DNA of 64,000 nt, taken from Chitinivorax tropicus. GTDB lineage: Bacteria > Pseudomonadota > Gammaproteobacteria > Burkholderiales > SCOH01. Within the stretch, counting starts at the first letter, position 1. The number at the start of each line of letters is the position of its first letter. Of this stretch, positions 1-64,000 are shown in pieces. The translations under genes and the position numbers were made by a program. Below the pieces are notes generated by a model, which made no database searches, was not told where the DNA came from, and saw only the letters and a program-made list of their open reading frames with translations. The stretch spans positions 1-64,000 of the forward strand of contig NZ_JACHHY010000019.1 in NCBI RefSeq assembly GCF_014202905.1. Reading direction: 5' to 3'.

Positions 1-29
1 TGGACTTCGTTGAATCTCGCCTTGCGCAT
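1..29 (-). mobile_element. IS3-family transposase OrfA, N-terminal fragment cut by window edge
   Basis: Read on the minus strand, an ATG at 27-29 opens a frame giving MRKARFNEV before the window ends. This closely resembles the start of IS3-family OrfA proteins, which commonly begin MRKSRF followed by a helix-turn-helix. A Shine-Dalgarno AGGAG lies just upstream (complement of about 35-39). Only nine residues are visible, so the IS subgroup and whether the element is intact cannot be judged. Confidence 0.6.
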
Positions 30-71
30 GTGAGCTCCTATCGCCCTCCATGCTAACTAATTCTTGGTATA

Positions 72-90
72 CCGTGGTGGGGAAAGGTCA
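72..90 (-). repeat. Putative terminal inverted repeat of the IS3-type element
   Basis: On the minus strand this stretch begins TGACC and continues with a C-rich run, as IS3-family left ends do (TG...CA termini). It lies 61 bp outside the OrfA start, a normal distance for such elements. If right, the IS ends at position 90 and chromosomal DNA starts at 91. The other end and the target duplication are outside the window. Confidence 0.4.
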
Positions 91-191
91 GGGAACTCCT
101 CGTTTCCGTTGACTGGTTTGTTGGCACTTCCTGCTTGGCAAGTTAATGCCTAATGAAGAGGGAGGAGTCCATCTCATTGATTTAGTTTTTC

Positions 192-1025
192 CTACTGGCG
201 TATTTCATGGTGATTGTCAAACACCCAGGTTTGTTCACTGCTTCGATAGGGGTTGATATCCAGGCCGCCTCGTCGGGTGTATCGTGCCCAGACTTCCAGC
301 TTGGTCGGTTTGCAGCGCTGCTGGATGTCCATGTAGATACGCTCCACGCACTGCTCGTGGAATTCGTTATGGTCACGGAAAGAAATGATGTATTTCAGTA
401 ACCCGGCCCGGTCTATCGGCTGGCCGGTATATCGAATTGAGACCATCCCCCAATCCGGTTGTCCGGTGACTAGGCAGTTGGATTTCAGCAAGTGCGAGTA
501 GAGCCACTCGGAGACTGGTGGCTGGGCTGAGTCGGTGGTCAGCAACGCTGGGGCGGGCTGGTAGGTATCTATTTCGACATCCAGCTCATCCAACAGCACC
601 CCATTTGGCACGGCAAAGTGACGATGTGATAGTACGTTGACAGGTGATATCTGGACTTTGACGGGGCTGCCGGCGGCTTGACTCAGATCGGTGGTGATAG
701 TGTTGCTCACTTCATCCAGGCTGCTGAAGCGGGTCTGGTTGAATGAGTTCAGGTACAACTTCAATGATTTCGATTCAATCAGGCAGGGTGAGCAGGCGGG
801 CACGCGGAAGGTACCAATAGCTACCACGGGCTTGCCTCGTGCATTCAGCCACGAGAGCTCATAGGCATTCCAAAGATCTTCACCCCAGAAAGGCAAGGCA
901 GCTTCTGCAATGCCAATTTCGGCCCGTTTGCCAACGCGGAGAATCGGGTGCAGCAGGCTGGGGGTATATTGGCTAAGGTAGCTCACCGCTTTGCCAAGCG
1001 GGGAGGCTTCAGGGGTATTGTGCAT
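192..1025 (-). CDS. queF: NADPH-dependent 7-cyano-7-deazaguanine (preQ0) reductase QueF
   Basis: QueF reduces the nitrile of preQ0 to the amine preQ1 in queuosine tRNA-modification biosynthesis in the cytoplasm. The 277-residue product matches the long E. coli-type QueF (about 280 residues, two fused T-fold halves). Visible signatures are [17 protein letters not shown] (about residues 84-100), the nucleophile region [15 protein letters not shown] with C184 and D191, and [14 protein letters not shown] near the C-terminus. An upstream in-frame start at 1166 would add 47 residues without family resemblance, so I chose the ATG at 1025. It stands alone, followed 210 bp upstream by the ygiQ-type gene on the same strand. 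Confidence 0.95.
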
Positions 1026-1236
1026 GGTCAATTCGTCTTGTAATGAAACGGCCCGGCCCTGGTGACAGGATTTGATGATCCGCTGATTCGCATTTTGGGC
1101 AGGGGCCAGGGCAACACTTAGGATGAAGGATCGGGCATCATCTCGATGTGGTGATGCCTCTCCCAATTCTACCCAATAATGACCGGGCAGGCTCTATTGA
1201 CGCGGCTTCATAGCCCGGCCAGCCGAGCCTGGAGAG

Positions 1237-3405
1237 TCAGCGTGGGCCTCGGCTCTTCAGTGGTTGGGGTTGAGGCCGGTTTCGCCCTGCGGTGCCGGGC
1301 TTAGTACGGCTTGCGCTGGACTTCCCATAGCTCGGTGCGTGCTGGCGCTCTCCGATCCGAGGAGCCGGGATCAAATGATGCGGTGCATTGCCGATCAGGT
1401 CACGACGCCCCATGCGGATCAGGGCCTCACGTAACAAGGGCCAGTTTTCCGGGTCATGGTAACGTAAGAATGCCTTATGCAGCTTGCGCCGCTGCCCGTC
1501 ACGGATCACTTCGACTTTTTCAGAGCTGCGCGCCACTTTGCGGAGCGGATTGCGCCCGGTATGCCACATGGTGGTGGCCAAGGCCATTGGCGTAGGGGTG
1601 AATGATTGCACCTGATCGGGTTTGAAGTTATTCCGTTTCAACCACAAGGCCAGGTTCAGCATGTCTTCATCACTGGTACCAGGGTGGGCAGCAATGAAAT
1701 AAGGGATCAGATATTGTTTTTTGCCCGCCTGCGCCGAGAAACGCTCGAACAGTGCCTTAAATCGCTCGAAGGTGCCAATGCCCGGCTTCATCATTTTGCT
1801 GAGCGGCCCTTCTTCGGTATGCTCAGGCGCAATCTTGAGGTAACCGCTGACATGGTGGGTGACCAGCTCTTTGATGTACTCGGGGGATTCGACCGCCAAG
1901 TCATAGCGCAAGCCGGAGCCAATGGTGACTTTCTTCACGCCTGGCAGGGTACGCGCCTTGCGATAGAGCTGGATCAAGGGTGCATGATCGGTGTTCAGAT
2001 TTTCACAGATGCCAGGGTAGACGCAGCTTAAACGGCGGCATGATGATTCGATCTTCGGGTCTTTACAGGCCAACCGGTACATATTGGCGGTCGGGCCACC
2101 CAGATCAGTGATGTGACCGGTAAAGCCCTTGGTCTTGTCTCGGATCTCTTCGATCTCGTGCAGGATCGATTCCTCTGAACGGCTTTGGATGATGCGCCCC
2201 TCGTGCTCGGTAATTGAACAGAAGGTACAACCGCCAAAGCAACCGCGCATGATATTGATCGAGAATTTGATCATGTCCCAAGCTGGGATGCGTGCATCAC
2301 CATAGCTTGGATGCGGGTTGCGTGCATATTGCAAGCCATACACATAGTCCATCTCCGCCGTGGTCAGCGGGATCGGGGGAGGATTGAGCCAGACATCGCG
2401 CTCACCATGCAATTGCACCAACGCCCGCGCGTTGCCAGGATTCGATTCAAGGTGCAATGTGCGGCTTGCATGGGCATATAGCACCGGGTCATGCGCCACG
2501 GCTTCATACGATGGGATGCGGATCACCGTGCGAGCACGCTGCGCTTTACGGGCAGCCAAGCGTTCGTCACGCGATACGATGCGCACCGTTTGGGCACCGG
2601 CAGGGGCCGTGACTGGTGCCGCACCGGCGGGCTCCATGGCGTAGGGGTCGGGGTGTGGATCGACTTTACCTGGCATATCGACGGTGGAGGAATCCATTTC
2701 GCACCAATCATCATCGGGCAGCCACTGATGCGGCGCCATGAAAGCCGTACCGCGCACATCCCGGATCTGGCTCAGGCGCTCGCCGGCGGCTGCACGATGG
2801 GCGATCTCGACCAAGGCCCGCTCAGCATTGCCAAACAGTAACAAGTCTGCTTTGGAATAGATCAGCGCAGATTGTCGTACCTTATCGCTCCAGTAGTCAT
2901 ATTGCGCGATGCGTCGCAAGGAAGCTTCGATCCCGCCAATCATCACATCTACCCCTGGAAACGCCTCTTTACAGCGCTGGGCATACACCATGCAGGCCCG
3001 GTCCGGACGTTTGCCAGATGCGGCATGGGGTGTATAGGCATCGTCCGAGCGGGGCTTACGGTCTGCCGTGTACCGGTTGATCATGGAATCCATGTTGCCC
3101 GCCGTCACGCCAAAGAACAGACGTGGCTTGCCTAATGATCGAAACGCCTCTGCCGACTGCCAGTCGGGCTGTGAAATGATGCCGACTCGGAAGCCTTGCG
3201 CCTCAAGCAAGCGGCCCACCAGCGCCATCCCAAAGCTGGGATGATCGATATAGGCATCGCCGGTGACAAGAATGATGTCGCACACATCCCAACCCAACTG
3301 TGCCATCTCGGCCCGGCTCATGGGCAGGAAAGGAGCAGGCCGGCTGGCAGGAGAGTTGATCGGGTAGGAGAAAATCGGTTTGGCGGGTGCGAGAACGTTG
3401 GTCAT
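1237..3405 (-). CDS. ygiQ: YgiQ family radical SAM protein
   Basis: A 722-residue member of the YgiQ family, a widespread radical-SAM family (UPF0313) of unknown reaction. The iron-sulfur motif CFGGCTFC places the three cluster cysteines at C389, C393 and C396 in CxxxCxxC spacing. The N-terminal part ([20 protein letters not shown]) is the typical YgiQ start. The C-terminal tail is rich in Arg, Pro and Ser. A TTG eight codons upstream (3429) is possible, but ATG at 3405 fits the family. Nothing in the neighbourhood indicates a substrate. Confidence 0.9.
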
Positions 3406-3542
3406 CAGTGCTTCGGTTGGACAGAACAAGCCCTATATTGTCTCAGATTTGATCGCCCCTTGCGGGAAAAAGTTGTGTTTTCATCAACATACCCCGGCCC
3501 GGTCGGGATAACCACAATCGACATCCGGCCCAAGGTGCAGCG

Positions 3543-3580
3543 CCAGACAAAAAGCCGGGTTCCCCCGGCCTTTTGTCTGG
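3543..3580 (-). terminator. Rho-independent terminator of the 5'-nucleotidase gene
   Basis: On the minus strand a GCCGGG/CCCGGC stem with a GGAA loop is followed by TTTTTG. The pairing extends outward through AGACAAAA/TTTTGTCT, so the hairpin could also work in the other direction. It starts 17 bp beyond the stop codon at 3598. Confidence 0.85.
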
Positions 3581-3597
3581 ATCGAACCGGACTCAAC

Positions 3598-5265
3598 TCA
3601 GTTGACGCGTTTGATACGATCCTGCGCACCTGGTGCCACCGGCACATGTGCCTTGAAATAGGCCTCCAGTGCGTCCAGATCGATCATGCCGCCCAGGCGG
3701 TTGGTGCCTTGGTTCAGCACAGTGAAATTGTCCCCACCAGTCGATAGGAAGCTGTTCACGGTGATGCGATACGCTGCAGCAGGGTCGATGGCAACGCCAT
3801 TGAGCTTCATGGATGCTGCAATGACGCGCTCGCCCAAGGGCTTACTGGCATCCCAGGTATAGCTGAAGCCTTTTGACACCTGCAGTACCTTGGGCTTTGC
3901 CTGATTGCCACCCTTCCACTGCTGTTCAAGCAGCTCCTTGACCTCACTGCCTTTCAAGGTCATGGTGACCAGATTGTTGCCGAACGGCTGTGAAGCATAC
4001 AGCTTGCCAAAGCTCACTGTGCCAGATGCATCAGGGGTGATGGGCGCACGGACACCGCCCGGGTTCATGAAAGCAATCTGCGCGCCGCCCAGCTTGGCAT
4101 CCTTTGTCGCCTCCAACTGTGCATCTGCAATCACATCACCCAGTGGCGATTCCCCATCAGCGTTGCTCTCGATGTCCAGCATGGCTGTTGCCCGACCGAC
4201 CGGACGCTCTTCAAGCGGTTTGACCAACTTGCTGACCCGATCGATCAATGCAGTCTGTTTTGCATCCATCGCCACATCAGTCTTGACCACGAGATTGGCG
4301 GCTTTGGACTCGATGATGTCTCGGGTGCGCGGATCGAGTTTGATATCGATCTCAGTCAACAAGCGCCCATAAGACATGGCACTGGTCACCAGCTTGCCAT
4401 TGATATTGCAGTTGTATGCCTGATGGGTATGGCCACTGACCACTATGTCCACGGCCTTGTCGAAACGATTGACGATATCGACGATTGGGCCAGAGATACC
4501 TTTACAGTCGTTATAACTGCCAGCCTGCAGGCCACCCTCATGGATCAACACCACTACGGCTTCAACACCCTGCGATTTCAGCTCTGGAATGAGCTTGTTG
4601 ACTGTCTCTGCCTCATCCCTGAAATCCAGCCCAGTGACACCAGAAGGTGTCACGACAGTCGGTGTATCCTTCAGCGTCATGCCGATGAATGCAACAGGAA
4701 TGCCATTGAATTGCTTGATCTGATACGCTGGCAGCAATGTTTTACTGGTAGCGGTGTCCACCACATTGGCCGCCAGATACTTGAATTTGGCACCTTCGAA
4801 ATTCACGCCGCTTCGGCAGCCATCCTCGGCGTGGCAACCGCCATTCTGCATGCGCAACAGCTCGTCTTTGCCCTCATCGAATTCATGGTTGCCCACTGCG
4901 ATGAAATCCAAGCCCATCAGATTCATCGATTCGATCGTCGGCTCATCATGGAACAGCGATGACAGCAATGGGCTCGCGCCGATCAGATCCCCGGCGGAAA
5001 CCACCACATGGTTCGGGTTCTTGGCACGCAGCATGTTGATCCAAGTCGCCATCGCCTCTGACCCACCTGCAGGCACTTTCGCCACTTTGCTTGGGTCTGC
5101 GGGATCAGGCACCGACACCGTACCTGGCGACTTCAGGTTGCCATGAAAATCATTGAACGCAATGATCTTGGCCTCAACCGGCCCCTGCCCTTCGCGAATA
5201 CTTTGACACCCGCTCAGCGCCGCCGCCAAGGCCAGTGACAGCGTTACCAGTTTGAATTTGAACAT
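3598..5265 (-). CDS. Lipoprotein 5'-nucleotidase / 2',3'-cyclic phosphodiesterase family (UshA-like)
   Basis: A 555-residue bifunctional metallophosphatase, expected to hydrolyse nucleotides or UDP-sugars in the periplasm. The start is a lipoprotein signal peptide ending LSGC at about residue 19, so the protein should be lipidated. Calcineurin-like metal motifs are visible: FNDFHGN, GNHEFDEG and VSGHTHQAYN. The C-terminal half carries the 5'-nucleotidase domain (GGVRAPI; later STGGDNF). GAGGAAG precedes the ATG with good spacing, fixing the start. A strong terminator follows. The lipid anchor differs from soluble E. coli UshA; the exact substrate cannot be read from sequence. Confidence 0.9.
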   Translation of the reverse strand: MFKFKLVTLSLALAAALSGCQSIREGQGPVEAKIIAFNDFHGNLKSPGTVSVPDPADPSKVAKVPAGGSEAMATWINMLRAKNPNHVVVSAGDLIGASPLLSSLFHDEPTIESMNLMGLDFIAVGNHEFDEGKDELLRMQNGGCHAEDGCRSGVNFEGAKFKYLAANVVDTATSKTLLPAYQIKQFNGIPVAFIGMTLKDTPTVVTPSGVTGLDFRDEAETVNKLIPELKSQGVEAVVVLIHEGGLQAGSYNDCKGISGPIVDIVNRFDKAVDIVVSGHTHQAYNCNINGKLVTSAMSYGRLLTEIDIKLDPRTRDIIESKAANLVVKTDVAMDAKQTALIDRVSKLVKPLEERPVGRATAMLDIESNADGESPLGDVIADAQLEATKDAKLGGAQIAFMNPGGVRAPITPDASGTVSFGKLYASQPFGNNLVTMTLKGSEVKELLEQQWKGGNQAKPKVLQVSKGFSYTWDASKPLGERVIAASMKLNGVAIDPAAAYRITVNSFLSTGGDNFTVLNQGTNRLGGMIDLDALEAYFKAHVPVAPGAQDRIKRVN

Positions 5266-5911
5266 TCCGAAACTTCCTCACAAATTGATCTATCCACCCA
5301 CACCACCCAGATTGCTTATCATGTGAGACGGTGCCCCGGTGAAACATGCTTCCGCAACCCCGATCCCTGTGCCTGCTCATGCACCATAGTCGATACCGGG
5401 GCAGTTTGTGGCTGCTCGCGACACATTGCTGCACGAGCGGATTCCACTGCATCAAGCGCGGTCTGCCGGGTCGGCAGGCCCTTGCATCGGCCATGACAGC
5501 CGACACCCTTCACCCCAGCCCTTTGCGCAATCAGGCAGTCTGTCCGTGATGAAAACGGGCTACGTCATCACCGCACACACCCCATTGGTGATCGTTGCGC
5601 CGCCCCCGCTTGGCGAGCTGGCCAACCGGGTTTCACGGAATCCGCGGATTTTAACAAAGTGTCGTCCATCCTCCCTAATTTCTATCAATCCAGGCCATGG
5701 AAGGTGGACGTTTCAAATGCTGCTGATATGGCTCATCAACCATGGCCAATCAGGTGCCGAGGCATCACGACACGTCAGATCAACACTGGGAGGATGACAT
5801 CAACAACTGACAAGGGGTGGCGGATATAACTCTGTACCAAGATCCAGAAGATACAGGAGAAAACTGACCTGGCTTTGGCCGCGGATAGCAGGGTGATTGC
5901 ACCCTACTGAT
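5266..5911. other. Intergenic region, 646 bp
   Basis: It separates the 5'-nucleotidase start from the end of the secretion operon, both on the minus strand. It should hold the nucleotidase promoter, but I could not pick out a convincing -35/-10 pair. A weak GC-rich hairpin (CTGCC/GGCAG, 5463-5477) is the only structure seen. Open frames here have no start signals or recognisable proteins. Confidence 0.5.
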
Positions 5912-7258
5912 TCACCGGAAGTCATACCGCACGCTGACGCCGACATCATGGCGCGCGTATTCTGAGATTGGGATATTGGAATGACGGGCAATGTAATCCC
6001 AGCGCAGTTGCACGCTGGTGGATTTGGTGGCCTTCCAAGCCACGCCTGCGCCAACGGACCACTGCCTGTCTTTGCGGTTGATCAGGAAGGCTGGGTTTGC
6101 CCGATCATACTGGCCTCGTAAGGCACCTGCTACGAGATACCACTCGGTATCCACCGTATCGCGCCATACGCCTTGAAAGCGGACACCGCTGAGCCGCGCA
6201 TTGCCATCTGTGCGATCCGCAGCACCGACTTCGCGTGCGCCAAACACTTGGCTGGCCCACTGCCAGCGCTGGCTATCCGGGCTGTAAATCCAGCTCAGGG
6301 ACGAGGCTTGTTGGTCGAAATTGTTGTCTGCCAACCACGGCGCCGGGTACTGGTGGCGCATCAGCTGATTGGAAAACAATAGGTGGTGGTTGGTATTCAG
6401 GCGTTGCCACCAATCGATATTCCCGCCCCAACTACGACGATTGAGCTGCGGGCCCAGAGTTGCCCACTGCCCAATGGCGTTGATGACCACCAGGCTGTCC
6501 CTGAAGCCATACTGCAAACCGGTTCTGACTTCCGCATCATCGGTATGGAACTCGGGAGAATGGCGAAAGCGCTTGAAATTGGTGCGGACGCTGGATACCG
6601 AGCGCAGGGTGCCTGTCAACAGGATCGAGGCATCCCCACCTGCGGTGAAACGTCCATAGCGATCCCGCATTTTCACGTTTTTGGGGTTGAGCTTGACTTG
6701 CAACCCGCCCAGTGCGGGAACGGTCATGAGGTCTTGTCTGGGTGAGGTGTTGATATTCGAATCCCACCCCAATGCAGCATCAACAAAGCCATTGAACACA
6801 TAAGAGCCACTGTCGCTAGGGCGCTCCAATGCAGCCAGATGTCGCATCACCGTGGCCCGCGCTGCAGGTGGCGGCTGCAAGTCCAGGATGGTGTCGAATA
6901 CGGCTTTGGCTCGGATATGGTCGCCCATCATCAGATAGGCCCGGCCAAGGTCCAACCAGGCTGCGGCATGGCGTGGGTTTTGTGCCACAACGCGCTCCAA
7001 TGCAAAGCTGGCAGGCTCTGGCAGGTTATTGGCCAGATAGGCGACACCCAGCAGGTAGTCATAATCCACCTGCCCTGCCCGCTGAATCTCCTCGGGTGCC
7101 AGGAGCTGCAAGGCTTGGCCTGCCTGGTCTTGTTTCAACAGCAACTCTGCCTGATCAAGCAGGTTGGATTCGGTGCCCCACACCGTCGTGGCCGAACCCA
7201 GGCAAAGCACTACCCACCAGCGTACTATGCGCCGGCGCCATATACTGATTTTCTTCAT
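5912..7258 (-). CDS. TPR plus beta-barrel outer-membrane protein, Slam/type XI secretion-like
   Basis: A 448-residue exported protein. An N-terminal signal peptide (basic start, hydrophobic segment ending about residue 29) precedes tetratricopeptide-like helices (about 30-145; LLGVAYLANNLPEPASFALERVV, WLDLGRAYLMMGDHIRAKAVF split across two repeats). The rest (about 155-448) has the alternating pattern of a beta-barrel opening with GFVDAALGWDSNINTSP and ending YDFR. This layout is that of surface lipoprotein assembly modifiers (DUF560), which move barrel-domain cargo across the outer membrane. Its ATG overlaps the FecR gene stop in ATGA, implying translational coupling. Pairing with a cargo-like neighbour supports the assignment, but the specific family is inferred from pattern, not search. 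Confidence 0.65.
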   Translation of the reverse strand: MKKISIWRRRIVRWWVVLCLGSATTVWGTESNLLDQAELLLKQDQAGQALQLLAPEEIQRAGQVDYDYLLGVAYLANNLPEPASFALERVVAQNPRHAAAWLDLGRAYLMMGDHIRAKAVFDTILDLQPPPAARATVMRHLAALERPSDSGSYVFNGFVDAALGWDSNINTSPRQDLMTVPALGGLQVKLNPKNVKMRDRYGRFTAGGDASILLTGTLRSVSSVRTNFKRFRHSPEFHTDDAEVRTGLQYGFRDSLVVINAIGQWATLGPQLNRRSWGGNIDWWQRLNTNHHLLFSNQLMRHQYPAPWLADNNFDQQASSLSWIYSPDSQRWQWASQVFGAREVGAADRTDGNARLSGVRFQGVWRDTVDTEWYLVAGALRGQYDRANPAFLINRKDRQWSVGAGVAWKATKSTSVQLRWDYIARHSNIPISEYARHDVGVSVRYDFR

Positions 7259-9045
7259 GGACGAGACAATACCGCGACACCATTGACAGTTTGCCCTGTC
7301 TGGGTGGTCAACCCAAACCCGGTAGCCAAACCTTTACCCTGCTGACCGACCAGCAACCCTGTGGCGGAACCGGTGCCATGTCCGACTCCACAACCCTTTC
7401 CACTGCACGAGGTCTGCAGTTGCACCTGGCCTACCGCGAAATCCGTGAGCGACTGAAATCCATTCATGCTGCCATGCCAATCCCGCTGTTGCGCATCTGT
7501 CAGGTGGACGTCATATCGGGTGACGCCGGGGTTGCCACCAAACATCACATCCACCGCCATATTGTGGATACGCCCACCCAGGCGGCCATGCTCATCGGTC
7601 AAGCAGGACTGCCCCACGATCTTGTCAAAGGTGAAGGTGCCGTTGATGCGTTGGATCACATCCATGGTAGTGGCGCCACCAGGGGAATAGATGAAATGAT
7701 GGGCAGACACGGCATGATCCTCACCGGTTTCCTGATCAATCTGGAATGCACCCTCCGCACCGCCCGCATACAGCCCCCAGAACACAGGTGCACTATCCAC
7801 CAGCGCACCCCGGAAATGCACCAGCTTGGCGTCGCTTCTGAAGAAGTTGAAGCCTGTATCCGTGTCCGCCATGGCCATCGGGATATTAGTAAGCGGGTCC
7901 AGCAATGTGGCGGCGGACTCCAGGGCTGCATCCATAATGCTGGAATTGAGGACGGTGCCATGCCCCTTGCTCAGTTGGTTCACCCCGACATAGGCCGAGC
8001 CCGCAGGCGCGATTACCATCTCAATGCCATCAAAATCAATGACCACCCGGTTGCTGCTCAATCGCAGGGCCTGCACCACGTCATCCATCGTGGTGTCCTC
8101 GACGCTAGGCATGCTCTTACGAGAGGTGGTGAGCAAATCCGCCGCTGTGGTGCCCAGCATGGCTGGCAACCCATTCAGTCGGGTCGGACTGGCGCCAGGC
8201 GATACGAAACCGACCTGCGTCGGCGCCAGCGCCAATTTGCCACCACCAGCCTCGACCACCGTGCCACCGCTCAACACGCGGTTATAGGTTCCCGCAGCCA
8301 GGCCGTGGCTTGGCTGTGCCACATGGAATACTTCATGATCCGTGCCCCGGATGCCGATCCTGGCCACGGGTGTGGCAATCGCATAGTTCTCTTTATGCAG
8401 CTTGCCGATTTCACCGGTGATGGCACGCAGGCCGCCTTCGACCAAGGTGATCGCAAAACGCTCCGTTCCATCCATCTGGCTGGGGCGGCGGAATGTATCG
8501 ATGACCACGCGTGAATTCTCGTGCAACATCAAACGCCCAGCATCGGCCATATGCAATTGCGCCAAGGCATCATTGGCCACTACCAAGGTATCCCCTTCAC
8601 AGATTGGATCATCTTTTTTCAGATACCGTGGCTCACCGTCAGGCTGCCTGGCAGTGATCGATCCCTTGGCGAACATGACTCGACCGGCAAACAATGCAAG
8701 CTGCCGCCGCCCGGTACCACCCATGCCGTTACCCGCCACCAGACCCGTGCCACCGATACCATTTTCGATGGACTTGTCCTCAGGCTTGCCCAGCCCCGGC
8801 TGGACTCCGGTGCCGCCGATGCCATTATCACGAGGACGACCATCACGTTCTGTCCCGGGCAAAGCACCCGTACCACCGATACCATTGTCGCTAGGAGGCA
8901 GCGTCTGCTGCTGATACCCTGTTCCGCCGATACCGTTGTCCTGCGGCGCCTCGCACACCCCCGCCATGGCAGATGTCGCGAACAGCAGCAACCCCAGGCT
9001 GCAGGCCAGCACCCTATTCAACAATGCGTCAGTTGGACGGCTCAT
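7255..9045 (-). CDS. Secreted FecR-domain protein with NGIGGTG repeats and C-terminal barrel-like domain
   Basis: A 596-residue protein with a type I signal peptide ending AMA at about residue 28. Five copies of an (D/E/G)NG(I/M)GGTG motif follow (residues 36-43, 53-60, 73-80, 94-101, 105-112). A FecR domain spans about 119-270 (GRVMFAKGSITARQ; GIRGTDHEVF). It is not a classical FecR: there is no transmembrane anti-sigma region and no adjacent ECF sigma or receptor. The last about 200 residues are Gly-rich with strand-like alternation ending GLLVGQQGKGLATGFGL and NGVAVLSR. This resembles the barrel domain of TbpB/HphA-type Slam cargo. AGAGGTGA precedes the ATG, and the start overlaps the DUF6502 gene end. 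I infer secreted cargo of the downstream barrel protein. Confidence 0.7.
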   Translation of the reverse strand: MSRPTDALLNRVLACSLGLLLFATSAMAGVCEAPQDNGIGGTGYQQQTLPPSDNGIGGTGALPGTERDGRPRDNGIGGTGVQPGLGKPEDKSIENGIGGTGLVAGNGMGGTGRRQLALFAGRVMFAKGSITARQPDGEPRYLKKDDPICEGDTLVVANDALAQLHMADAGRLMLHENSRVVIDTFRRPSQMDGTERFAITLVEGGLRAITGEIGKLHKENYAIATPVARIGIRGTDHEVFHVAQPSHGLAAGTYNRVLSGGTVVEAGGGKLALAPTQVGFVSPGASPTRLNGLPAMLGTTAADLLTTSRKSMPSVEDTTMDDVVQALRLSSNRVVIDFDGIEMVIAPAGSAYVGVNQLSKGHGTVLNSSIMDAALESAATLLDPLTNIPMAMADTDTGFNFFRSDAKLVHFRGALVDSAPVFWGLYAGGAEGAFQIDQETGEDHAVSAHHFIYSPGGATTMDVIQRINGTFTFDKIVGQSCLTDEHGRLGGRIHNMAVDVMFGGNPGVTRYDVHLTDAQQRDWHGSMNGFQSLTDFAVGQVQLQTSCSGKGCGVGHGTGSATGLLVGQQGKGLATGFGLTTQTGQTVNGVAVLSRP

Positions 9046-9865
9046 CCGTCACCTCTTGTTCAGGTTCACAATAGAAATAGATGCCACAGTTGATGCGCAT
9101 AGGCGCGGCTGGCGGCTGGGTACGATCCGCTTTCATGGCCATGGCTTGCCGGCTCAGCAGTTGCAGCACACTCATGCCTTCTGATTCCGCCAAGGTTTTG
9201 AGCGCCGCCACCTCAGTGGTGGTCAACCCGTCGTAAAACACACATCGCTCCAGAAATGGTGGCAGCGCACCGCTCACGTTATGCGCCACAGCGGCAATGT
9301 GATCGTGCAGGTTCTGCCCCGCAAAAAAGACCTTGTCGTCCTGGCTGGCATTGGGCAGAAACTCTTTCACCTTCAGGTGGACACGATCCTCTGCATCCAC
9401 CGCCACCCGCTGTAGTCGCAGCCATTCATCCAACACCACGCGGGGTCGGATGTCTTTGCTCACCGATTGCACCAGTGCTTCAAACGACTGCCCGCCCCCG
9501 TGGCTCGCCAGTCGCGCCAGAGGCAGAGGATTCCCCGCCTCATCCAGATAGTCGGGCGTGCTTATCCAACGGGCAAACAACTGCGCAGTCAGCGACTCAT
9601 ACGCCAACTTGGCCGTGGGCTCATCCCGCAAGCGCCTGACATCTTTCCGGTGCACTCCGGTCAACAAGCTGATCCGGCTGTCGGTAGGCGGCTTGCCATC
9701 AATCGACAAGGTCTCAGCTTCTTTGACATATGCCTCTTTCAGTAATTCCAACAAGGCCGGGTAAGTCACGCCATTCCCCAACAGCAGGCGAACCAGCGGG
9801 CGTAGCAGATGACGAACAGCGATCAGAAGGCGGGATGAGGGTGCGCCTGGGAGTGGACTGTCCAT
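9029..9865 (-). CDS. DUF6502 family protein
   Basis: A 278-residue soluble protein of the DUF6502 type; function unknown. The N-terminus (LLRPLVRLLLGNGVTYPALLE, continuing to PTDSRISLLTGVHRKDVRRLR; about residues 18-75) looks like a winged helix-turn-helix, so a regulatory role is possible but unproven. It is the first gene of the three-gene unit and overlaps the FecR gene by 17 bp. Starts at 9940, 9907 or 9904 are also open; I chose the ATG at 9865 because the conserved part begins about 15 residues later. No strong ribosome-binding site distinguishes them. Confidence 0.7.
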   Translation of the reverse strand: MDSPLPGAPSSRLLIAVRHLLRPLVRLLLGNGVTYPALLELLKEAYVKEAETLSIDGKPPTDSRISLLTGVHRKDVRRLRDEPTAKLAYESLTAQLFARWISTPDYLDEAGNPLPLARLASHGGGQSFEALVQSVSKDIRPRVVLDEWLRLQRVAVDAEDRVHLKVKEFLPNASQDDKVFFAGQNLHDHIAAVAHNVSGALPPFLERCVFYDGLTTTEVAALKTLAESEGMSVLQLLSRQAMAMKADRTQPPAAPMRINCGIYFYCEPEQEVTDEPSN

Positions 9866-9918
9866 AGCGGTGGATACGTCATGTATTTGGAATAGTCCGA
9901 CCATCATAGCATGAAGCA

Positions 9919-9947
9919 TTGACGCGGGAAAATATTCCACATACTAT
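9919..9947 (+). promoter_or_regulatory. Putative sigma-70 promoter for the VirK-like gene
   Basis: TTGACG (9919-9924) and TACTAT (9942-9947) are separated by 17 bp on the plus strand, ahead of the DUF535 gene at 10038. The predicted transcript would have a leader of roughly 85 nt. The element lies in the divergent region shared with the DUF6502 operon. Confidence 0.45.
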
Positions 9948-10037
9948 TTGCGAGTGATTTTTTCCCACGCAATCAAGTCATCATACTTCCAGGCAACCAA
10001 TTCCGATGGCAGGTGATTGCAGCTCAGGAGCCCGACC

Positions 10038-11009
10038 ATGAAGAATCTTCTGCACAGCGCCCGCATGCTGGCTGGCCCACAGTCATCGATGATGAGCACC
10101 CGCTATTGGAAATACCTGATCCGAGCAGTAGCGATCTACCCATTGACCAGACGTTGGCTGGGCTATCTGATGGATGATGAACAGCGTGCGGAGATGACCC
10201 GTTGCAACACGCAACTGCTGCTCAAGCTGCAACGGCCTTACATCCGAAAGAACATCAGCCTGCGTGAGAAACTGAGCATTCTGGAAGCGCACTACGACTT
10301 CATGGATCGCCATCTCACCAGCCATCTGCGTCAGGCTCTATACCAGACCGGGCGATTGGCATTGGGGGAATGCGTCGGCAAGAGCGGGCAGCGTTATCGG
10401 GTCGAGCTGAATCCGACCCGCTCATTTGACAAGGAAGGCGAGCTGATGGTGTGCCTGATCGCGCCATCCAACGAAGGCGTGCTGACACGCGCGGTATTTT
10501 CGATTCGACAGGATGCGGGGGGATATGCAATGGAAATCGGCTGTCTGCAAGGCCCTCGGCGCAATCTCGGCAATGAAGCGATCAAGACTGCCACGCGAGA
10601 TCTGCATGGCCTGCGCCCGAAAAACCTGGTGATGCGCTGCCTGTATGACTTGGCCAAGCAGTGGGGCATTCAACGGGTGTACGCGGTGGCGGGGCGCTTC
10701 CATGTCTATCACACGCCCTTCCGCCGCCAGCGCACCATTTCCGCTGACTATGACAGCTTTTGGGAGGAGCTGGGCGGGCAGCTGACCACCAATGGCCGTT
10801 TCGCCTTACCGCCTGAGCAACCGCGCAAAAAGCTGGAAGAGATCGACAGCAAAAAACGTGCGCAATATGTACGCCGCTTCAGCCTGGAAGATGATCTGAG
10901 CAGCAGCATCAGCGAGGCACTGGCCATCAGCACACCACCGGCCATCCAATCCGGCCAGGTATTGATCCTGCAGCCAGCTTTCCTGAATCGCTTTCATCAG
11001 GCTGCGTGA
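10038..11009 (+). CDS. VirK/YbjX family protein (DUF535)
   Basis: A 323-residue protein with DUF535 features: LREKLSILEAHYDFMDRHL near the N-terminus, EGELMVCLI in the middle and the conserved block beginning YAMEIGCLQGPR. E. coli YbjX and Shigella VirK belong to this family and are linked to virulence and outer-membrane stress, but no activity is established. AGGAG at 10026-10030 sits seven bases before the ATG at 10038; an in-frame TTG at 10017 is less likely. No signal peptide or membrane segment is seen. It is monocistronic, with a putative promoter at 9919. Confidence 0.85.
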   Translation: MKNLLHSARMLAGPQSSMMSTRYWKYLIRAVAIYPLTRRWLGYLMDDEQRAEMTRCNTQLLLKLQRPYIRKNISLREKLSILEAHYDFMDRHLTSHLRQALYQTGRLALGECVGKSGQRYRVELNPTRSFDKEGELMVCLIAPSNEGVLTRAVFSIRQDAGGYAMEIGCLQGPRRNLGNEAIKTATRDLHGLRPKNLVMRCLYDLAKQWGIQRVYAVAGRFHVYHTPFRRQRTISADYDSFWEELGGQLTTNGRFALPPEQPRKKLEEIDSKKRAQYVRRFSLEDDLSSSISEALAISTPPAIQSGQVLILQPAFLNRFHQAA

Positions 11010-11051
11010 CAGCGTGCATGCAGCAAGGTGACAGACATGGCTGACGACCGC

Positions 11052-11669
11052 TCAGGTGTGTGATACCACTGGCAACCGCTGGCCCAGCACCTCACCCCAG
11101 TCCTGGAGTGAGAGCCGCCGCCAGCCCGTCTGCCGATAGAATGCCAAGCCACGTTGATTGCCAGCAGACACCCCCAGGTGGACACCCGGCACACTGCGCC
11201 GCGTAAAATCATCCAGCAACGTCTGCATCAGCCTACGCCCCCAACCCAGGCCTTGCGCCTCCGGCAGCAAATCGATATGGACATGGGCGGGATAACCTGC
11301 CGTGTCCGGTAAAGGCGGGTGCCCCCTGTGCAGGGCGCGGATCATCTGCGCCTCAGCGGATCGATCCTGCTCCGCGGGCATCGGATAACGCCTGCGCAAC
11401 GACGGAAACCAGCTCTCCTCGCACCGCGCATGAAAGCGGGCGGAATCCGGCGCACCGATGACATAGCCGACCACCTGCCCATCCTGGGTCAAGACGTAGC
11501 AGGAGTCAGGCTCCAACACGGCATAAGGCCCGGCATAGACATGCCCAATCAGCTGTGGATCACTGTACTGTGCTGATGCATCCAGCCCTTGATCACCCGT
11601 CAACAGGCAGATCCGGTACAGCGTCGTCAAGTCCGCCGCTTGATAGGGCCGAATCTCAAACCGTGCCAT
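11052..11669 (-). CDS. GNAT family N-acetyltransferase
   Basis: A 205-residue acetyltransferase. It opens with the typical [15 protein letters not shown] and carries the acetyl-CoA loop region [15 protein letters not shown] (about residues 142-156), followed by the [20 protein letters not shown] segment split over strands six and seven. The 5' end overlaps the ispF 3' end by 14 bp, so it is probably translated with the isoprenoid genes. The substrate cannot be predicted. Confidence 0.85.
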
Positions 11670-12141
11670 CCAGCTTGGAGATCAGACACACCGCCTCGGC
11701 GGCAATGCCTTCTCCCCGCCCTGTGAAACCCAGCCGCTCGGTTGTCTTGGCTTTGATATTGACCTGATCCGGCAACAACCCCAGATCATCTGCGATATTG
11801 GCCACCATTTGTGGAATATGGGGGGCCATCTTCGGCGCTTGGGCAATGATCGTTGCATCGACATTCACCACACGGTAGCCCTTTTCATGCAACAGCTTCC
11901 AGGCATCGCGCAGCAACACCCGGCTGTCGGCATCTTTGTAACGGCCATCGGTGTCTGGGAAATGCCGCCCGATATCACCTAACGCAGCCGCACCCAGCAA
12001 GGCATCGGTCAGCGCGTGCAACAACACATCCGCATCCGAATGCCCCAGCAGCCCTTTCTCGAAAGGAATGGTGACCCCACCGATGATCAGCTTGCGCCCC
12101 TCGACCAATGCATGCACATCAAAACCTTGTCCAATTCTCAT
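11656..12141 (-). CDS. ispF: 2-C-methyl-D-erythritol 2,4-cyclodiphosphate synthase
   Basis: IspF cyclises CDP-methylerythritol 2-phosphate in the non-mevalonate isoprenoid pathway and works as a cytoplasmic homotrimer. The 161-residue length is standard. Zinc ligands D8, H10 (GFDVHAL) and H42 ([11 protein letters not shown]) are present, as are [10 protein letters not shown] and the C-terminal [16 protein letters not shown]. It lies 113 bp downstream of ispD, the usual partner, and overlaps the GNAT gene at its 3' end. Confidence 0.97.
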
Positions 12142-12254
12142 AAGCGCCCTTCTTCAATTGGCCGTCCGAGCTGGGCACAGATCCACCTCAACCATACCCG
12201 ACCAAAAAACATGAGGGACGGGAAAATACCCGCCCCGACTCAATGAACGATTCG

Positions 12255-12956
12255 TCACGCAGGATGCGCAATGATCCACTCTGCCAATGCCAGATCAGCA
12301 GGAAAGGTGATCTTCAGGTTGCGGGCACTGCCCGCCACCAGCCGTGGCGCATATCCCAGACGCTCAATGGCAGAGGCTTCGTCAGTCACACCAGCATCCA
12401 ACTCACCAGACAGCGCCTTGCTCAATACACCATGACGGAACATCTGGGGCGTTTGCGCCTGCCACATACCGTCGCGAGGCACCGTTTCTACGACCTGTTG
12501 CCCTTCACCGGCCCGTTTCAAGGTATCCGCGACCGGCACCGCCAGGATACCCCCCACCGGATCATCTGCCAGCGTCTGCAACAATCGGCTCAAATCCGCC
12601 TGCGCCAGACACGGCCTGGCCGCATCGTGCACCAAGACCCAGCTGGAATCGGCCATGACAGGGGCAATTGCCTGCAGCCCGTTTCTGACCGACTCGGCAC
12701 GGCTGGCACCACCACAGCGCAGCACGGTGAGCTTGGATTGCGCAAACTGCCAATCGTACTCATCGAACCACTCGTCTTCCGGGCTGATCACCACCACAAT
12801 CCGGTCGATGGCCGGGTGGATCATGAATGCCTGCACGGTATGACGCAGCACGGGCTGGCCAGCCAGCGGCAGATATTGCTTGGGGATGGCAGATGCCATA
12901 CGCGAGCCACTGCCCGCAGCGGGCAGCAGGGCAATACGCTGCTCAACCACCGGCAT
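12255..12956 (-). CDS. ispD: 2-C-methyl-D-erythritol 4-phosphate cytidylyltransferase
   Basis: IspD transfers CMP to methylerythritol 4-phosphate, two steps before IspF. The 233-residue product has the CTP-binding loop LLPAAGSGSRM followed by PKQYLPLAGQPVL (about residues 9-35), VLVHDAARPCL in the middle and TDEASAIERLG toward the C-terminus. Its start lies inside the end of dnaQ (14 bp overlap), linking it to the dnaQ-rnhA run on the same strand. Confidence 0.97.
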   Translation of the reverse strand: MPVVEQRIALLPAAGSGSRMASAIPKQYLPLAGQPVLRHTVQAFMIHPAIDRIVVVISPEDEWFDEYDWQFAQSKLTVLRCGGASRAESVRNGLQAIAPVMADSSWVLVHDAARPCLAQADLSRLLQTLADDPVGGILAVPVADTLKRAGEGQQVVETVPRDGMWQAQTPQMFRHGVLSKALSGELDAGVTDEASAIERLGYAPRLVAGSARNLKITFPADLALAEWIIAHPA

Positions 12957-13683
12957 CGACAGGCTCCGATGGGGTGGTCAATTGACGCCAGATACAGCTG
13001 CCCTTGACGGCTTTGTCCAGGTCTTTGAGATAACCCTCGTGCGCGGCTGACTCGTCGTCGGTAGCGGCAATCACTTTAAGCGGGCCGCGCTTGCCCGCCT
13101 GGAATTGGATGGTCGCCGCTGGCGAGGCCTCACCCATATCCATCATCAAGCTTTCCTGCCCCCGTGTCATGGACAGATAGACATCCCCCAGCAGCTCGCA
13201 GTCGATGAGCGCGCCGTGCAACACCCGGGCGGACCGATCCACCCCGAAGAAGTCACACAAGGCATCCAGATTGTTACGCTTGCCAGGCCGCATCTCCTTG
13301 GCCATGGCCAGGGTATCGATCACGCCGGCGACCTGGTCCTGAATCCGCCCCATGCCCAACATGGCAAACTCATGGTTGATGAAGCCCAGATCAAATGGCG
13401 CATTGTGGATGATCAGCTCCGCCCCTTTGACGAAATCGAGAAATTCCCGTGCGATCTCAGCAAATTTCGGCTTATCCGACAAAAACGCCGTCGTCAGACC
13501 GTGCACGTTCAGTGCCGCCTCATCACTGTCGCGCTCAGGGTTGATATAGAGGTGCAGGTGCCGATCTGCAGGTGAAATGACGCGATTGATCATTTCCACA
13601 GCGGCGATTTCAATGATCCGATGCCCTTGCGAGGGCTCCAGACCGGTGGTTTCGGTATCGAGGATAATCTGTCTCATAGTCAT
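12943..13683 (-). CDS. dnaQ: DNA polymerase III subunit epsilon (3'-5' proofreading exonuclease)
   Basis: A 246-residue DEDDh exonuclease that proofreads for the replicative polymerase. Exo I is ILDTETTG near the N-terminus, Exo II is HNAPFDLGFINHE (about residues 99-111), and Exo III is the HGALIDCELLGDVY block with the catalytic His and Asp. The C-terminal tail is the region that normally binds the polymerase alpha subunit. Two ATGs are possible, 13683 and 13677; neither has a clear Shine-Dalgarno. It follows rnhA, a common arrangement. Confidence 0.95.
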   Translation of the reverse strand: MTMRQIILDTETTGLEPSQGHRIIEIAAVEMINRVISPADRHLHLYINPERDSDEAALNVHGLTTAFLSDKPKFAEIAREFLDFVKGAELIIHNAPFDLGFINHEFAMLGMGRIQDQVAGVIDTLAMAKEMRPGKRNNLDALCDFFGVDRSARVLHGALIDCELLGDVYLSMTRGQESLMMDMGEASPAATIQFQAGKRGPLKVIAATDDESAAHEGYLKDLDKAVKGSCIWRQLTTPSEPVDAGG

Positions 13684-13684
13684 T

Positions 13685-14131
13685 TCAAGCAGTGATCAAC
13701 GCCACACCCTGATTAGCCAGCTGGTCGGCGCGTTCATTCATTTCATGTCCGGCATGCCCCTTCACCCAACGCCACTCCATCTGGTGTTGGGACTGGGCCA
13801 GATCCAGCTGCTGCCATAGATCCGCGTTCTTGACTGGCTCGTTCTGACTGTTGCGCCAGCCTTTGCGCTTCCAGCCGTGAATCCATTCACTGATGCCTTT
13901 CTGGACATATTGTGAATCGGTGTAGACACGTACCTGACACGGGCGTTTCAACACCTTCAGCGCTTCGATCACTGCCCGCAATTCCATCCGATTGTTGGTG
14001 GTGTCGGCCTCACCACCGAACAGCTCTCGCTGATGCCCACCGTAGATCAGCAAAGCCCCCCAGCCACCCGGGCCGGGATTGCCTTTGCAGGCGCCGTCGG
14101 TATAGATCTCGACGACTGTTTGTTCACTCAT
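13685..14131 (-). CDS. rnhA: Ribonuclease HI
   Basis: RNase HI degrades RNA in RNA-DNA hybrids. The 148-residue product carries the whole catalytic set: [16 protein letters not shown] (first Asp), [13 protein letters not shown] (Glu), YTDSQYV (second Asp) and [15 protein letters not shown] (His and last Asp). The open frame extends upstream to 14374, but [14 protein letters not shown] at 14131 matches family starts, and that ATG overlaps the methyltransferase 3' end by 8 bp. Confidence 0.97.
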
Positions 14132-14870
14132 GATGTGGACCTGTACTTCCCTTCTGATGCGTACTGACGTTGGCGCCCTGGCGCTCGGCCAGGGCAGCGA
14201 GACGTGCCCGCAGTTTATGTTGTTGCCAGGCGGGGGTGATAAGGCGCATACCCTGCACCCGCTTGACTGCGTGCAGGAAATACACACCACCGGCCACCGG
14301 CCACCAGCGCGCGCCCAACCGCTCCATGAATCCAAACCGCTGTCGCCACTGTGGCTGGACAAAAGGCGGAACATAGCATGTCAGCTGATTGTCACTGATA
14401 TCGAAACTCAACAGCTTCAACCAGTCCTTGATCCGTGGCAGGCTCAAAAAGTGGCCCCGCCAGGGCATGCCTTGCCGCTTGAGCCATAGCCGCTTGCCCC
14501 CCCACAGACTCCAGGGGTTGAACCCGGCGATCAGCAACTGACCATCCGCCACCAGCACACGCTCTGCTTCGCGCAGCACCTGATGCGGGTTGGCATTGAA
14601 ATCGAGCACATGTGGCAGCACAATGAGATCGATACTGCCGGATTCAAGCGGCAGGTTGGCCGGATCACAATGCAGATCGACCATGCCCACCCGCCCGATC
14701 TTGATACGGTGCGGCATCCGATTGGCCCGCAACAGATCCAACTGTGACATGCCCACCTGCACCGCATGAAAGCCGAACAGATTGGTCACCACCTGGTCAA
14801 AATAGGCCTGCTCGTGTTCGATGACATACTGTCCGAGCGGGCTTTCCCACCAATCATTCCAGTCCGGCAT
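14124..14870 (-). CDS. Class I SAM-dependent methyltransferase
   Basis: A 248-residue protein of the methyltransferase family found beside gloB and rnhA in many proteobacteria. Signs are the nucleotide-binding acidic strand ([20 protein letters not shown], about residues 62-81), the following strand [10 protein letters not shown], and [19 protein letters not shown], typical of the fold. It is divergent from gloB with about 50 bp between the two starts and overlaps rnhA at its 3' end. Its substrate is unknown. Confidence 0.8.
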
Positions 14871-14920
14871 AAACCACCCTTTCCTTCATTGGCGCCCAGT
14901 GGGCGCCCCGTTTCGAGGCA

Positions 14921-15685
14921 ATGATGAACATCTTCCCGATCCCGGCCTTCAATGATAATTATATCTGGCTTTTGCAAGAAGGCTCGCACGCTGTTGTTGT
15001 AGACCCAGGCGACGCGGGGCCGGTGCAGGCGCACCTCGCTCGCGAACAACTGACGCTCGACGCCATCCTGGTCACCCACCATCATGCTGATCATGTGGGC
15101 GGCGTAACGCAGCTGGCGAGCCAATGGCACTGTCCGGTCTTCGGCCCGGCCATCACCCCCTTTACCGGCGTGACCGATCCGGTACTGGATGGCGAACACC
15201 TGACATTGCCCACCTTGAATCTGACGCTGCAGGCACTGGCGGTACCAGGCCACACGCTGGACCATCTGGCCTACTATGGTGATGGCATGCTGTTTTGTGG
15301 CGACACCTTGTTTGCCTGTGGCTGTGGGCGCCTGTTTGAGGGCACCGCCGCACAGATGTACCAGTCGCTATCCCGTCTGGCCGCCCTGCCAGACACAACG
15401 CAGGTGTATTGCAGCCATGAATACACCCTGGCCAATCAGCGCTTTGCCCTGGCAGCAGACCCGGACAATGCTGATCTCCACCAACGGCACCAGCGCGATC
15501 TGCAGGCCCGTGCCATCAATCAACCCACCCTGCCCTCGACAATCGGGCTTGAGAAACGAACCAATCCATTTTTACGGCATCAAACAGCCACCCTCATCGA
15601 GCGTGCCAGCCAACAGATGGGCCAGACGCTGTCGGCGGGTGAAGCCACCTTCGCAGCACTACGCGCCTGGAAGGATCGTTTCTGA
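14921..15685 (+). CDS. gloB: Hydroxyacylglutathione hydrolase (glyoxalase II)
   Basis: GloB hydrolyses S-lactoylglutathione to lactate and glutathione, the second step of methylglyoxal detoxification. The 254-residue product shows the metallo-beta-lactamase metal motif THHHADHVGG (about residues 51-60), further ligands in VPGHTLDHLAY, CGDTLFACGCGRLFEGT and CSHEYTLANQRFA, and the substrate-binding C-terminal ERTNPFLR-like segment (KRTNPFLR). It is transcribed divergently from the methyltransferase/rnhA/dnaQ group. Confidence 0.96.
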   Translation: MMNIFPIPAFNDNYIWLLQEGSHAVVVDPGDAGPVQAHLAREQLTLDAILVTHHHADHVGGVTQLASQWHCPVFGPAITPFTGVTDPVLDGEHLTLPTLNLTLQALAVPGHTLDHLAYYGDGMLFCGDTLFACGCGRLFEGTAAQMYQSLSRLAALPDTTQVYCSHEYTLANQRFALAADPDNADLHQRHQRDLQARAINQPTLPSTIGLEKRTNPFLRHQTATLIERASQQMGQTLSAGEATFAALRAWKDRF

Positions 15686-15964
15686 GTCAGGCCACATGGT
15701 CTATCATGGCCAAAAACGGAACAATCGGCTGAGTCCAATTTCGATTAACCCCTGCCGAGGCGCCGCCAGCACCCACTCAACCGCCCGGCGGGCCCGCGCG
15801 GAAGACCGGCAGAAGAGTCCGCTTATTGCATTCAAAACCCATGCAGTACAAGGTTACACTATGATGATTGCCTGGCCGCGCCCACCCCGCAGGCAGACAA
15901 GCTGCTTTGACTTCACCAAAAGCCCCCGATTAAAATTCGCCCTCGTTTGTTTTGGGTTGTGGTC

Positions 15965-17632
15965 ATGCTGATGAAAAAACTGCCATCTCACGTCCTTGCC
16001 ATTGTGGCAGCTGGCGTCTTTTCCACGGCCATGGCCGCCGAGCCTCGCGTCGCACCGCCACCGGAGGCCCAGCTTCCATCCGACGAACGCATGGAACCCG
16101 AGGCACCGCAGGCTGACCTGAAACCGGCTGAGGCGGATCAGCCCTATTCATTACAGTTCTCCGACGAACTGGGTGAGAGCGATCTGGCCGATACCGCACC
16201 AACGTTGAGCAACTTTGCCGATGCAGATTTGTGGGATCGGATTCGCCACGGCTTTGCATTGAACAACCTCGATACAACGCAAGTCCGTGACCTGGAGCAA
16301 TGGTATGCCGCCAGGCCGGAATACCTGTATCGGATGGCTGATCGAGCGCAACGCTATCTGTACCATATCGTGAATGAGCTGGAGCGCCGCAGCATGCCGC
16401 TGGATCTGGCTCTGCTGCCTGTGGTGGAAAGCTCATTCAACCCCAAGGCCTACTCGTCGGCCCACGCATCGGGTATCTGGCAGTTCATCCCCTCGACAGG
16501 CAAGAACTATGGCCTGGAGCAGACCTGGTGGTATGACGGGCGGCGCGATGTCCTGGCCGCAACCGAAGCCGCGCTGGACTACCTGCAGTACCTGTATGGC
16601 CTGTTTGGCGACTGGCACTTGGCACTCGCCGCCTATAACTGGGGTGAGGGCGCTGTTGCACGGGCATTGGCCAAGAACCGGGCAGCCGGCTTGCCAGAAG
16701 ACTATCAGAACATCCGCATGCCTGCCGAAACACAGAACTATGTGCCCAAATTGCTGGCAATCCGCAACCTGGTGGCCAATCCGGCCCGTTACGGGTTGAA
16801 AATGCGCGCCATTCCGAACCGGCCCTATTTCACTGCCGTCAACGTTCCTCACCACATGGATACCAAAGTGGCGGCCAAGCTGGCCAATATGCCCATGGAT
16901 GAGTTCCTGTCGCTCAATCCGGCCTTCAACAAACCTGTCATTGCCTATAAGCCCAGCCGCAAACTGCTGCTACCCGCCGAAAAGGCCGAGGAGTTCACCA
17001 GCAACCTGGCCAGCTATGACAAGCCATTGCTGTCGTGGAAGCCCTACGCCACCTCCCGCGGTGAACGATTCGAGCGCATTGCCGCTAAATTTGGCACCAC
17101 CGTTGAGAAGCTGCGTGAAGTCAACAATATCGGCCAGGCAAAAATGGCGCGTGGCGAGATGCTGCTGGTGCCCAGCCACAATGGCGAGATCGATGCAGTC
17201 AACACTGCCGCCATGACTGAAGCGCCAACCATCCCCTCCCTCCCCACCTATGCAAAACTGGAACGAGTCGATACCAAACCCGCCACCCACCTGGTCAAAC
17301 GTGGCGAGACACTGTTCAGCATCGCCAAACACTACGGCATGAGCCCCGGTGAGCTGAAATCGCTCAATCAGCTCAATACCAATCATGTCGCGGCTGGTAA
17401 GGTATTGGTATTGGAGGAGCGACGCCAGGCAGGCAAGGTCATCCGGGCCAGCGCCGCCCGAGAGTCCTCGCCGAAAACACGTAGCACGCAATACACCGTG
17501 AGGCGCGGAGATACCATTTTCAGCATCGCCCGTCGCTTCAACGTGACTGTTGCAGATTTGCAGCGCTGGAACAAAGCGGGCAAACACCTGACTCCGGGCG
17601 ATGTGCTGGTCATCCATCTCGACAACAGCTGA
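15965..17632 (+). CDS. mltD: Membrane-bound lytic murein transglycosylase D with three LysM domains
   Basis: A 555-residue exported enzyme that cleaves the glycan strands of peptidoglycan to 1,6-anhydro ends. A signal peptide (cleavage near TAMAA, about residue 25) has no clear lipobox. The GH23 domain has the catalytic Glu E155 in LPVVESSFNPKAYS and the segments SGIWQFIPSTGKNYGL and AAYNWGEGAV. Three LysM modules follow, the last two beginning HLVKRGETLFSIAK and QYTVRRGDTIFSIAR; the first is less canonical. The start could be 15965 or 15971. A rho-independent terminator follows. Confidence 0.93.
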   Translation: MLMKKLPSHVLAIVAAGVFSTAMAAEPRVAPPPEAQLPSDERMEPEAPQADLKPAEADQPYSLQFSDELGESDLADTAPTLSNFADADLWDRIRHGFALNNLDTTQVRDLEQWYAARPEYLYRMADRAQRYLYHIVNELERRSMPLDLALLPVVESSFNPKAYSSAHASGIWQFIPSTGKNYGLEQTWWYDGRRDVLAATEAALDYLQYLYGLFGDWHLALAAYNWGEGAVARALAKNRAAGLPEDYQNIRMPAETQNYVPKLLAIRNLVANPARYGLKMRAIPNRPYFTAVNVPHHMDTKVAAKLANMPMDEFLSLNPAFNKPVIAYKPSRKLLLPAEKAEEFTSNLASYDKPLLSWKPYATSRGERFERIAAKFGTTVEKLREVNNIGQAKMARGEMLLVPSHNGEIDAVNTAAMTEAPTIPSLPTYAKLERVDTKPATHLVKRGETLFSIAKHYGMSPGELKSLNQLNTNHVAAGKVLVLEERRQAGKVIRASAARESSPKTRSTQYTVRRGDTIFSIARRFNVTVADLQRWNKAGKHLTPGDVLVIHLDNS

Positions 17633-17657
17633 TGTGCTCGACATGTCGAGTCACCGT

Positions 17658-17685
17658 AGCCCGCTTGGATCAGGCGGGCTTTTTG
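17658..17685 (+). terminator. Rho-independent terminator after mltD
   Basis: A perfect 7-bp stem AGCCCGC/GCGGGCT with a nine-base loop is followed by TTTTG, 25 bp after the mltD stop. Confidence 0.85.
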
Positions 17686-17708
17686 TTTCCAGCCCAACAC
17701 AGCGTAAA

Positions 17709-17906
17709 ATGATGGATATGGAAGAACCCCTACATTTACCGGATGCCCCCAATCCCCCCGAAGAAGGGGATTGCTGTGGCAATGGCTGCGAAGTGTGCGT
17801 GCATGATATGTATGCTGCCGAGCTGGCTGAATACCGCAGGCGGGTCATGGAATATGAAGCCCGTCAGCAGAACATGTCATCCGATACTGATTCAGAGAAA
17901 GCTTGA
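17709..17906 (+). CDS. Small Cys-rich oxidoreductase-like domain protein (PF09791-like)
   Basis: A 65-residue protein whose core, GDCCGNGCEVCVHDMY, matches the short oxidoreductase-like N-terminal domain family. The four cysteines could bind a metal or cluster, but no activity is known. The frame is open further upstream through the mltD terminator, so the start must be one of the ATGs at 17709, 17712 or 17718. The stop TGA is two bases before the yciH ATG, suggesting coupled translation. Confidence 0.75.
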   Translation: MMDMEEPLHLPDAPNPPEEGDCCGNGCEVCVHDMYAAELAEYRRRVMEYEARQQNMSSDTDSEKA

Positions 17907-17908
17907 GA

Positions 17909-18256
17909 ATGTCCCAAACCCGCCCAGTCTACTCCACTGAGCATGGCCGCCTATGCCCTGGCTGTGGTCAGCCGATCAATGCCTGCCAATGCAGGAAAGG
18001 CCCAGCCCCGACAGGGGATGGCATTGTCCGGGTCCGGCGTGAAACAGGAGGGCGAGGAGGTAAGACCGTCACCACTGCCACAGGCTTTCTGCTGGACGAC
18101 GAGCAGCTGAAGCAGCTTGCGGCAGAGTTGAAGCGCAGGTGTGGCACAGGCGGGGCGGTCAAGGATCGGGTGGTTGAGATCCAGGGGGATCACCGCGAGC
18201 TGCTGAAAGCCGAGCTTGAAAAGCGGGGCTTCACTGTCAAACTGGCCGGCGGCTGA
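17909..18256 (+). CDS. yciH: SUI1/eIF1-family translation factor YciH
   Basis: A 115-residue protein with the SUI1 domain. VRVRRETGGRGGKTVTTATG (about residues 41-60) and KRRCGTGGAVKDRVVEIQGD are its signature, and RELLKAELEKRGF completes it. An N-terminal CPGCGQPINACQC zinc-ribbon-like stretch is seen in bacterial members. E. coli YciH can influence initiation fidelity. It overlaps or abuts neighbours on both sides in a small plus-strand operon. Confidence 0.92.
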   Translation: MSQTRPVYSTEHGRLCPGCGQPINACQCRKGPAPTGDGIVRVRRETGGRGGKTVTTATGFLLDDEQLKQLAAELKRRCGTGGAVKDRVVEIQGDHRELLKAELEKRGFTVKLAGG

Positions 18257-18257
18257 C

Positions 18258-18647
18258 GTGGCCAAGTCAACCGCCCTGCCCTGCCCTTGTGGCAGCCGCC
18301 TCGCCTATCAGCAGTGCTGTGAGCCCCTGCACCTTGGCCGCCCAGCCGCCTCGCCAGAGGCCCTGATGCGCTCACGATTCACCGCGTTCGCGCTCAACCG
18401 ACCTGACTATCTGTTGTTCAGCTGGCATGCCAGCACCCGTCCGGCCAACCTGGATCTGCATGAAGACCCGCCTATCAAATGGATTGGGCTGGAGATCAAG
18501 CATAGCCATCAGCATGGCTACACGGGTGAGGTCGAATTCATTGCCCGCTACAAGATAGGTGGCCGGGCCGGCAAGTTGCATGAGCGTAGCCGCTTCGAAC
18601 AGGTTGATGGCTTCTGGCAATATCTGGATGGCGATCAGCTTGCGTGA
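18258..18647 (+). CDS. YchJ family protein with SEC-C type zinc motif (UPF0225)
   Basis: A 129-residue protein starting LPCPCGSRLAYQQCCEPLH, a CxC...CC zinc-binding motif like the SEC-C domain, followed by the NTF2-like fold typical of YchJ (PEALMRSRFTAFAL; FEQVDGFWQYLDGD). I chose the GTG at 18258, one base past the yciH stop, because it places the zinc motif at the N-terminus; a TTG at 18216 is an alternative. Function unknown. Confidence 0.82.
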   Translation: MAKSTALPCPCGSRLAYQQCCEPLHLGRPAASPEALMRSRFTAFALNRPDYLLFSWHASTRPANLDLHEDPPIKWIGLEIKHSHQHGYTGEVEFIARYKIGGRAGKLHERSRFEQVDGFWQYLDGDQLA

Positions 18648-18912
18648 AATCGAGCACAGCGTGGCCAACAGCCGATTTCGCCGCCACGCTCCCCACCCAC
18701 GACTGCCACGCTGATTTGCAGCTCTGCAAAGCCAGAGCGGGCGGGCACCCCAGCAAGGCACCAGGATCGGCCACTGAAATACGGCTCCCTCCTTTTCGCG
18801 GGCAGCGGGTTGACACATCCGCATGCCAGGCCGCACCCAACCATTCACCACCCCGCAACATACCAATTTCACCCTGACAGCGCTTGGAATATCACTATAA
18901 TCCGGTAAAACC

Positions 18913-20148
18913 ATGGTGCCGGCTATCATGCGTATATCGATCATCACAGTCGCCTGGATATCACTCATCGCCTTGTCCACACCACAGGCCCAAGCCACCG
19001 GCCTGGGCGCACTGCAGGTTCGTTCCTTCATGGGTGAGCGGCTCAATGCGGTCATTCCTTTCCGCAATCTGAGCCTGGCTGCGGAAAAAGATCTGGCCCA
19101 GTGCTTCAGTGTGGACCGCAGCGGAGCGAACGATAGCGGCTATTTGCCGGTTCATCCCAACCTTGTGGTGGAGGGCAATGCTGAACGTGGCCAGCTGCTG
19201 CTGTCCACCAGCCACGCCTTGACCGAGCCGGTGTCCGTTCTGCGCATCCGCTCCCATTGTGAGCAAGGTGGGGAATCCGTCCGCGAATATACTTTCTTCC
19301 TCGACCCGCCGCCCGCAGAGCAAAGCAGCCAGGAGGACGGCCAGGAGCCGATCCAACAGGTCTTCCTGCCTGTCATGCAGCTGCGGCCAGCCCGTGAAGA
19401 GGTGGCAACCCAGCCCGCCCCCCCGGCGGCCAGCCCCGCTCAGGAAGTGAAGCGAGGAGAAATATGGAAAGTGCGGAAAGGGGACTCCATTTTCCGCATC
19501 GCCAAACGATTCGAACCCGCTGACATCAACAAACAACGGCAGCTCGAAAAAGCCATTGTCTCGGCCAACCCCAAGCTATCCAACCCCAATCGGATACACA
19601 TTGGCGATGAGTTGCTCGTCCCGGACGTATTACCCCTTGCCACGCCTGTGCAATTGGCCAGCAGCACCAAACCCGCCAAGGCGCCCGATACGCTTCCTGA
19701 AGCCGGTAAAAGCAAACGGGTGGCCCTGGCGCAGAAACAAGACGATTACCAAGTCACGCTGACAAGCACACAGCTGGAAGCCACACCCGCCGCGCAAGTC
19801 AGCGCATCTGGCACCGGCAAGCCGACCGATCCGGATGACAAGACAGCTCAGCTGCTGGCCATGAGAGATAAAGTGGACGCACTGGAGGAAAAGATCTCCA
19901 TTCTGAACAAACAGCTGACTTTACAGAGCAGCCGTCACTCAAAGCTGACCGCCTCCCTCCATGCCGTCGCCAGCCCAGCCATCCCGACACCCCCTGCCGG
20001 TCTTCTCACCCGACCGCTTTCGTCAGCACCCGCCCTGGGTGACGACGCCCCACCCTACACCGCCCTGGCCATCGGCGCCGGCATGTTGATCGTGCTGATC
20101 TTTGGCGCAGGCTTGCTGAATCGACGTACCCGTCAAGCCAACGGGTAA
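18913..20148 (+). CDS. FimV/HubP-like LysM protein
   Basis: A 411-residue envelope protein resembling FimV, the polar landmark and type IV pilus assembly factor. A signal peptide (ISLIALSTPQAQA) is followed by the FimV N-terminal domain (GLGALQVRSFMGERLNAVIP), a proline-rich linker, a LysM-like domain (IWKVRKGDSIFRIAKRF, about residues 187-245), a coiled-coil stretch (LLAMRDKVDALEEKISILN) and a transmembrane helix near the C-terminus (ALAIGAGMLIVLIFGAGLL) with only a short tail. It is much shorter than Pseudomonas FimV and lacks the long cytoplasmic TPR region, so it may be an accessory paralogue. An alternative ATG at 18928 gives a cleaner signal peptide. Confidence 0.78.
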   Translation: MVPAIMRISIITVAWISLIALSTPQAQATGLGALQVRSFMGERLNAVIPFRNLSLAAEKDLAQCFSVDRSGANDSGYLPVHPNLVVEGNAERGQLLLSTSHALTEPVSVLRIRSHCEQGGESVREYTFFLDPPPAEQSSQEDGQEPIQQVFLPVMQLRPAREEVATQPAPPAASPAQEVKRGEIWKVRKGDSIFRIAKRFEPADINKQRQLEKAIVSANPKLSNPNRIHIGDELLVPDVLPLATPVQLASSTKPAKAPDTLPEAGKSKRVALAQKQDDYQVTLTSTQLEATPAAQVSASGTGKPTDPDDKTAQLLAMRDKVDALEEKISILNKQLTLQSSRHSKLTASLHAVASPAIPTPPAGLLTRPLSSAPALGDDAPPYTALAIGAGMLIVLIFGAGLLNRRTRQANG

Positions 20149-20151
20149 GCT

Positions 20152-20469
20152 CTATCGGCTTGCGTCTTCCGGTGGCAAGGCGTGGGGTGCTTTGTCGGAC
20201 CCATGGCGCAAAGCCAGGCGACCGATCAAGTGTGCGGAAACAGGTGCCGTCAGAAACAGAAAAGCGGTGATCAGCACTTCGTGCAGGTTGGCGGCGATTG
20301 GCCAGAAATACAGAATCGAGGCCATCAGCAGACAGGCAACACCAAGGGTGCTGGTTTTGGTGGGGGCATGCAGACGGGACAAGGTGTCCGGCAGGATCAC
20401 CAGCCCAAGCGAGCCGATCAATGTCAATACCGCACCCGCCAGAACGAGCAATGCAATCAGCCAATCCAT
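20152..20469 (-). CDS. Mrp/Pha monovalent cation/H+ antiporter subunit G
   Basis: A 105-residue membrane protein with three hydrophobic segments and the MnhG/PhaG landmarks GSLGLVILPDTLSRLHAPTK (about residues 18-37) and TAPVSAHLIGRLALRHG. Last gene of the six-gene antiporter operon, with its ATG directly at the end of the subunit F gene. It converges on the FimV-like gene with only three bases between stops. Confidence 0.92.
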   Translation of the reverse strand: MDWLIALLVLAGAVLTLIGSLGLVILPDTLSRLHAPTKTSTLGVACLLMASILYFWPIAANLHEVLITAFLFLTAPVSAHLIGRLALRHGSDKAPHALPPEDASR

Positions 20470-20739
20470 CTATTCCATCACTTTCCGACGTGCCAAGTAG
20501 TAGGCCAAGGCAACCGTACCGATGAAGCCCAGCAGAGCGATCAACACAGCGACCTCGAAATAGCTTTGGTCATCCCACACCATGCCCAATAACACGATCA
20601 ATGCAATTGCGTTGACATACAGTGTATCCAGCGACAGCACCCGGTCAGCTGGGGCTGGGCCACGCAATAGTCGCCAGACCGCCAGCAGCATGGCGATCAG
20701 CACCATGCCCAGGGCCAGCCACAATACCCAGGTCAACAT
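20470..20739 (-). CDS. Mrp/Pha cation/H+ antiporter subunit F
   Basis: An 89-residue membrane protein with three predicted helices. RLLRGPAPADRVLSLDTLYV (about residues 23-42) is the MrpF/PhaF signature, followed by FEVAVLIALLGFIGTVALAYY. It overlaps the subunit E gene by 7 bp. Confidence 0.92.
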   Translation of the reverse strand: MLTWVLWLALGMVLIAMLLAVWRLLRGPAPADRVLSLDTLYVNAIALIVLLGMVWDDQSYFEVAVLIALLGFIGTVALAYYLARRKVME

Positions 20740-21224
20740 CCGAAAATCTCCTTCAATGGCTGTTCATAGCGGGTTTTGATGTCGGTGATCACCGACAGGG
20801 GATCGGTGGTGTGCAACACATGCACGATCAGTCGCCTGCTGCCGGCATCGGCCTCCAGCGTCACGGTACCGGGCGTCAGGGTGATCATGGCGGACAACAC
20901 GACCGTGACAGTGGGGTCGTCTGTGTCCAGTGGGACATAGATCAGCTCCGGCCTGAGCGATCTGGCCTTGAACATCACCAGCCGGGCCACTTGCAGATTA
21001 GCAAGGAGGATATCACCAGCAAAGATCCAGGCCAGCTTGATCGCCAACAGCGGATGCCTGACGCGGGTGGTGCGGGGGGGGCGGAAGCGCGCCAGCAGCC
21101 AGGGCAGGCATAGCCCCAGCGCCAAGCCAAACACAACGTGCCCGACCGCCAGGCTGCCATTGAGCAGCAACCAGGTGGCCAACAGTACGGCGCTGAGCGG
21201 CAGATTGATGACATCACGGCGCAT
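20733..21224 (-). CDS. Mrp/Pha cation/H+ antiporter subunit E
   Basis: A 163-residue protein of the MnhE/PhaE family: two N-terminal helices (LPLSAVLLATWLLLNGSLAVG and the next hydrophobic segment) and a soluble C-terminal domain containing ITLTPGTVTLE, the usual family motif. AAGGAGG lies upstream of the ATG at 21224, fixing that start against the longer open frame. It overlaps subunit D by 11 bp. Confidence 0.92.
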   Translation of the reverse strand: MRRDVINLPLSAVLLATWLLLNGSLAVGHVVFGLALGLCLPWLLARFRPPRTTRVRHPLLAIKLAWIFAGDILLANLQVARLVMFKARSLRPELIYVPLDTDDPTVTVVLSAMITLTPGTVTLEADAGSRRLIVHVLHTTDPLSVITDIKTRYEQPLKEIFGC

Positions 21225-22734
21225 GAGGTACGCCTCCTTCCAGGCCCAGAGCCCGCCAGTAGAGGGCTGGTTGTTGCAGCTGATCCGCCGCACGCAGGCA
21301 GTAGTCTGCAATCGGCCCCGCGCCGAAGGATATCGCCACCAACAGTGCCAACAACATCACGATCGGCGACCATTCCGCCGCCACCTCGCGAGTGCCGAGA
21401 TGATGCAGGGTGTCGTCTGTCGTTTTCCAGAACAGGACACTCCCCGCCCGTGCCAGGCCGATGATGGACAACAGGCTGGCCATCAGGACGATACTGAAGA
21501 TCCACCCACGATATTCGGTGCCCACCGCAGCCAGCAGCCATGCTTTTGACAGGAAGCCGCCAAAGGGTGGCAGGCCCGCAGCCATGGTTGCCGCGACCAA
21601 GAACCCCAGACCAGCCAGGTTGGCGAAGGTCATGCGGGGCGCAGCCACCAAGCCATCTCCGACGCTGCCACGTGCCACCTGCAGCCAATCGGCCATCAGG
21701 TAGAATGTGGCGACAACCCAGGTGCTATGCGGCAGATAATACAACGCCGCAGCCAGCCCGTTCTGGTTATCCAGTGTCAGGCCAAGCATCAACATGCCGA
21801 CCGAGCTGACGACCAGCCCCCCTGTCAATGCCCGAAGGTTACGTCCGCCGACCACGGTCACTGCGCCCAGCATCAGGGTGAACAGGGCAAACGGCAGGAG
21901 CCAGGGCTGCAACAGATTCGCCAAGGGGCCCGCCTCTGGGCCGAACAGCAAGGTGTAGATGCGAAATACAGCGTAGACGCCCACCTTGGTCATGACGGCG
22001 AACAGAGCCGCCACCGGGCCGCTGGCTGATTCGTAGGTTCGGCCCAGCCACAGCTGCAACGGTGCCACAGCGGCCTTCAGCGCGAACACCACGAACAACA
22101 GCATGCCCGCCACGCGGATCAGCATCCAGCGGCTGTCATCAATGATGGCAATCCGGCGAGCCAGGTCAGCCATATTCAAGGTGCCGACCACGCCATAGAA
22201 CAGGCTGGCCGCAATCAGGAACAGCGCCGAGCCCAGCAGATTGACCGTGACATAGGCGAAACCCCGGCTCAGGCGCGGCTCGCCATCGCCATGCAGCAGC
22301 AGGCCATAGGATGCCGCCAACATGATCTCGAAGAACACAAATAGGTTGAACAGGTCGCCGGTCAGGAAAGCGCCGTTCAGCCCCATCATCTGCAGCAGCC
22401 ACAGGCTATGGAAATGCCGCCCACGCGCATCCCAGTTACGCACCCAGGCATAGACATAACACAGCACCGACAGCAGGGATGTGGTCAGCAGCAGCATGGC
22501 TGTCAGCCGATCCAGCACCAGCGCGATTCCAAATGGAGCAGGCCAGCTGCCAGCCATATAGGCCCAGATCATGTCGGTCTCGGCCCACCACACCAGCACC
22601 ACGGCCAAGCCCGCCAGCAGGGCATTGCCGGCCAATACGAGCAGGCGCCGCAGCCAGATGCGATCCCCAGCCAGCACACAACAACAGGCCATTACCAGCG
22701 GCAGCAGGATGGGCAGAATCAATACATGCTGCAT
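21214..22734 (-). CDS. Mrp/Pha cation/H+ antiporter subunit D (NuoN/NuoM-like)
   Basis: A 506-residue multi-helix membrane protein homologous to the proton-pumping antiporter-like subunits of complex I. FFEIMLAASYGLLLHGDGEP carries the conserved membrane Glu, and FALKAAVAPLQLWLGRTY the conserved Lys region. The ATG overlaps the subunit C stop in TGATG. Together with subunit A it is expected to form the ion-translocating core. Confidence 0.94.
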   Translation of the reverse strand: MQHVLILPILLPLVMACCCVLAGDRIWLRRLLVLAGNALLAGLAVVLVWWAETDMIWAYMAGSWPAPFGIALVLDRLTAMLLLTTSLLSVLCYVYAWVRNWDARGRHFHSLWLLQMMGLNGAFLTGDLFNLFVFFEIMLAASYGLLLHGDGEPRLSRGFAYVTVNLLGSALFLIAASLFYGVVGTLNMADLARRIAIIDDSRWMLIRVAGMLLFVVFALKAAVAPLQLWLGRTYESASGPVAALFAVMTKVGVYAVFRIYTLLFGPEAGPLANLLQPWLLPFALFTLMLGAVTVVGGRNLRALTGGLVVSSVGMLMLGLTLDNQNGLAAALYYLPHSTWVVATFYLMADWLQVARGSVGDGLVAAPRMTFANLAGLGFLVAATMAAGLPPFGGFLSKAWLLAAVGTEYRGWIFSIVLMASLLSIIGLARAGSVLFWKTTDDTLHHLGTREVAAEWSPIVMLLALLVAISFGAGPIADYCLRAADQLQQPALYWRALGLEGGVPHAP

Positions 22735-23063
22735 CAAAGGCCCCCTTCGTCATCGACCCGGTCGTGGCGACGGGCAAATCGATTGCGGACGGCCAAGGCC
22801 AGCAACAAGGCCGTCATGGCAAACCCGATCACGATGGCGGTCAAGACCAATGCTGGTGGCAAAGGATCGGCGTAATGGGTGACCCCGTCGCGGATCAAAG
22901 GCGGCGAGCCGGCCCGCAAGCGCCCCATGCCGAAAATGAACAAATTCACTGCGTAAGACAATAAGGTCAGCCCCAACACCACATCAAAGCTGCGTGGCCG
23001 CAGGCTGAGATACAGCCCCGTTGCGGTCAGCACACCGACGACAACTGCAAAAAGCCATTCCAT
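22734..23063 (-). CDS. Mrp/Pha cation/H+ antiporter subunit C (NuoK-like)
   Basis: A 109-residue protein with three transmembrane helices and NuoK-like features: GLYLSLRPRSFDVVLGLTLL, then FIFGMGRL and the DPLPPALVLTAIVIGFAMTA block typical of MnhC/PhaC. Its start overlaps the A/B gene stop, and it overlaps subunit D. Confidence 0.94.
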   Translation of the reverse strand: MEWLFAVVVGVLTATGLYLSLRPRSFDVVLGLTLLSYAVNLFIFGMGRLRAGSPPLIRDGVTHYADPLPPALVLTAIVIGFAMTALLLALAVRNRFARRHDRVDDEGGL

Positions 23064-25813
23064 CAGTGTTGCTCCTCCAGCGGGTCCTGCGTTGCCGCCA
23101 AGCGGGTCAGCATGATCATCGTCGCCCCCACCACTACCATATACACCCCCAGGTCAAACAAAGCCGCGCTGGCCCACTCGAACTCACCCAGCCAGCCCAA
23201 TGCAAGGTGGCCATGGCCGCTGGTCAGAAAATTCTTGTCGAACAGCCAGCTGCCCGCGCCTGTGGCCACCGCCACCAGCAGGCCCGAGGCCGCCAGACGG
23301 CGACCGCGCACCGGCATATGCCGTGCCGCCCACCCACTGCCATAGGCCATGTGCTGGGTGGCCAGGCCAGCAGCCGTCACCAGCCCGGCAACAAAGCCCC
23401 CGCCCGGCGCCTGATGTCCACGCAGGTAGAGATAGGCCGATAACAACAGGGCAAACGGCAACATCACCTTGGCCAAAGTAGCCAGCAGCAGCGAATCCGG
23501 CTCCGTCGGCTTGGGCACGGCTGCATAGTCATCCATCAACTTGACCATGATCAGGCTGGTGATGGCCAGCACCGTGATCTCCCCCAGCGTGTCAAAGCCA
23601 CGGAAATCCACCAGGATGACGTTCACCACATTGGCCCCGCCCCCCAAGGGCAAGGCGTGCTCCAGATAGAAGCCGGACAAGGAGTCCTGGGGGGATTGCA
23701 GCACGCTGAGCAGGATCAGGAACACCCCAAAGCCCGCCGCCAACGACAGCACGGCATCCCGCCACCGAGGCCAGTTCGGCTCGCGAGCACTATCAGTCGG
23801 GCTGGGCAGCCAACGCAAGGCCAGCAACAGCAGCACGGTGCTGGCCACCTCAACCGCCAATTGGGTCAAAGCCAGATCCGGCGACGAGAACTGGATGAAG
23901 CTCAGCACCACCATCAAGCCCACCACAGCCATGGCCAACATGGCTTTCAGGCGCTGATCACGCCACCAGACGGTGGCCATGGCCGCTACGATGGTGAGGG
24001 CAGACATCAGTATCAGGCCGGGATCATCCGGCAGATGGGCGACTGGCAACTGATGAGGCGTGTCGAATGCCAGCCAGGGCCACAACCCAGCCAGCACCGT
24101 CATCAAAATGATCCAACGCAACAGCGGGCGTAGGCGTTCATCGTTACTCCGCAGGGCGATCCACCGCCCGTGCTTGATCAGGCTATCCATGATCGTGGCA
24201 AATGCACGGCTGCCCAGGTGAACGGGCACCATCCGATCAACCCAGCCCAGCAGGTGCATCCAGCGATACATCAGCAAACCCGCCACCAGGGCTGCCATGC
24301 TCATCAGCAAGGGCGTGTTCCAGCCATGCCATATCGCCAGCTGGAAACCAGGCACCGCGTCACCCAGCACACTCGGCAAAGCCAGACGCAGCAGAGGATC
24401 AACAGTGTACTGGGGCAGCACCCCCACCGCCACACACAGCAATACCAGCAATTCGACGGGAATCCGCATCCAGCGTGGCGGCTCATGAGGCTGGCGTGGC
24501 AGCTCTCCTTGCGGCCTGGCAAAAAAAACCAGGTGAACGAACCGCGCTGAATACGCCACACTCAAGGCCGTGGCCACCCAGGCCAGGGCAGGCAACAGCC
24601 AGGACGTTCCCAACGGCTGGGCTGCCAAAGCCTCTGCGTAGAACATCTCCTTGCTCAGAAAGCCATTCAGCAGCGGCACTCCGGCCATCGCAGCAGCAGC
24701 CACCGTTCCTAGCATGCTGGTGATTGGCATGGCCCGCCATAGGCCTCGCAGCTGGCGTAAATCACGGGTACCGGTTTCGTGATCGATGATGCCCGCCGTC
24801 ATGAACAGCCCTGCTTTGAAGGTGGCATGATTGATGATGTGAAACACCGCAGCCACTGCCGCCGTTGGGGTATTCAGCCCGAACAGCAGGGTGATCAGCC
24901 CGAGGTGGCTGATGGTGGAATACGCCAACAAGCTTTTGAGGTCATCGCGATACAACGCGAAATAAGCCCCCCCCAACAAAGTGACCAACCCCACCGGTGC
25001 CACCATCGAAAACCACCAATCATTCCCACCCAGCACCGGGTAGAGGCGAGCCAGCAAGAACACACCAGCCTTGACCATGGTTGCGGAATGCAGATAGGCC
25101 GAGACTGGCGTGGGGGCGGCCATTGCCTGCGGCAGCCAGAAATGGAACGGAAACTGTGCCGATTTGGTAAATGCGCCCAGCAACACCAGGCCCATCGCAA
25201 ACGGAAACCACGGATCGGCCTGGAGCTGCTGGCGCGCTGCGATCAGCGCGCTGACATCGTAGCTGCCCGCCATCTCGCCCAGCAGCACAAAGCCCCCCAA
25301 CATCGCCAAGCCACCCGCGCCGGTGATGGTCAGCGCCATGCGTGCGCCGATCCGCGCCTGTCGCCCTTCATGCCAGAACCCGATCAGCAGAAACGAGCTG
25401 AGGCTGGTCAATTCCCAGAACACCAACAGCAGCAGCAAATTGTCCGACCACACGATGCCCAGCATCGCCCCCATGAACAACATCAGCAAGCCATAGAAAC
25501 GAGGCAAGGAATCCACGCGACTCAGGTAATAGCGGGCATAGATGACCACCAGCAGCCCTATGCCCGTGATCAACAAGCCGAATAGATAACCCAAGCCATC
25601 CAGCGACAAAGAAAACCGCAACCCGAGTGCGGGCAGCCAGCGATGGCTGAAGCTGAAATCCAACCCCGGCCAAGGTGCATGCCAGGCCAGCCAAGCCAAC
25701 AAGCCGCCCGCTGTCGCACCTGCCAGCCAGGGGGCGGTGCGGGCCTGCCACTGGCCTAACAGTGGGATCAAAATGGCTGCCAGAAAAGGCAGGAAAAGCA
25801 TCAATGCAAGCAT
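23063..25813 (-). CDS. Mrp/Pha cation/H+ antiporter, fused subunit A/B
   Basis: A 916-residue membrane protein, first gene of the antiporter operon. Residues up to about 700 are the NuoL-like A subunit (DNLLLLLVFWELTSLSSFLL with the conserved Glu, then GAFTKSAQFPFHFWLPQAM and HIINHATFKAGLF). The C-terminal about 200 residues correspond to the B subunit (VDFRGFDTLGEITVLAITSL; LRGHQAPGGGFVAGLVTA). The A/B fusion marks group-2 (PhaAB-type) complexes, which exchange Na+ or K+ for H+ across the inner membrane for pH homeostasis and salt tolerance. The ion preference is not readable. Confidence 0.95.
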   Translation of the reverse strand: MLALMLFLPFLAAILIPLLGQWQARTAPWLAGATAGGLLAWLAWHAPWPGLDFSFSHRWLPALGLRFSLSLDGLGYLFGLLITGIGLLVVIYARYYLSRVDSLPRFYGLLMLFMGAMLGIVWSDNLLLLLVFWELTSLSSFLLIGFWHEGRQARIGARMALTITGAGGLAMLGGFVLLGEMAGSYDVSALIAARQQLQADPWFPFAMGLVLLGAFTKSAQFPFHFWLPQAMAAPTPVSAYLHSATMVKAGVFLLARLYPVLGGNDWWFSMVAPVGLVTLLGGAYFALYRDDLKSLLAYSTISHLGLITLLFGLNTPTAAVAAVFHIINHATFKAGLFMTAGIIDHETGTRDLRQLRGLWRAMPITSMLGTVAAAAMAGVPLLNGFLSKEMFYAEALAAQPLGTSWLLPALAWVATALSVAYSARFVHLVFFARPQGELPRQPHEPPRWMRIPVELLVLLCVAVGVLPQYTVDPLLRLALPSVLGDAVPGFQLAIWHGWNTPLLMSMAALVAGLLMYRWMHLLGWVDRMVPVHLGSRAFATIMDSLIKHGRWIALRSNDERLRPLLRWIILMTVLAGLWPWLAFDTPHQLPVAHLPDDPGLILMSALTIVAAMATVWWRDQRLKAMLAMAVVGLMVVLSFIQFSSPDLALTQLAVEVASTVLLLLALRWLPSPTDSAREPNWPRWRDAVLSLAAGFGVFLILLSVLQSPQDSLSGFYLEHALPLGGGANVVNVILVDFRGFDTLGEITVLAITSLIMVKLMDDYAAVPKPTEPDSLLLATLAKVMLPFALLLSAYLYLRGHQAPGGGFVAGLVTAAGLATQHMAYGSGWAARHMPVRGRRLAASGLLVAVATGAGSWLFDKNFLTSGHGHLALGWLGEFEWASAALFDLGVYMVVVGATMIMLTRLAATQDPLEEQH

Positions 25814-25917
25814 GTGTTCCGTTCAAAGTGAAGGTGGCACCGGTCAAGCAGCCGACTCTAGCTCAATTTGTCATGGCGGCGAGTCGGGTCGGGCCGTGAA
25901 ATCAAGGCAGCAACTCT

Positions 25918-26703
25918 TTAAGGGTGATACGTCCAATGCTGGTGTTCGAGTGCCGGCAACACCGAGCAGGCATTTCGACAGGTCTGTCGTGCCAGGTCGG
26001 CTACCGATACCCCACGCAAGCGGGCCAACTCATCCGCGATCCGTGGCAGATGGGCTGGCTCATTCCGTTGTTGGTAAGCCCACGCAGGCGAAATATCCGG
26101 CGCATCGGTTTCCAGCACGATGGCGGTCTCGGGCAGATGCGCGGCCAGATCACGGATGCGCAAGGCCCGTTCGAAAGTCATGGCGCCGCCGAAACCCAAT
26201 TTGAATCCAAGCTGCATGAACATCTCAGCTTGCTGCCAGCTGCCATTGAAGGCGTGGGCGATACCGCCCCGCACACCGATCCTGCGTAAATGCTTCAAAA
26301 CCAGATCCTGGCTCTTACGAATATGCAGTAACACAGGCAGATCAAAATCACGGGCGATTTTCAGCTGCTCCACAAAAAAATGGGTCTGGCGCGCCATGTC
26401 CAGCCCCGGCACAAATCCATCCAGCCCGATCTCGCCAATGGCCGACGGCCTGTGGGCCGCCACCCAGTCGCGCAACAGCGCCAGATCGTGCTCCTGATGC
26501 TGATCGATATAGATTGGATGCAGGCCGAACGCCACTACACAGCCATGGCGTCGCGCCATGTCCAGGGTCGATTCAAAATTGAAACGCGCTACCGCAGGCA
26601 CCACCACCGCAGTCACGCCCGCAGCCTGCGCCCGCGCCACAACCTGTTCGCGATCTCCATCAAACTCCGGTGCATCCAGATGGCAGTGCGTATCGACCAG
26701 CAT
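25918..26703 (-). CDS. TatD family metal-dependent hydrolase (DNase)
   Basis: A 261-residue TIM-barrel metallohydrolase. The first metal motif is VDTHCHLDAPEFD at the N-terminus; further ligands lie in AIGEIGLDGF, LPVLLHIRKSQD, GIAHAFNGSW and VLETDAPD. TatD-type enzymes are 3'-5' exonucleases or related hydrolases. A TTG two codons upstream (26709) is not needed. It stands alone between the antiporter operon and the DUF2147 gene. Confidence 0.93.
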   Translation of the reverse strand: MLVDTHCHLDAPEFDGDREQVVARAQAAGVTAVVVPAVARFNFESTLDMARRHGCVVAFGLHPIYIDQHQEHDLALLRDWVAAHRPSAIGEIGLDGFVPGLDMARQTHFFVEQLKIARDFDLPVLLHIRKSQDLVLKHLRRIGVRGGIAHAFNGSWQQAEMFMQLGFKLGFGGAMTFERALRIRDLAAHLPETAIVLETDAPDISPAWAYQQRNEPAHLPRIADELARLRGVSVADLARQTCRNACSVLPALEHQHWTYHP

Positions 26704-27022
26704 GTCCAACCTATGTTCCTCAATTCATCCAAGCGCCACGCATCCGCCACGCCAGATCCACCCGCCGCCACCCACACGGGCTCGGCACACGAGGCGGCAT
26801 CAGTCTGATTCTAACGGCTTATGTACAGCGCAGCTAACATATCCGCCCACCAACATAGCACCCTGGCATAACCAGTCCATTCAAACGAGCATTTGCTCTA
26901 TTATCCTTGACGAGCATGGATACCGCACCCTAACATCATCGCCCAGATATATCCGATTGCCGCAAACCCGTATTCTCAATCACCACGATCACCGTTACAG
27001 ACTCTTCAAGGAGTACCGCACC
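26704..27022. other. Divergent intergenic region between tatD and the DUF2147 gene
   Basis: This 319-bp stretch should contain both promoters. A possible plus-strand sigma-70 promoter is TTGACG at 26907-26912 and TAACAT at 26931-26936 (18-bp spacer), which would give a leader of about 80 nt. No gene or other structure is seen. Confidence 0.35.
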
Positions 27023-27463
27023 ATGCTGAAAACTCTGCCCATCCTCGCCCTGACCGTGCTGAGTGGCGTGGCCCTGGCTGCCAGTGACTCGCCCGTCGGT
27101 AAATGGAAAACCATCGATGACAAGACCGGCAAACCCAAAGGCGTTGTCGAGATCACGGAGCAGAATGGTGTGCTGACGGGTCGCATCGTCGGTAACTTTC
27201 CCAAACCGGGCGAGCCGGAAAACCCAGTATGCGATAAATGCGAGGGAGACCGGAAAGGCAAGCCCATCATCGGCTTGGTGTTTCTGGAGGGCCTGAAGAA
27301 AAATGGCAATGAATACACCGATGGCAAGATTCTCGACCCTGAGAATGGCAACATCTATAGCTCCAAGCTGAAGGTGATCGAAGGCGGTAAAAAACTGGAA
27401 GTCCGTGGTTTCATCGGCATCTCGCTGATTGGCCGCAGTCAGACCTGGGTACGCGAGGAGTGA
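27023..27463 (+). CDS. DUF2147 family exported protein
   Basis: A 146-residue protein with a signal peptide (PILALTVLSGVALAA, cleavage about residue 20) and the compact DUF2147 domain: SPVGKWKTIDDKTGKPKGVV at the start and RGFIGISLIGRSQTWVRE at the end. NPVCDKCEGD adds a CxxC pair in the middle. Function unknown; some homologues are associated with envelope or phasin-like roles. AAGGAG at 27008-27013 fixes the ATG at 27023; the longer open frame upstream is not coding. Confidence 0.9.
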   Translation: MLKTLPILALTVLSGVALAASDSPVGKWKTIDDKTGKPKGVVEITEQNGVLTGRIVGNFPKPGEPENPVCDKCEGDRKGKPIIGLVFLEGLKKNGNEYTDGKILDPENGNIYSSKLKVIEGGKKLEVRGFIGISLIGRSQTWVREE

Positions 27464-27576
27464 GTCACCACGCCGATCACCCTCGCTGTTGACATGCAGC
27501 TGGCATCCCTGCCGACTTGCCTTGCCGACAGCCCAGGGTTATCTTCGCGGCTTTGGTATTCTGCAGGAGACAAGGG

Positions 27577-28110
27577 ATGGCGCTGCTGAAAAAAATGCTG
27601 TTGATCCTGATCGGCTTGATCGTACTGATTTTGTTGGGTGGCTTGTTGATTCCGAGCCAGTATCATGTCAAACGGAGCGTCGAGATCCATGCATCAGCTG
27701 AGCGGATCTTCCCGCTCGTGAATGCCCCGAAGGAATGGAAGCGCTGGACGATATGGAATCAACGTGATCCGGCCATGAGTATCCGTTACACCGGGCCTGA
27801 GCAAGGCGCAGGGGCCAGCTGGTCATGGGTCAGCCGCACCGAGGGCAATGGCCAGATGACCTTTACTGCATCCGAGCCGCCAAAGAAACTGACTTATTCG
27901 CTGTCATTTCCTGATTTCGGCAGCAGCAGCACCGGCACGTTGACACTGACCCCCAATGGCGATACCACCACCGTCACCTGGACCAACGATGGCGATATCG
28001 GTAACAACCCCTTGATGCGTTACTTTGCGTTAGCAATGGATAAGCTGGTGGGCCCGGATTTCGAACAAGGCCTGCAAAACCTCAAAAAGCTGTCCGAATC
28101 CAACCCCTGA
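27577..28110 (+). CDS. SRPBCC family protein with N-terminal membrane anchor
   Basis: A 177-residue protein. Residues about 4-25 (KKMLLILIGLIVLILLGGLL) form an uncleaved hydrophobic anchor, followed by a START/polyketide-cyclase-like SRPBCC fold (YHVKRSVEIHASAERIFPLV; EWKRWTIWN; later TTTVTWTNDGDIG). Such domains bind hydrophobic ligands; none can be named. CAGGAGA lies ahead of the ATG at 27577. It follows the DUF2147 gene by 113 bp. Confidence 0.85.
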   Translation: MALLKKMLLILIGLIVLILLGGLLIPSQYHVKRSVEIHASAERIFPLVNAPKEWKRWTIWNQRDPAMSIRYTGPEQGAGASWSWVSRTEGNGQMTFTASEPPKKLTYSLSFPDFGSSSTGTLTLTPNGDTTTVTWTNDGDIGNNPLMRYFALAMDKLVGPDFEQGLQNLKKLSESNP

Positions 28111-28169
28111 GTGCAGTTGGGCCACATCCGCGGACTAAATAGATGGTGTGCCACCTTGCGGTGGGGGGC

Positions 28170-28934
28170 CTACTCCCGCCATCGGATCTCCCGAGCCGTC
28201 GCCGGGCCGATCTCCACCTCAGCCAGACTTTCTGGAATGGTCGCCCGCTGCTCACTCAGCGGGATGCGCCCCGCCATGATCTCGGCATGCTGCTGTGGGA
28301 AGCGTGGTGTACGGTCTGACTCCGCGTAACCATCCGGGTAGCTGGGTAGACCATCCGCACCGTATTTGTCGGTAGCCCCCACGGTGTGCAGCATTTCATG
28401 TGCGATCACCATGTTGTTGCTGCCCGCCATGCTGCGATCAGCAAATACGTTGACCACCCCGATCAAGCCCTTTTCCAACCCCGCCGAGTGCGGCAGCGTC
28501 GCATGTTGTTCGGGGTCATGATAGAGCACGAACAGGCGGATATCCGGCTTGCCGCCATTCACCTTGTCGTGGCGCCAGGCCCACCACCGCATCTTGAGGC
28601 TCCATGCCATATTGGCCAGCATGGATGGCGTGGTTGGCTGAGAAGGAGGCAGATCCGCCACCGGCGGCCCCAGCCTTATCCGTATCGGCTCGGCTTGTTG
28701 CAATTGGTGACGATCAGCCTCCAGCTGCATGAAGACCCCGATCGGCGCAAAGGTATCATCGGAAAGATCCGCCATGTAACGTCGGCTCGCCTCACTGCCA
28801 TCAGCGTTGATCGGGTAGACCACCACCCGGAGCGGCTGCTTCCAATCCGTTGTCCGCCACTTGGTCAGCAGCGTGGCCAGGGCCACATTGACGAGGATGA
28901 ACAACAGGAAAATGATTCTGAGAGCTTTGAACAT
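28170..28934 (-). CDS. Membrane-anchored putative zinc metalloprotease
   Basis: A 254-residue protein with one N-terminal hydrophobic segment (IIFLLFILVNVALATLL) and otherwise soluble, probably periplasmic. It contains VIAHEMLHTVGATDKY with the gluzincin/metzincin-like HEMLH at residues 179-183. I do not recognise a named family. It is transcribed divergently from creB with 77 bp between starts, so it may share regulatory DNA with the creBC genes. The 3' end converges on the SRPBCC gene. Confidence 0.65.
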   Translation of the reverse strand: MFKALRIIFLLFILVNVALATLLTKWRTTDWKQPLRVVVYPINADGSEASRRYMADLSDDTFAPIGVFMQLEADRHQLQQAEPIRIRLGPPVADLPPSQPTTPSMLANMAWSLKMRWWAWRHDKVNGGKPDIRLFVLYHDPEQHATLPHSAGLEKGLIGVVNVFADRSMAGSNNMVIAHEMLHTVGATDKYGADGLPSYPDGYAESDRTPRFPQQHAEIMAGRIPLSEQRATIPESLAEVEIGPATAREIRWRE

Positions 28935-29011
28935 GGCATATTCAGGAAGGGGTATGGGGGCTGCATGATACTATTGCCCACCCCGCTTCCACTATTGCAA
29001 ATCCATCCAGC

Positions 29012-29692
29012 ATGCAACGGATATTACTGATCGAAGATGAAGCAGCGATTGCAGACACCATTGTCTATGCAATGAAACGAGATGGCTTTGAGTGTATCTG
29101 GCACCCACTGGGCCAGTCTGGCATGGCACACTTGGCTCAGCACGGCGCGGATCTGGTGATTCTGGATGTTGGCCTGCCTGATGGCAATGGGTTTGAATTC
29201 TGCAAACAGATCAGGCAGCACAGCAACATACCGGTTCTGTTTCTCACCGCCCGCAGCGATGAAATCGATCGCATCATCGGGCTGGAGATCGGAGCGGATG
29301 ACTACGTCGTCAAACCTTTCAGCCCACGGGAGCTGGTGGCCAGGGTCAAGGCCATTCTCAAACGGACACACCCTGTCGTGGCGCCCAGCAAACCAAACGG
29401 CTTCGAGCTGCACGAAGCACAGGCCCGCGTGTTGCTGCACGGCCACGCCCTGGATCTCACCCGCTATGAATACCTGCTGTTGAAAACCCTCATGCTACGC
29501 CCTGCGGTGGTATTCAGCCGCGCACAGCTGATGGATCAGGTCTGGACGCAGGCGGAAAACAGCCTGGAGCGCACTGTCGATGCCCACATCAAAACACTAC
29601 GCGCCAAGATCCGACTGATCGATGCCGACTGCGACCCCATCGAGACCCACCGTGGCATGGGGTACAGCTTTCAATGGCCCAAGCGGGTATGA
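29012..29692 (+). CDS. creB: Response regulator CreB (OmpR family)
   Basis: A 226-residue response regulator. The receiver domain has acidic residues IEDEAAIAD, the phosphoacceptor in LVILDVGLPDGNGFEFC (about residue 52) and the switch Lys in YVVKPFSPRELVARV. The C-terminal winged helix (FELHEAQARVLLHGHALDLT; ERTVDAHIKTLRAKI) binds DNA. Assigned to CreB because the partner kinase downstream has CreC character. The stop overlaps the creC ATG (ATGA). Confidence 0.88.
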   Translation: MQRILLIEDEAAIADTIVYAMKRDGFECIWHPLGQSGMAHLAQHGADLVILDVGLPDGNGFEFCKQIRQHSNIPVLFLTARSDEIDRIIGLEIGADDYVVKPFSPRELVARVKAILKRTHPVVAPSKPNGFELHEAQARVLLHGHALDLTRYEYLLLKTLMLRPAVVFSRAQLMDQVWTQAENSLERTVDAHIKTLRAKIRLIDADCDPIETHRGMGYSFQWPKRV

Positions 29693-31167
29693 GGCGCTGG
29701 TGGCCATTGCGGGTGCGTGCCCGTTTTTTCCTGGCTTTCTTTGTTGTGGTAGGCATCGCTGTCTGGGCGCTGCTGGAAACATTCTCCGACGAATTGCGCC
29801 CAGCCCTGCTGCAATCTGCCGAGGAGACCATGATCGACAGCGCCAATCTGCTGGCGGAGATGGCCAAGACTGACCTCGAAAACGGTACCTTGCAGCATGG
29901 CCCCTTTGCCAGAGCGGTCGAGCAGTTTCTCCATCGCCGGTTTGATGCCGAAATCTGGGGGGTGCATAAGGTCAGCTCTAATCACCGCATCTATGTCACT
30001 GACGACAAAGGCATCGTGCGTTATGATTCGGCCCAACTAGCCGTGGGGCAGGATTACTCACGCTGGCGGGATGTGCACTACACCCTGCTGGGCCAATACG
30101 GGGCACGCGCCACCCGCTCCAACCCAGACAACCCAGCCACCAGCACCATGTACGTGGCCGCGCCCATACTCGATGAGGGGCGCATCATTGGCGTTCTGAG
30201 CCTGGGCAAACCCGCCAGCACCATCGACCCGTTTCTAGATCGCAGCACGCGCAAACTGCGGCTGGCTGGCATCATGGTGGTCATCGTCAGCCTGGCACTG
30301 GGGTTTGCCCTGTCATGGTGGCTGGCCCGGGCATTCGGTCAGCTGGCCGATTACGCCACAGCGGTCAGCCAAGGCAGAACCGCCACATTGCCAGACATGG
30401 GCGGCGGCGAGCTGGGGGAATTGGCCCACGCTTTGGAACATATGCGGCAGGAACTGGAGGGCAAGCAGTATGTCGAGCACTATGTGCATACACTGACCCA
30501 TGAAATGAAGAGTCCATTGGCGGCGATCCGTGGCAGTGTCGAGCTGATCGATGAAGACATGCCCAAGGATGCCCAGCAACGCTTTCTGGGCCATATCCAG
30601 CGGGAAACCGCTTTCCTGCAGCAACTGATCGAGAAGCTGCTGGATCTGGCCATGCTGGAGAAACGGCATCAGTTGCGCGACCCCGTGCTGATCGACCTGT
30701 ATGCATTGGTGCAATCGGTCGTCGCTGACAAGCAGCCATTACTGGCCACCAAGCAGCTGGTGTGCCTGACCGACATCCCAACAGACATGGCTGTCCAAGG
30801 TGAGCATTTTCTACTGCGGCAGGCGCTGTCCAACCTGATTGACAATGCCATTGCATTCAGCCCACCCGGCGGCACCCTGCAATGGCAAGGCAGCCGTGAT
30901 GAAAGCAGACTGGTACTGAACTTGTTGGATGAAGGCACCGGCATTCCGGACTATGCCCTACCACGTGTCTTCGATCGTTTCTATTCCCTGCCACGCCCTG
31001 ACGGCAGCCGTAAAAGCAGCGGTCTTGGGCTCAGTTTTGTACAGCAGGCCATCACCCTGCATGGCGGGAGCATCACCCTCAGCAATCGCCCCACCGGCGG
31101 GGCATGTGCGACAATCAACCTACCATGCCACCATCTGTCTGCTGTTCTGATAAATCGAAAACCGTGA
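29689..31167 (+). CDS. creC: Sensor histidine kinase CreC
   Basis: A 492-residue inner-membrane kinase. A first transmembrane helix (FFLAFFVVVGIAVWALLE) and a periplasmic sensor with GKPASTIDPFLDRSTRKL just before the second helix (about residue 200) are typical of CreC. HAMP, then the H-box THEMKSPLAAIRGSVEL, the N-box LIDNAIAF and GSRKSSGLGLSFV follow. Sensing of metabolites during fermentative growth is known in E. coli. No creD follows; a LysR gene does instead. The ATG at 29689 overlaps the creB stop; an in-frame ATG at 29674 is also open. Confidence 0.87.
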   Translation: MRRWWPLRVRARFFLAFFVVVGIAVWALLETFSDELRPALLQSAEETMIDSANLLAEMAKTDLENGTLQHGPFARAVEQFLHRRFDAEIWGVHKVSSNHRIYVTDDKGIVRYDSAQLAVGQDYSRWRDVHYTLLGQYGARATRSNPDNPATSTMYVAAPILDEGRIIGVLSLGKPASTIDPFLDRSTRKLRLAGIMVVIVSLALGFALSWWLARAFGQLADYATAVSQGRTATLPDMGGGELGELAHALEHMRQELEGKQYVEHYVHTLTHEMKSPLAAIRGSVELIDEDMPKDAQQRFLGHIQRETAFLQQLIEKLLDLAMLEKRHQLRDPVLIDLYALVQSVVADKQPLLATKQLVCLTDIPTDMAVQGEHFLLRQALSNLIDNAIAFSPPGGTLQWQGSRDESRLVLNLLDEGTGIPDYALPRVFDRFYSLPRPDGSRKSSGLGLSFVQQAITLHGGSITLSNRPTGGACATINLPCHHLSAVLINRKP

Positions 31168-31251
31168 AGTTGGCGCGGCTATACGGTAAAGGCTATGATT
31201 TGAAGTGCTGTTCAGACTCTCCCCCCATCACCACAATCGAATTTTCAGAAC

Positions 31252-32160
31252 ATGAGAATCTCTCTGGATGCCTTATTGGTATTGGATGCGATTGACCGCC
31301 GCGGCAGCTTTGCCGCTGCAGCAGAAGAGTTGTATCGCGTCCCGTCGGCCATCACCTATGCAGTTCAAAAACTGGAACAAGATCTGGATTTGCAGATCTA
31401 TGATCGATCTGGCCATCGGGCCAAGCTGACACCCGCAGGGATGGAGCTGCTCCGCGAAGGCCGCCAGCTGCTGGATGCAGCCAATATGCTGGAGTGCCGC
31501 GTCAAGCGCATCGCAACGGGCTGGGAGACAGAGCTGCGGATTGCAGTCGTTGATCTGATTGAGCCGACACGCTTGTTCCCAGTCATCCGGGCATTTGATC
31601 AGTCAGGCGGATCGACCCGCATCCGGATCTCCAGCGAGGTCTTTGGCGGGGCCTGGGATGCCTTGGTATCAGGCCGTGCCGACATCACGGTTGGCGCGGT
31701 GGATGAGGGCCCTGCTGGGGGGAGCTATGCCACACGAGAAATGGGGACCGTGCAATTCGAATTCACCGCCGCGCCCCACCACCCCATCTGCAAAGAGCCC
31801 ACCCCACTGTCGCCAGAGGCCATCCGTCGGCATCGGGCGATATCAGCGGCGGACAGCTCACGGAATATGTCCCCGCGCACGTCGGGCCTGCTCACGGGCC
31901 AGGATGTCCTGACCATGCCCAATATCGACTTCAAGGCCGAAGCCCAGGCTGCGGGTCTGGGTGTCGGTTTCCTCCCGGCTGGCCGGGCAAGGCGCATGGC
32001 AGCCGAGGGCCGAGTCCGCATTCTGGAAGTGCAGGAAAACAAGCCCACATCGAAGATACATCTGGCGTGGCGTGCCCATCAGCCAGGGAAAGCACTGCAT
32101 TGGTTCTTGCGCCATCTGCAAGATGAGAAGATGATCTCGGAGTTGATGCAGGATGTGTAG
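31252..32160 (+). CDS. LysR family transcriptional regulator
   Basis: A 302-residue regulator with the N-terminal helix-turn-helix (LDALLVLDAIDRRGSFAAAA; VPSAITYAVQKLEQDL; LTPAGMELLREG, residues about 4-75) and a periplasmic-binding-like effector domain. The target is unknown; the usual divergent partner gene is absent, with creC upstream and the 6PGDH-like gene downstream, both on the same strand. Confidence 0.9.
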   Translation: MRISLDALLVLDAIDRRGSFAAAAEELYRVPSAITYAVQKLEQDLDLQIYDRSGHRAKLTPAGMELLREGRQLLDAANMLECRVKRIATGWETELRIAVVDLIEPTRLFPVIRAFDQSGGSTRIRISSEVFGGAWDALVSGRADITVGAVDEGPAGGSYATREMGTVQFEFTAAPHHPICKEPTPLSPEAIRRHRAISAADSSRNMSPRTSGLLTGQDVLTMPNIDFKAEAQAAGLGVGFLPAGRARRMAAEGRVRILEVQENKPTSKIHLAWRAHQPGKALHWFLRHLQDEKMISELMQDV

Positions 32161-32393
32161 GCCGGTTGCCATGGCTGCATGGCCCATGCTGGCCGTTTCT
32201 TGACTGATGCGGGCTACGCCATCATGCCAATGGCACCAGGACTTGGTTCAATGTCGTCTTGCCTGCCAGATCAGTAGACTTCCACCCTCAAAGGTTGTCT
32301 CAACCTGCCCACGTGCACAGCATCGACACGACGTTGGCGCCCGACTGATCCGCTCATTGGGCACAACCTTACTTTTGGCGCCCACTCTGATTG

Positions 32394-33200
32394 ATGATTG
32401 CTGTGTATCCCATCCAGCTTTACCCCTCCACCGATCTGGGTCAGTACCTTACCCACAGACTGATCAATCATGGCATTCCCGTGATAATCCAGACCGGCCC
32501 GCAAGCGGCGGCCACCACGGCCCATGAAGGGATACGCTGCCATTGGCTGGAATGCCATAATCAACACCAACCAGCCCCCCTGCCCAACTGGCTGCTCGCG
32601 GGTAGGCCAGGCGACCTGGTAGTCGAATTTGGCCTTACCCCCTTCGAACACAGCCAGCAGCGCGCCTTGCAGCTGGCCGAGCGCGGCATGGGTTATATCG
32701 ATATCGGCATGACCGGCAACATGTGGGGCGTGGAATACGGATTTGCCATGGCAGTGGGTGGCGACACTCATTGGCTCAAACTGGTCGAGCCCATCCTGAA
32801 TATATTGGCCCCCTTGCCCGAACAGGGCTGGCTGCATGCCGGAGGCCCAGGGTGCGGACACTTTGTCCGCCAGATCCATGCCCTGCTGGAGCAAACCTTG
32901 CTGGACAACCTTGCCCAATTCACCACCCAATGGGGCACCCCACCAACATTACCGACACCAGACCCGGTCAAACTGAGGGCAATCTGGCAACGCAGCAGCG
33001 AATTACGCGATACGCTGCTGACGATGTGCGAGCTATTTGCCAACCTGCTGCACCCACCCTACCGGGACTTCCACCAGCCAGATCAAGCTGAAGTCAGCTC
33101 GCCAGCCTGCCAATTGGCCCAGGTGATCCGTTTTGCAGCGCAGACTTCGCGGGATTTCGACAAAAAGCTGAACGACCGCATCAGCGGTTTTCAAGAATGA
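32394..33200 (+). CDS. Degenerate 6-phosphogluconate dehydrogenase-like protein
   Basis: A 268-residue protein resembling the decarboxylating 6-phosphogluconate dehydrogenase family in ERGMGYIDIGMTGNMWGVEY (residues 96-115), VGGD and HAGGPGCGHFVRQIHALL (149-165). The expected GxGxxG nucleotide loop near the N-terminus reads LYPSTDLG. The catalytic Lys of the HFVKMVHN motif is Arg (R159) and the following Asn is Ala (A163). It therefore probably lacks dehydrogenase activity. ATG at 32394 is preferred over the TTG one codon upstream. A terminator follows. It could be a pseudo-enzyme or an old relic still open over its length. Confidence 0.65.
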   Translation: MIAVYPIQLYPSTDLGQYLTHRLINHGIPVIIQTGPQAAATTAHEGIRCHWLECHNQHQPAPLPNWLLAGRPGDLVVEFGLTPFEHSQQRALQLAERGMGYIDIGMTGNMWGVEYGFAMAVGGDTHWLKLVEPILNILAPLPEQGWLHAGGPGCGHFVRQIHALLEQTLLDNLAQFTTQWGTPPTLPTPDPVKLRAIWQRSSELRDTLLTMCELFANLLHPPYRDFHQPDQAEVSSPACQLAQVIRFAAQTSRDFDKKLNDRISGFQE

Positions 33201-33252
33201 CTGACACAGCGGCCACCTGCCGGCGGTGCCGTAGGACATGAAAAGGGTACAA

Positions 33253-33276
33253 AAAAGGAGCCTCTCGGCTCCTTTT
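33253..33276. terminator. Bidirectional rho-independent terminator
   Basis: AAAAGGAGCC/GGCTCCTTTT form a perfect 10-bp stem around a TCTC loop, between the convergent 6PGDH-like and DUF1700 genes. A or T tracts on each side allow termination in both directions. Confidence 0.85.
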
Positions 33277-33308
33277 CAATTGGTCGGTGATCCAACCAGG
33301 TTGTGCTG

Positions 33309-34574
33309 TCAATTCGCAACCGGTGTCGAATCCTGAGTCTCCCCTCGGATGATCGAAACGTTGAGGCGGGCGTAGCGAATGAAGCCTCGAAAAAACACCT
33401 TGGTGATCCAGATGTTGAACCACAGCCACAGCGAGCCAACAATCAGCCCCCCAAGGAAACCGGTCAGCTTGAGCTGTTGCACATCGAAACCATCCATGCC
33501 AGAGATATGGATATCCCCATCCTTATCATGGATATGTAAAGACGACTTATTCGACTCAGCCTGCTTGATAATCAGCACCTTTCGCCCATCTGCTCCTTCG
33601 GCACTGAGGCGTTTGTTACCCGCAGCATCCGTTTCGATGGTCGCCTTTCCACCGTCTTCGAGTGCCAGCTCCTGACGAGTCGGGCTTGCATTCTGGTCCG
33701 ATGAGGTGGCCTGTTTGCCAGCTTCCTGCACTTCTTTATGGATCAGCTTGCCATCTTCGTAGATTTCACGGAGATGGTAGCCATTTGGCTCAGCCACTTC
33801 CTTTTTCACCAACTTCCGGTCTTCAAATGTCTCGGTCAGCTGGCGGCCATTGGCCTCCATGAGCTGCTTGCTGACCAGATCCCCGTCTTCATAGACTTCA
33901 AGCAGGTGATAACCATCCGCATGCTGGATTTCACGCTTGGCGAGTTTGCCGTCTACAAATTCCTCCTCTACCCGGCGACCAGCTGCATCCGTCTTACCCT
34001 GTGATGCCACCGATCTGTCAGGCTCGGGCGTGTCAGGAGGTGGGGGTGGGGGCGGCGGGGGTTCGGGTACGTCCAAAGGCGCACTCTGGCCATCCGCAAG
34101 AATCTTGCTACTAGATGGTGCCTTACCATTACCAGAATCATTCTCAATGATGAGATTGCTTTGTATATTCAATCTCTCCGACACCCCTGGTATCAGAGCG
34201 ACCCCACAAACCAGACCGGTCACGATCAACGCGATCGAGCAAGTATAGGAGACTGTCAACAAGACCATGAATATCAGCATCGGGATGGCCAGAAAGAGAT
34301 TCAGGCTCCCCAGGGCTGCAATGGCCAACACCACCCGCATGAGGTTCCCCATGCTCTTGTTGTCCTGCCAAGCCTGGATACGCACCTGCGCCAGCAGCTC
34401 ACGGGCTATTTTTTTGGGGTCACCCAGTCCATTGGCAACCTCTTCTTCCGTGCGCCCACTGGCCACACCATCATGAAAATATTCCTCATAATCAGCAACG
34501 ATCTCGCCGAGATCGGCCTTGGGTAACGCTGAGAGCTCCCGTTTCAGCGCCCGGAGGAATTGTTCCTTATTCAT
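33309..34574 (-). CDS. DUF1700/HAAS membrane protein with YwqK-like repeats
   Basis: A 421-residue protein. Residues 1-70 are the DUF1700/HAAS domain (MNKEQFLRALKRELSALPKA; ADYEEYFHDG; GLGDPKKIARELLAQ). Hydrophobic helices cover about 79-130, a proline run lies at 172-180, and four 22-residue repeats at about 199-286 have the pattern G..L.E.YEDGKLV.KE, like MORN/YwqK repeats. A C-terminal part with one more hydrophobic stretch (about 370-395) follows. The partner PadR gene overlaps by 8 bp. In Gram-positives DUF1700 proteins pair with PadR regulators; the repeat insert is unusual to my knowledge. Function unknown, likely a membrane-associated sensor or envelope factor. Confidence 0.78.
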   Translation of the reverse strand: MNKEQFLRALKRELSALPKADLGEIVADYEEYFHDGVASGRTEEEVANGLGDPKKIARELLAQVRIQAWQDNKSMGNLMRVVLAIAALGSLNLFLAIPMLIFMVLLTVSYTCSIALIVTGLVCGVALIPGVSERLNIQSNLIIENDSGNGKAPSSSKILADGQSAPLDVPEPPPPPPPPPDTPEPDRSVASQGKTDAAGRRVEEEFVDGKLAKREIQHADGYHLLEVYEDGDLVSKQLMEANGRQLTETFEDRKLVKKEVAEPNGYHLREIYEDGKLIHKEVQEAGKQATSSDQNASPTRQELALEDGGKATIETDAAGNKRLSAEGADGRKVLIIKQAESNKSSLHIHDKDGDIHISGMDGFDVQQLKLTGFLGGLIVGSLWLWFNIWITKVFFRGFIRYARLNVSIIRGETQDSTPVAN

Positions 34575-34884
34575 TGCCCTCCCCTAATATCTTATTCACC
34601 TCAGTCAGAAACTCATGCCACTCCTGTTTCATAGCGGATAGTTCCTTGCGACCGGTGTCCGTCAGTTTATAATATTTTCGTGGCGGCCCGGATTCGGATT
34701 CAACCAAATAGGTCGTCACCCAGGCTTCGTTCTGCAAGCGCCGCATCAGTGGATAAATGGTGCCTTCGCTCATCTCAACCCCATCTGCCAGCTTTGAAAC
34801 GATTTCGTACGCATATCCGTCAGCCTTGTCCAGGATGGCCAGTACGCACATTTCAAGCGTCCCTTTTTTTAGCTGTGTTTTCAT
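34567..34884 (-). CDS. PadR family transcriptional regulator
   Basis: A 105-residue winged helix protein: LKKGTLEMCVLAILDKADGY at the start, VEMSEGTIYPLMRRLQNEAW (recognition helix) and YKLTDTGRKELSAMKQEW at the end. It is a short PadR of the subfamily that pairs with DUF1700/HAAS proteins; the two genes overlap by 8 bp. A perfect inverted repeat 26 bp upstream of the ATG is a likely operator, implying autoregulation. Confidence 0.92.
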   Translation of the reverse strand: MKTQLKKGTLEMCVLAILDKADGYAYEIVSKLADGVEMSEGTIYPLMRRLQNEAWVTTYLVESESGPPRKYYKLTDTGRKELSAMKQEWHEFLTEVNKILGEGNE

Positions 34885-34909
34885 TCAAGTTTGCAGTCTT
34901 TTATTGAAA

Positions 34910-34932
34910 GCTACCTTACATAGCAAGGTAGC
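34910..34932. promoter_or_regulatory. Inverted repeat, candidate PadR operator
   Basis: GCTACCTT and AAGGTAGC form perfect 8-bp arms around seven bases, just upstream of the padR-like start. Symmetry continues loosely outward (GAAA/TTTTC). No T-run on the minus strand fits a terminator role for any gene, so an operator is the better reading. Confidence 0.55.
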
Positions 34933-35391
34933 CTTTTCACAAAAACGCGCAAGAATTGGCGCGTGTGAGTTCACTATATCGCATGGTATCTTGTTATGCA
35001 AGATATGTTTTGAAAAACATCCGCCCCTTCCATCCGGATGGATCAAGAGCGGCCACACACCGCCTACCTGCCAGCCTGCCACTGCTGGACACTGCCGACT
35101 GCGCCTCTACCGATCCACCTCGATCGGTAGAAGCAATGACCTCGCGCCATACAAAGGTATGCATCGGTTCTATTTGCCCAGCCCACCCTATTCGACCGCT
35201 TGATATTCAATTTTGCCAGGCGGCCCATGCCGACATGGCTATTCATTTTGCATGATCGCAATTCAAACTTTCCTTGTTCAGATTCAAATATTCTCGAATA
35301 TGTCATGGTTGAATCTCCAGACAGTCACAACAGCAGCCCCCTCTGCGCGGCGCTGCTTGGCACTTGTCAGATCAGCCTGCATATCCGCCAT

Positions 35392-35405
35392 TTGATCTAG
35401 ATCAA
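35392..35405 (+). promoter_or_regulatory. Perfect FNR/Anr box
   Basis: The sequence TTGATCTAGATCAA matches the FNR consensus TTGAT-N4-ATCAA at every defined position. A possible -10 element, CATAAT, lies at 35426-35431, so a start near 35439 would put the box at about -41.5, the class II activator position. The downstream gene encodes an oxygen-binding diiron-type protein. Confidence 0.75.
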
Positions 35406-35472
35406 CCGGACTATTTGGCAATCCCCATAATATTGCATTGCAATATTATTAAAAACAAATTAAGGGATACAC

Positions 35473-36252
35473 ATGGCAATCGAGCTATACAATGACGGAG
35501 AGCATATCTGCTTGATGTTTGAGGATCTGGTGGATGATTCTGCCGATGCAATTCAAGCCAACCAGTTTTTGATCGTCACGGGTGGCGAAGGGGCACTGAT
35601 CGATCCGGCGGGCAATATGACTTATTCATCACTGCTGATGGCAATGAGTCGTTATTTTCCGGCCCGAGATCTCAAATACATCCTGGCATCGCATGCAGAC
35701 CCGGACATCGTCGGCTCGCTCAATAAGTGGATGGTGTCATCGCAGTGTTCGTTGGTGGTTTCCAAGTTGTGGGGGCGGTTCGTGCCACACTTCTGCACAT
35801 CAGGCAACTTGGCCGGTCGGATCATCAACCTACCGGACGAAGGCGGTTATGTTTCGCTGGGCAACACCCGGATCGCGGCAATCCCCGCGCATTTTCTGCA
35901 TGCGGAAGGCAATTTCCAGTTTTACGATGAGCGGTCAAAAATCCTGTTCTCTGGCGACATGGGAGCGTCCATGGTGCATCACGACGCGGTGTCGAAACCG
36001 ATCACCACGGTGGAGGAATTCAAGTTGCACCTGAAGACCATGGAAGGCTTTCACCGCCGTTATATGGTTTCCAACAAGATCTGCCGCTTCTGGGCGCAGA
36101 TGGTACGTCAGATGGACGTGGAGTGGCTGGTGCCCCAGCACGGGCGCAGCTTCAAGGGCAAGATCGCGATCAATGCCTTTCTGGATTGGATCGAACGGCT
36201 AGAGTGTGGTGTCGATTTGATGCAGCAGGCCAACTACCGCGTGCCTGCTTGA
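35473..36252 (+). CDS. Metallo-beta-lactamase-fold ODP-type (oxygen-binding diiron) protein
   Basis: A 259-residue protein of the FprA/flavodiiron-type MBL fold without a flavodoxin domain. Metal-site candidates are SHADPDIVG (about residues 75-83), HFLHAEGNFQFYD, FSGDMGAS and PQHGRSFKG, in the order of the ODP family. Flavodiiron relatives reduce O2 or NO; here, with no FMN domain, it may act as an O2/NO sensor or need a partner. AAGGGA precedes the ATG, and a perfect FNR box lies 68 bp upstream, so low-oxygen induction is expected. A terminator follows. Confidence 0.82.
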   Translation: MAIELYNDGEHICLMFEDLVDDSADAIQANQFLIVTGGEGALIDPAGNMTYSSLLMAMSRYFPARDLKYILASHADPDIVGSLNKWMVSSQCSLVVSKLWGRFVPHFCTSGNLAGRIINLPDEGGYVSLGNTRIAAIPAHFLHAEGNFQFYDERSKILFSGDMGASMVHHDAVSKPITTVEEFKLHLKTMEGFHRRYMVSNKICRFWAQMVRQMDVEWLVPQHGRSFKGKIAINAFLDWIERLECGVDLMQQANYRVPA

Positions 36253-36260
36253 TGCCTTGC

Positions 36261-36291
36261 GCCTGCCCTGTATAGTATCAGGGCAGGCTTT
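36261..36291 (+). terminator. Rho-independent terminator after the ODP gene
   Basis: GCCTGCCCTG/CAGGGCAGGC, a perfect 10-bp stem with an eight-base loop, followed by a short T tract, nine bases after the stop. It lies between convergent genes. Confidence 0.8.
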
Positions 36292-36320
36292 CATCAAACG
36301 ATGGAATCAAGGCAGCGCGA

Positions 36321-37751
36321 TCAACGCGCCGCAGAGAGCGCCGCCCACTGGATCAATTTGTCCAACGCCTCACCGGTTGCCATGGCGTGGGGGTGGTTGA
36401 CCAGACCGACCACCACCACTGCACCATTGCGGGTATGCACCACCCCTGCCACGGCTTTCACGTTGCTCAAGGTGCCCGTCTTGACATGCGCCTGTCCCAG
36501 CACCGGCGTGTCATGCAAACGACTCTTCATGGTGCCGTCTATCCCGGCAATGGGTAAGGAGGCGATCAACTCAGGCCCGATCGGGCTATTGACAGCCTGC
36601 TCCAGAATCATCCCCAGTTGGCGGGCGGATATGCGCGCCTGACGAGACAGCCCGGAGCCATTGTCCAGTATCAGATTGTCAGTCGGAATATGCTGCAGCG
36701 CCAGGAAATCCAATATGCGCGCCCTGGCTTGTGGCAACAATTGCTCGACCGGCTGGAACTCGCCGCCCAGCGCCAGAAACACCATGCGGGCCTGCGTGTT
36801 ATTGCTGAATTTGTTGATATCGCGGACGATGTCCGACAAAGGTGGCGAATCATAACGGGCCAGCAAGGTGCTGCCTGGGAAGGCTGTCAGCTGCCCATCG
36901 CGCAGCTGACCAGTCCATTGCCCGCCCAGATCACGCCACATGCCCCGCAACAACTCGCTCAAATAGGCGGTAGGGGGCAGCGGGCTCAGATACAGCTCCT
37001 GCTCACCACAGCCAGCTGGAAACAAACCACTGAGCTTCAGCCCCGATGTCGGCACGGACTCGACGGACAGCTGGTCACGCCAATTGGCACAGTCTCCCGC
37101 CCCGATCATGAGGTCGGTATCCAGCTTCAGGTTTGACAGCGCCGGGTCCATGGTGATGGCGACCTTGCCCGCATCTTCGCGCAACCGGAACCGGATGGCC
37201 TGGAAATTGGCGAGGAAAGCGTCGGGCAACACGTTATAGGGGCGATAACCCGCGCCATCAAATGCGTTGGGGTCGGTAGGTGTTTCAGCCCAATATCGCC
37301 GGTCGAGGACGATGTCGCCACGAATGTCCTTGACACCACGTGCTTGCAGGTCGCGCAACATGAGCCAGATGCGCTCGATGGTCCACCTGGGATCGCCCCC
37401 GCCACGCAAGATCAGGTTGCCCTGCAAGATGCCCTGCTGCAAGGAGCCGTTCACATAGGCTTCCGTCCCCCATGTGTAGGCCGGCCCCAACAATGACAGG
37501 CCCGCATATGTGGTGACCACTTTCATGGTCGAAGCAGGGCCCATCGCCGCATCGGCCCGATACATCAGCGATGGCTTGCGGTTATTCACCGGCTTGACAT
37601 ACAAGGCAACGTCGCTCATCGGCACCTTGGCCTGAGCGAATGCGGTTACAATTTCGGCAGGTACGCCAACTGCCTGCGCAGCATTGACAGACAGTGCCAG
37701 CACACCCAGCACCAATGAACGTGTAGAAAAACGGCGAATGACAGACAGCAT
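36321..37751 (-). CDS. dacB: D-alanyl-D-alanine carboxypeptidase/endopeptidase (PBP4)
   Basis: A 476-residue periplasmic penicillin-binding protein of the S13 family that trims and cleaves peptide cross-links. A signal peptide (about residues 1-27) precedes the SxxK motif in GPASTMKVVTTYAGL (Ser about 77), the SxN motif in KFSNNTQARM and the KTG motif in AHVKTGTLSNVKAVAGV. Length and motif spacing are standard. It is the last minus-strand gene before the ODP terminator and is separated from the doxX gene by 68 bp. Confidence 0.94.
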   Translation of the reverse strand: MLSVIRRFSTRSLVLGVLALSVNAAQAVGVPAEIVTAFAQAKVPMSDVALYVKPVNNRKPSLMYRADAAMGPASTMKVVTTYAGLSLLGPAYTWGTEAYVNGSLQQGILQGNLILRGGGDPRWTIERIWLMLRDLQARGVKDIRGDIVLDRRYWAETPTDPNAFDGAGYRPYNVLPDAFLANFQAIRFRLREDAGKVAITMDPALSNLKLDTDLMIGAGDCANWRDQLSVESVPTSGLKLSGLFPAGCGEQELYLSPLPPTAYLSELLRGMWRDLGGQWTGQLRDGQLTAFPGSTLLARYDSPPLSDIVRDINKFSNNTQARMVFLALGGEFQPVEQLLPQARARILDFLALQHIPTDNLILDNGSGLSRQARISARQLGMILEQAVNSPIGPELIASLPIAGIDGTMKSRLHDTPVLGQAHVKTGTLSNVKAVAGVVHTRNGAVVVVGLVNHPHAMATGEALDKLIQWAALSAAR

Positions 37752-37819
37752 GCGATGATCCAGCGCTCAGTAGATGAGCTTTTCAATGTACCCCGATCCA
37801 CCCTGCCATCTCAAGCATG

Positions 37820-38314
37820 TCAATCTGCCCTAGGCCCCGCCCAGCGGCGTTTCAGCCAGGCATCGATGGAGAGCTTGCCAGGTCCGAATGCCATCACGAC
37901 CAGTATCAACGCGCCCCATAGCCAGTGATGCAGCCGGGTTGCTTCATTCAAGGCATCGTAATAGGAGAGCAATGCCACGGCATTCAGAATGGTCAAGCCT
38001 ACCGCGCCGAATCGGCCAGCCAGCCCCAACACCAACAAGACCGGCAGCGCCAATTCACCACCTGTCCCCAATGCTGCCGCGACTTGCGGTGGCAAAAGAG
38101 GGACTTTGTACTCTTCCTCGAACAGAAGTACGGTGGTTTCCCAGCTATCGATCTTGGTCAAACCCGAGCTGAAAAAGACATTGGCGATATACAGGCGAAT
38201 CCCCAATAAGACCGCTGGTTGACCCAAACGGTCGATCTGAGCGATCAGACACCGCCCCCAGTTTAAAAGTTTCCCCAGCCAACTCATCTGCTGGGTTTGC
38301 ATTGTCGTTTCCAT
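37820..38314 (-). CDS. DoxX family membrane protein (bufferin operon)
   Basis: A 164-residue protein with four hydrophobic helices and the DoxX pattern (LLGIRLYIANVFFSSGLTKI; PLLPPQVAAALGTGGELALP; ALILVVMAFGPGKLSIDAWL). DoxX-type genes are often the fourth gene of bufferin/HvfABCD operons. It lies 107 bp after the bufC-like gene, and AAAGGAAA precedes its ATG. Its role in peptide maturation or metal handling is not established. Confidence 0.85.
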   Translation of the reverse strand: METTMQTQQMSWLGKLLNWGRCLIAQIDRLGQPAVLLGIRLYIANVFFSSGLTKIDSWETTVLLFEEEYKVPLLPPQVAAALGTGGELALPVLLVLGLAGRFGAVGLTILNAVALLSYYDALNEATRLHHWLWGALILVVMAFGPGKLSIDAWLKRRWAGPRAD

Positions 38315-38421
38315 GTATTTCCTTTCAAGATTCCTGACGACATGGCCAGACAGGGCGCTTGATCCAATGCATCAACAGCGCGGGCCTTACCCTGTCATTT
38401 CAGATGAAAACCCAGGCTGGA

Positions 38422-39171
38422 TCAGCCAGGCAGATTGAGTGACGTTACCAATTCGTCGGCAACCAACTGCATCAACAATGAACCAAGCACAAAAGACTGA
38501 TCATGCTGCAAGGCCGCGCTCAGCGAGGCACCCAGCGATTCACCAGTCATCAGCCCCGTACAAAAAACGCGCTCCGCACCACTGATGGCCCGCACCTTGA
38601 CCTGATTGGCGGTACGATAGACCAATGCCGTCTCCTCCATGGCTTGTTCCAGATCGGGCCAAGGCCCCCCGTGATGCGCCTGGAAAATGGCCACGACTGG
38701 AAAGGCCGCATGCAACATGGCCGCTGCAGGATGGATGGTCGCCACCAGCTCTCCATGCTGTTCCATGGGTACCGAGGCCAATGTCATCAAGTCGATCGGA
38801 CTGGCATCCGGCGCAAAAAAGGCACGCCGCATGGCCCAATCCAGTGCCGCCACATCAGGTAGATACGGCAATACACTGGCCGGCTCGAATTGCCGGAGGA
38901 ACGCACTGAACACATCTCCATAGTGATGGATGTTTCCAGAGTGCGAAGCCATGCACTTGGCATACCCTCTCGCCAGACCTTCGAAAAAAGCTTCACCTAC
39001 AATGGCTTTGACAGTCGGAAAGGCATCGCTCAATGCGTCAATACGGTTGAAAAGCCGGTTGTTGGCATAGGCGGAAAGCCCGTTCAGATAGCGTCCCCAC
39101 TCCGATTCGACCACCGTGCCGTGGATCACGGCATCGGCAAACCGCCCTTGCGCCGATAGCAATGGATTCAT
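38422..39171 (-). CDS. bufC: HvfC/BufC family RiPP maturation partner (DUF2063)
   Basis: A 249-residue protein of the DUF2063 type: an N-terminal domain starting LLSAQGRFADAVIHG and containing GLSAYANNRLFNRIDALSDA and FPTVKAIVGEAFFEGLA, then a C-terminal winged part. Such proteins bind the precursor leader and deliver it to the MNIO enzyme. It overlaps bufB by 4 bp (ATGA), the normal arrangement. Confidence 0.88.
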   Translation of the reverse strand: MNPLLSAQGRFADAVIHGTVVESEWGRYLNGLSAYANNRLFNRIDALSDAFPTVKAIVGEAFFEGLARGYAKCMASHSGNIHHYGDVFSAFLRQFEPASVLPYLPDVAALDWAMRRAFFAPDASPIDLMTLASVPMEQHGELVATIHPAAAMLHAAFPVVAIFQAHHGGPWPDLEQAMEETALVYRTANQVKVRAISGAERVFCTGLMTGESLGASLSAALQHDQSFVLGSLLMQLVADELVTSLNLPG

Positions 39172-40019
39172 CTGCCCTCCTGCTGTATTGTCTGGTGAGA
39201 CGCCAATAACGTGGCAGCACGCCCGGACTCCTGCAACAGGCTTTCCAGCGCTGGTAATGACGTATCACGTTCCAGCAAGGTTGGCACGGGGCCAAATCGC
39301 TGGTATGCATAATCCAACAGCGCCCATACCGGCTCGCAGACCGGTGCACCATGGGTGTCGATCAACAAGCCATCATCACGCGTTTCGAAACCGGCGATAT
39401 GGATCTCCGCCACAGCCTCCACTGGCAATGCATCAATGGCCGCCTTGGCATCCCGCCCCAGGTTGCGTTCGTTGACATAGAGATTATTGATGTCCACCAG
39501 CAGACCGCAGCCGGTCCGACGGGCCAACTCGGCCAGAAATTCACCCTCGGGTATCACATCCTCTGGGAAAGCAACATAACTGGACAGATTCTCGACCAGC
39601 AATGGCCGCCCCAGCGCATGCTGCACCTGTCCGACCCGCTCGATCATATGCGCCAGCGCCGCCTCACTGTATGGCAGTGGCAGCAGGTCATTGAAGTAGT
39701 CGTTTTGCCAGGCATTCCAACACAGATGCTCAGAAATGGCGGCAGGCTCGACCCTGTCGATCAACTGCTTCCATTCGCTCAAATGGGCCTGACGTAACGG
39801 CTCGGCATTCCCCAAGCCAAGGCCGACCCCATGCAGACTGATCGGCCAGTCAGCCCGGATGCGATCCAGCGCGGCGAGATTGGCCCCGCCACCAAAGAAA
39901 TTTTCGGCATGAACCTCCCACCAGGCAACATCTGGGCGGGTATCCAGCACTTTCTGGATATGTGGCATGCGCAGACCGATACCTGCGGCCACGGGTAACT
40001 GATGTAATTGATTCGGCAT
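39168..40019 (-). CDS. bufB: MNIO family bufferin maturase (DUF692)
   Basis: A 283-residue TIM-barrel enzyme of the multinuclear non-heme iron oxidase family, which converts precursor cysteines to heterocycles (thiooxazoles in characterised bufferins). Metal-ligand candidates are seen in WWEVHAENFF, SEHLCWNAWQ, DINNLYVNERN, EIHIAGFE and DTHGAPV. GGGGGAAG sits ahead of the ATG at 40019; the longer frame to 40070 is not needed. It follows the precursor gene after a 276-bp spacer containing inverted repeats. Confidence 0.92.
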   Translation of the reverse strand: MPNQLHQLPVAAGIGLRMPHIQKVLDTRPDVAWWEVHAENFFGGGANLAALDRIRADWPISLHGVGLGLGNAEPLRQAHLSEWKQLIDRVEPAAISEHLCWNAWQNDYFNDLLPLPYSEAALAHMIERVGQVQHALGRPLLVENLSSYVAFPEDVIPEGEFLAELARRTGCGLLVDINNLYVNERNLGRDAKAAIDALPVEAVAEIHIAGFETRDDGLLIDTHGAPVCEPVWALLDYAYQRFGPVPTLLERDTSLPALESLLQESGRAATLLASHQTIQQEGR

Positions 40020-40257
40020 GCTTCCCCCGAGTGGACGCCCAATCTGCCAGGCCCCTGGTGGGCGGCTCACCGCCTGGATCTGGCATCATTGGTGCATCCT
40101 CGGTTTCATCGACATCGCTTCAGACCATATTGAGCCAGTTTCAGGGCACCGCCAAGCATGGCATGCTATTGACATAAAAGCAGGTTGAAAGATGCAATAC
40201 CCTGAAAATCGACTCAATATGCGTCATGGAACCAAGCCAACAAAACCCGGCGCCTGG

Positions 40258-40285
40258 GTACGGCTGACCGTCAGTCACACCGTAC
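40258..40285. repeat. Inverted repeat between bufA and bufB
   Basis: Outer arms GTACGG/CCGTAC enclose a second short palindrome, CTGAC-C-GTCAG. The structure starts 11 bases after the bufA stop. There is no T-run, so it could be a partial attenuator or an RNA-stabilising hairpin that lets the precursor be made in excess over the enzymes. Confidence 0.4.
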
Positions 40286-40295
40286 TCAAGCCAGT

Positions 40296-40556
40296 TTACT
40301 TTTTGTCAGCCGGCTTCAAGCTGCCACCCATTTTTTCGCAGGTGCCCTTAGGCACGTATTTCCACTCATTGGGGTCTTTGTCTGCCTTGGATTGCCCAGC
40401 GCATGAGTGACCGCCACTGGCCGATGCGCAGTCGTTCTTACCGGCTGCCGCCACGCCAAAGCACTTTTCCTTTTCAGCTGCCATGGCCTGACCGGCCACG
40501 CTCACTGTCAACAGACCTGCCAATGCGGTGCTGATCATGATTTGTTTCTTATCCAT
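40296..40556 (-). CDS. bufA: BufA1-type bufferin precursor (DUF2282)
   Basis: An 86-residue exported precursor. A signal peptide ends QAMA at residue 26. The core has four cysteines, C32, C43, C52 and C73, in [25 protein letters not shown] and [15 protein letters not shown]. This is the DUF2282 bufferin pattern. In characterised bufferins the central cysteines are modified by BufB/BufC and the peptide binds copper in the periplasm. The ATG at 40556 has better spacing to AAAGGA than the adjacent ATG at 40559. Confidence 0.92.
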
Positions 40557-40963
40557 CATTTTTCCTTTCAAGGGGTTAAGGTATTTGATCATTTGGTGGC
40601 GAATCGCGTCTGCCACCATGCAAACAGCCTATTCGCAGACTATCCGCTGCATTGGTCGCAGCAGAGTCGAATTTGTTTCACTGCCCGCCCAAAAATCTTT
40701 TTTTACTTCATCCATCCTGATCAGAAAAAGGCGCCTCCGAAATGACTATAGCATCTGCCCGGTCATCATGTTTTCTGATTTGCAACATCAACTTGACCAT
40801 TGCCAAGGCGGAAAAGCCTTGATCCATCAGGCATTGACGATCACGAATCGTCATTATCGATTTCCCCAATCAGAATTTGCGATTAGACCCGTGTTTTTTG
40901 CCAGGAGTAGATTACCTCTCACATCCAAGGCTATGGATGACCACGATAAGATGGAGGATGACC
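40557..40963. other. Divergent region between bufA and the DUF485-actP genes
   Basis: This 407-bp spacer must hold promoters for both operons. It contains TGGTGGC/GCCACCA arms at 40594-40618, in what may be the bufA leader, and a TGACGAT/ATCGTCA repeat at 40835-40853. I could not identify a copper-regulator or ECF-type promoter with confidence. No gene is supported here. Confidence 0.45.
40835..40853. promoter_or_regulatory. Inverted repeat upstream of the acetate-uptake operon
   Basis: TGACGAT and ATCGTCA are perfect 7-bp arms around five bases, 110 bp before the DUF485 start. It resembles a dimeric-regulator operator; the regulator is not known. Confidence 0.35.
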
Positions 40964-41272
40964 ATGAACGACGAGTTGTTGAAACGTGTGCTGGAGCATC
41001 AGCATTTTGACGAGCTGGTCAGAAAGAAGACCCGCTTTGGTTGGGCGCTCTCTATGGTGATGCTGGCGATCTACTTCGGCTTCATCCTGCTGGTGGCATT
41101 CGCCCCCGGCATTCTGGGATCGACGATATCGGGTGGGGTGATGACCCTGGGCATTCCGCTGGGGGTGATGGTGATTCTGTCGGCCTTTGTACTCACAGGC
41201 ATCTATGTTCGTCGCGCCAATCGTGAGTTTGACGTATTGAATGCAAATATTGTCAAAGAGGTTCAATCATGA
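40964..41272 (+). CDS. DUF485 domain membrane protein
   Basis: A 102-residue protein with two hydrophobic helices (about residues 29-51 and 59-83) and the DUF485 pattern: [20 protein letters not shown] at the start and [14 protein letters not shown] after the second helix. It regularly precedes actP (E. coli yjcH). GGAGG precedes the ATG at 40964, and its stop overlaps the actP ATG, so the two are coupled. Confidence 0.92.
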
Positions 41273-42933
41273 ATCGCATCATACAAATGGGCTTGGTTAC
41301 CAGTCTGGGAGCCATCTCTAGCCTATGCATGGCAGGTGAGGCGCTGACTGGTGAGGTCAAACGCCAACCGCTCAACTGGCACGCCATCATCATGTTTCTG
41401 GCATTCGTCGCCTTCACGCTGGGCATCACCTGGTGGGCGGCGCAACGCACCAAGTCCGCCAAGGACTTCTACACAGCAGGCGGTTCGATCACCGGCTTTC
41501 AAAATGGCTTGGCCATCGCGGGTGATTACATGAGCGCCGCTTCGTTTCTCGGTATTTCCGCCATGGTGTTCGAGAAAGGCTACGATGGGTTGATCTACTC
41601 CATCGGCTTTCTGGTGGGCTGGCCGATCATTCTGTTCCTGGTTGCGGAACGGCTGCGCAATCTGGGCAAATATACGTTTGCCGATGTGGCCAGCTATCGC
41701 CTGCAACAAACGCCAGTCCGCATGCTGGCAGCCACCGGCACGCTGGTGGTGGTGGCGCTCTATCTGATTGCACAGATGGTGGGGGCCGGTAAGTTGATCC
41801 AGCTGCTGTTCGGCATGAATTACACATCTGCCGTCGTGCTGGTCGGCATTCTGATGGTGCTGTATGTGATGTTCGGCGGCATGCTGGCCACCACCTGGGT
41901 GCAGATCATCAAAGCTGTCATCTTGTTATCTGGTGCGACTTTCATGGCATTCATGGTGATGTCGCAGGTAGGGTTCAGCCCGGAAAAGATGTTTGCCACT
42001 GCGGTGGATGTGCACGATAAGAAGGCAGCCATCATGTCTCCGGGTCAGTTGGTTTCCAATCCGATTGACGCAGTCAGCCTGGGCTTGGCCTTGATGTTCG
42101 GCACAGCAGGCCTACCCCACATCCTGATGCGTTTCTTCACGGTGAAAGACGCCAAGGAGGCACGTAAATCGGTGTTCTTTGCCACAGGATTCATCGGCTA
42201 TTTCTACATTCTGACCTTCATCATCGGCTTCGGCGCAATCATGCTGGTCTCCACCAACCCGGAATTCAAGGATGCAGCAGGCAAGCTGATCGGCGGCAAC
42301 AACATGGCGGCGATCCATCTGGCCAAAGCCGTAGGCGGCGACTTGTTCCTCGGGTTCATCTCCGCTGTGGCCTTTGCCACCATCCTGGCTGTGGTCGCGG
42401 GCCTGACCCTCTCTGGCGCCTCTGCCGTTTCACACGATCTGTATGCCAACGTATTCGCCAAAGGCCAGCACGACGAGGCAAAAGAGTTACGTGTATCGAA
42501 GTACGCCACGCTGGTATTGGGTGCATTGGCGATCGTGCTGGGCATCGCATTTGAAAAGCAGAACATCGCCTTCATGGTTGGGCTGGCGTTTTCCATCGCA
42601 GCGTCCAGCAATTTCCCGGTGTTGTTCCTGAGCATGTTCTGGAAAGGGCTGACCACCCGTGGCGCAGTGGTAGGGGGGTTCATCGGTCTGAGCTCTGCAG
42701 TGCTGCTGATTGTGCTGGGGCCGACAGTTTGGGTGGATGTACTGAAAAACCCTGCGGCGATCTTCCCTTATAAAAACCCGGCCATCTTCTCGATGACGCT
42801 GGCGTTTGTCACAACCTGGTTGGTTTCCATCATGGATCGCAGTCAACAGGCACAACGGGAGCAAAGTGCTTTCCTGCCGCAGTTTGTGCGGTCGATGACA
42901 GGTATCGGCGCGGAAGCGGCTTCCCGTCATTGA
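41269..42933 (+). CDS. actP: Cation/acetate symporter ActP
   Basis: A 554-residue transporter of the sodium:solute symporter family with about 13-14 hydrophobic helices after an N-terminal signal-like segment. [20 protein letters not shown] (near residue 67), [15 protein letters not shown] and [19 protein letters not shown] are typical of ActP. It imports acetate and other short monocarboxylates with a cation. Its place between DUF485 and acs supports acetate rather than proline. Confidence 0.94.
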
Positions 42934-43135
42934 CAACCCTTGGGGATTGCCCCCTGCGCGTTGTGACGGGATGCCAATGTCGATGCACTCGGATCTCGCG
43001 CAGGGAACTCCTCAGGAAAGACGTACCGAATACACGACTGCACAGCAAGTCGGTCGAGCCAGATCATCAGCTGTCGTTGGGCCACGTCGGTGCCCATACA
43101 TCAATACATGCAATCTATCGGGAAAGGAACCCAGT

Positions 43136-45106
<1,971 letters not shown>

Positions 45107-45135
45107 TCTTCTCTGGTTCATTGCTGGCGTGGTTG

Positions 45136-45164
45136 ACGCGTGCCCACTGGGCACGCGTTTTTTT
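45136..45164 (+). terminator. Rho-independent terminator after acs
   Basis: ACGCGTGCCC/GGGCACGCGT, a perfect 10-bp stem with a three-base loop, runs straight into seven T residues. Confidence 0.93.
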
Positions 45165-45221
45165 CACAGACACACCCCTGGTGCCGAGAGGCGGCCCAGT
45201 CGCCGCCTCTGGATGCCTCAT

Positions 45222-47600
45222 TCAACGGGTGAGGTTCACCACCGATTGGGTCAAAGGCCCATCTGAAACCGACAACTCCCAACTGCCGCCTGCTGGCAAT
45301 GCCGCAGTGGAAATTGTGACCGATCCCGATGCCTGCCCCAGCACCAACGCCGTCCGTTTACCATCCGTGGCAACATGCACCACACTCAACTGCTGACCGG
45401 CAGGCCAGCCGAATGTCGCGCGCCCATTCCTCTCGGCCACCACCGGGCGGGTGCTCGCTGCCGCCTGGGTGCCCGCGGTCGCCCAGCGCTTGAGCACATT
45501 GCCGTTGTAATACACTTCCAGCGATTTGAGTCGGGTCGTGGCTTGTAATTTAAAGTTCAGAAAATCCATTGACGCATCATGATCCAGCTTCAGATGGCGG
45601 GGTTTGACCCACCAGCTGTTGCCGGACTGATCTTCAACGCGACACCAATAGCCGGCATTGTCCAGATTACGCATGGCGCTGTCGGGCACACTTGGCGGCA
45701 AGTCTGCTGCCGGCGACACCCCCACCACGGAATTCAGCTGGAATCGGCCTGCCAGCCTTTGTACACTGAGGTTGTAGTGCACAGCGGAAACCGTTGCCGA
45801 CTGCTCGGTGCGCACGCTGGCCTGCACCATGGCCCCTGGTTTGATCAGCCCATTCAATTCGCCATATCTCCGCATATTGTCGCTGGTGAAATCCGAGATC
45901 CATTTGGGGTAGCTGTAGGACATCACGTCCTTATAGGTTGCCGCAGGATAGCGGTGTTTGAAAACCCCTTGGAAAAGGTTGACCCCAGCGTATTTGCCCA
46001 TCTGGGCAGGTGTGCCATCCGATGCGAGATAGGGGTAGGTATTCTTTACGGTATCGAAGGTATGGAACCGGCCAAAGTTATGACCAATCTCATGTGCCAC
46101 CAGGTCAGCTGCATACTCGGAATTCGCATGACCGAAATCTGCATCCTTGACAGAGTCATCACTCCAATCCGCCGCGCCAACCGATGCATTGCCACCCACA
46201 ATGCCCAGCCCTTTGTTTGTCCAATCAGGCGATACGCCAAAATAGAACTCATAACCCGCAGCATTTTCAGCTTGGTGCAGTTGCTTCAAGGCATCCAGAT
46301 CATCATTGTCATTTGGTAGGGCAGGATAATTGGTGATCATCGGCGCATGGCTGACCACCTGTACCTCAGACACCGGATACATGGTTGTCAATACGTCTTG
46401 GATCATGGTCAGGCTTTTGAGCGGCGCCGGGGTGCCTAACACCCCACGCTGCATCGGCACCAGATGTACCTTCATGCGGGTGCTACGCCCCATCAGTGGT
46501 TGGACGCTGCCGATCGTGGCACTGCCCGTAGATGGGTCGATTGCTGTGACGCGCAAGGTTTTAAAGCTGCCAACATGAGCCTTGGGAACAACCGCCCAGT
46601 AGTTGTCCGTTACGTCATCCAGCGCACCCGTCGTGAAAGGGTAGTTTGCATTACCCGACATGGGCAGATTGAACAACACATTGCCCTTTGCATCCAACCC
46701 CTCAAGGAAGACCGTTGCCAGCAATGATAGTGACGCATTGATCGTACTAACCCGTGCAATCACCATCACCGGCTTATTGGGCACCAAGGTCAAAAAGCTG
46801 CTATCCGATTGCATGATACTGGTCTGACCCAATGCCAGACTGACATTCAAATTACTGGGAGTCGGCACATCCAAGGTGACAGTTGGCCCATTGAAGACAC
46901 TTCCCCCTTTGGTGACGAATTGCAACACCGCAGTGCCGCCCACTGCGGTCAAAATGGTGACAGACAGGTGATTGTCATCGGCGATCGTCGGAATATAAGA
47001 CAACCCATTGACACGTATCGACGTAACCGATGTCAAGCACTGCCCTGTCAGATACGTCACCACATTGGCCAGGATCTTGTTGCCAGCGGGGGCGTTTAGC
47101 GAGACCGGGCACCAAGTGAAGTTCACATTCCCCCCCGCACCGCCCGCCAGCACCACCCGACTACCATCATTCAGGATTGCCGTTACCGTCGCTGGCGAGC
47201 CAGCTGCAATGGGCAGACTGGGCATGATGAAGCGTAACGATACCGCACCCGTCATATCGACCAGCTTATCAAAGCTGACATTGACGTCAGCAACGGTCAT
47301 TTGAAACACACGATCCAACGCAACACCGGTAAAGGTCACCGTTTCGCCAGCCTGCGGTGCGATCAATGAGCTACCCGTCACAACTGGTGTTGGTGTTGGT
47401 GTTGGTGTTGGTGTCGGTGTCGGTGTTGGTGTCGGTGTCGGAGTCGGTGTCGGTGTCGGTGTTGGAGTCGGTGTCGGTGTTGGAGTCGGCGTTGGCGTCG
47501 TACCTGAGCCCCCTCCCCCGCCACCACAAGAAACCAGCGCCAATGTCATTGATACAGCTCCCGCAATCATTCGCACGCGGAATGAATGTACATAATCCAT
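45222..47600 (-). CDS. Secreted lipoprotein metzincin-type metalloprotease with Thr-Pro linker
   Basis: A 792-residue exported protein. The lipobox LVSC puts the lipidated cysteine at C25, followed by Gly-rich residues and about 20 consecutive Thr-Pro dipeptides, then Ig/IPT-like domains. The catalytic motif [11 protein letters not shown] occupies H503-H513 and fits HExxHxxGxxH metzincins; the long zinc-protease region resembles M66/M12-type secreted proteases. The C-terminal about 150 residues are a beta-rich accessory domain. GGAGG precedes the ATG at 47600. No maturation or substrate gene is adjacent; other secreted proteases lie just beyond on the opposite strand. Confidence 0.78.
47384..47499. 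repeat. Hexanucleotide tandem repeat encoding a Thr-Pro linker
   Basis: About 19-20 copies of GGTGTN-type hexamers (read on the plus strand), with variation only in third positions. Because the unit is six bases, copy-number change would lengthen or shorten the (TP)n linker without breaking the frame. Confidence 0.85.
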
Positions 47601-48202
47601 CTTTACCTCCTCTGCAATCCCGCTCGGCCACTCACGGATATGGCCAGTCATATGGCGCGTATGGTATCTGGTCTTGCCACGAATTCCATACGATATCGAA
47701 GATGAAATGGCGGCAGCCTAACCTAATATGCAGAATAGTCGATAAATATGGATTTGAGAGAAACAACACATTGTTTAGTACAACAGACCAATAACGCGGA
47801 CAGTCACCCCTAGCATCATCGTCTACCCATGGATGAACGCCCTCACCCGCTGGAAGCCACGCCACCGACTGCATTTTCATGCAAATTGGTTAAACCAGGA
47901 TGGAGCAGCATGTCAAAAGATATGGAAAAAGACATTTTGCGTCGCACCAAATTAGCGCATGCTCACATGACATCACCACGCTGCTCAACGGATTTTCTTT
48001 TTTCGCATAACAACATAACCACTCACATACTTGGTAATCAATTGCCCACTCTTGCACCAAGTTGGTGCAAAAAAATATTTATGTACACATCTGTTTACAT
48101 TTACTGTCATTAATCAAATAAATATTGTTACTATATGAAACCGCTTACAGAACACTGTTTGCTGGATTTCACACAATTACATACAAGATGCAAGGAGAGG
48201 AA
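47601..48202. other. Divergent intergenic region, AT-rich on its right side
   Basis: This 602-bp region separates the lipoprotease from the PEP-CTERM-like gene. The part after about 47990 is clearly more AT-rich than the genes around it. It contains the 19-bp palindrome at 48052. No gene is supported. Confidence 0.5.
48052..48070. promoter_or_regulatory. Perfect 19-bp palindrome, candidate operator
   Basis: TTGCACCAAGTTGGTGCAA is an uninterrupted 9-1-9 inverted repeat 133 bp upstream of the PEP-CTERM-like gene. It is followed by an A-run on the plus strand, so a weak terminator is possible, but there is no plus-strand gene ending nearby. An operator is more likely. Confidence 0.5.
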
Positions 48203-48904
48203 ATGAAGGCTATTCATACCCTGACGGCATTCACCCTCATCGCGCTGGCAAGCACTGCCAATGCAGGTGCGTTGATCGAGGGCTTCGACGACGTCACCAC
48301 CCTGGGGGGTAAAGGCTGGTCATTCATCAATAACAGCACCAGTGCCGGCAGCAACTGGTTTCAAGGAAATGACGGCATATTCTCTTCACAACGAGGTGCT
48401 GCCAACAGCTATGTCAGTGCCAGCTACACCAGCACCAACAGCCTGAGTGGCACTATCAGCAATTGGCTGCTGACACCGACACTATCGCTGCATGGCGGTG
48501 AAACATTGTCATTTTTCACACGCACCGAAGCGGTCGGCAGTGATGACAAAGCATTCGCTGACCGGCTGGAAGTACGCCTCAGCCGCCAAGGCGGCAGCGC
48601 CAATGTTGGCAGTGATGCCAACAGCCTGGGGGATTTCAGCATGCTGCTGACTGCAGTCAATTCCGATCTGACTCCGACTGGTTTCCCCAGCGATTGGAAG
48701 ATGTTCAGCGTCGTCATTCCCGACATGAAGGGCTTGGCTGATGCGCGCATCGGTTTCCGCTACTGGGTGACTGACGCCGGCGCCAATGGCAGCAACGGCA
48801 ATTACATCGGGCTGGATACCATCAGTGTCGTACCTGTCCCTTCAACACTGGCCTGCCTGGGCCTGGGGTTGATCGGCATGGCCGTACGCCGCCGCCGCCA
48901 ATAA
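48203..48904 (+). CDS. Choice-of-anchor-J-like secreted protein with PEP-CTERM-type sorting signal
   Basis: A 233-residue protein: a signal peptide (TLIALASTANAG, cleavage about residue 21), a beta-rich body starting LIEGFDDVTTLGGKGWSFIN (concanavalin-like choice-of-anchor fold), and a C-terminal sorting signal with VPVPSTLACLGLGLIGMAV followed by RRRRQ. The motif is VP-type rather than strict PEP. PEP-CTERM proteins are cut and anchored by exosortase, which is not in this window. AAGGAGAGG precedes the ATG. Two hairpins follow before the next gene. Confidence 0.82.
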   Translation: MKAIHTLTAFTLIALASTANAGALIEGFDDVTTLGGKGWSFINNSTSAGSNWFQGNDGIFSSQRGAANSYVSASYTSTNSLSGTISNWLLTPTLSLHGGETLSFFTRTEAVGSDDKAFADRLEVRLSRQGGSANVGSDANSLGDFSMLLTAVNSDLTPTGFPSDWKMFSVVIPDMKGLADARIGFRYWVTDAGANGSNGNYIGLDTISVVPVPSTLACLGLGLIGMAVRRRRQ

Positions 48905-48913
48905 TCCGCCACT

Positions 48914-48969
48914 GTCGAGATACTCGACGACGCCAGATTGCACGCACCATGCCTATCATGAAGGCATGG
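48914..48969 (+). repeat. Two successive hairpins between the PEP-CTERM-like gene and the first cassette
   Basis: GTCGAG-ATA-CTCGAC (48914-48928) and CCATGCCT/AGGCATGG with a seven-base loop (48947-48969). Neither has a T-run, so they may slow transcription or stabilise mRNA rather than terminate. Confidence 0.45.
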
Positions 48970-49010
48970 CGGGCTTACTGTTGCTGTCGAATACACGAAA
49001 GGATATGACC

Positions 49011-49442
49011 ATGCGTCCCATCAAGCACACAGCCCTGTTAGTGGGCACTTTGTTTGCGCTGTCTGCAGGTGTATCAAACGCTGCAGAAGAGACAACCACC
49101 GAATCAGCTGAAACTGCAATGAAGGTCTATCGCGACCCGACCACCGGTCACTTGCGCGAGCCGGAGCATGATGAAGTCAAAGCGGCAGCACCGCTTACTC
49201 GCACCAAGCGCAGCATGGCAGTACAGCCCATGTCCGCCTCCGAAGCCACACCACAGACGAGACGTACCCGCAGCGGTGGTATCGCCATGACGGTTCCCGA
49301 AGATCAGATGAATTACTCCGTCGCAATTCGCAAGGCCGACGGCTCACTGGACATGCACTGCGTCAAAGGTGAACAAGCTGCTGAAGAGCTGGTGAAAAAC
49401 CCTGCTCCCAACAAGCAGAAGGAGCAAAACAATGATCGCTAA
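49011..49442 (+). CDS. Small secreted protein of unknown function, cassette copy 1
   Basis: A 143-residue exported protein with a signal peptide (LLVGTLFALSAGVSNAAE). The mature part starts with MKVYRDPTTGHLREPEHDE, has basic clusters TRTKRSMA and PQTRRTRSGG, and ends with MNYSVAIRKADGSLDMHCV. Its closest relative here is the gene at 51495, which has the same motifs in the same order. I recall similar proteins being labelled post-PEP-CTERM-1, but cannot confirm this. GAAAGGA fits the ATG at 49011 best. Its 3' end overlaps the following protease by 11 bp, implying joint translation, perhaps as propeptide-like partner or inhibitor. Confidence 0.7.
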   Translation: MRPIKHTALLVGTLFALSAGVSNAAEETTTESAETAMKVYRDPTTGHLREPEHDEVKAAAPLTRTKRSMAVQPMSASEATPQTRRTRSGGIAMTVPEDQMNYSVAIRKADGSLDMHCVKGEQAAEELVKNPAPNKQKEQNNDR

Positions 49443-50850
49443 GCAGATTGCACAAAACGTCGCCTTGGCATTGGCCCTGCTGGGCGCACCGCTTGCGGCC
49501 CAGGCTGCGGCGGAAATCATCATCGTCAATGCCGACGGCCCGGGAGAAGGGTTCAATGACCCCACGCCAGTACTCCCCATCGGCGGTAACACCGGCACCA
49601 CACTCGGCCAGCAACGCCTGAATGCCTTCCAGTTCGCAGCCGACATCTGGAGCAAACAGCTGACCAGCGCGGTACCCATCCGCATCAAATCCAATTTTGA
49701 CCCGCTGACCTGCGACAAAGACAGCGCCACACTGGGCAGCGCAGGCGCACTGTTGATCAACCGTGACTTTGCTGGTGCACCACGAGCCAACACCTGGTAT
49801 CACGGCGCCCTCTCCAACAAACTGCTTGGCGCGGATGACTTTGAAGGCGAGCCGGTGATCCGTGCCCGATTCAATTCGAACCTGGGACAAGCCAATTGCC
49901 TGGAGGGTGGCGGATTCTATCTTGGCACCGATGGCAAGCACGGCAAGCTGACTGACCTGGTCGGCGTGTTGCTACACGAATTCGGGCACGGCCTGGGATT
50001 CTCCAACCTGACCAACGGCCAAACTGGTAAACAGCAAAGCAATATTCCGTCCAGCTGGGATCATTTGCTGTACGACCTGACCACGCAGAAAACCTGGGCA
50101 GAGATGACCGATGCCGAGCGTGTTGCATCTGGCATCAACTCTCGCAAGCTGATCTGGCGCGGCGCCAATGTCACACAGGCTTCTCCTAAAGTATTGCAGG
50201 CTGCACCTGAGTTGCGTATCAGCGGCATGGCATCCGTAGCTGGCCTTTATCAAATCGGCACGGCAAGTTTTGGCCCTCAGATCACCAACAACGGCCCGAC
50301 TTCGGAAGTCATGCCCGTTGTCGATCAAGCCGATGGCCGTGGCCTGGCATGTGAACCGCTATCAACCTCCAACGCTCAAGCCATACGCGGAAAGACAGCG
50401 TTGATTGATCGCGGTGCCTGCACATTCAGCGTCAAGGTCAAGAATGCTCAGCTGGCTGGCGCAGTTGCGGTGTTGGTGGCTGATCATACCGCCGGCTCCC
50501 CTCCTCCTGGCCTGAGTGGCGATGATCCGACCATCACCATCCCGTCGGTGCGTATCACCAAAGATGATGGTGACAAGCTGAAACTGGCCCTGAAAAATCG
50601 CTCTCGCAACCGCAGCGGCATTTTTGCAGCCCTCGGCATCAGTGCCACGCAACGTGCAGGGGCTGATGAACAGGGAAGACTGTTGATGTTTGCGCCCAAC
50701 CCCTATCAGCCAGGCTCGTCAGTATCCCACTTCGATACCAGCGCCAGCCCTGATCTGCTGATGGAGCCATTCAACACAGAAAGCGTCAAACGCAATCTGG
50801 ACGCCCCTTTCGACTTGACCTTCCCGCTGTTGAAAGATCTGGGCTGGTAA
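49432..50850 (+). CDS. Secreted PA-domain zinc metalloprotease, cassette copy 1
   Basis: A 472-residue exported protein. A signal peptide (ending AAQAA, about residue 25) precedes a catalytic region with LLHEFGHGLGFSN, HEFGH at residues 182-186. The third ligand position of metzincins is Asn here, so the third zinc ligand is unclear. A protease-associated (PA) domain lies at about 320-400 (GKTALIDRGACTFSVKVKNA). The C-terminus SSVSHFDTSASPDLLMEP is a conserved tail shared with copy 2. A terminator follows. Substrate unknown; secretion outside the cell is likely. Confidence 0.85.
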   Translation: MIAKQIAQNVALALALLGAPLAAQAAAEIIIVNADGPGEGFNDPTPVLPIGGNTGTTLGQQRLNAFQFAADIWSKQLTSAVPIRIKSNFDPLTCDKDSATLGSAGALLINRDFAGAPRANTWYHGALSNKLLGADDFEGEPVIRARFNSNLGQANCLEGGGFYLGTDGKHGKLTDLVGVLLHEFGHGLGFSNLTNGQTGKQQSNIPSSWDHLLYDLTTQKTWAEMTDAERVASGINSRKLIWRGANVTQASPKVLQAAPELRISGMASVAGLYQIGTASFGPQITNNGPTSEVMPVVDQADGRGLACEPLSTSNAQAIRGKTALIDRGACTFSVKVKNAQLAGAVAVLVADHTAGSPPPGLSGDDPTITIPSVRITKDDGDKLKLALKNRSRNRSGIFAALGISATQRAGADEQGRLLMFAPNPYQPGSSVSHFDTSASPDLLMEPFNTESVKRNLDAPFDLTFPLLKDLGW

Positions 50851-50912
50851 AACCATAACAATCAGACCCAACTACGCCTCACCTTGTATGGCGTAGTGCT
50901 TCAAGCTTACCT

Positions 50913-50947
50913 CCTCACCTGTCAAATTGGCAGGTGAGGCTTTTTTT
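50913..50947 (+). terminator. Rho-independent terminator after cassette copy 1
   Basis: CCTCACCTG/CAGGTGAGG, a perfect 9-bp stem with a nine-base loop, then one C and seven T residues. Confidence 0.92.
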
Positions 50948-51494
50948 CGCCACGCGCCCTTCCCCCGACTGATTTGATTTAGTCACTCTGCATCAAGCCA
51001 TGCCATTTGAAATTGCACTGGTCATTCCCGGCAATCCATACCCTCAATAAATACAACCCCGCCAATCATCACATTCACCCTTATTTCAAACATTAGCAAA
51101 TATCACAAGCCAAAAAATACATTACGAAAACCATAATAAATTGATTTTTTTATTCATAAAAATCAAAGAAAAAATCATGACAAACAGGGAGCACCATCGC
51201 CAACACGAAAAACAGATTAAATAAAATAACGTTTACATTCATCTCGTTATACAAAAGCATGGAATTACAAAAAATAGGCAGACTCATATCAAAAATACCT
51301 TTCAATACGCAATCAACATACATAAATCAACCATGACAAGCAATTTTCCACCACAAAGCCGCCAAAAAACAAAATGACAATTTGTTATTTGTAAAATTTC
51401 GCTTGCACTTGGCAATAAAAATGCTGTTAATATAAATAACAGGGCAGGACAGCTATTAAATGCCCACATAAATAATGAGAGAGAGGAATCCATT
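50948..51494. other. AT-rich spacer between the two protease cassettes
   Basis: About 550 bp, strikingly AT-rich from about 51050 to 51480 against the GC-rich genes on both sides. It contains an inverted repeat TTGATTTTT/AAAAATCAA (51141-51166) and a sigma-54-like promoter (51409-51425). Such composition suggests acquired DNA or a site for nucleoid silencing proteins. No gene is supported. Confidence 0.6.
51409..51425 (+). promoter_or_regulatory. Putative sigma-54 (-24/-12) promoter for cassette copy 2
   Basis: TTGGCAATAAAAATGCT has the invariant GG (51411-51412) and GC (51423-51424) exactly ten bases apart, and matches most of TGGCAC-N5-TTGC. The predicted start is about 51436, 59 bases before the GTG of the small gene. 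PEP-CTERM-associated genes in some bacteria are sigma-54 regulated, which fits. Confidence 0.5.
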
Positions 51495-51944
51495 GTGAAA
51501 TCCATCACAACAGTTGGGGCGATGATCTTGGCAAGTGGCTTATTGATGACCACCCAAACCTTTGCTGCAGAAGCCAATAACACAGCAAATATGAAGGTCT
51601 ATCGTGATTCGAAAACCGGCCAGCTCAAAGAGGCCGAGCACGATGAAGCCGCCAAGACCGATCAAGCCCAAATTCAAACTCCCACCCGCGTCAAACGTAG
51701 CCTCGCGGCAATGCCAATGGCAGAACCCGCCATTGCGCCGGAGCCACAGACCCGCCGCACCCGCAGTGGCGGCACCGCCATGCAACTCGGCCCGGAGCAT
51801 CTGAACTATTCAGTTGCCGTCCGCCAAACCGATGGCTCGATTGATGTGCGTTGCGTGGAAGGCAAAGCAGCGGCAGACGCATTGCGCCAAACAGCTCAGA
51901 ATGAGAAAAACGATAAGAAGACGGAGCAAAACCATGATCATTAA
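51495..51944 (+). CDS. Small secreted protein of unknown function, cassette copy 2
   Basis: A 149-residue paralogue of the 49011 gene. A signal peptide (MILASGLLMTTQTFAAE) is followed by MKVYRDSKTGQLKEAEHDE, basic clusters TPTRVKRSLA and PQTRRTRSGG, and LNYSVAVRQTDGSIDVRCVEG. The single Cys near the end is kept in both copies. It starts at a GTG with AGAGAGGA upstream and overlaps the protease gene by 11 bp, exactly as in copy 1. Function unknown. Confidence 0.72.
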   Translation: MKSITTVGAMILASGLLMTTQTFAAEANNTANMKVYRDSKTGQLKEAEHDEAAKTDQAQIQTPTRVKRSLAAMPMAEPAIAPEPQTRRTRSGGTAMQLGPEHLNYSVAVRQTDGSIDVRCVEGKAAADALRQTAQNEKNDKKTEQNHDH

Positions 51945-53343
51945 GCGCAGCGTTGTTTCCATTGCTTCAGCCATGGCTTTGATGACCCTTCCGGCGATGG
52001 CATCTGCCACAACGGAGATCATCATCATGAATGCAGATGACGCGAGCGAGGGATTCAATGACCCCACTCCGGTCAACCCAGTTGGCGGCAACGAAGGCAG
52101 AACCCTGGGCGAACAGCGTCTGAATGTGTTCAAGTATGCGGCGAAGCTCTGGGGCAAGAAACTCAATAGCGATGTACCCATTCGCATCAAGGCCAATTTC
52201 AACCCGCTGGAGTGTGACAAGGACAGCGCAACACTTGGCAGCGCCGGCCCGATGGAGGTCAACTCCAACTTCCCTGGCGCACCAAAACGCAACACTTGGT
52301 ATCACGGCGCGTTGGCCAACAAGCTGCTAGGCTCGGATGATTTTGATGGCAAGCCCGTTATCCAGGCCCAGTTCAACAGCAACTTGGGCAATGATGATTG
52401 CCTGAAGGGGAGTGGTTTTTATCTCGGACTCGATGGCAAGCATGGCCAACTGACTGATCTGGTCAGCGTATTGCTGCACGAATTCGGTCACGGGCTGGGC
52501 TTCTCGAATCTGACCGATGGCCAGACTGGTAGACAGATGGGGGGCAAACCCTCCGCCTGGGATCACTTCCTGCTCGACACCTCCACCAATAAACGCTGGT
52601 CTGACATGACCACCACAGAGCGGAGAGCATCTGCCATCAACCCTCGCAAACTGGTTTGGATGGGCCCCAATGTAACCCGCGAAGCCCCCAAGGTATTGAG
52701 CCGTGGCGTGCCCGAATTACGCGTCACTACACCCAGTCGGTTGTCCGGCAGCTATTTTGCCGGCACAGCCGAGTTTGGCCCCAAGTTGACAGCCAGCGGC
52801 TTCAGCGGCACAGCAGTCAGCTTCTCGGATCAAGCCAACGGCAAGGCATTGGCCTGCAAACCGATCTCCTCAGGCAATGCCGCGTTATTGCTTGGAAAAA
52901 TTGCCCTGATTGACCGTGGTGGCTGCAACTTGGTTGAAAAGGTGAAGAATGCCCAGGTGGCTGGGGCCATCGGCGTGATCGTCGTTGACAACGCCCCCGG
53001 CTCACCACCACCTGGTATGACAGGCTCAGATAGCACCATTACCATTCCATCCATTCGGGTCACTCAGCAGGATGGTGAGAAGTTCAAGTTGGCCGCCCAA
53101 AGCAATACCGGCCTACTCGTCACATTTGGGCTAAAAGATCAGCAGCTGGCCGGTGCAGATAGCTTGGGTCGCGTACAGATGTACACCCCCAATCCATATG
53201 TCCCAGGCTCATCCGTTTCGCATTTCGACACGATTGCCAGCCCCAATCTGTTGATGGAGCCACACAACACGGACGACGTGAAAAGATCCGTTGACAGCCC
53301 TCAGGACTTGACCTACCCGCTGTTGAAAGATATCGGCTGGTAA
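51934..53343 (+). CDS. Secreted PA-domain zinc metalloprotease, cassette copy 2
   Basis: A 469-residue paralogue of the 49432 product, collinear along its length. Signal peptide ending MASA (about residue 24), HEFGHGLGFSN with HEFGH at 182-186, PA domain GKIALIDRGGCNLVEKVKNA (about 317-336 onward), tail SSVSHFDTIASPNLLMEP. Both copies share the cysteines of the mature region (for example CDKDSATLGSAG). Start ATG at 51934; the longer frame upstream lies in the small gene. A strong terminator follows. Confidence 0.85.
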   Translation: MIIKRSVVSIASAMALMTLPAMASATTEIIIMNADDASEGFNDPTPVNPVGGNEGRTLGEQRLNVFKYAAKLWGKKLNSDVPIRIKANFNPLECDKDSATLGSAGPMEVNSNFPGAPKRNTWYHGALANKLLGSDDFDGKPVIQAQFNSNLGNDDCLKGSGFYLGLDGKHGQLTDLVSVLLHEFGHGLGFSNLTDGQTGRQMGGKPSAWDHFLLDTSTNKRWSDMTTTERRASAINPRKLVWMGPNVTREAPKVLSRGVPELRVTTPSRLSGSYFAGTAEFGPKLTASGFSGTAVSFSDQANGKALACKPISSGNAALLLGKIALIDRGGCNLVEKVKNAQVAGAIGVIVVDNAPGSPPPGMTGSDSTITIPSIRVTQQDGEKFKLAAQSNTGLLVTFGLKDQQLAGADSLGRVQMYTPNPYVPGSSVSHFDTIASPNLLMEPHNTDDVKRSVDSPQDLTYPLLKDIGW

Positions 53344-53425
53344 GCAATAAACAGTAAACAGTTCGGCTGACAAGCAATTGCTGACATGAACAGACACACC
53401 CATGCCGGTGTTGCCAGCCTCTCAT

Positions 53426-53456
53426 GAGCCCATGGCCCAATCCATGGGCTCTTTTT
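53426..53456 (+). terminator. Rho-independent terminator after cassette copy 2
   Basis: GAGCCCATGG/CCATGGGCTC, a perfect 10-bp stem with a six-base loop, followed by five T residues. Confidence 0.92.
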
Positions 53457-53545
53457 CCACCAATGATCAGACGCGACACAGCGTCGAATTGGATGTGAGA
53501 CAACCTCTCGCTACTGTTGGATGACCTTCGCGTTCAATTCCATGC

Positions 53546-53573
53546 AAAAAAAAGCCCCTGCGACGGCAGAGGC
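53546..53573 (-). terminator. Rho-independent terminator after the TPR gene
   Basis: On the minus strand GCCTCTGC/GCAGGGGC (one mismatch) with a four-base loop is followed by eight T residues, 32 bp past the stop of the TPR gene. Confidence 0.8.
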
Positions 53574-53605
53574 CATGTTTCTTTAGAAGCGAAAGGCCAA
53601 GCAGC

Positions 53606-54385
53606 TCAATCCTCAAGCTCATCAGCCGCCCGCTGCTGATCCAGGCGCTCCATTGCATCCGCCGACGCAGCCTCAGCCGCCTCGTTATAAAGCTGGGTTG
53701 CCTGATCCATTTTCTTATTGCCGAACAGGCTGATCAATGCGTTGGCGTATTCGATCTTGGCCACGGCAGAGTCCGGCATCAGCGCCAAGGCCCGTTCGAA
53801 ATGGCTGACAGCCTTGTCCTTGCTGGCTCCATAAGTCAATCCGGCCATCATCCCGCCAACCTTGCCGACGATCTCGGCATGGTAGCTGCCGTAAGCGATG
53901 TGCGCCTCAGCATGGTCGGGTGCGAGCGCCAATGTTTTGTCGAGCGCCTCTTTGATCTTCCCTGCCAGTCCCTCTGACAACGCCTTGGCGATGGAAAGGG
54001 TCTGGCCATAGCGGCCAGCGGCCATGGCATAGAAGTAATAACCATTCGGGTTGTCTGGCATGGCGACCTGCGCCGATTCCGCCAGTTTCATCGCAGCCTG
54101 GAAGGCATCCATCTTGGCACGCTCATCATCCAACAACGCTGCCGCATGAATCGCCAGCGCCTTGGCCGCTGCAGTCAAACCCTCCCCCCCTTGCGAGCCG
54201 ATTTCATATGCCGACTGAAACGCGCCCTGATGATATAGCCGCCAGGCTTCCTGGGCCTGTTTGTCGGCTGGGAATGGCTCGCAGTCGCCACGGTGCAGAC
54301 GAGCCCATTGCTTTTTCAGCGCCGCCCCGGCATAGATGAATTCGTCAGAAGGGAAAGGAAAAGACTGCCACTTCAGTGCTGCCAT
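53606..54385 (-). CDS. TPR-like helical repeat protein, hypothetical
   Basis: A 259-residue soluble protein, mostly alpha-helical, with TPR-like segments (AEAHIAYGSYHAEIVGKVGG; AVSHFERALALMPDSAVAKI) and a Gly/Ala-rich middle (NPNGYYFYAMAAGRYGQ). The pattern resembles the RMD/TatT-like TPR proteins, but I cannot name a function. GGGAG precedes the ATG at 54385; the frame continues upstream without coding character. No signal peptide. Confidence 0.7.
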   Translation of the reverse strand: MAALKWQSFPFPSDEFIYAGAALKKQWARLHRGDCEPFPADKQAQEAWRLYHQGAFQSAYEIGSQGGEGLTAAAKALAIHAAALLDDERAKMDAFQAAMKLAESAQVAMPDNPNGYYFYAMAAGRYGQTLSIAKALSEGLAGKIKEALDKTLALAPDHAEAHIAYGSYHAEIVGKVGGMMAGLTYGASKDKAVSHFERALALMPDSAVAKIEYANALISLFGNKKMDQATQLYNEAAEAASADAMERLDQQRAADELED

Positions 54386-54677
54386 GCTACGCTCCCTGTA
54401 CTTTCGTTGACATGATTTCGCAGCCCGCATCAATTCGGGCAAGGCTGGACACGGCAAACACCATGCGGCGAGCCATGTCAGCAAGTGACAAGACGAGTTA
54501 CCCCAGAAGCATTCGGCCCATCGGGTTGAACACCCAGACACCAATTGAACGCTGGCCGTGCCATCCACATGGGCTCATGGCTGATGTCGAGCAGACTGGC
54601 CAACATCAGCCTATCTGGTTACCCACACAGCCTGTCAATCTCAAAGACGGTATGCCAATAGGCAACCAGAAAGCCCG

Positions 54678-55307
54678 TCAATATTGGATCGGCAATGGCT
54701 CCAGGCTCCGCCACATGTACCAGGTCGCGACGGAGTGCCACGGCTGCCAGCGGCGGGCCACCTCGCGCATCTTCAGCTTGCTGATCGGCTGACCATCGTT
54801 GTAATGCAGGCTCATGGCGCGTTGCAGCCCGATATCGCCCACTGGCAGGATATTGGGCCGCGCCATGAAGAAGATCAAGAACATCTCAGCCGTCCACTGG
54901 CCGATCCCTTTGATCGACATCAACCGTTTCATCACCTCATCATCAGCCAACAACTCCCACTCACCGGCGACATAGGGCGTTGCAATGAAATAATGCGACA
55001 GCTCATGCAAATACATGGCCTTGCGACTGGAGAGCCCGCAAGTCTGCAAATCACTTTGCGCATGGCACAACAGAGCCTGCGGTGACATATTGCCAAGTTT
55101 GTCCAACACCCGGGCCCAGATAGCCTCAGCCGCTTTCACCGACACCTGCTGACCCACTATTGAACGAGCCAACGTGGTGAATGCATCACCTCGGCTGCGC
55201 ATATGCAGTGGTCGGTTGGCCACGATCAACTTGGCCAACAGCTCATCGGCCTCGGACAACTCTCGCGTGGCCTGCTCCCAATACCCCGGCGTCACGATTG
55301 CATTCAA
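54678..55307 (-). CDS. DNA-3-methyladenine glycosylase II-like (AlkA, HhH-GPD)
   Basis: A 209-residue base-excision glycosylase. The helix-hairpin-helix is LMSIKGIGQWTAEMFLIFFM (about residues 127-146), followed by the catalytic Asp region NILPVGDIGLQRAM. The N-terminal part FTTLARSIVGQQVSVKAAEA is typical. It is the short form without the N-terminal AlkA/Ada domains. It lies 9 bp from the end of pmbA on the same strand. Confidence 0.9.
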   Translation of the reverse strand: MNAIVTPGYWEQATRELSEADELLAKLIVANRPLHMRSRGDAFTTLARSIVGQQVSVKAAEAIWARVLDKLGNMSPQALLCHAQSDLQTCGLSSRKAMYLHELSHYFIATPYVAGEWELLADDEVMKRLMSIKGIGQWTAEMFLIFFMARPNILPVGDIGLQRAMSLHYNDGQPISKLKMREVARRWQPWHSVATWYMWRSLEPLPIQY

Positions 55308-55316
55308 AGTGTGACC

Positions 55317-56675
55317 TCAGCTCCCCGCAACCGTCATGCGATCAATCAGTATCGAGCCACATTGCTTGCTGCCGCGCACCAGCACATCATTGCCGATGGC
55401 GACAATGCCCATGAGCATCTCTTTTAGATTGCCAGCAATGGTCACCTCTTCAACTGGGAACTGTATCTGTCCGTTTTCGACCCAGAACCCTGCCGCGCCA
55501 CGTGAGTAATCCCCCGTCACCGGGTTGATGCCATGACCTAGCAATTCTGTCACCACCAACCCTCGATCCATCTTCCGCAGCAAACCCGCGAAATCCTCAC
55601 CCGTGCTGCCCACCAGTAGGTTGTGGCAGCCGCCGGCATTGCCGGTGGACTGCATGCCAAGTTTGCGGGCTGAATAGCTGCCAAGGAAATAACCCTGCAA
55701 GACACCATCAGCCACCAGATCTCGATCGCGCGTCAACACGCCCTCTGCATCAAATGGGGAGCTGGCCAGCCCCTTGGCCAGATGGGGTCGCTCTTGGATC
55801 TGCACCAGCGGGGAGCACACCTGCTTGCCCAGGCTGTCCAGCAAAAAGCTGGAGCGTCGATACAGCGCTCCACCACTGATTGCGCTCACCAAGCTGCCGA
55901 TCAACCCAGCTGCCAACGATGCCTCGAACAACACCGGTACCTGCGTGGTATCGATCCGACGGGCACCCAAGCGGCGGGCAGTACGCTCCCCGGCGATCCG
56001 CCCAACCCGTGCAGCGGGCTCCAGATCTGCTGCGGAGCGGGCAACGCTGTACCAATAATCACGCTGCATGGCACCTTCCGCCTCGGCAATCACGGATGCC
56101 GACAAACTATGGCGTGAGCTTTCATAGCCATTGCAAAAGCCTAGGCTGTTGCCATAGATGAAATGGGACTGCTGGGTTGAGACCGTCGCACCTTCTGAGT
56201 TGCTGATCCGGGGATCAGCCGCCTGGGCGGCAGCCTCGCACTCGCGTGCCAGCTCGATGGCTTGCTCCACCGGCAATGCCCAGGGGTAGCACAGATCCAG
56301 CACCGGCGCATTGAGCGCCAACAATGCGGGGTCTGCCAGACCGGCGCAGTCATCGCTGGCGGTATAGCGGGCGATCGACAACGCAGCCCTCACCGTATCC
56401 GCCACCGCCTGTGGCGAGAAGTCGGAGGTGCTGGCATGGCCTTTCTGCTGCCCGACGTATACCGTTACACCAACACCCTTGTCCCGGTTATATTCGATGG
56501 TTTCCACCTCACCCAGCCGCACGGTCACATTCTGGCCGAATCCCTCTGAAATCTCGGCTTCACATGCTGTCGCGCCGGCGGTGGCGGCTTGCTTCAGGAT
56601 ATCTTGAACAATACTGGCCAGTTGTTCGCGGGAATAGGCAAACGCTACATTCGAGGGGGTGACGGATTGTGTCAT
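55317..56675 (-). CDS. pmbA: Metalloprotease PmbA (TldE)
   Basis: A 452-residue TldD/TldE-family protein that, with TldD, processes modified peptides such as microcin B17 and CcdA. Family landmarks are EAEISEGFGQNVTVRLGEVE near the N-terminus, YNRDKGVGVTVYVGQQKGHAS, and the C-terminal VTELLGHGINPVTGDYSRGA and GFWVENG. The TldE half itself lacks the HExxxH motif, as expected. ATG at 56675 was chosen over the longer frame. It is divergent from darP, a conserved arrangement. Confidence 0.94.
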   Translation of the reverse strand: MTQSVTPSNVAFAYSREQLASIVQDILKQAATAGATACEAEISEGFGQNVTVRLGEVETIEYNRDKGVGVTVYVGQQKGHASTSDFSPQAVADTVRAALSIARYTASDDCAGLADPALLALNAPVLDLCYPWALPVEQAIELARECEAAAQAADPRISNSEGATVSTQQSHFIYGNSLGFCNGYESSRHSLSASVIAEAEGAMQRDYWYSVARSAADLEPAARVGRIAGERTARRLGARRIDTTQVPVLFEASLAAGLIGSLVSAISGGALYRRSSFLLDSLGKQVCSPLVQIQERPHLAKGLASSPFDAEGVLTRDRDLVADGVLQGYFLGSYSARKLGMQSTGNAGGCHNLLVGSTGEDFAGLLRKMDRGLVVTELLGHGINPVTGDYSRGAAGFWVENGQIQFPVEEVTIAGNLKEMLMGIVAIGNDVLVRGSKQCGSILIDRMTVAGS

Positions 56676-57010
56676 CAGATTTTTCTTGTACTTTATCTCT
56701 CGCCTGACAGCAGGCTGTCCGCTGTCGCGCAAAACCGTGGAAAAAGGTCGATCAGGATCAGATTTGGGCAAAACCTAAAAACAACCTGATCAACGCTGCC
56801 GAGAACCGGCTGTTTCGGCTATCATACCAAAGGGCGTCCCGAAAAACTTCAGCTTCTCGGCGCGCATCTGGCCATCACCATCGAGCCCTTGCCTTATCTA
56901 TCTGATAATAGAGCAGTATCGCATAAGGCAATGTAGACATGACGAGCGGCAAGACCACACGATTTTCAGCCTTTCATCAATTCACTTCTGGGTGTTGACC
57001 CTGTTTCATC
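56676..57010. other. Divergent region between pmbA and darP
   Basis: 335 bp, AT-richer near 56880-56950. It should contain both promoters, but no clear -35/-10 pair or operator was identified. No gene is supported. Confidence 0.45.
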
Positions 57011-57559
57011 ATGTATCAAGAAGATCAAGAACCCATCAGCAAGACCCGTCGCAAACAGGAAATGCAAGATTTGCAGGATCTGGGCGCTGCGCTGGTCAGG
57101 CTTTCCAAGGATCAACTCAAACAGCTTGATCTCCCTGAAAAACTGCTGGAGGCGGTCAAAGAGGCTCAACGGCTGACCGCTCACGGTGCCATTCGCCGGC
57201 AGCTTCAATTTATCGGCAAGATCATGCGCGAGGTCGATCCTGCACCCATTCAGGCTTTCCTCGATCGGCTATCGGGCGAATCCTCGGAACACACCGCTTG
57301 GCTTCACCAGCTGGAGCGCCTGCGCGACAAGCTGCTGGCCAGCGACGAGGCGCTGCAAGCGTTGCTGGCACAACATCCGGCACTGGATATCCAGCAAATG
57401 CGTACCATGGTCCGCAATGCCCGCAAAGAGCGCGAAGAGAACAAACCCCCCAAACATTTCCGGGCTTTGTTCCAGACCTTGCGGGAGCTGATCCCAGAGC
57501 CATCGCTGCCTGGGCGGGCCAAGTCAGCCCCGCAATCCGACCAGGAGGATGACGCATGA
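57011..57559 (+). CDS. darP: Ribosome biogenesis factor DarP (YjgA)
   Basis: A 182-residue basic, helical protein that associates with 50S precursors. EPISKTRRKQEMQDLQDLGA near the N-terminus and AHGAIRRQLQFIGKIMREVD (about residues 57-76) are the family signature. The tail is Pro/Lys rich. Overlaps mogA by 4 bp (ATGA) with AGGAGG upstream of mogA. Confidence 0.93.
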   Translation: MYQEDQEPISKTRRKQEMQDLQDLGAALVRLSKDQLKQLDLPEKLLEAVKEAQRLTAHGAIRRQLQFIGKIMREVDPAPIQAFLDRLSGESSEHTAWLHQLERLRDKLLASDEALQALLAQHPALDIQQMRTMVRNARKEREENKPPKHFRALFQTLRELIPEPSLPGRAKSAPQSDQEDDA

Positions 57560-58143
57560 GCGCCATGCTGCGAGTCGGGCTGGTCTCAATCAGCGATCGT
57601 GCCAGCCAGGGGGTGTATGAAGACAAAGGCATTCCGGCCCTGTTGGATTGGCTCAAGGCTGCCGTGTCAAACCCGATCGAAGACCTGACCCGCCTCATTC
57701 CAGATGACCAATCCACCATTGAAGCCACCCTGCGCCAACTGGTGGATGAGGAAGGCTGCCACTTGGTCTTGACCACCGGCGGCACAGGGCCAGCACCTCG
57801 TGATGTCACCCCGGAAGCCACGCTGGCGGTGGCCGACAAGATCATGCCCGGCTTTGGTGAGCAGATGCGTCAGATCAGCCTGCACTATGTGCCCACTGCG
57901 ATCCTGTCCAGGCAAGTCGGGGTAATCCGTGGGCAGGCGCTGATCCTGAACCTACCAGGGCAACCCAAAGCCATCAAAGAGACGCTGGAAGGGGTCAGGG
58001 GCGACGCTGGCCAAGTCGTGGTACCAGGCATCTTTGCGGCGATTCCCTATTGCATTGATCTGATTGGCGGCCCCTATATCGAAACGGATGAGCAGATCAT
58101 CAAAGCGTTTCGTCCGAAATCCGCCTTGAAACCCCAGACATGA
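57556..58143 (+). CDS. mogA: Molybdopterin adenylyltransferase
   Basis: MogA adenylates molybdopterin before molybdenum insertion. The 195-residue product has GLVSISDRASQGVYEDKGIP at the start, LTTGGTGPAPRDVTPEAT (about residues 74-91) for MPT binding, and ALILNLPGQPKAIKETL. It overlaps neighbours on both sides (ATGA with the carboxylesterase), forming a darP-mogA-esterase operon. Confidence 0.95.
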   Translation: MSAMLRVGLVSISDRASQGVYEDKGIPALLDWLKAAVSNPIEDLTRLIPDDQSTIEATLRQLVDEEGCHLVLTTGGTGPAPRDVTPEATLAVADKIMPGFGEQMRQISLHYVPTAILSRQVGVIRGQALILNLPGQPKAIKETLEGVRGDAGQVVVPGIFAAIPYCIDLIGGPYIETDEQIIKAFRPKSALKPQT

Positions 58144-58820
58144 CCCAGCCCACCCTACCCTTTGTCGAACTTGGCCCTGCCACGCCGCACCACACCATCA
58201 TCTGGCTGCATGGGCTGGGGGACGACGGCCATGGTTTTGCACCGATTGTCCCAGAGCTGAAGTTACCCGCCGATCAGGCAATTCGCTTTGTATTTCCCCA
58301 TGCCCCCATGCGCGCGGTGACCATCAATGGCGGTTATGTAATGCGCGCCTGGTACGACATCCTGGAGATAGGTGATTTGAGCCGCAAGCTGGATGAGGCT
58401 AATATCGTTGAATCCGTACAAGCGATTCATCAATTGATCGATGCGGAAATCAGCCGGGGCGTACCGCCCAGCCGTATCTTGCTGGCAGGCTTTTCCCAAG
58501 GCGGGTTGATTGCACTCAGTGCCGGGCTGACCTATCGCGAGCCGCTGGCCGGGTTGATAGCCTTATCCACCTATTGGCCAGACATGCAGCACCCCAGCCT
58601 GGCACCCGACCCGACCCATCGGGCCGTGCCGATCTTTTGCGCACATGGCGAGGTCGATACCGTGGTACGGCCTGAGCTGGGCCATGCCGCATTCAATCGG
58701 CTACGGACTGCTGGCTACACAGCCACTTGGCATGCTTATGATATGGGGCATGAGGTCTGCTGGGATGAAATCCATGACCTGTCAGCATGGATTCAAGCTC
58801 GATTTGCCGACCAGACCTAG
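58140..58820 (+). CDS. Alpha/beta-hydrolase carboxylesterase (phospholipase/carboxylesterase family)
   Basis: A 226-residue cytoplasmic esterase. The nucleophile elbow is GFSQGG (Ser about residue 120), the oxyanion region is IIWLHGLGDDGHGF near the N-terminus, the Asp lies in CAHGEVDTVVRP and the His in YDMGHEVCWDE. Homologues hydrolyse short-chain esters and acyl-thioesters. It is the last gene of the darP operon and ends in a strong terminator. Confidence 0.93.
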   Translation: MTQPTLPFVELGPATPHHTIIWLHGLGDDGHGFAPIVPELKLPADQAIRFVFPHAPMRAVTINGGYVMRAWYDILEIGDLSRKLDEANIVESVQAIHQLIDAEISRGVPPSRILLAGFSQGGLIALSAGLTYREPLAGLIALSTYWPDMQHPSLAPDPTHRAVPIFCAHGEVDTVVRPELGHAAFNRLRTAGYTATWHAYDMGHEVCWDEIHDLSAWIQARFADQT

Positions 58821-58840
58821 GCAGCATTGACACCGCCCCA

Positions 58841-58877
58841 AATGAAAACAGGACAGCCGAGCTGTCCTGTTTTCATT
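58841..58877. terminator. Bidirectional rho-independent terminator
   Basis: AATGAAAACAGGACAGC pairs over 17 bp without mismatch with its complement across a three-base loop. The A and T tracts on either side serve both the esterase gene and the minus-strand gene at 58915. Confidence 0.92.
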
Positions 58878-58914
58878 GTATGAGCATGCTCCAAGGGCCG
58901 CATAGCATCAAGCA

Positions 58915-60585
58915 CTATTCATCCGCATCCACGCGGGCCCAGACCCACTCCGCACCGCGCGCGAGCACCTCTCGGAAACGCACGCGGATCTCCCGCCCCA
59001 TGGACACCAGCACCACAGCTTTGTCCTGCATGTAGTCTGCCGAGCGCATGACTACACCATTCACCTTTTGCGGGTTGGATTTGGCCTGGATGAAAATACC
59101 CTGGCTAGCCAGGAACACCCCAGCCGCGTCAAGCCCACCATTAAGCTTCCCATCTTGTGACCGGATCTCGACAGCGATCGGCGCATAAGCCAGCACCTGG
59201 ATACCAGCATACATCTGGCCCTCTGCCACCCGTGACAGGCGGCGGACTATCGCCAGCTGCCAATGGTCAGTCTTCTCGGGACGCAAGCCCAATAGCGCAT
59301 CCAGGCGAATCCAGTCATTCTCGACGACTGGCAGGATCGCGCCATAGCCACCATCGCTCTCATTATTGACCACCCAAGTCTCAAACACGCCCACAGTGTG
59401 CTTCTGCAAAGTGGCCGCCAATGCCTGGGCCTGGCGCTGCCGCGTCCGCTCTGTGACAAAGCCATATTGGCGCATGTCGAGCATCTCTTCGGTATTGACG
59501 TGATGACGTTGATCCGGATCAGTGTTGCGTTCATTGTCATATTTCACATGATGGTAGATTTCCTTCATGCTATGGATGACATCCACCATCTTGCGCACCG
59601 CTACCCGGTCGCTGCCTCGCTTGGGATGCCCCTGGCTTTCTGGCGACCATGACTGGATGAGCAGCTTCAGCAGCTCAGATGCCCCCGGCTGACGGAAGAT
59701 GTCATCCAAGCCGATGGTCTTCCCCCCATCCAATGCATTCTTGGCAAGGGTCATCTGCTCGACCAGCTCATGGGTGCTCCAGTAGCGCCCGAGGCTGGCT
59801 GGCTCGGTCTGCTCGCCATTCAGCCGGAACGCGGGCGAGACACCCGTCAAATCGACCCCATACTGATATCGACCGCTGAGCAGTTTGCGCTCCATCACCA
59901 CGTGGTGCGACCAATGGTCCAACCACTGATCCGCCATGTCCAGCTGCCGCGCCGTCAACGCACCGGAATTCAACGTGGCCAGCATCATGATCTGGATGAA
60001 CTCATCCGCACAGGAGGTATTCCGGACTGCAGTCGAGTCGTATAGCTGGAATGCGTCGCTGTCCACGCCCTTCACTTCTGCCAGACGATAGACCTGGTTG
60101 ACGGTTGACCAGAATTTCTTTTCCGGCGTCAGGAACCGGAAATACTGCCACTTGGCTTGCACCGCCAGATAATTCAAGGTACGGGCGATGCATCTCGACA
60201 GGAATGGGTCCAGATCCGGGCGTTCGCCATCCCTGACTTCCTTGATCATCATCAAGTAGGCATGGATCATGTGATGCGCCAAGGTCATGATCAAATGCCA
60301 CAGCTTGCTCTCTACCGTCTTCGGCATGCGCAGGTTTTGCAGGTACAGCAGGCATTGTGTCTCAAAGGCAGACTGGACTTGATCGTCCAGCCACATCAAG
60401 GACTGCATGGAAGTAGGCGTGATCGCCACCTCGCCGCCAATGAACCGATTCACCTCCTCTGCCACCAACTTGGGCAGCGAAGCCATATCGTCGGTTTGTA
60501 TCGCCTTCCACCAACTCTGAGCAGCCTTGACGCCATCCAGTGGGTCAGCCGCCCTCTTCCAAGGAAGCGTGAATTTACCTAGCAT
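58915..60585 (-). CDS. Large hypothetical protein with PilZ-like C-terminal domain, paralogue 1
   Basis: A 556-residue soluble protein. The first about 370 residues are helical and unrecognised. The C-terminal part contains VVNNESDGGYGAILPVVEND (about residue 405) and WQLAIVRRLSRV, which follow the N/DxSxxG plus strand pattern of PilZ c-di-GMP-binding domains, though the usual RxxxR motif is not evident. It is collinear with the neighbour at 60655, suggesting tandem duplication. ATG at 60585 is preferred over a GTG at 60594. Confidence 0.65.
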   Translation of the reverse strand: MLGKFTLPWKRAADPLDGVKAAQSWWKAIQTDDMASLPKLVAEEVNRFIGGEVAITPTSMQSLMWLDDQVQSAFETQCLLYLQNLRMPKTVESKLWHLIMTLAHHMIHAYLMMIKEVRDGERPDLDPFLSRCIARTLNYLAVQAKWQYFRFLTPEKKFWSTVNQVYRLAEVKGVDSDAFQLYDSTAVRNTSCADEFIQIMMLATLNSGALTARQLDMADQWLDHWSHHVVMERKLLSGRYQYGVDLTGVSPAFRLNGEQTEPASLGRYWSTHELVEQMTLAKNALDGGKTIGLDDIFRQPGASELLKLLIQSWSPESQGHPKRGSDRVAVRKMVDVIHSMKEIYHHVKYDNERNTDPDQRHHVNTEEMLDMRQYGFVTERTRQRQAQALAATLQKHTVGVFETWVVNNESDGGYGAILPVVENDWIRLDALLGLRPEKTDHWQLAIVRRLSRVAEGQMYAGIQVLAYAPIAVEIRSQDGKLNGGLDAAGVFLASQGIFIQAKSNPQKVNGVVMRSADYMQDKAVVLVSMGREIRVRFREVLARGAEWVWARVDADE

Positions 60586-60654
60586 CCCAGCCACCTGCTT
60601 GCCTGGCTGCCAGCCGTATCCGGTTGCACTTGTGTGATGACCGACCCGACATGC

Positions 60655-62313
60655 TCAGTCCTCCACCACATTGATAATCGTAAAATCAACAATATCGAAC
60701 CCATCCCCCTGCTCGCGCCGTGCAATCGGTTCCAGTCGATAGCGTTTCGCCCCTTCGCTGGCCAGATATTGGCGACCTGTCAAATACACACCACCTCGCA
60801 ACAATACCGAACACCCTTCCATGCCCTCCAGGCTGGAGCCGAACAGCAACGCCAGTTCATTCTCCAGGCGCCGTTCTTCATCCGGTACTGCATAATCAAT
60901 GGCAATCGGCATCACCCGCGCACCGACGACTTCCACGCCAATGGCGCTGTGCTGCTCCATGTTCACCTGCAGACGCCTGACCACCCCGACCTGCCACTCG
61001 GCATGCATATCCGTTTTGATGCCGATCAAGCTGCCGATCCGGAGCCAATCACTATGGCTTTGCGGCAGACGTGCGCCAAAGCCACCCAGGCTGATGTCCT
61101 GCACCAACCAGCTTTCTGCATGCTGCTCCAGCTCGATCGGCATGGATACCATCTGATCAAGCAGGTGTTGCGTCTCCTCGGTCACGAAACCGAATTGCTC
61201 CACCTCGCGCTTCTGTCTTTCCAACAACTCCAGCTCGCTTGGGCCTGCATCGCGCCGACGGGTGCGGGACAACACCACCGCCCGGAACACGTCCGTGAAT
61301 CCATGCACGATCGTCAGGCGACCATAGGCGGGCAGACGTGGCCATTTCCGCTCTGGTGGCGTCAGGCTCCAGTAGAACAACAGATGCTGCAAGACCTGCC
61401 GCAGGCTCGATACCGGTGCGCCCATCCCCCCCCCGCCCACCGATAGTGACGAGGGGTTGTCCAATGCACGCGACAGCTCCTGCAACCGGGCAGTGGCCTG
61501 CCCGGTACCGATGAAGCGCACACGCGGGCCATATTGCATACCAGCCACCAGCCGGCCCGGCGGGTGCATGGCAGACAGGTCATAGTAGAAGCAGCTTTTT
61601 TCACCAGGTGTGGCGGATATTTCCAGATACTCGGACAAATCATCGATAGTCCGCTCGGCCAGATCGATCTGCTGCGGCAACAGGCTATCTGGCGACGATG
61701 CCGCCAGAAACAATGTCTTCAGGCACTCCGCTTGCGCTGTGGTCGGTCGTTCGCTGTGGTCATAGATCGATACGGCAATCGACTCAAGATGGTGCGACTC
61801 GACGAACATCCATAGGCGAGACAGCGCATGCCAGACGACATCATCCACCGGGCCATATTGCAGCAACATGATCTTGTGCAGCATGACGACACCGTACAGT
61901 CCGCGCGCCGCCAGCCTTGCCAGCTGCGCCGGAGTGACATCGGCCCCGCGCCCGCCCATGGCATGCGCATCCAGCGTCAGGATGTATGCGGACACCAGCG
62001 CCTTCCAGTAGTCGCACAACGCGCGCCAGATCGCCCGCTCACGAAATTTTGCTGCGCGGGTCTGGGTCAGGTACTCGTGCTGCAGTTTGCGCTGGAATGC
62101 ATGTCCGGCCTCATCCAGCAAATTGAGAATGCCCGTGCGCACCGATAGGCGATAACCTTCGGCCTGCATGACCGACTCGACCCATGCCGTGATTTCCTGC
62201 AGTGATTTGTATGGGTCGCTTGTCGGCAACTCAGCCAGCAGTCTTTGTGCCGACTTGATGTCTCGCATCGGGTGATCGGGTTTGGAGGCAATCCTTCGCA
62301 ACCAGCTTGTCAT
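60655..62313 (-). CDS. Large hypothetical protein with PilZ-like C-terminal domain, paralogue 2
   Basis: A 552-residue paralogue of the 58915 product. WLVQDISLGGFGARLPQSHS (about residue 402) and WQVGVVRRLQV with IGVEVVG give a better PilZ match than paralogue 1. The N-terminal helical region (SAQRLLAELPTSDPYKSLQE) is unrecognised. It is followed 69 bp later by paralogue 1 and preceded 51 bp upstream by the STAS-like gene. ATG at 62313; TTG at 62325 is an alternative. I would guess c-di-GMP-linked regulation, without proof. Confidence 0.65.
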   Translation of the reverse strand: MTSWLRRIASKPDHPMRDIKSAQRLLAELPTSDPYKSLQEITAWVESVMQAEGYRLSVRTGILNLLDEAGHAFQRKLQHEYLTQTRAAKFRERAIWRALCDYWKALVSAYILTLDAHAMGGRGADVTPAQLARLAARGLYGVVMLHKIMLLQYGPVDDVVWHALSRLWMFVESHHLESIAVSIYDHSERPTTAQAECLKTLFLAASSPDSLLPQQIDLAERTIDDLSEYLEISATPGEKSCFYYDLSAMHPPGRLVAGMQYGPRVRFIGTGQATARLQELSRALDNPSSLSVGGGGMGAPVSSLRQVLQHLLFYWSLTPPERKWPRLPAYGRLTIVHGFTDVFRAVVLSRTRRRDAGPSELELLERQKREVEQFGFVTEETQHLLDQMVSMPIELEQHAESWLVQDISLGGFGARLPQSHSDWLRIGSLIGIKTDMHAEWQVGVVRRLQVNMEQHSAIGVEVVGARVMPIAIDYAVPDEERRLENELALLFGSSLEGMEGCSVLLRGGVYLTGRQYLASEGAKRYRLEPIARREQGDGFDIVDFTIINVVED

Positions 62314-62364
62314 GGTTTTCGTCAATCTGATTCAGAACAAGGGGGATGAATTGGGTATAGCAGA

Positions 62365-62709
62365 CTATTCAGCAACCCAGCTCTCTGCCGCCTGCAGTGT
62401 ATCAAACAGTTGGACCTCGAAATCGATGAAAAGACGGGACATCCATGCGCTCCAGGCAACCCATTGGTCGTGGGTGACCACGGCCACCTTGCCAAATTCA
62501 GCCGCATGGGCGCGTGTGAATTTGATCTCCTCCCAAGCGACATCAAGCGTGTAGCCCGTCATGTCACGCAAATCCATCAGTAAGTTGGGTTTGCCATGAA
62601 ACTTGATCGCATACAGCACTTCTTCTTCAAATTGCTTGTAATCAGCCAGCATGAATTCGCCAAAGACAGCGACATTGACCGTCTTACCTGTTTGTTGAAT
62701 GGTGATCAT
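62365..62709 (-). CDS. STAS/SpoIIAA-like protein
   Basis: A 114-residue protein of the SpoIIAA-like STAS fold: VNVAVFGEFMLADYKQFEEE near the start, LLMDLRDMTGYTLDVAWEE (about residues 43-61) and KVAVVTHDQWVAWSAW. It has no phosphorylatable DSS motif typical of anti-anti-sigma factors, so a classical partner-switch role is doubtful. It heads a three-gene minus-strand set with the two PilZ-like paralogues. Confidence 0.75.
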   Translation of the reverse strand: MITIQQTGKTVNVAVFGEFMLADYKQFEEEVLYAIKFHGKPNLLMDLRDMTGYTLDVAWEEIKFTRAHAAEFGKVAVVTHDQWVAWSAWMSRLFIDFEVQLFDTLQAAESWVAE

Positions 62710-62842
62710 GTTGAAGCCTTATCTTGTAGATAGCCGCTCATGCTCGTCAATATTCTTAATCAAATATAACACAAGCATGCACTGGAACTATCCAATTGTA
62801 GTGCAATCCCGTACATCAACCAATGCAGACCTTTCCTGACGC

Positions 62843-63706
62843 TCATTTGCGACGTACTGCAAGATGCGTGGCCAGCACGCCGGACAGGATCACCAACCCG
62901 ATTCCGAGCCAGCCAGACATGGCCGGAATGTGATGCCACACCAGCCACCCGGCCAAAGCTGCAAATACCACGGTCGAATAGGCCAGACTGGCCACCACCA
63001 ACGTCGCCCCAGTGGAATAGGCTCTTGTCAGGGCAAGCTGCGCCAAAGTGGCGGAGGCCCCCATCCCCAACAGGATCAGCCCCCCTCGTGCCGTAACCGG
63101 GCTGAATTGGTGCCAGGACATCCACAACCCAGTTGCCAACGTCGATACCAATGAGAAATAAAAGACCACCCGATACTCTGGCTCGCCCACCCGGCCCAAT
63201 GTCCGCACATTCACCATGGCAAACGCCGATAGCACGCCCGAGCCCAGCCCCAGACACCCCGCCAGCCACTCCCCTCGCTCCAGCGTGGGCTGCAGCAGAC
63301 AGATTACACCGACAAAGCCGACCAGCAACGCCAGGATCAGCCCCCGATGCGGTCGCTCGCGATACAGCAGCACCAGCAAGGGCGCGATGAACAAAGAGGA
63401 GGTGTAATTGAGCGTGACCGCTGTCGGCAAAGGCAAGACAGTGATGGTATAGAAGTACAGCGACAGCGCCGCAAAGCCGGAGAGGCTCCGATAGGTATGA
63501 CTACGCCAGTGCTGCGTCTTGAGGGCGTACCCGCGTGCCAAGACGATCAGCCATATGACCAACAAGCCGACGGATGACCGGTAGAAAACCAATTCTGCGG
63601 GGGTGAAATAGTCCGCCCCCAGCTTGACGCAGACGCCCATACAGGCGAACAGCACACCGGCGACCAGCATCCACAAGGCCCCGGCTGACGTTTTTATAGA
63701 CGGCAT
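62843..63706 (-). CDS. DMT/EamA family transporter
   Basis: A 287-residue inner-membrane protein with about ten hydrophobic helices in two EamA halves (GALWMLVAGVLFACMGVCVK and ATLAQLALTRAYSTGATLVV). The family exports or imports small metabolites; none can be named. I start it at the ATG at 63706, because the upstream ATG at 63739 would put the first 11 residues inside the terminator hairpin of the preceding gene. Neither start has a Shine-Dalgarno sequence. Confidence 0.85.
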   Translation of the reverse strand: MPSIKTSAGALWMLVAGVLFACMGVCVKLGADYFTPAELVFYRSSVGLLVIWLIVLARGYALKTQHWRSHTYRSLSGFAALSLYFYTITVLPLPTAVTLNYTSSLFIAPLLVLLYRERPHRGLILALLVGFVGVICLLQPTLERGEWLAGCLGLGSGVLSAFAMVNVRTLGRVGEPEYRVVFYFSLVSTLATGLWMSWHQFSPVTARGGLILLGMGASATLAQLALTRAYSTGATLVVASLAYSTVVFAALAGWLVWHHIPAMSGWLGIGLVILSGVLATHLAVRRK

Positions 63707-63710
63707 CAAC

Positions 63711-63736
63711 AAAAAAGCGGAGCTTGCGCTCCGCTT
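63711..63736 (-). terminator. Rho-independent terminator directly before the EamA gene
   Basis: On the minus strand AAGCGGAGC/GCTCCGCTT pair perfectly over a four-base loop and end in TTTTTT. It follows the partial gene that ends at 63765, and its T-run lies four bases before the EamA ATG. Confidence 0.85.
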
Positions 63737-63764
63737 CATCAGGCAAGATCACCGGTGCAGTATA

Positions 63765-64000
63765 TCAGAGGCGTGGCTCGATCTCGCGGCGCAGGAAGGC
63801 GTGGAAGTGCAACATGCCATCCTCCATCGGTGATTGATAGGGCCCGACTTCATTGCGACCCTCCATCCACAACGCACGACGACCTTCATCCATGCGCTCG
63901 GCGATCTCCTTGTCCTCCACGCCGGTCTCCATGTAGGCGGCACGTTCGGCATCACAGTATTCGGGCTCGAACAGGGCGATGTCTTCCGGGTAATAAAACT
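63765..64000 (-). CDS. C-terminal end of an unrecognised gene, cut by window edge
   Basis: A 77-codon open frame enters from the right edge and ends at TGA (63765-63767). It reads FYYPEDIALFEPEYCDAER at the window edge and ends HAFLRREIEPRL, with many acidic and Met/Arg residues and no membrane segment. Codon use matches the other genes. The terminator at 63711 supports it as real. I do not recognise the family from this part. Confidence 0.6.
   Translation of the reverse strand, partial: FYYPEDIALFEPEYCDAERAAYMETGVEDKEIAERMDEGRRALWMEGRNEVGPYQSPMEDGMLHFHAFLRREIEPRL

What the first reader, a model, noticed from the sequence alone, without database searches (positions are those of the whole stretch)
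5912..9865. DUF6502 - FecR/barrel cargo - Slam-like barrel: candidate type XI secretion unit with a new kind of cargo
Seen: three overlapping minus-strand genes; the middle product is exported, has a FecR domain and a Gly-rich C-terminus shaped like a TbpB/HphA barrel; the last product has signal peptide, TPR and beta-barrel (DSNIN motif). Known: Slam/DUF560 proteins export lipoproteins and hemophores with such barrel domains. Inference: this is a Slam/cargo pair whose cargo carries a FecR domain in place of a haem- or transferrin-binding head, with a DUF6502 protein as possible regulator. FecR here has no sigma factor, anti-sigma helix or receptor beside it.
Basis: partly seen in the sequence, partly recalled or inferred. 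Interest (0 to 1): 0.75.

Follow-up and report, generated by a model that had tools for sequence, protein, structure and literature searches.

The report
Slam-type exporter with FecR-headed cargo
Three overlapping genes include an outer-membrane protein of the Slam (type 11 secretion) family and, beside it, an exported protein that joins a FecR domain to the barrel tail typical of Slam cargo; the same pair recurs in about one in six of the related genomes sampled, which gives a large orphan branch of these exporters its first predicted cargo.

Summary
On the minus strand, DUF6502 (9029-9865), a FecR protein (7255-9045) and a TPR/beta-barrel protein (5912-7258) form an overlapping gene set. The TPR/barrel protein is a true Slam/DUF560 relative: SlipAM above cut-off, end-to-end profile match to classic Slams (E 1e-40), a predicted TPR domain plus 14 strands, and no match to PgaA or BcsC. 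The C-terminal domain of the FecR protein, as a 58-sequence profile, finds in the whole PDB only TbpB, LbpB, hemophilins and GNA2132, which are known Slam cargo or proteins of that barrel type. Linkage of the two genes is near total: 69 of 70 exporter loci have a FecR gene beside them, and 54 have FecR and barrel in one protein. The FecR-linked exporters form one supported branch of the Slam tree. DUF6502 is not a conserved third part. Best reading: a type 11 secretion exporter and its non-lipidated cargo, in which a FecR head replaces the haem- or transferrin-binding head. I found no paper that links FecR with T11SS. Export is not shown, the cargo model failed, and about five lineages have a FecR partner without a barrel. 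New variant of a known kind.

The parts
5912..7258 (-). TPR/14-strand beta-barrel outer-membrane protein of the Slam/DUF560 (T11SS) family, 448 aa; predicted exporter
   Evidence: SlipAM 24.6 bits over cut-off 22; hhalign to classic Slams E 1e-40; AF2 pLDDT 82
6827..7171 (-). periplasmic TPR domain (residues 30-144, eight helices)
   Evidence: Pfam TPR hits; AF2 helices 30-144
5918..6802 (-). DUF560-type barrel, 14 predicted transmembrane strands (residues 153-447), with DSNIN at its start and RHSNIPISEYARH near its end
7255..9045 (-). exported FecR-headed protein, 596 aa; predicted T11SS cargo
   Evidence: Pfam FecR; FecR gene adjacent in 69 of 70 related loci
8962..9045 (-). Sec-type signal sequence of the cargo, no lipobox
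   Evidence: read from sequence; same in all 58 FecR+barrel relatives by a hydrophobicity rule
8713..8943 (-). linker with five NG(I/M)GGTG repeats
   Evidence: also in L003 and L040
8146..8700 (-). FecR head (about residues 116-300), partly like the LapA retention module
7258..7974 (-). C-terminal TbpB/hemophilin-type barrel domain (about residues 358-596), the predicted exporter-recognition handle
   Evidence: profile A5 against PDB
9029..9865 (-). DUF6502 protein, possible regulator, lineage-specific
   Evidence: Pfam DUF6502 113 bits; rarely linked elsewhere

Best explanation
This is a type 11 secretion (Slam/DUF560) unit. The FecR protein is exported to the periplasm by Sec and is not lipidated. 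Its C-terminal TbpB/hemophilin-type barrel is then recognised by the neighbouring TPR/14-strand barrel protein, which passes it through the outer membrane, so that the FecR head is displayed at or released from the cell surface. Shown by computation: homology of the exporter to Slam, homology of the cargo tail to Slam cargo, and near-total linkage of the two genes. Inferred: that the one exports the other, the direction of transfer, and what the FecR head binds. DUF6502 is at most a local regulator.
For: Exporter: SlipAM over cut-off; 12 of 19 relatives hit SlipAM (best 1.5e-10) and 6 hit TPR_Slam; profile-profile match to ten classic Slams over 398 columns at 100%, E 1e-40; barrel alone 99.7%, E 3e-27, reversed control 3%; barrel profile hits 9 of 10 classic Slams and neither PgaA nor BcsC; AF2 model of TPR plus 14 strands, closest folds 14-strand CymA and OmpG, Z 23-22, as described for Slam1 in PMC5449769. 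Cargo: the C-terminal profile finds only TbpB 3e-9, Tbp2 1e-8, hemophilin 4e-6, haemophore 4.5e-5, LbpB 1e-3 and GNA2132 2e-3 in PDB, with the next hit at E 2.2. Linkage: 59 of 65 by coordinates alone, 69 of 70 after fetching the loci. Tree: FecR-linked exporters on one side of a 100/99 branch. Own genome: one SlipAM protein above cut-off and one clear barrel protein, side by side.
Against: The window's own C-terminal domain alone hits no Pfam family, and the AF2 model of the cargo is unusable (pLDDT 34), so eight strands were not shown. About five lineages (L066/L070, L093-L095, L108, L109, L113) pair the exporter family with a short FecR protein that has no detectable barrel. The exporter profile was built from loci first found through FecR, so the linkage figure describes this branch and not all DUF560 proteins. 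No export assay exists.
Confidence: 0.78

Rival explanations
1. Envelope signalling device: the FecR protein works mainly in the periplasm as a ligand or partner of a CHASE2 sensor (cyclase or kinase), and the Slam-like barrel acts as receptor or gate rather than as exporter.
For: A listed CHASE2 gene lies within 7 kb of 19 of 65 exporter places and near FecR genes without the exporter too, 12 of 64. A Burkholderia contaminans operon joins a LysM-FecR protein and a CHASE2 kinase (PMC5192318). Some lineages have a FecR partner without a barrel.
Against: No CHASE2 match in the window's own genome. Most exporter loci have none nearby. It does not explain the cargo-type barrel on the partner in 54 of 70 loci.
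Confidence: 0.12
2. Polysaccharide exporter: the TPR/barrel protein is a PgaA/BcsC-type outer-membrane channel and the FecR protein an accessory.
For: Foldseek's top matches are BcsC, another TPR plus barrel protein. PgaA has been assigned to PF04575 (PMC8406197).
Against: The barrel profile does not match PgaA or BcsC while it hits 9 of 10 Slams. 14 strands predicted. No synthase gene nearby.
Confidence: 0.03
3. Ordinary FecR-type anti-sigma regulator next to an unrelated porin.
For: Pfam FecR domain.
Against: Signal sequence before the head and no cytoplasmic anti-sigma part; no sigma factor or TonB receptor nearby; the linkage with a Slam-family protein is far beyond chance.
Confidence: 0.03

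Closest known systems
Type 11 secretion system (Slam1/Slam2, NilB, HrpB, TepS; PF04575)
   Same: N-terminal TPR domain plus 14-strand DUF560 barrel; encoded beside an exported protein with a TbpB-like C-terminal barrel
   Different: Separate, well-supported branch, widespread in the genomes of the class that were sampled; the partner carries a FecR head; no TonB receptor or haem/iron genes beside the window locus
Hemophilins (Hpl, HphA, HrpC) and TbpB/LbpB as T11SS cargo
   Same: C-terminal barrel homologous by profile; like hemophilins, a signal peptide without lipidation
   Different: N-terminal head is FecR, sometimes after a repeat linker or an extra N-terminal domain; some relatives carry 2-4 barrels in tandem
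FecR anti-sigma regulators
   Same: FecR domain PF04773
   Different: No cytoplasmic anti-sigma part, no sigma factor, no receptor; exported
LapA/MpIBP retention module (NF033682)
   Same: All ten FecR heads tested match the first half of the module below its cut-off; the only significant PDB match is an antifreeze protein chain, 5ix9
   Different: Below cut-off; no consensus LapG site in the window linker
BiofilmReg operon of Burkholderia contaminans (LysM-FecR protein and CHASE2 kinase, PMC5192318)
   Same: Exported FecR protein linked to a CHASE2 sensor
   Different: No Slam-like exporter described there; no CHASE2 match in the window's genome

Membership tests
T11SS outer-membrane protein (Slam/DUF560) | N-terminal periplasmic TPR domain | tested here: met
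   TPR_19 and others; AF2 helices 30-144
T11SS outer-membrane protein (Slam/DUF560) | DUF560/SlipAM barrel, 14 strands | tested here: met
   24.6 bits over cut-off 22; hhalign E 1e-40; 14 strands in AF2 model
T11SS outer-membrane protein (Slam/DUF560) | encoded beside an exported protein with a TbpB-like barrel | tested here: met
   54 of 70 loci with FecR and barrel in one protein; barrel profile against PDB
T11SS outer-membrane protein (Slam/DUF560) | exports its cargo | not testable with these tools
   needs a co-expression assay
T11SS cargo | Sec signal peptide, lipidated or soluble | tested here: met
   hydrophobic signal sequence in the window protein and 58 of 58 relatives; the four lipobox-like matches lie inside the hydrophobic stretch; no SignalP run
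T11SS cargo | C-terminal barrel homologous to TbpB/hemophilin | tested here: met
   PDB matches 3e-9 to 6e-3, only known cargo or that barrel type
T11SS cargo | eight strands in the barrel fold | tested here: inconclusive
   AF2 model pLDDT 34
FecR anti-sigma regulator | cytoplasmic anti-sigma helix, adjacent sigma factor and TonB receptor | tested here: not met
   signal peptide instead; neighbours are housekeeping genes
PgaA/BcsC polysaccharide exporter | barrel of PgaA/BcsC type | tested here: not met
   barrel profile E 5.8e+02 for both
LapA-type retention module | NF033682 above cut-off, with a LapG cleavage site after it | tested here: not met
   29.7 bits against cut-off 50; no [TAP]AAG in the window linker, 3 of 58 relatives

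The most novel reading that the evidence does not exclude
The FecR head acts as a periplasmic plug like the LapA retention module: the C-terminal barrel is pushed out through the Slam-like channel while the folded FecR head stays inside, so that a non-lipidated cargo is held across the outer membrane and the head can report its state to CHASE2 sensors in the inner membrane where these are present. That would be surface anchoring and signalling by a type 11 exporter.
Probability: 0.13. Interest if true: 0.82.

Novelty: new variant of a known kind. Interest (0 to 1): 0.62.

Why it matters
PMC12282271 states that the majority of T11SS outer-membrane proteins have no known or predicted cargo; PMC8406197 found no characterised protein in nine of its ten clusters. 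The FecR-linked branch found here occurs in 58 of 369 genomes of the class, and makes up 19 of the 36 SlipAM places above cut-off. It gives a concrete, testable cargo for a large branch, and suggests that the barrel handle carries heads far from haem and transferrin binding.

Tried and rejected
Full-length AF2 of the cargo with a three-sequence alignment gave pLDDT 34, so I made no fold search with it; only sequences from the window and from the search for related loci could be folded, and scans of viral contigs gave no relatives (one search had no searchable stretch). Single-sequence Pfam on the barrel finds nothing for the window and TbpB_B_D in only 4 of 58 relatives; the profile was needed. 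DUF6502 as a conserved third gene: rejected for the family at large. DUF6502 has no PDB match. PADLOC: no hits. LapG-type cleavage consensus in the linkers: 3 of 58. The fold searches list porins, BcsC and TPR proteins but no Slam structure; that absence says nothing. Paper searches for FecR with type XI/T11SS gave none, in an open-access library only. The list of CHASE2 matches was cut, so counts near exporters are lower bounds.

Full report
What is there. The window holds a compact minus-strand gene set: DUF6502 (9865 to 9029), a 596-aa FecR protein (9045 to 7255) and a 448-aa TPR/barrel protein (7258 to 5912). The reading frames overlap by 17 and 4 bases, the second as ATGA, so the genes are probably translated together (inference). 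Around them are housekeeping genes and a divergent DUF535 gene. A second genome of the genus has the same order (L006/L040), and so has an Aquitalea MAG (L003).

The TPR/barrel protein is a Slam relative. Alone it passes Pfam's SlipAM cut-off narrowly (24.6 against 22 bits). Among 19 relatives, 12 hit SlipAM (best 1.5e-10) and 6 hit TPR_Slam. I built an alignment of ten classic Slams from genomes with strong SlipAM hits; profile-profile comparison aligns 398 columns at 100% and E 1e-40. The barrel alone gives 99.7%, E 3e-27, against 3% for the reversed and at most 0.2% for column-shuffled controls. The barrel profile hits 9 of 10 classic Slams and neither E. coli PgaA nor BcsC. AF2 gives eight TPR helices (with the one before them, the signal) and 14 transmembrane strands at pLDDT 82, with 14-strand CymA and OmpG as closest folds. 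This is the architecture described for Slam1 in PMC5449769.

The FecR protein looks like Slam cargo. Its C-terminal domain was gathered from 58 sequences by iteration that used no known cargo. Against all PDB sequences this profile finds TbpB (3e-9), Tbp2 (1e-8), hemophilin (4e-6), haemophore (4.5e-5), LbpB (1e-3) and GNA2132 (2e-3); everything else is at E above 2. Comparison with four cargo proteins from classic Slam loci gives E 3.5e-5, reversed control 0.12. The domain carries a V-x-W-G-R-W motif near its start and G-x-F-x-G-x-x-A-x-G near its end. All 58 proteins with both head and barrel start with a hydrophobic signal sequence and lack a lipobox at the likely cleavage site, as in soluble hemophilins. 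Several relatives have two to four barrels in tandem.

Linkage. In 369 genomes spread over the class, 65 strong exporter places lie in 58 genomes; 59 have a FecR hit within 3 kb, all on the same strand. With the loci in hand, 69 of 70 exporters have a FecR gene; the exception ends at a contig edge (L080). In 54 of 70 the partner has head and barrel in one protein; of the rest, several are cut by contig ends and about five lineages have a short FecR partner without barrel. Several genomes with two exporters have a FecR partner at each (for example G060, G012, G124, G116). Elsewhere the exporter usually comes first and the FecR gene second; the window's clade has the reverse order. In a tree of 89 proteins the FecR-linked exporters fall on one side of a 100/99 branch, away from classic Slams and from another DUF560-like branch without FecR, with L113 as the one exception. 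The window's genome has one SlipAM protein above cut-off and one clear barrel protein, side by side. The profile for the exporter came from loci first found through FecR, so these figures describe this branch of the family.

What the head may do. The FecR head matches, below cut-off, the LapA retention module and the Leptospira surface proteins LipL45 and Lsa33, and in PDB one antifreeze protein chain, 5ix9 (1.4e-7). Retention modules stay in the periplasm and hold adhesins in their outer-membrane channel (PMC13090378). That makes a plug role thinkable, but no cleavage consensus is present. CHASE2 cyclases lie within 7 kb of 19 of 65 exporters and near other FecR genes, and a CHASE2 kinase with a LysM-FecR protein is known from a biofilm operon (PMC5192318). 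The window's genome has no CHASE2 match, so such coupling cannot be general.

DUF6502. It occurs in 98 of 369 genomes and is beside this exporter in only two of them, the window and G042 (L104), plus L003 and L040. Its sequence TDSRISLLTGVHRKDVRRLR looks like a helix-turn-helix (inference), which would fit a regulator, but nothing here tests that.

Judgement. The cargo type is not described in the papers I could search. Export itself, the barrel's strand count and the ligand of the head remain open.

Noticed in passing
window 8713-8943 (-); L003 5635-7437; L040 5409-7172: Five NG(I/M)GGTG repeats between signal peptide and FecR head, with similar repeats in the two closest relatives; the DNA pattern for NGIGGTG occurs nowhere else in the window's genome.
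   Followed up: partly
L047, L049, L051, L074, L082, L083, L097, L100, L101, L106: CHASE2 adenylate-cyclase genes next to the exporter/FecR pair, often on the opposite strand.
   Followed up: partly
L110, L111, L112, L114-L117: A separate well-supported DUF560-like branch without FecR neighbours; its cargo was not sought.
   Followed up: no
L051 5397-9401 and 9549-12671: Two huge FecR proteins (1334 and 1040 aa) with four and three tandem cargo-type barrels beside one exporter.
   Followed up: no
L057, L063, L078, L089, L107: FecR-barrel proteins with an extra N-terminal segment that reads like LysM before the FecR head.
   Followed up: no
L093, L094, L095: Exporter paired with a 250-aa FecR protein without barrel; either a different handle or a lost one.
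   Followed up: partly
L146 13256-14749: Two-barrel protein without exporter, next to a CHASE2 cyclase at a contig end, in the window's genus.
   Followed up: no

Follow-up and report, generated by a model that had tools for sequence, protein, structure and literature searches.

The pairs SpeB-Spi, serralysin-AprI and staphopain-staphostatin each have the gene of a small inhibitor beside the gene of the protease that it inhibits in trans, and one of these inhibitors, Spi, resembles a propeptide. In leishmanolysin (family M8), the third zinc-binding histidine stands far from the HExxH motif and is followed by a Met-turn. The latency of metzincins commonly depends on N-terminal prosegments of unrelated scaffolds that block the zinc, by a Cys in MMPs, mirolysin and myroilysin and by an Asp in astacin, meprin beta and karilysin (PMC6949598). 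The small protein considered in this study may be a separately encoded prodomain or inhibitor that blocks, in trans, the zinc of a secreted metzincin-like protease, a reading on which I find belief and doubt evenly balanced.

In the window (the whole stretch of 64,000 nucleotides that was analysed), a gene pair encoding a small exported protein and a metalloprotease with a PA domain occurs twice in tandem. All features of the two copies given below are on the + strand. In copy 1, the gene of the small protein (143 aa) occupies 49011..49442 and that of the protease (472 aa) 49432..50850, starting inside the small gene. In copy 2, the small protein (149 aa, with a GTG start) is encoded at 51495..51944 and the protease (469 aa) at 51934..53343. 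The overlap is exactly 11 bp in both copies (49432-49442 and 51934-51944), and the copies stand about 640 bp apart, the DNA between them being AT-rich. Both small proteins match the NCBIfam family NF047450 (post-PEP-CTERM-1) at 86.7 and 66.3 bits against a cut-off of 28, and both proteases exceed the gathering cut-off of 23.9 for PF02225, at 65.2 and 64.5 bits. All four proteins begin with what, read by eye, look like signal peptides, in agreement with the preliminary description of this DNA, which had both proteins exported.

The proteases of the two copies are 61% identical (E 5e-196) and the small proteins about 46-48% (E 3.7e-27), values that exclude chance. A search of the genome found just these two copies of the pair, both in the window. 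The congener G400 likewise carries both pairs in tandem, each with an 11-bp overlap. The tandem cassette of constant order and identical overlap, originally proposed from the window, is confirmed. In a tree of the proteases, each copy of the window species clusters with the copy of the same number in the congener. The duplication is therefore older than the split of the species, and both complete pairs have been kept, in line with the earlier claim that the pair was duplicated and maintained as a unit.

To assess the pairing more broadly, NF047450 was searched in 393 genomes from two families other than the window's, and the protease was then searched in the same genomes. The first family (198 genomes) is that of G284 and includes contigs of Lysobacter sp. 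CAU 1642 and Pseudomarimonas arenosa; the second (195 genomes) lies within the window's own order. Of 88 matches to NF047450, 87 stand immediately 5' of this protease on the same strand, and the remaining one is a weak match within a longer open reading frame. This is the opposite of the outcome that the preliminary description had named as refuting it, a small protein usually found apart from the protease. Conversely, 26 protease rows lack an NF047450 match, and in 20 of these a divergent small secreted open reading frame lies directly 5'. Of the other rows, one is the second half of a frameshifted gene (G490), two are relatives without the PA insert (G497 and G432), one has an N-terminal extension of its own (L091, in G466) and one is degenerate, with an internal stop (L092, in G601). 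Among proteases of the PA type, the last two are thus the exceptions to the pairing, in an account that leaves out G777. Further tandem arrays of the pair are found in G473, G499, G496/G521, G570 and G536, and some genomes carry it at separate loci, such as G294 with two and G636 with three. Since the pair persists in tandem arrays and at separate loci, the linkage is more than inherited gene order. The small protein and the protease are a near-obligate unit, and the counts (87 of 88, with 20 more proteases preceded by a divergent small frame) give good support to the earlier view of the small protein as a dedicated partner.

Near-obligate pairing and coupled genes would fit equally well a chaperone for secretion or folding, of the kind of lipase foldases and propeptide chaperones, which would assist the folding of the protease or its passage through the outer membrane without contact with the zinc. 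Propeptides often serve both roles. The chief alternatives to a switch acting in trans are a chaperone of this sort and a metallochaperone for zinc.

One hundred distinct small proteins were aligned. Their C-terminal block (a hydrophobic strand, an ADG turn and a second strand) is universal, and the N-terminal motif V-x-x-DPxTGxLR is absent from about one fifth of them. The block is kept and the motif lacking in the shortest partners, of about 92 aa, and in most of a clade with Glu at the position described next, and the block is for that reason regarded as the core. Within the block, which is free of gaps, a Gly kept in 99 of the 100 proteins is followed six residues later by column 271, occupied by Cys (41), His (38), Glu (19), Asp (1) or Tyr (1). 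These five residue types arise through 11 changes on the protease tree, as compared to 14-15 types and 47 and 45 changes in the two flanking columns, and Cys, His, Glu and Asp together make up 15.6% of the residues of the mature parts. The cysteines of the mature regions are similarly concentrated: 41 of 42 are at column 271, and all 59 proteins with another residue there are entirely free of cysteine. In the window the column corresponds to Cys117 of small protein 1 (49359..49361), six residues after Gly111 and the sole Cys in the mature protein, and to Cys120 of small protein 2 (51852..51854), in the contexts HCVKG and RCVEG. These two residues are the proposed zinc-blocking switch. The homologue with Tyr at the switch position counts against the zinc-blocking reading.

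The exchange of Cys, His and Glu at one fixed site looks like the pattern of a metal ligand. Because it is the sole universal ligand position, a residue offered to the metal of another protein would fit better than a metal site of the small protein's own. The restriction of this column to Cys, His, Glu and Asp and the clustering of cysteines there are left unexplained by a chaperone that does not touch the zinc, and I regard that alternative as unlikely, if worth keeping in mind. A zinc metallochaperone, which would load the protease by means of the conserved ligand residue and, in numerous members, a His-rich C-terminal tail, accounts for the ligand-only column and draws further support from the His/Glu-rich C-termini of many members (e.g., EETSHDH and EEHRHDR). 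Against it, one universal ligand position does not suffice for a metal site within the small protein, many members have no His-rich tail, and no zinc loader is known to be needed by secreted metzincins; it seems to me a little less probable again than the chaperone.

The motif HEFGH of protease 1 (residues 182-186; 49975..49989) has H182, E183 and H186 invariant in 101 of 101 aligned proteases. The pattern HExxHxxGxx[HD] that would supply a third ligand within the motif is absent, position 11 being occupied by G (40), N (23), T (19), S (8), V (7) and others. Because this position does not hold a ligand residue, the third zinc ligand is likely to be H433, in the style of leishmanolysin-like metzincins with the PA domain in between. 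H433 is invariant (101 of 101), and eleven residues beyond it stands M444 (100 of 101), which, as a sequence pattern, resembles a Met-turn (both within 50728..50763). The PA domain, inserted after the HExxH helix and ahead of the third His, covers residues 296-383 of protease 1 (50317..50580) and residues 304-383 of protease 2 (52843..53082). To judge from the sequences, the zinc site of the proteases (HExxH, distal His and Met-turn) is intact. The catalytic domain follows straight after the signal peptide, leaving no room for a prodomain.

The preliminary description had offered a chaperone, an inhibitor or a matured peptide as the role of the small protein. An inhibitor or prodomain is favoured among these, because of the column nearly confined to ligands and of a protease without its own prodomain. 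On this reading the small protein would be made just before the protease, from overlapping and probably coupled translation, would be exported together with it and would dock at the active-site cleft. The C-terminal block, which resembles a beta-hairpin, would then set the residue six after the Gly (Cys in the window, but His or Glu in relatives) on the catalytic zinc, and the protease would be kept inactive, and perhaps aided in folding, until the small protein was removed or degraded outside the cell. Binding, contact with the zinc and inhibition by the small protein are what I infer from these patterns. With slightly more doubt than conviction, I further suggest that a latency prodomain was split off into its own gene to act in trans, and that its zinc-blocking residue was swapped among Cys, His and Glu in the course of evolution.

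The zinc-blocking reading draws support from relatives that have an N-terminal extension and no such partner. Three of them (L113, L114 and L115), without a small secreted frame of this type upstream, have an extension of more than 100 aa in which a Cys is conserved within a strand-Cys-Val-helix arrangement, and in L113 and L114 the Cys has the spacing G-x5-C. L113 and L114 are also the relatives (P0003 and P0004) from which the PA insert is absent. A profile of the C-terminal block matched the extensions of the three no better than shuffled sequences, so homology between the partner and these prodomains is not established; the full-length model gave no more than weak and inconsistent alignments. 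The extension of L091, which has no small gene upstream, contains DAQGQPVLQC, and the small-protein profile places this Cys on the switch column with an E value of 9e-4 for one sequence, 16 of 5001 shuffles being as good; this is a single case, spotted by eye before the test. Relatives of about 700-960 aa, suspected of being fusions, were rejected, their N-terminal domain being a different one. One relative, in G040, lacks a prodomain and also a recognised partner, which counts against the zinc-blocking reading. A scan of viral contigs gave nothing useful. Structures predicted from five-row alignments were unusable, with pLDDT values of 35 for the window protease and 38 for the L113 relative, and for this reason no geometry stands behind the proposed contact with the zinc.

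The protease might instead process the small protein, as a precursor, into a mature peptide, cutting, for example, at KRS and RTRSGG. The window copies do have basic sites (TRTKRS and RRTRSGG), but these are not conserved beyond the window's genus and the C-terminal block is. The matured peptide of the preliminary description is disfavoured on this ground, and I consider it improbable.

The neighbours of the cassette are those claimed at the outset: directly 5' of copy 1 a choice-of-anchor J PEP-CTERM protein (48203..48904, + strand; NF038128 138 bits, TIGR02595 21.8 bits), farther off a reprolysin-like protein (45222..47651, - strand; PF13688 34.2 bits, cut-off 27), and behind each protease a strong hairpin resembling an intrinsic terminator, with a stem of 12 pairs and a T run for copy 1 (50913..50939) and of 10 pairs and a T run for copy 2 (53426..53451). 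That the small protein belongs to a PEP-CTERM/exosortase system and adjoins the protease by chance is very improbable. In its favour, the genome has three exosortase homologues, and a motif-based count finds a PEP-CTERM gene 5' of the pair, as in copy 1, in 26 of 44 cases in one family. Against it, the count is 0 of 52 in the other family, where the protease is nearly always there, and copy 2 has none upstream, so that the co-occurrence counts largely refute this explanation. In the window's order the PEP-CTERM gene often joins the cassette as a third member, but the pair does not depend on it. Both small proteins of the window are members of NF047450, well above its cut-off, but its name, post-PEP-CTERM-1, points to the PEP-CTERM neighbour and, given those counts, does not fit the constant partner, which is the metalloprotease. 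A search of the literature for post-PEP-CTERM found no paper.

The closest named catalytic family is NF038122 of NCBIfam (metallo_LGF), with which the proteases align in the HExxHGxGF region and, in relatives lacking the PA domain, at the C-terminal end as well. The window proteases differ in scoring 41 and 39.3 bits, below its cut-off of 80 bits, and in having an inserted PA domain and a near-obligate separate partner. They share with leishmanolysin the order of a distal His, here invariant, and then a Met-turn pattern, but their insert is a PA domain, and a Pfam search gave no match to M8. A sequence search of the PDB returned short HExxH matches to MMPs and chance matches.

Literature searches brought up no propeptide or switch acting in trans on a metzincin, which does not prove that there is none. 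Nor did they bring up a metzincin whose switch residue is His or Glu, a point against the zinc-blocking reading. If the switch in trans is correct, an exchangeable protein apart from the protease can act as the safety catch of a zymogen, zinc can be blocked by a switch residue that is His or Glu, and a ready-made inhibitor is predicted for each protease of the group. An unexplained annotation, post-PEP-CTERM-1, would become a testable hypothesis on the latency of a large group of secreted bacterial proteases.

The gene pairs SpeB-Spi, serralysin-AprI and staphopain-staphostatin concern other protease families than that of the window, and no such pair is known in which the partner has a conserved single zinc-ligand residue and is encoded 5' of a metzincin without a prodomain. 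The likeness to the prosegments with a cysteine or aspartate switch is that one residue, Cys or acidic, is placed where it could block the zinc, on scaffolds that are known to vary. The motifs of the MMPs (PRCGxPD) and pappalysins (Cys-Gly) are absent here, the Cys lying in HCVKG or RCVEG. The candidate element differs from those prosegments in being the product of a separate gene, not part of the same chain as the protease, and in that its putative ligand is Cys, His or Glu. If the reading is true, a known control device would here be arranged in a new way, as a safety catch detached from the protease.

The genome from which the window is taken contains three exosortase homologues that score above the Pfam cut-off (on contigs C12, C13, and C18), consistent with the presence of a PEP-CTERM protein encoded directly upstream of copy 1 of the cassette (48203-48904, forward strand). 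The cassettes also have as a neighbor a gene for a reprolysin-like secreted metalloprotease (45222-47651, reverse strand), whose coding DNA includes a 6/18-bp tandem repeat (47386-47500). The N-terminus of this protein resembles that of a lipoprotein, and a long stretch of the chain is a Pro-Thr repeat. The cassettes of the congener (G400) are adjoined by the same metalloprotease gene.

Relatives of the cassette protease with other architectures were found elsewhere. Those at L135-L141 differ in their N-terminal domain, which by eye resembles a PPC domain, and no PA-type partner arrangement was seen for them. Two large relatives (L113 and L114, about 1330 amino acids) have repetitive C-terminal domains and a Cys-containing N-terminal extension, and both lack the PA insert.

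A protease copy in genome G601, L092, has an internal stop and no open reading frame for a partner, and is probably decaying. The second tandem partner in genome G536 (L108) is strongly diverged in its middle, and it retains its protease and the His at the proposed zinc-blocking switch position.
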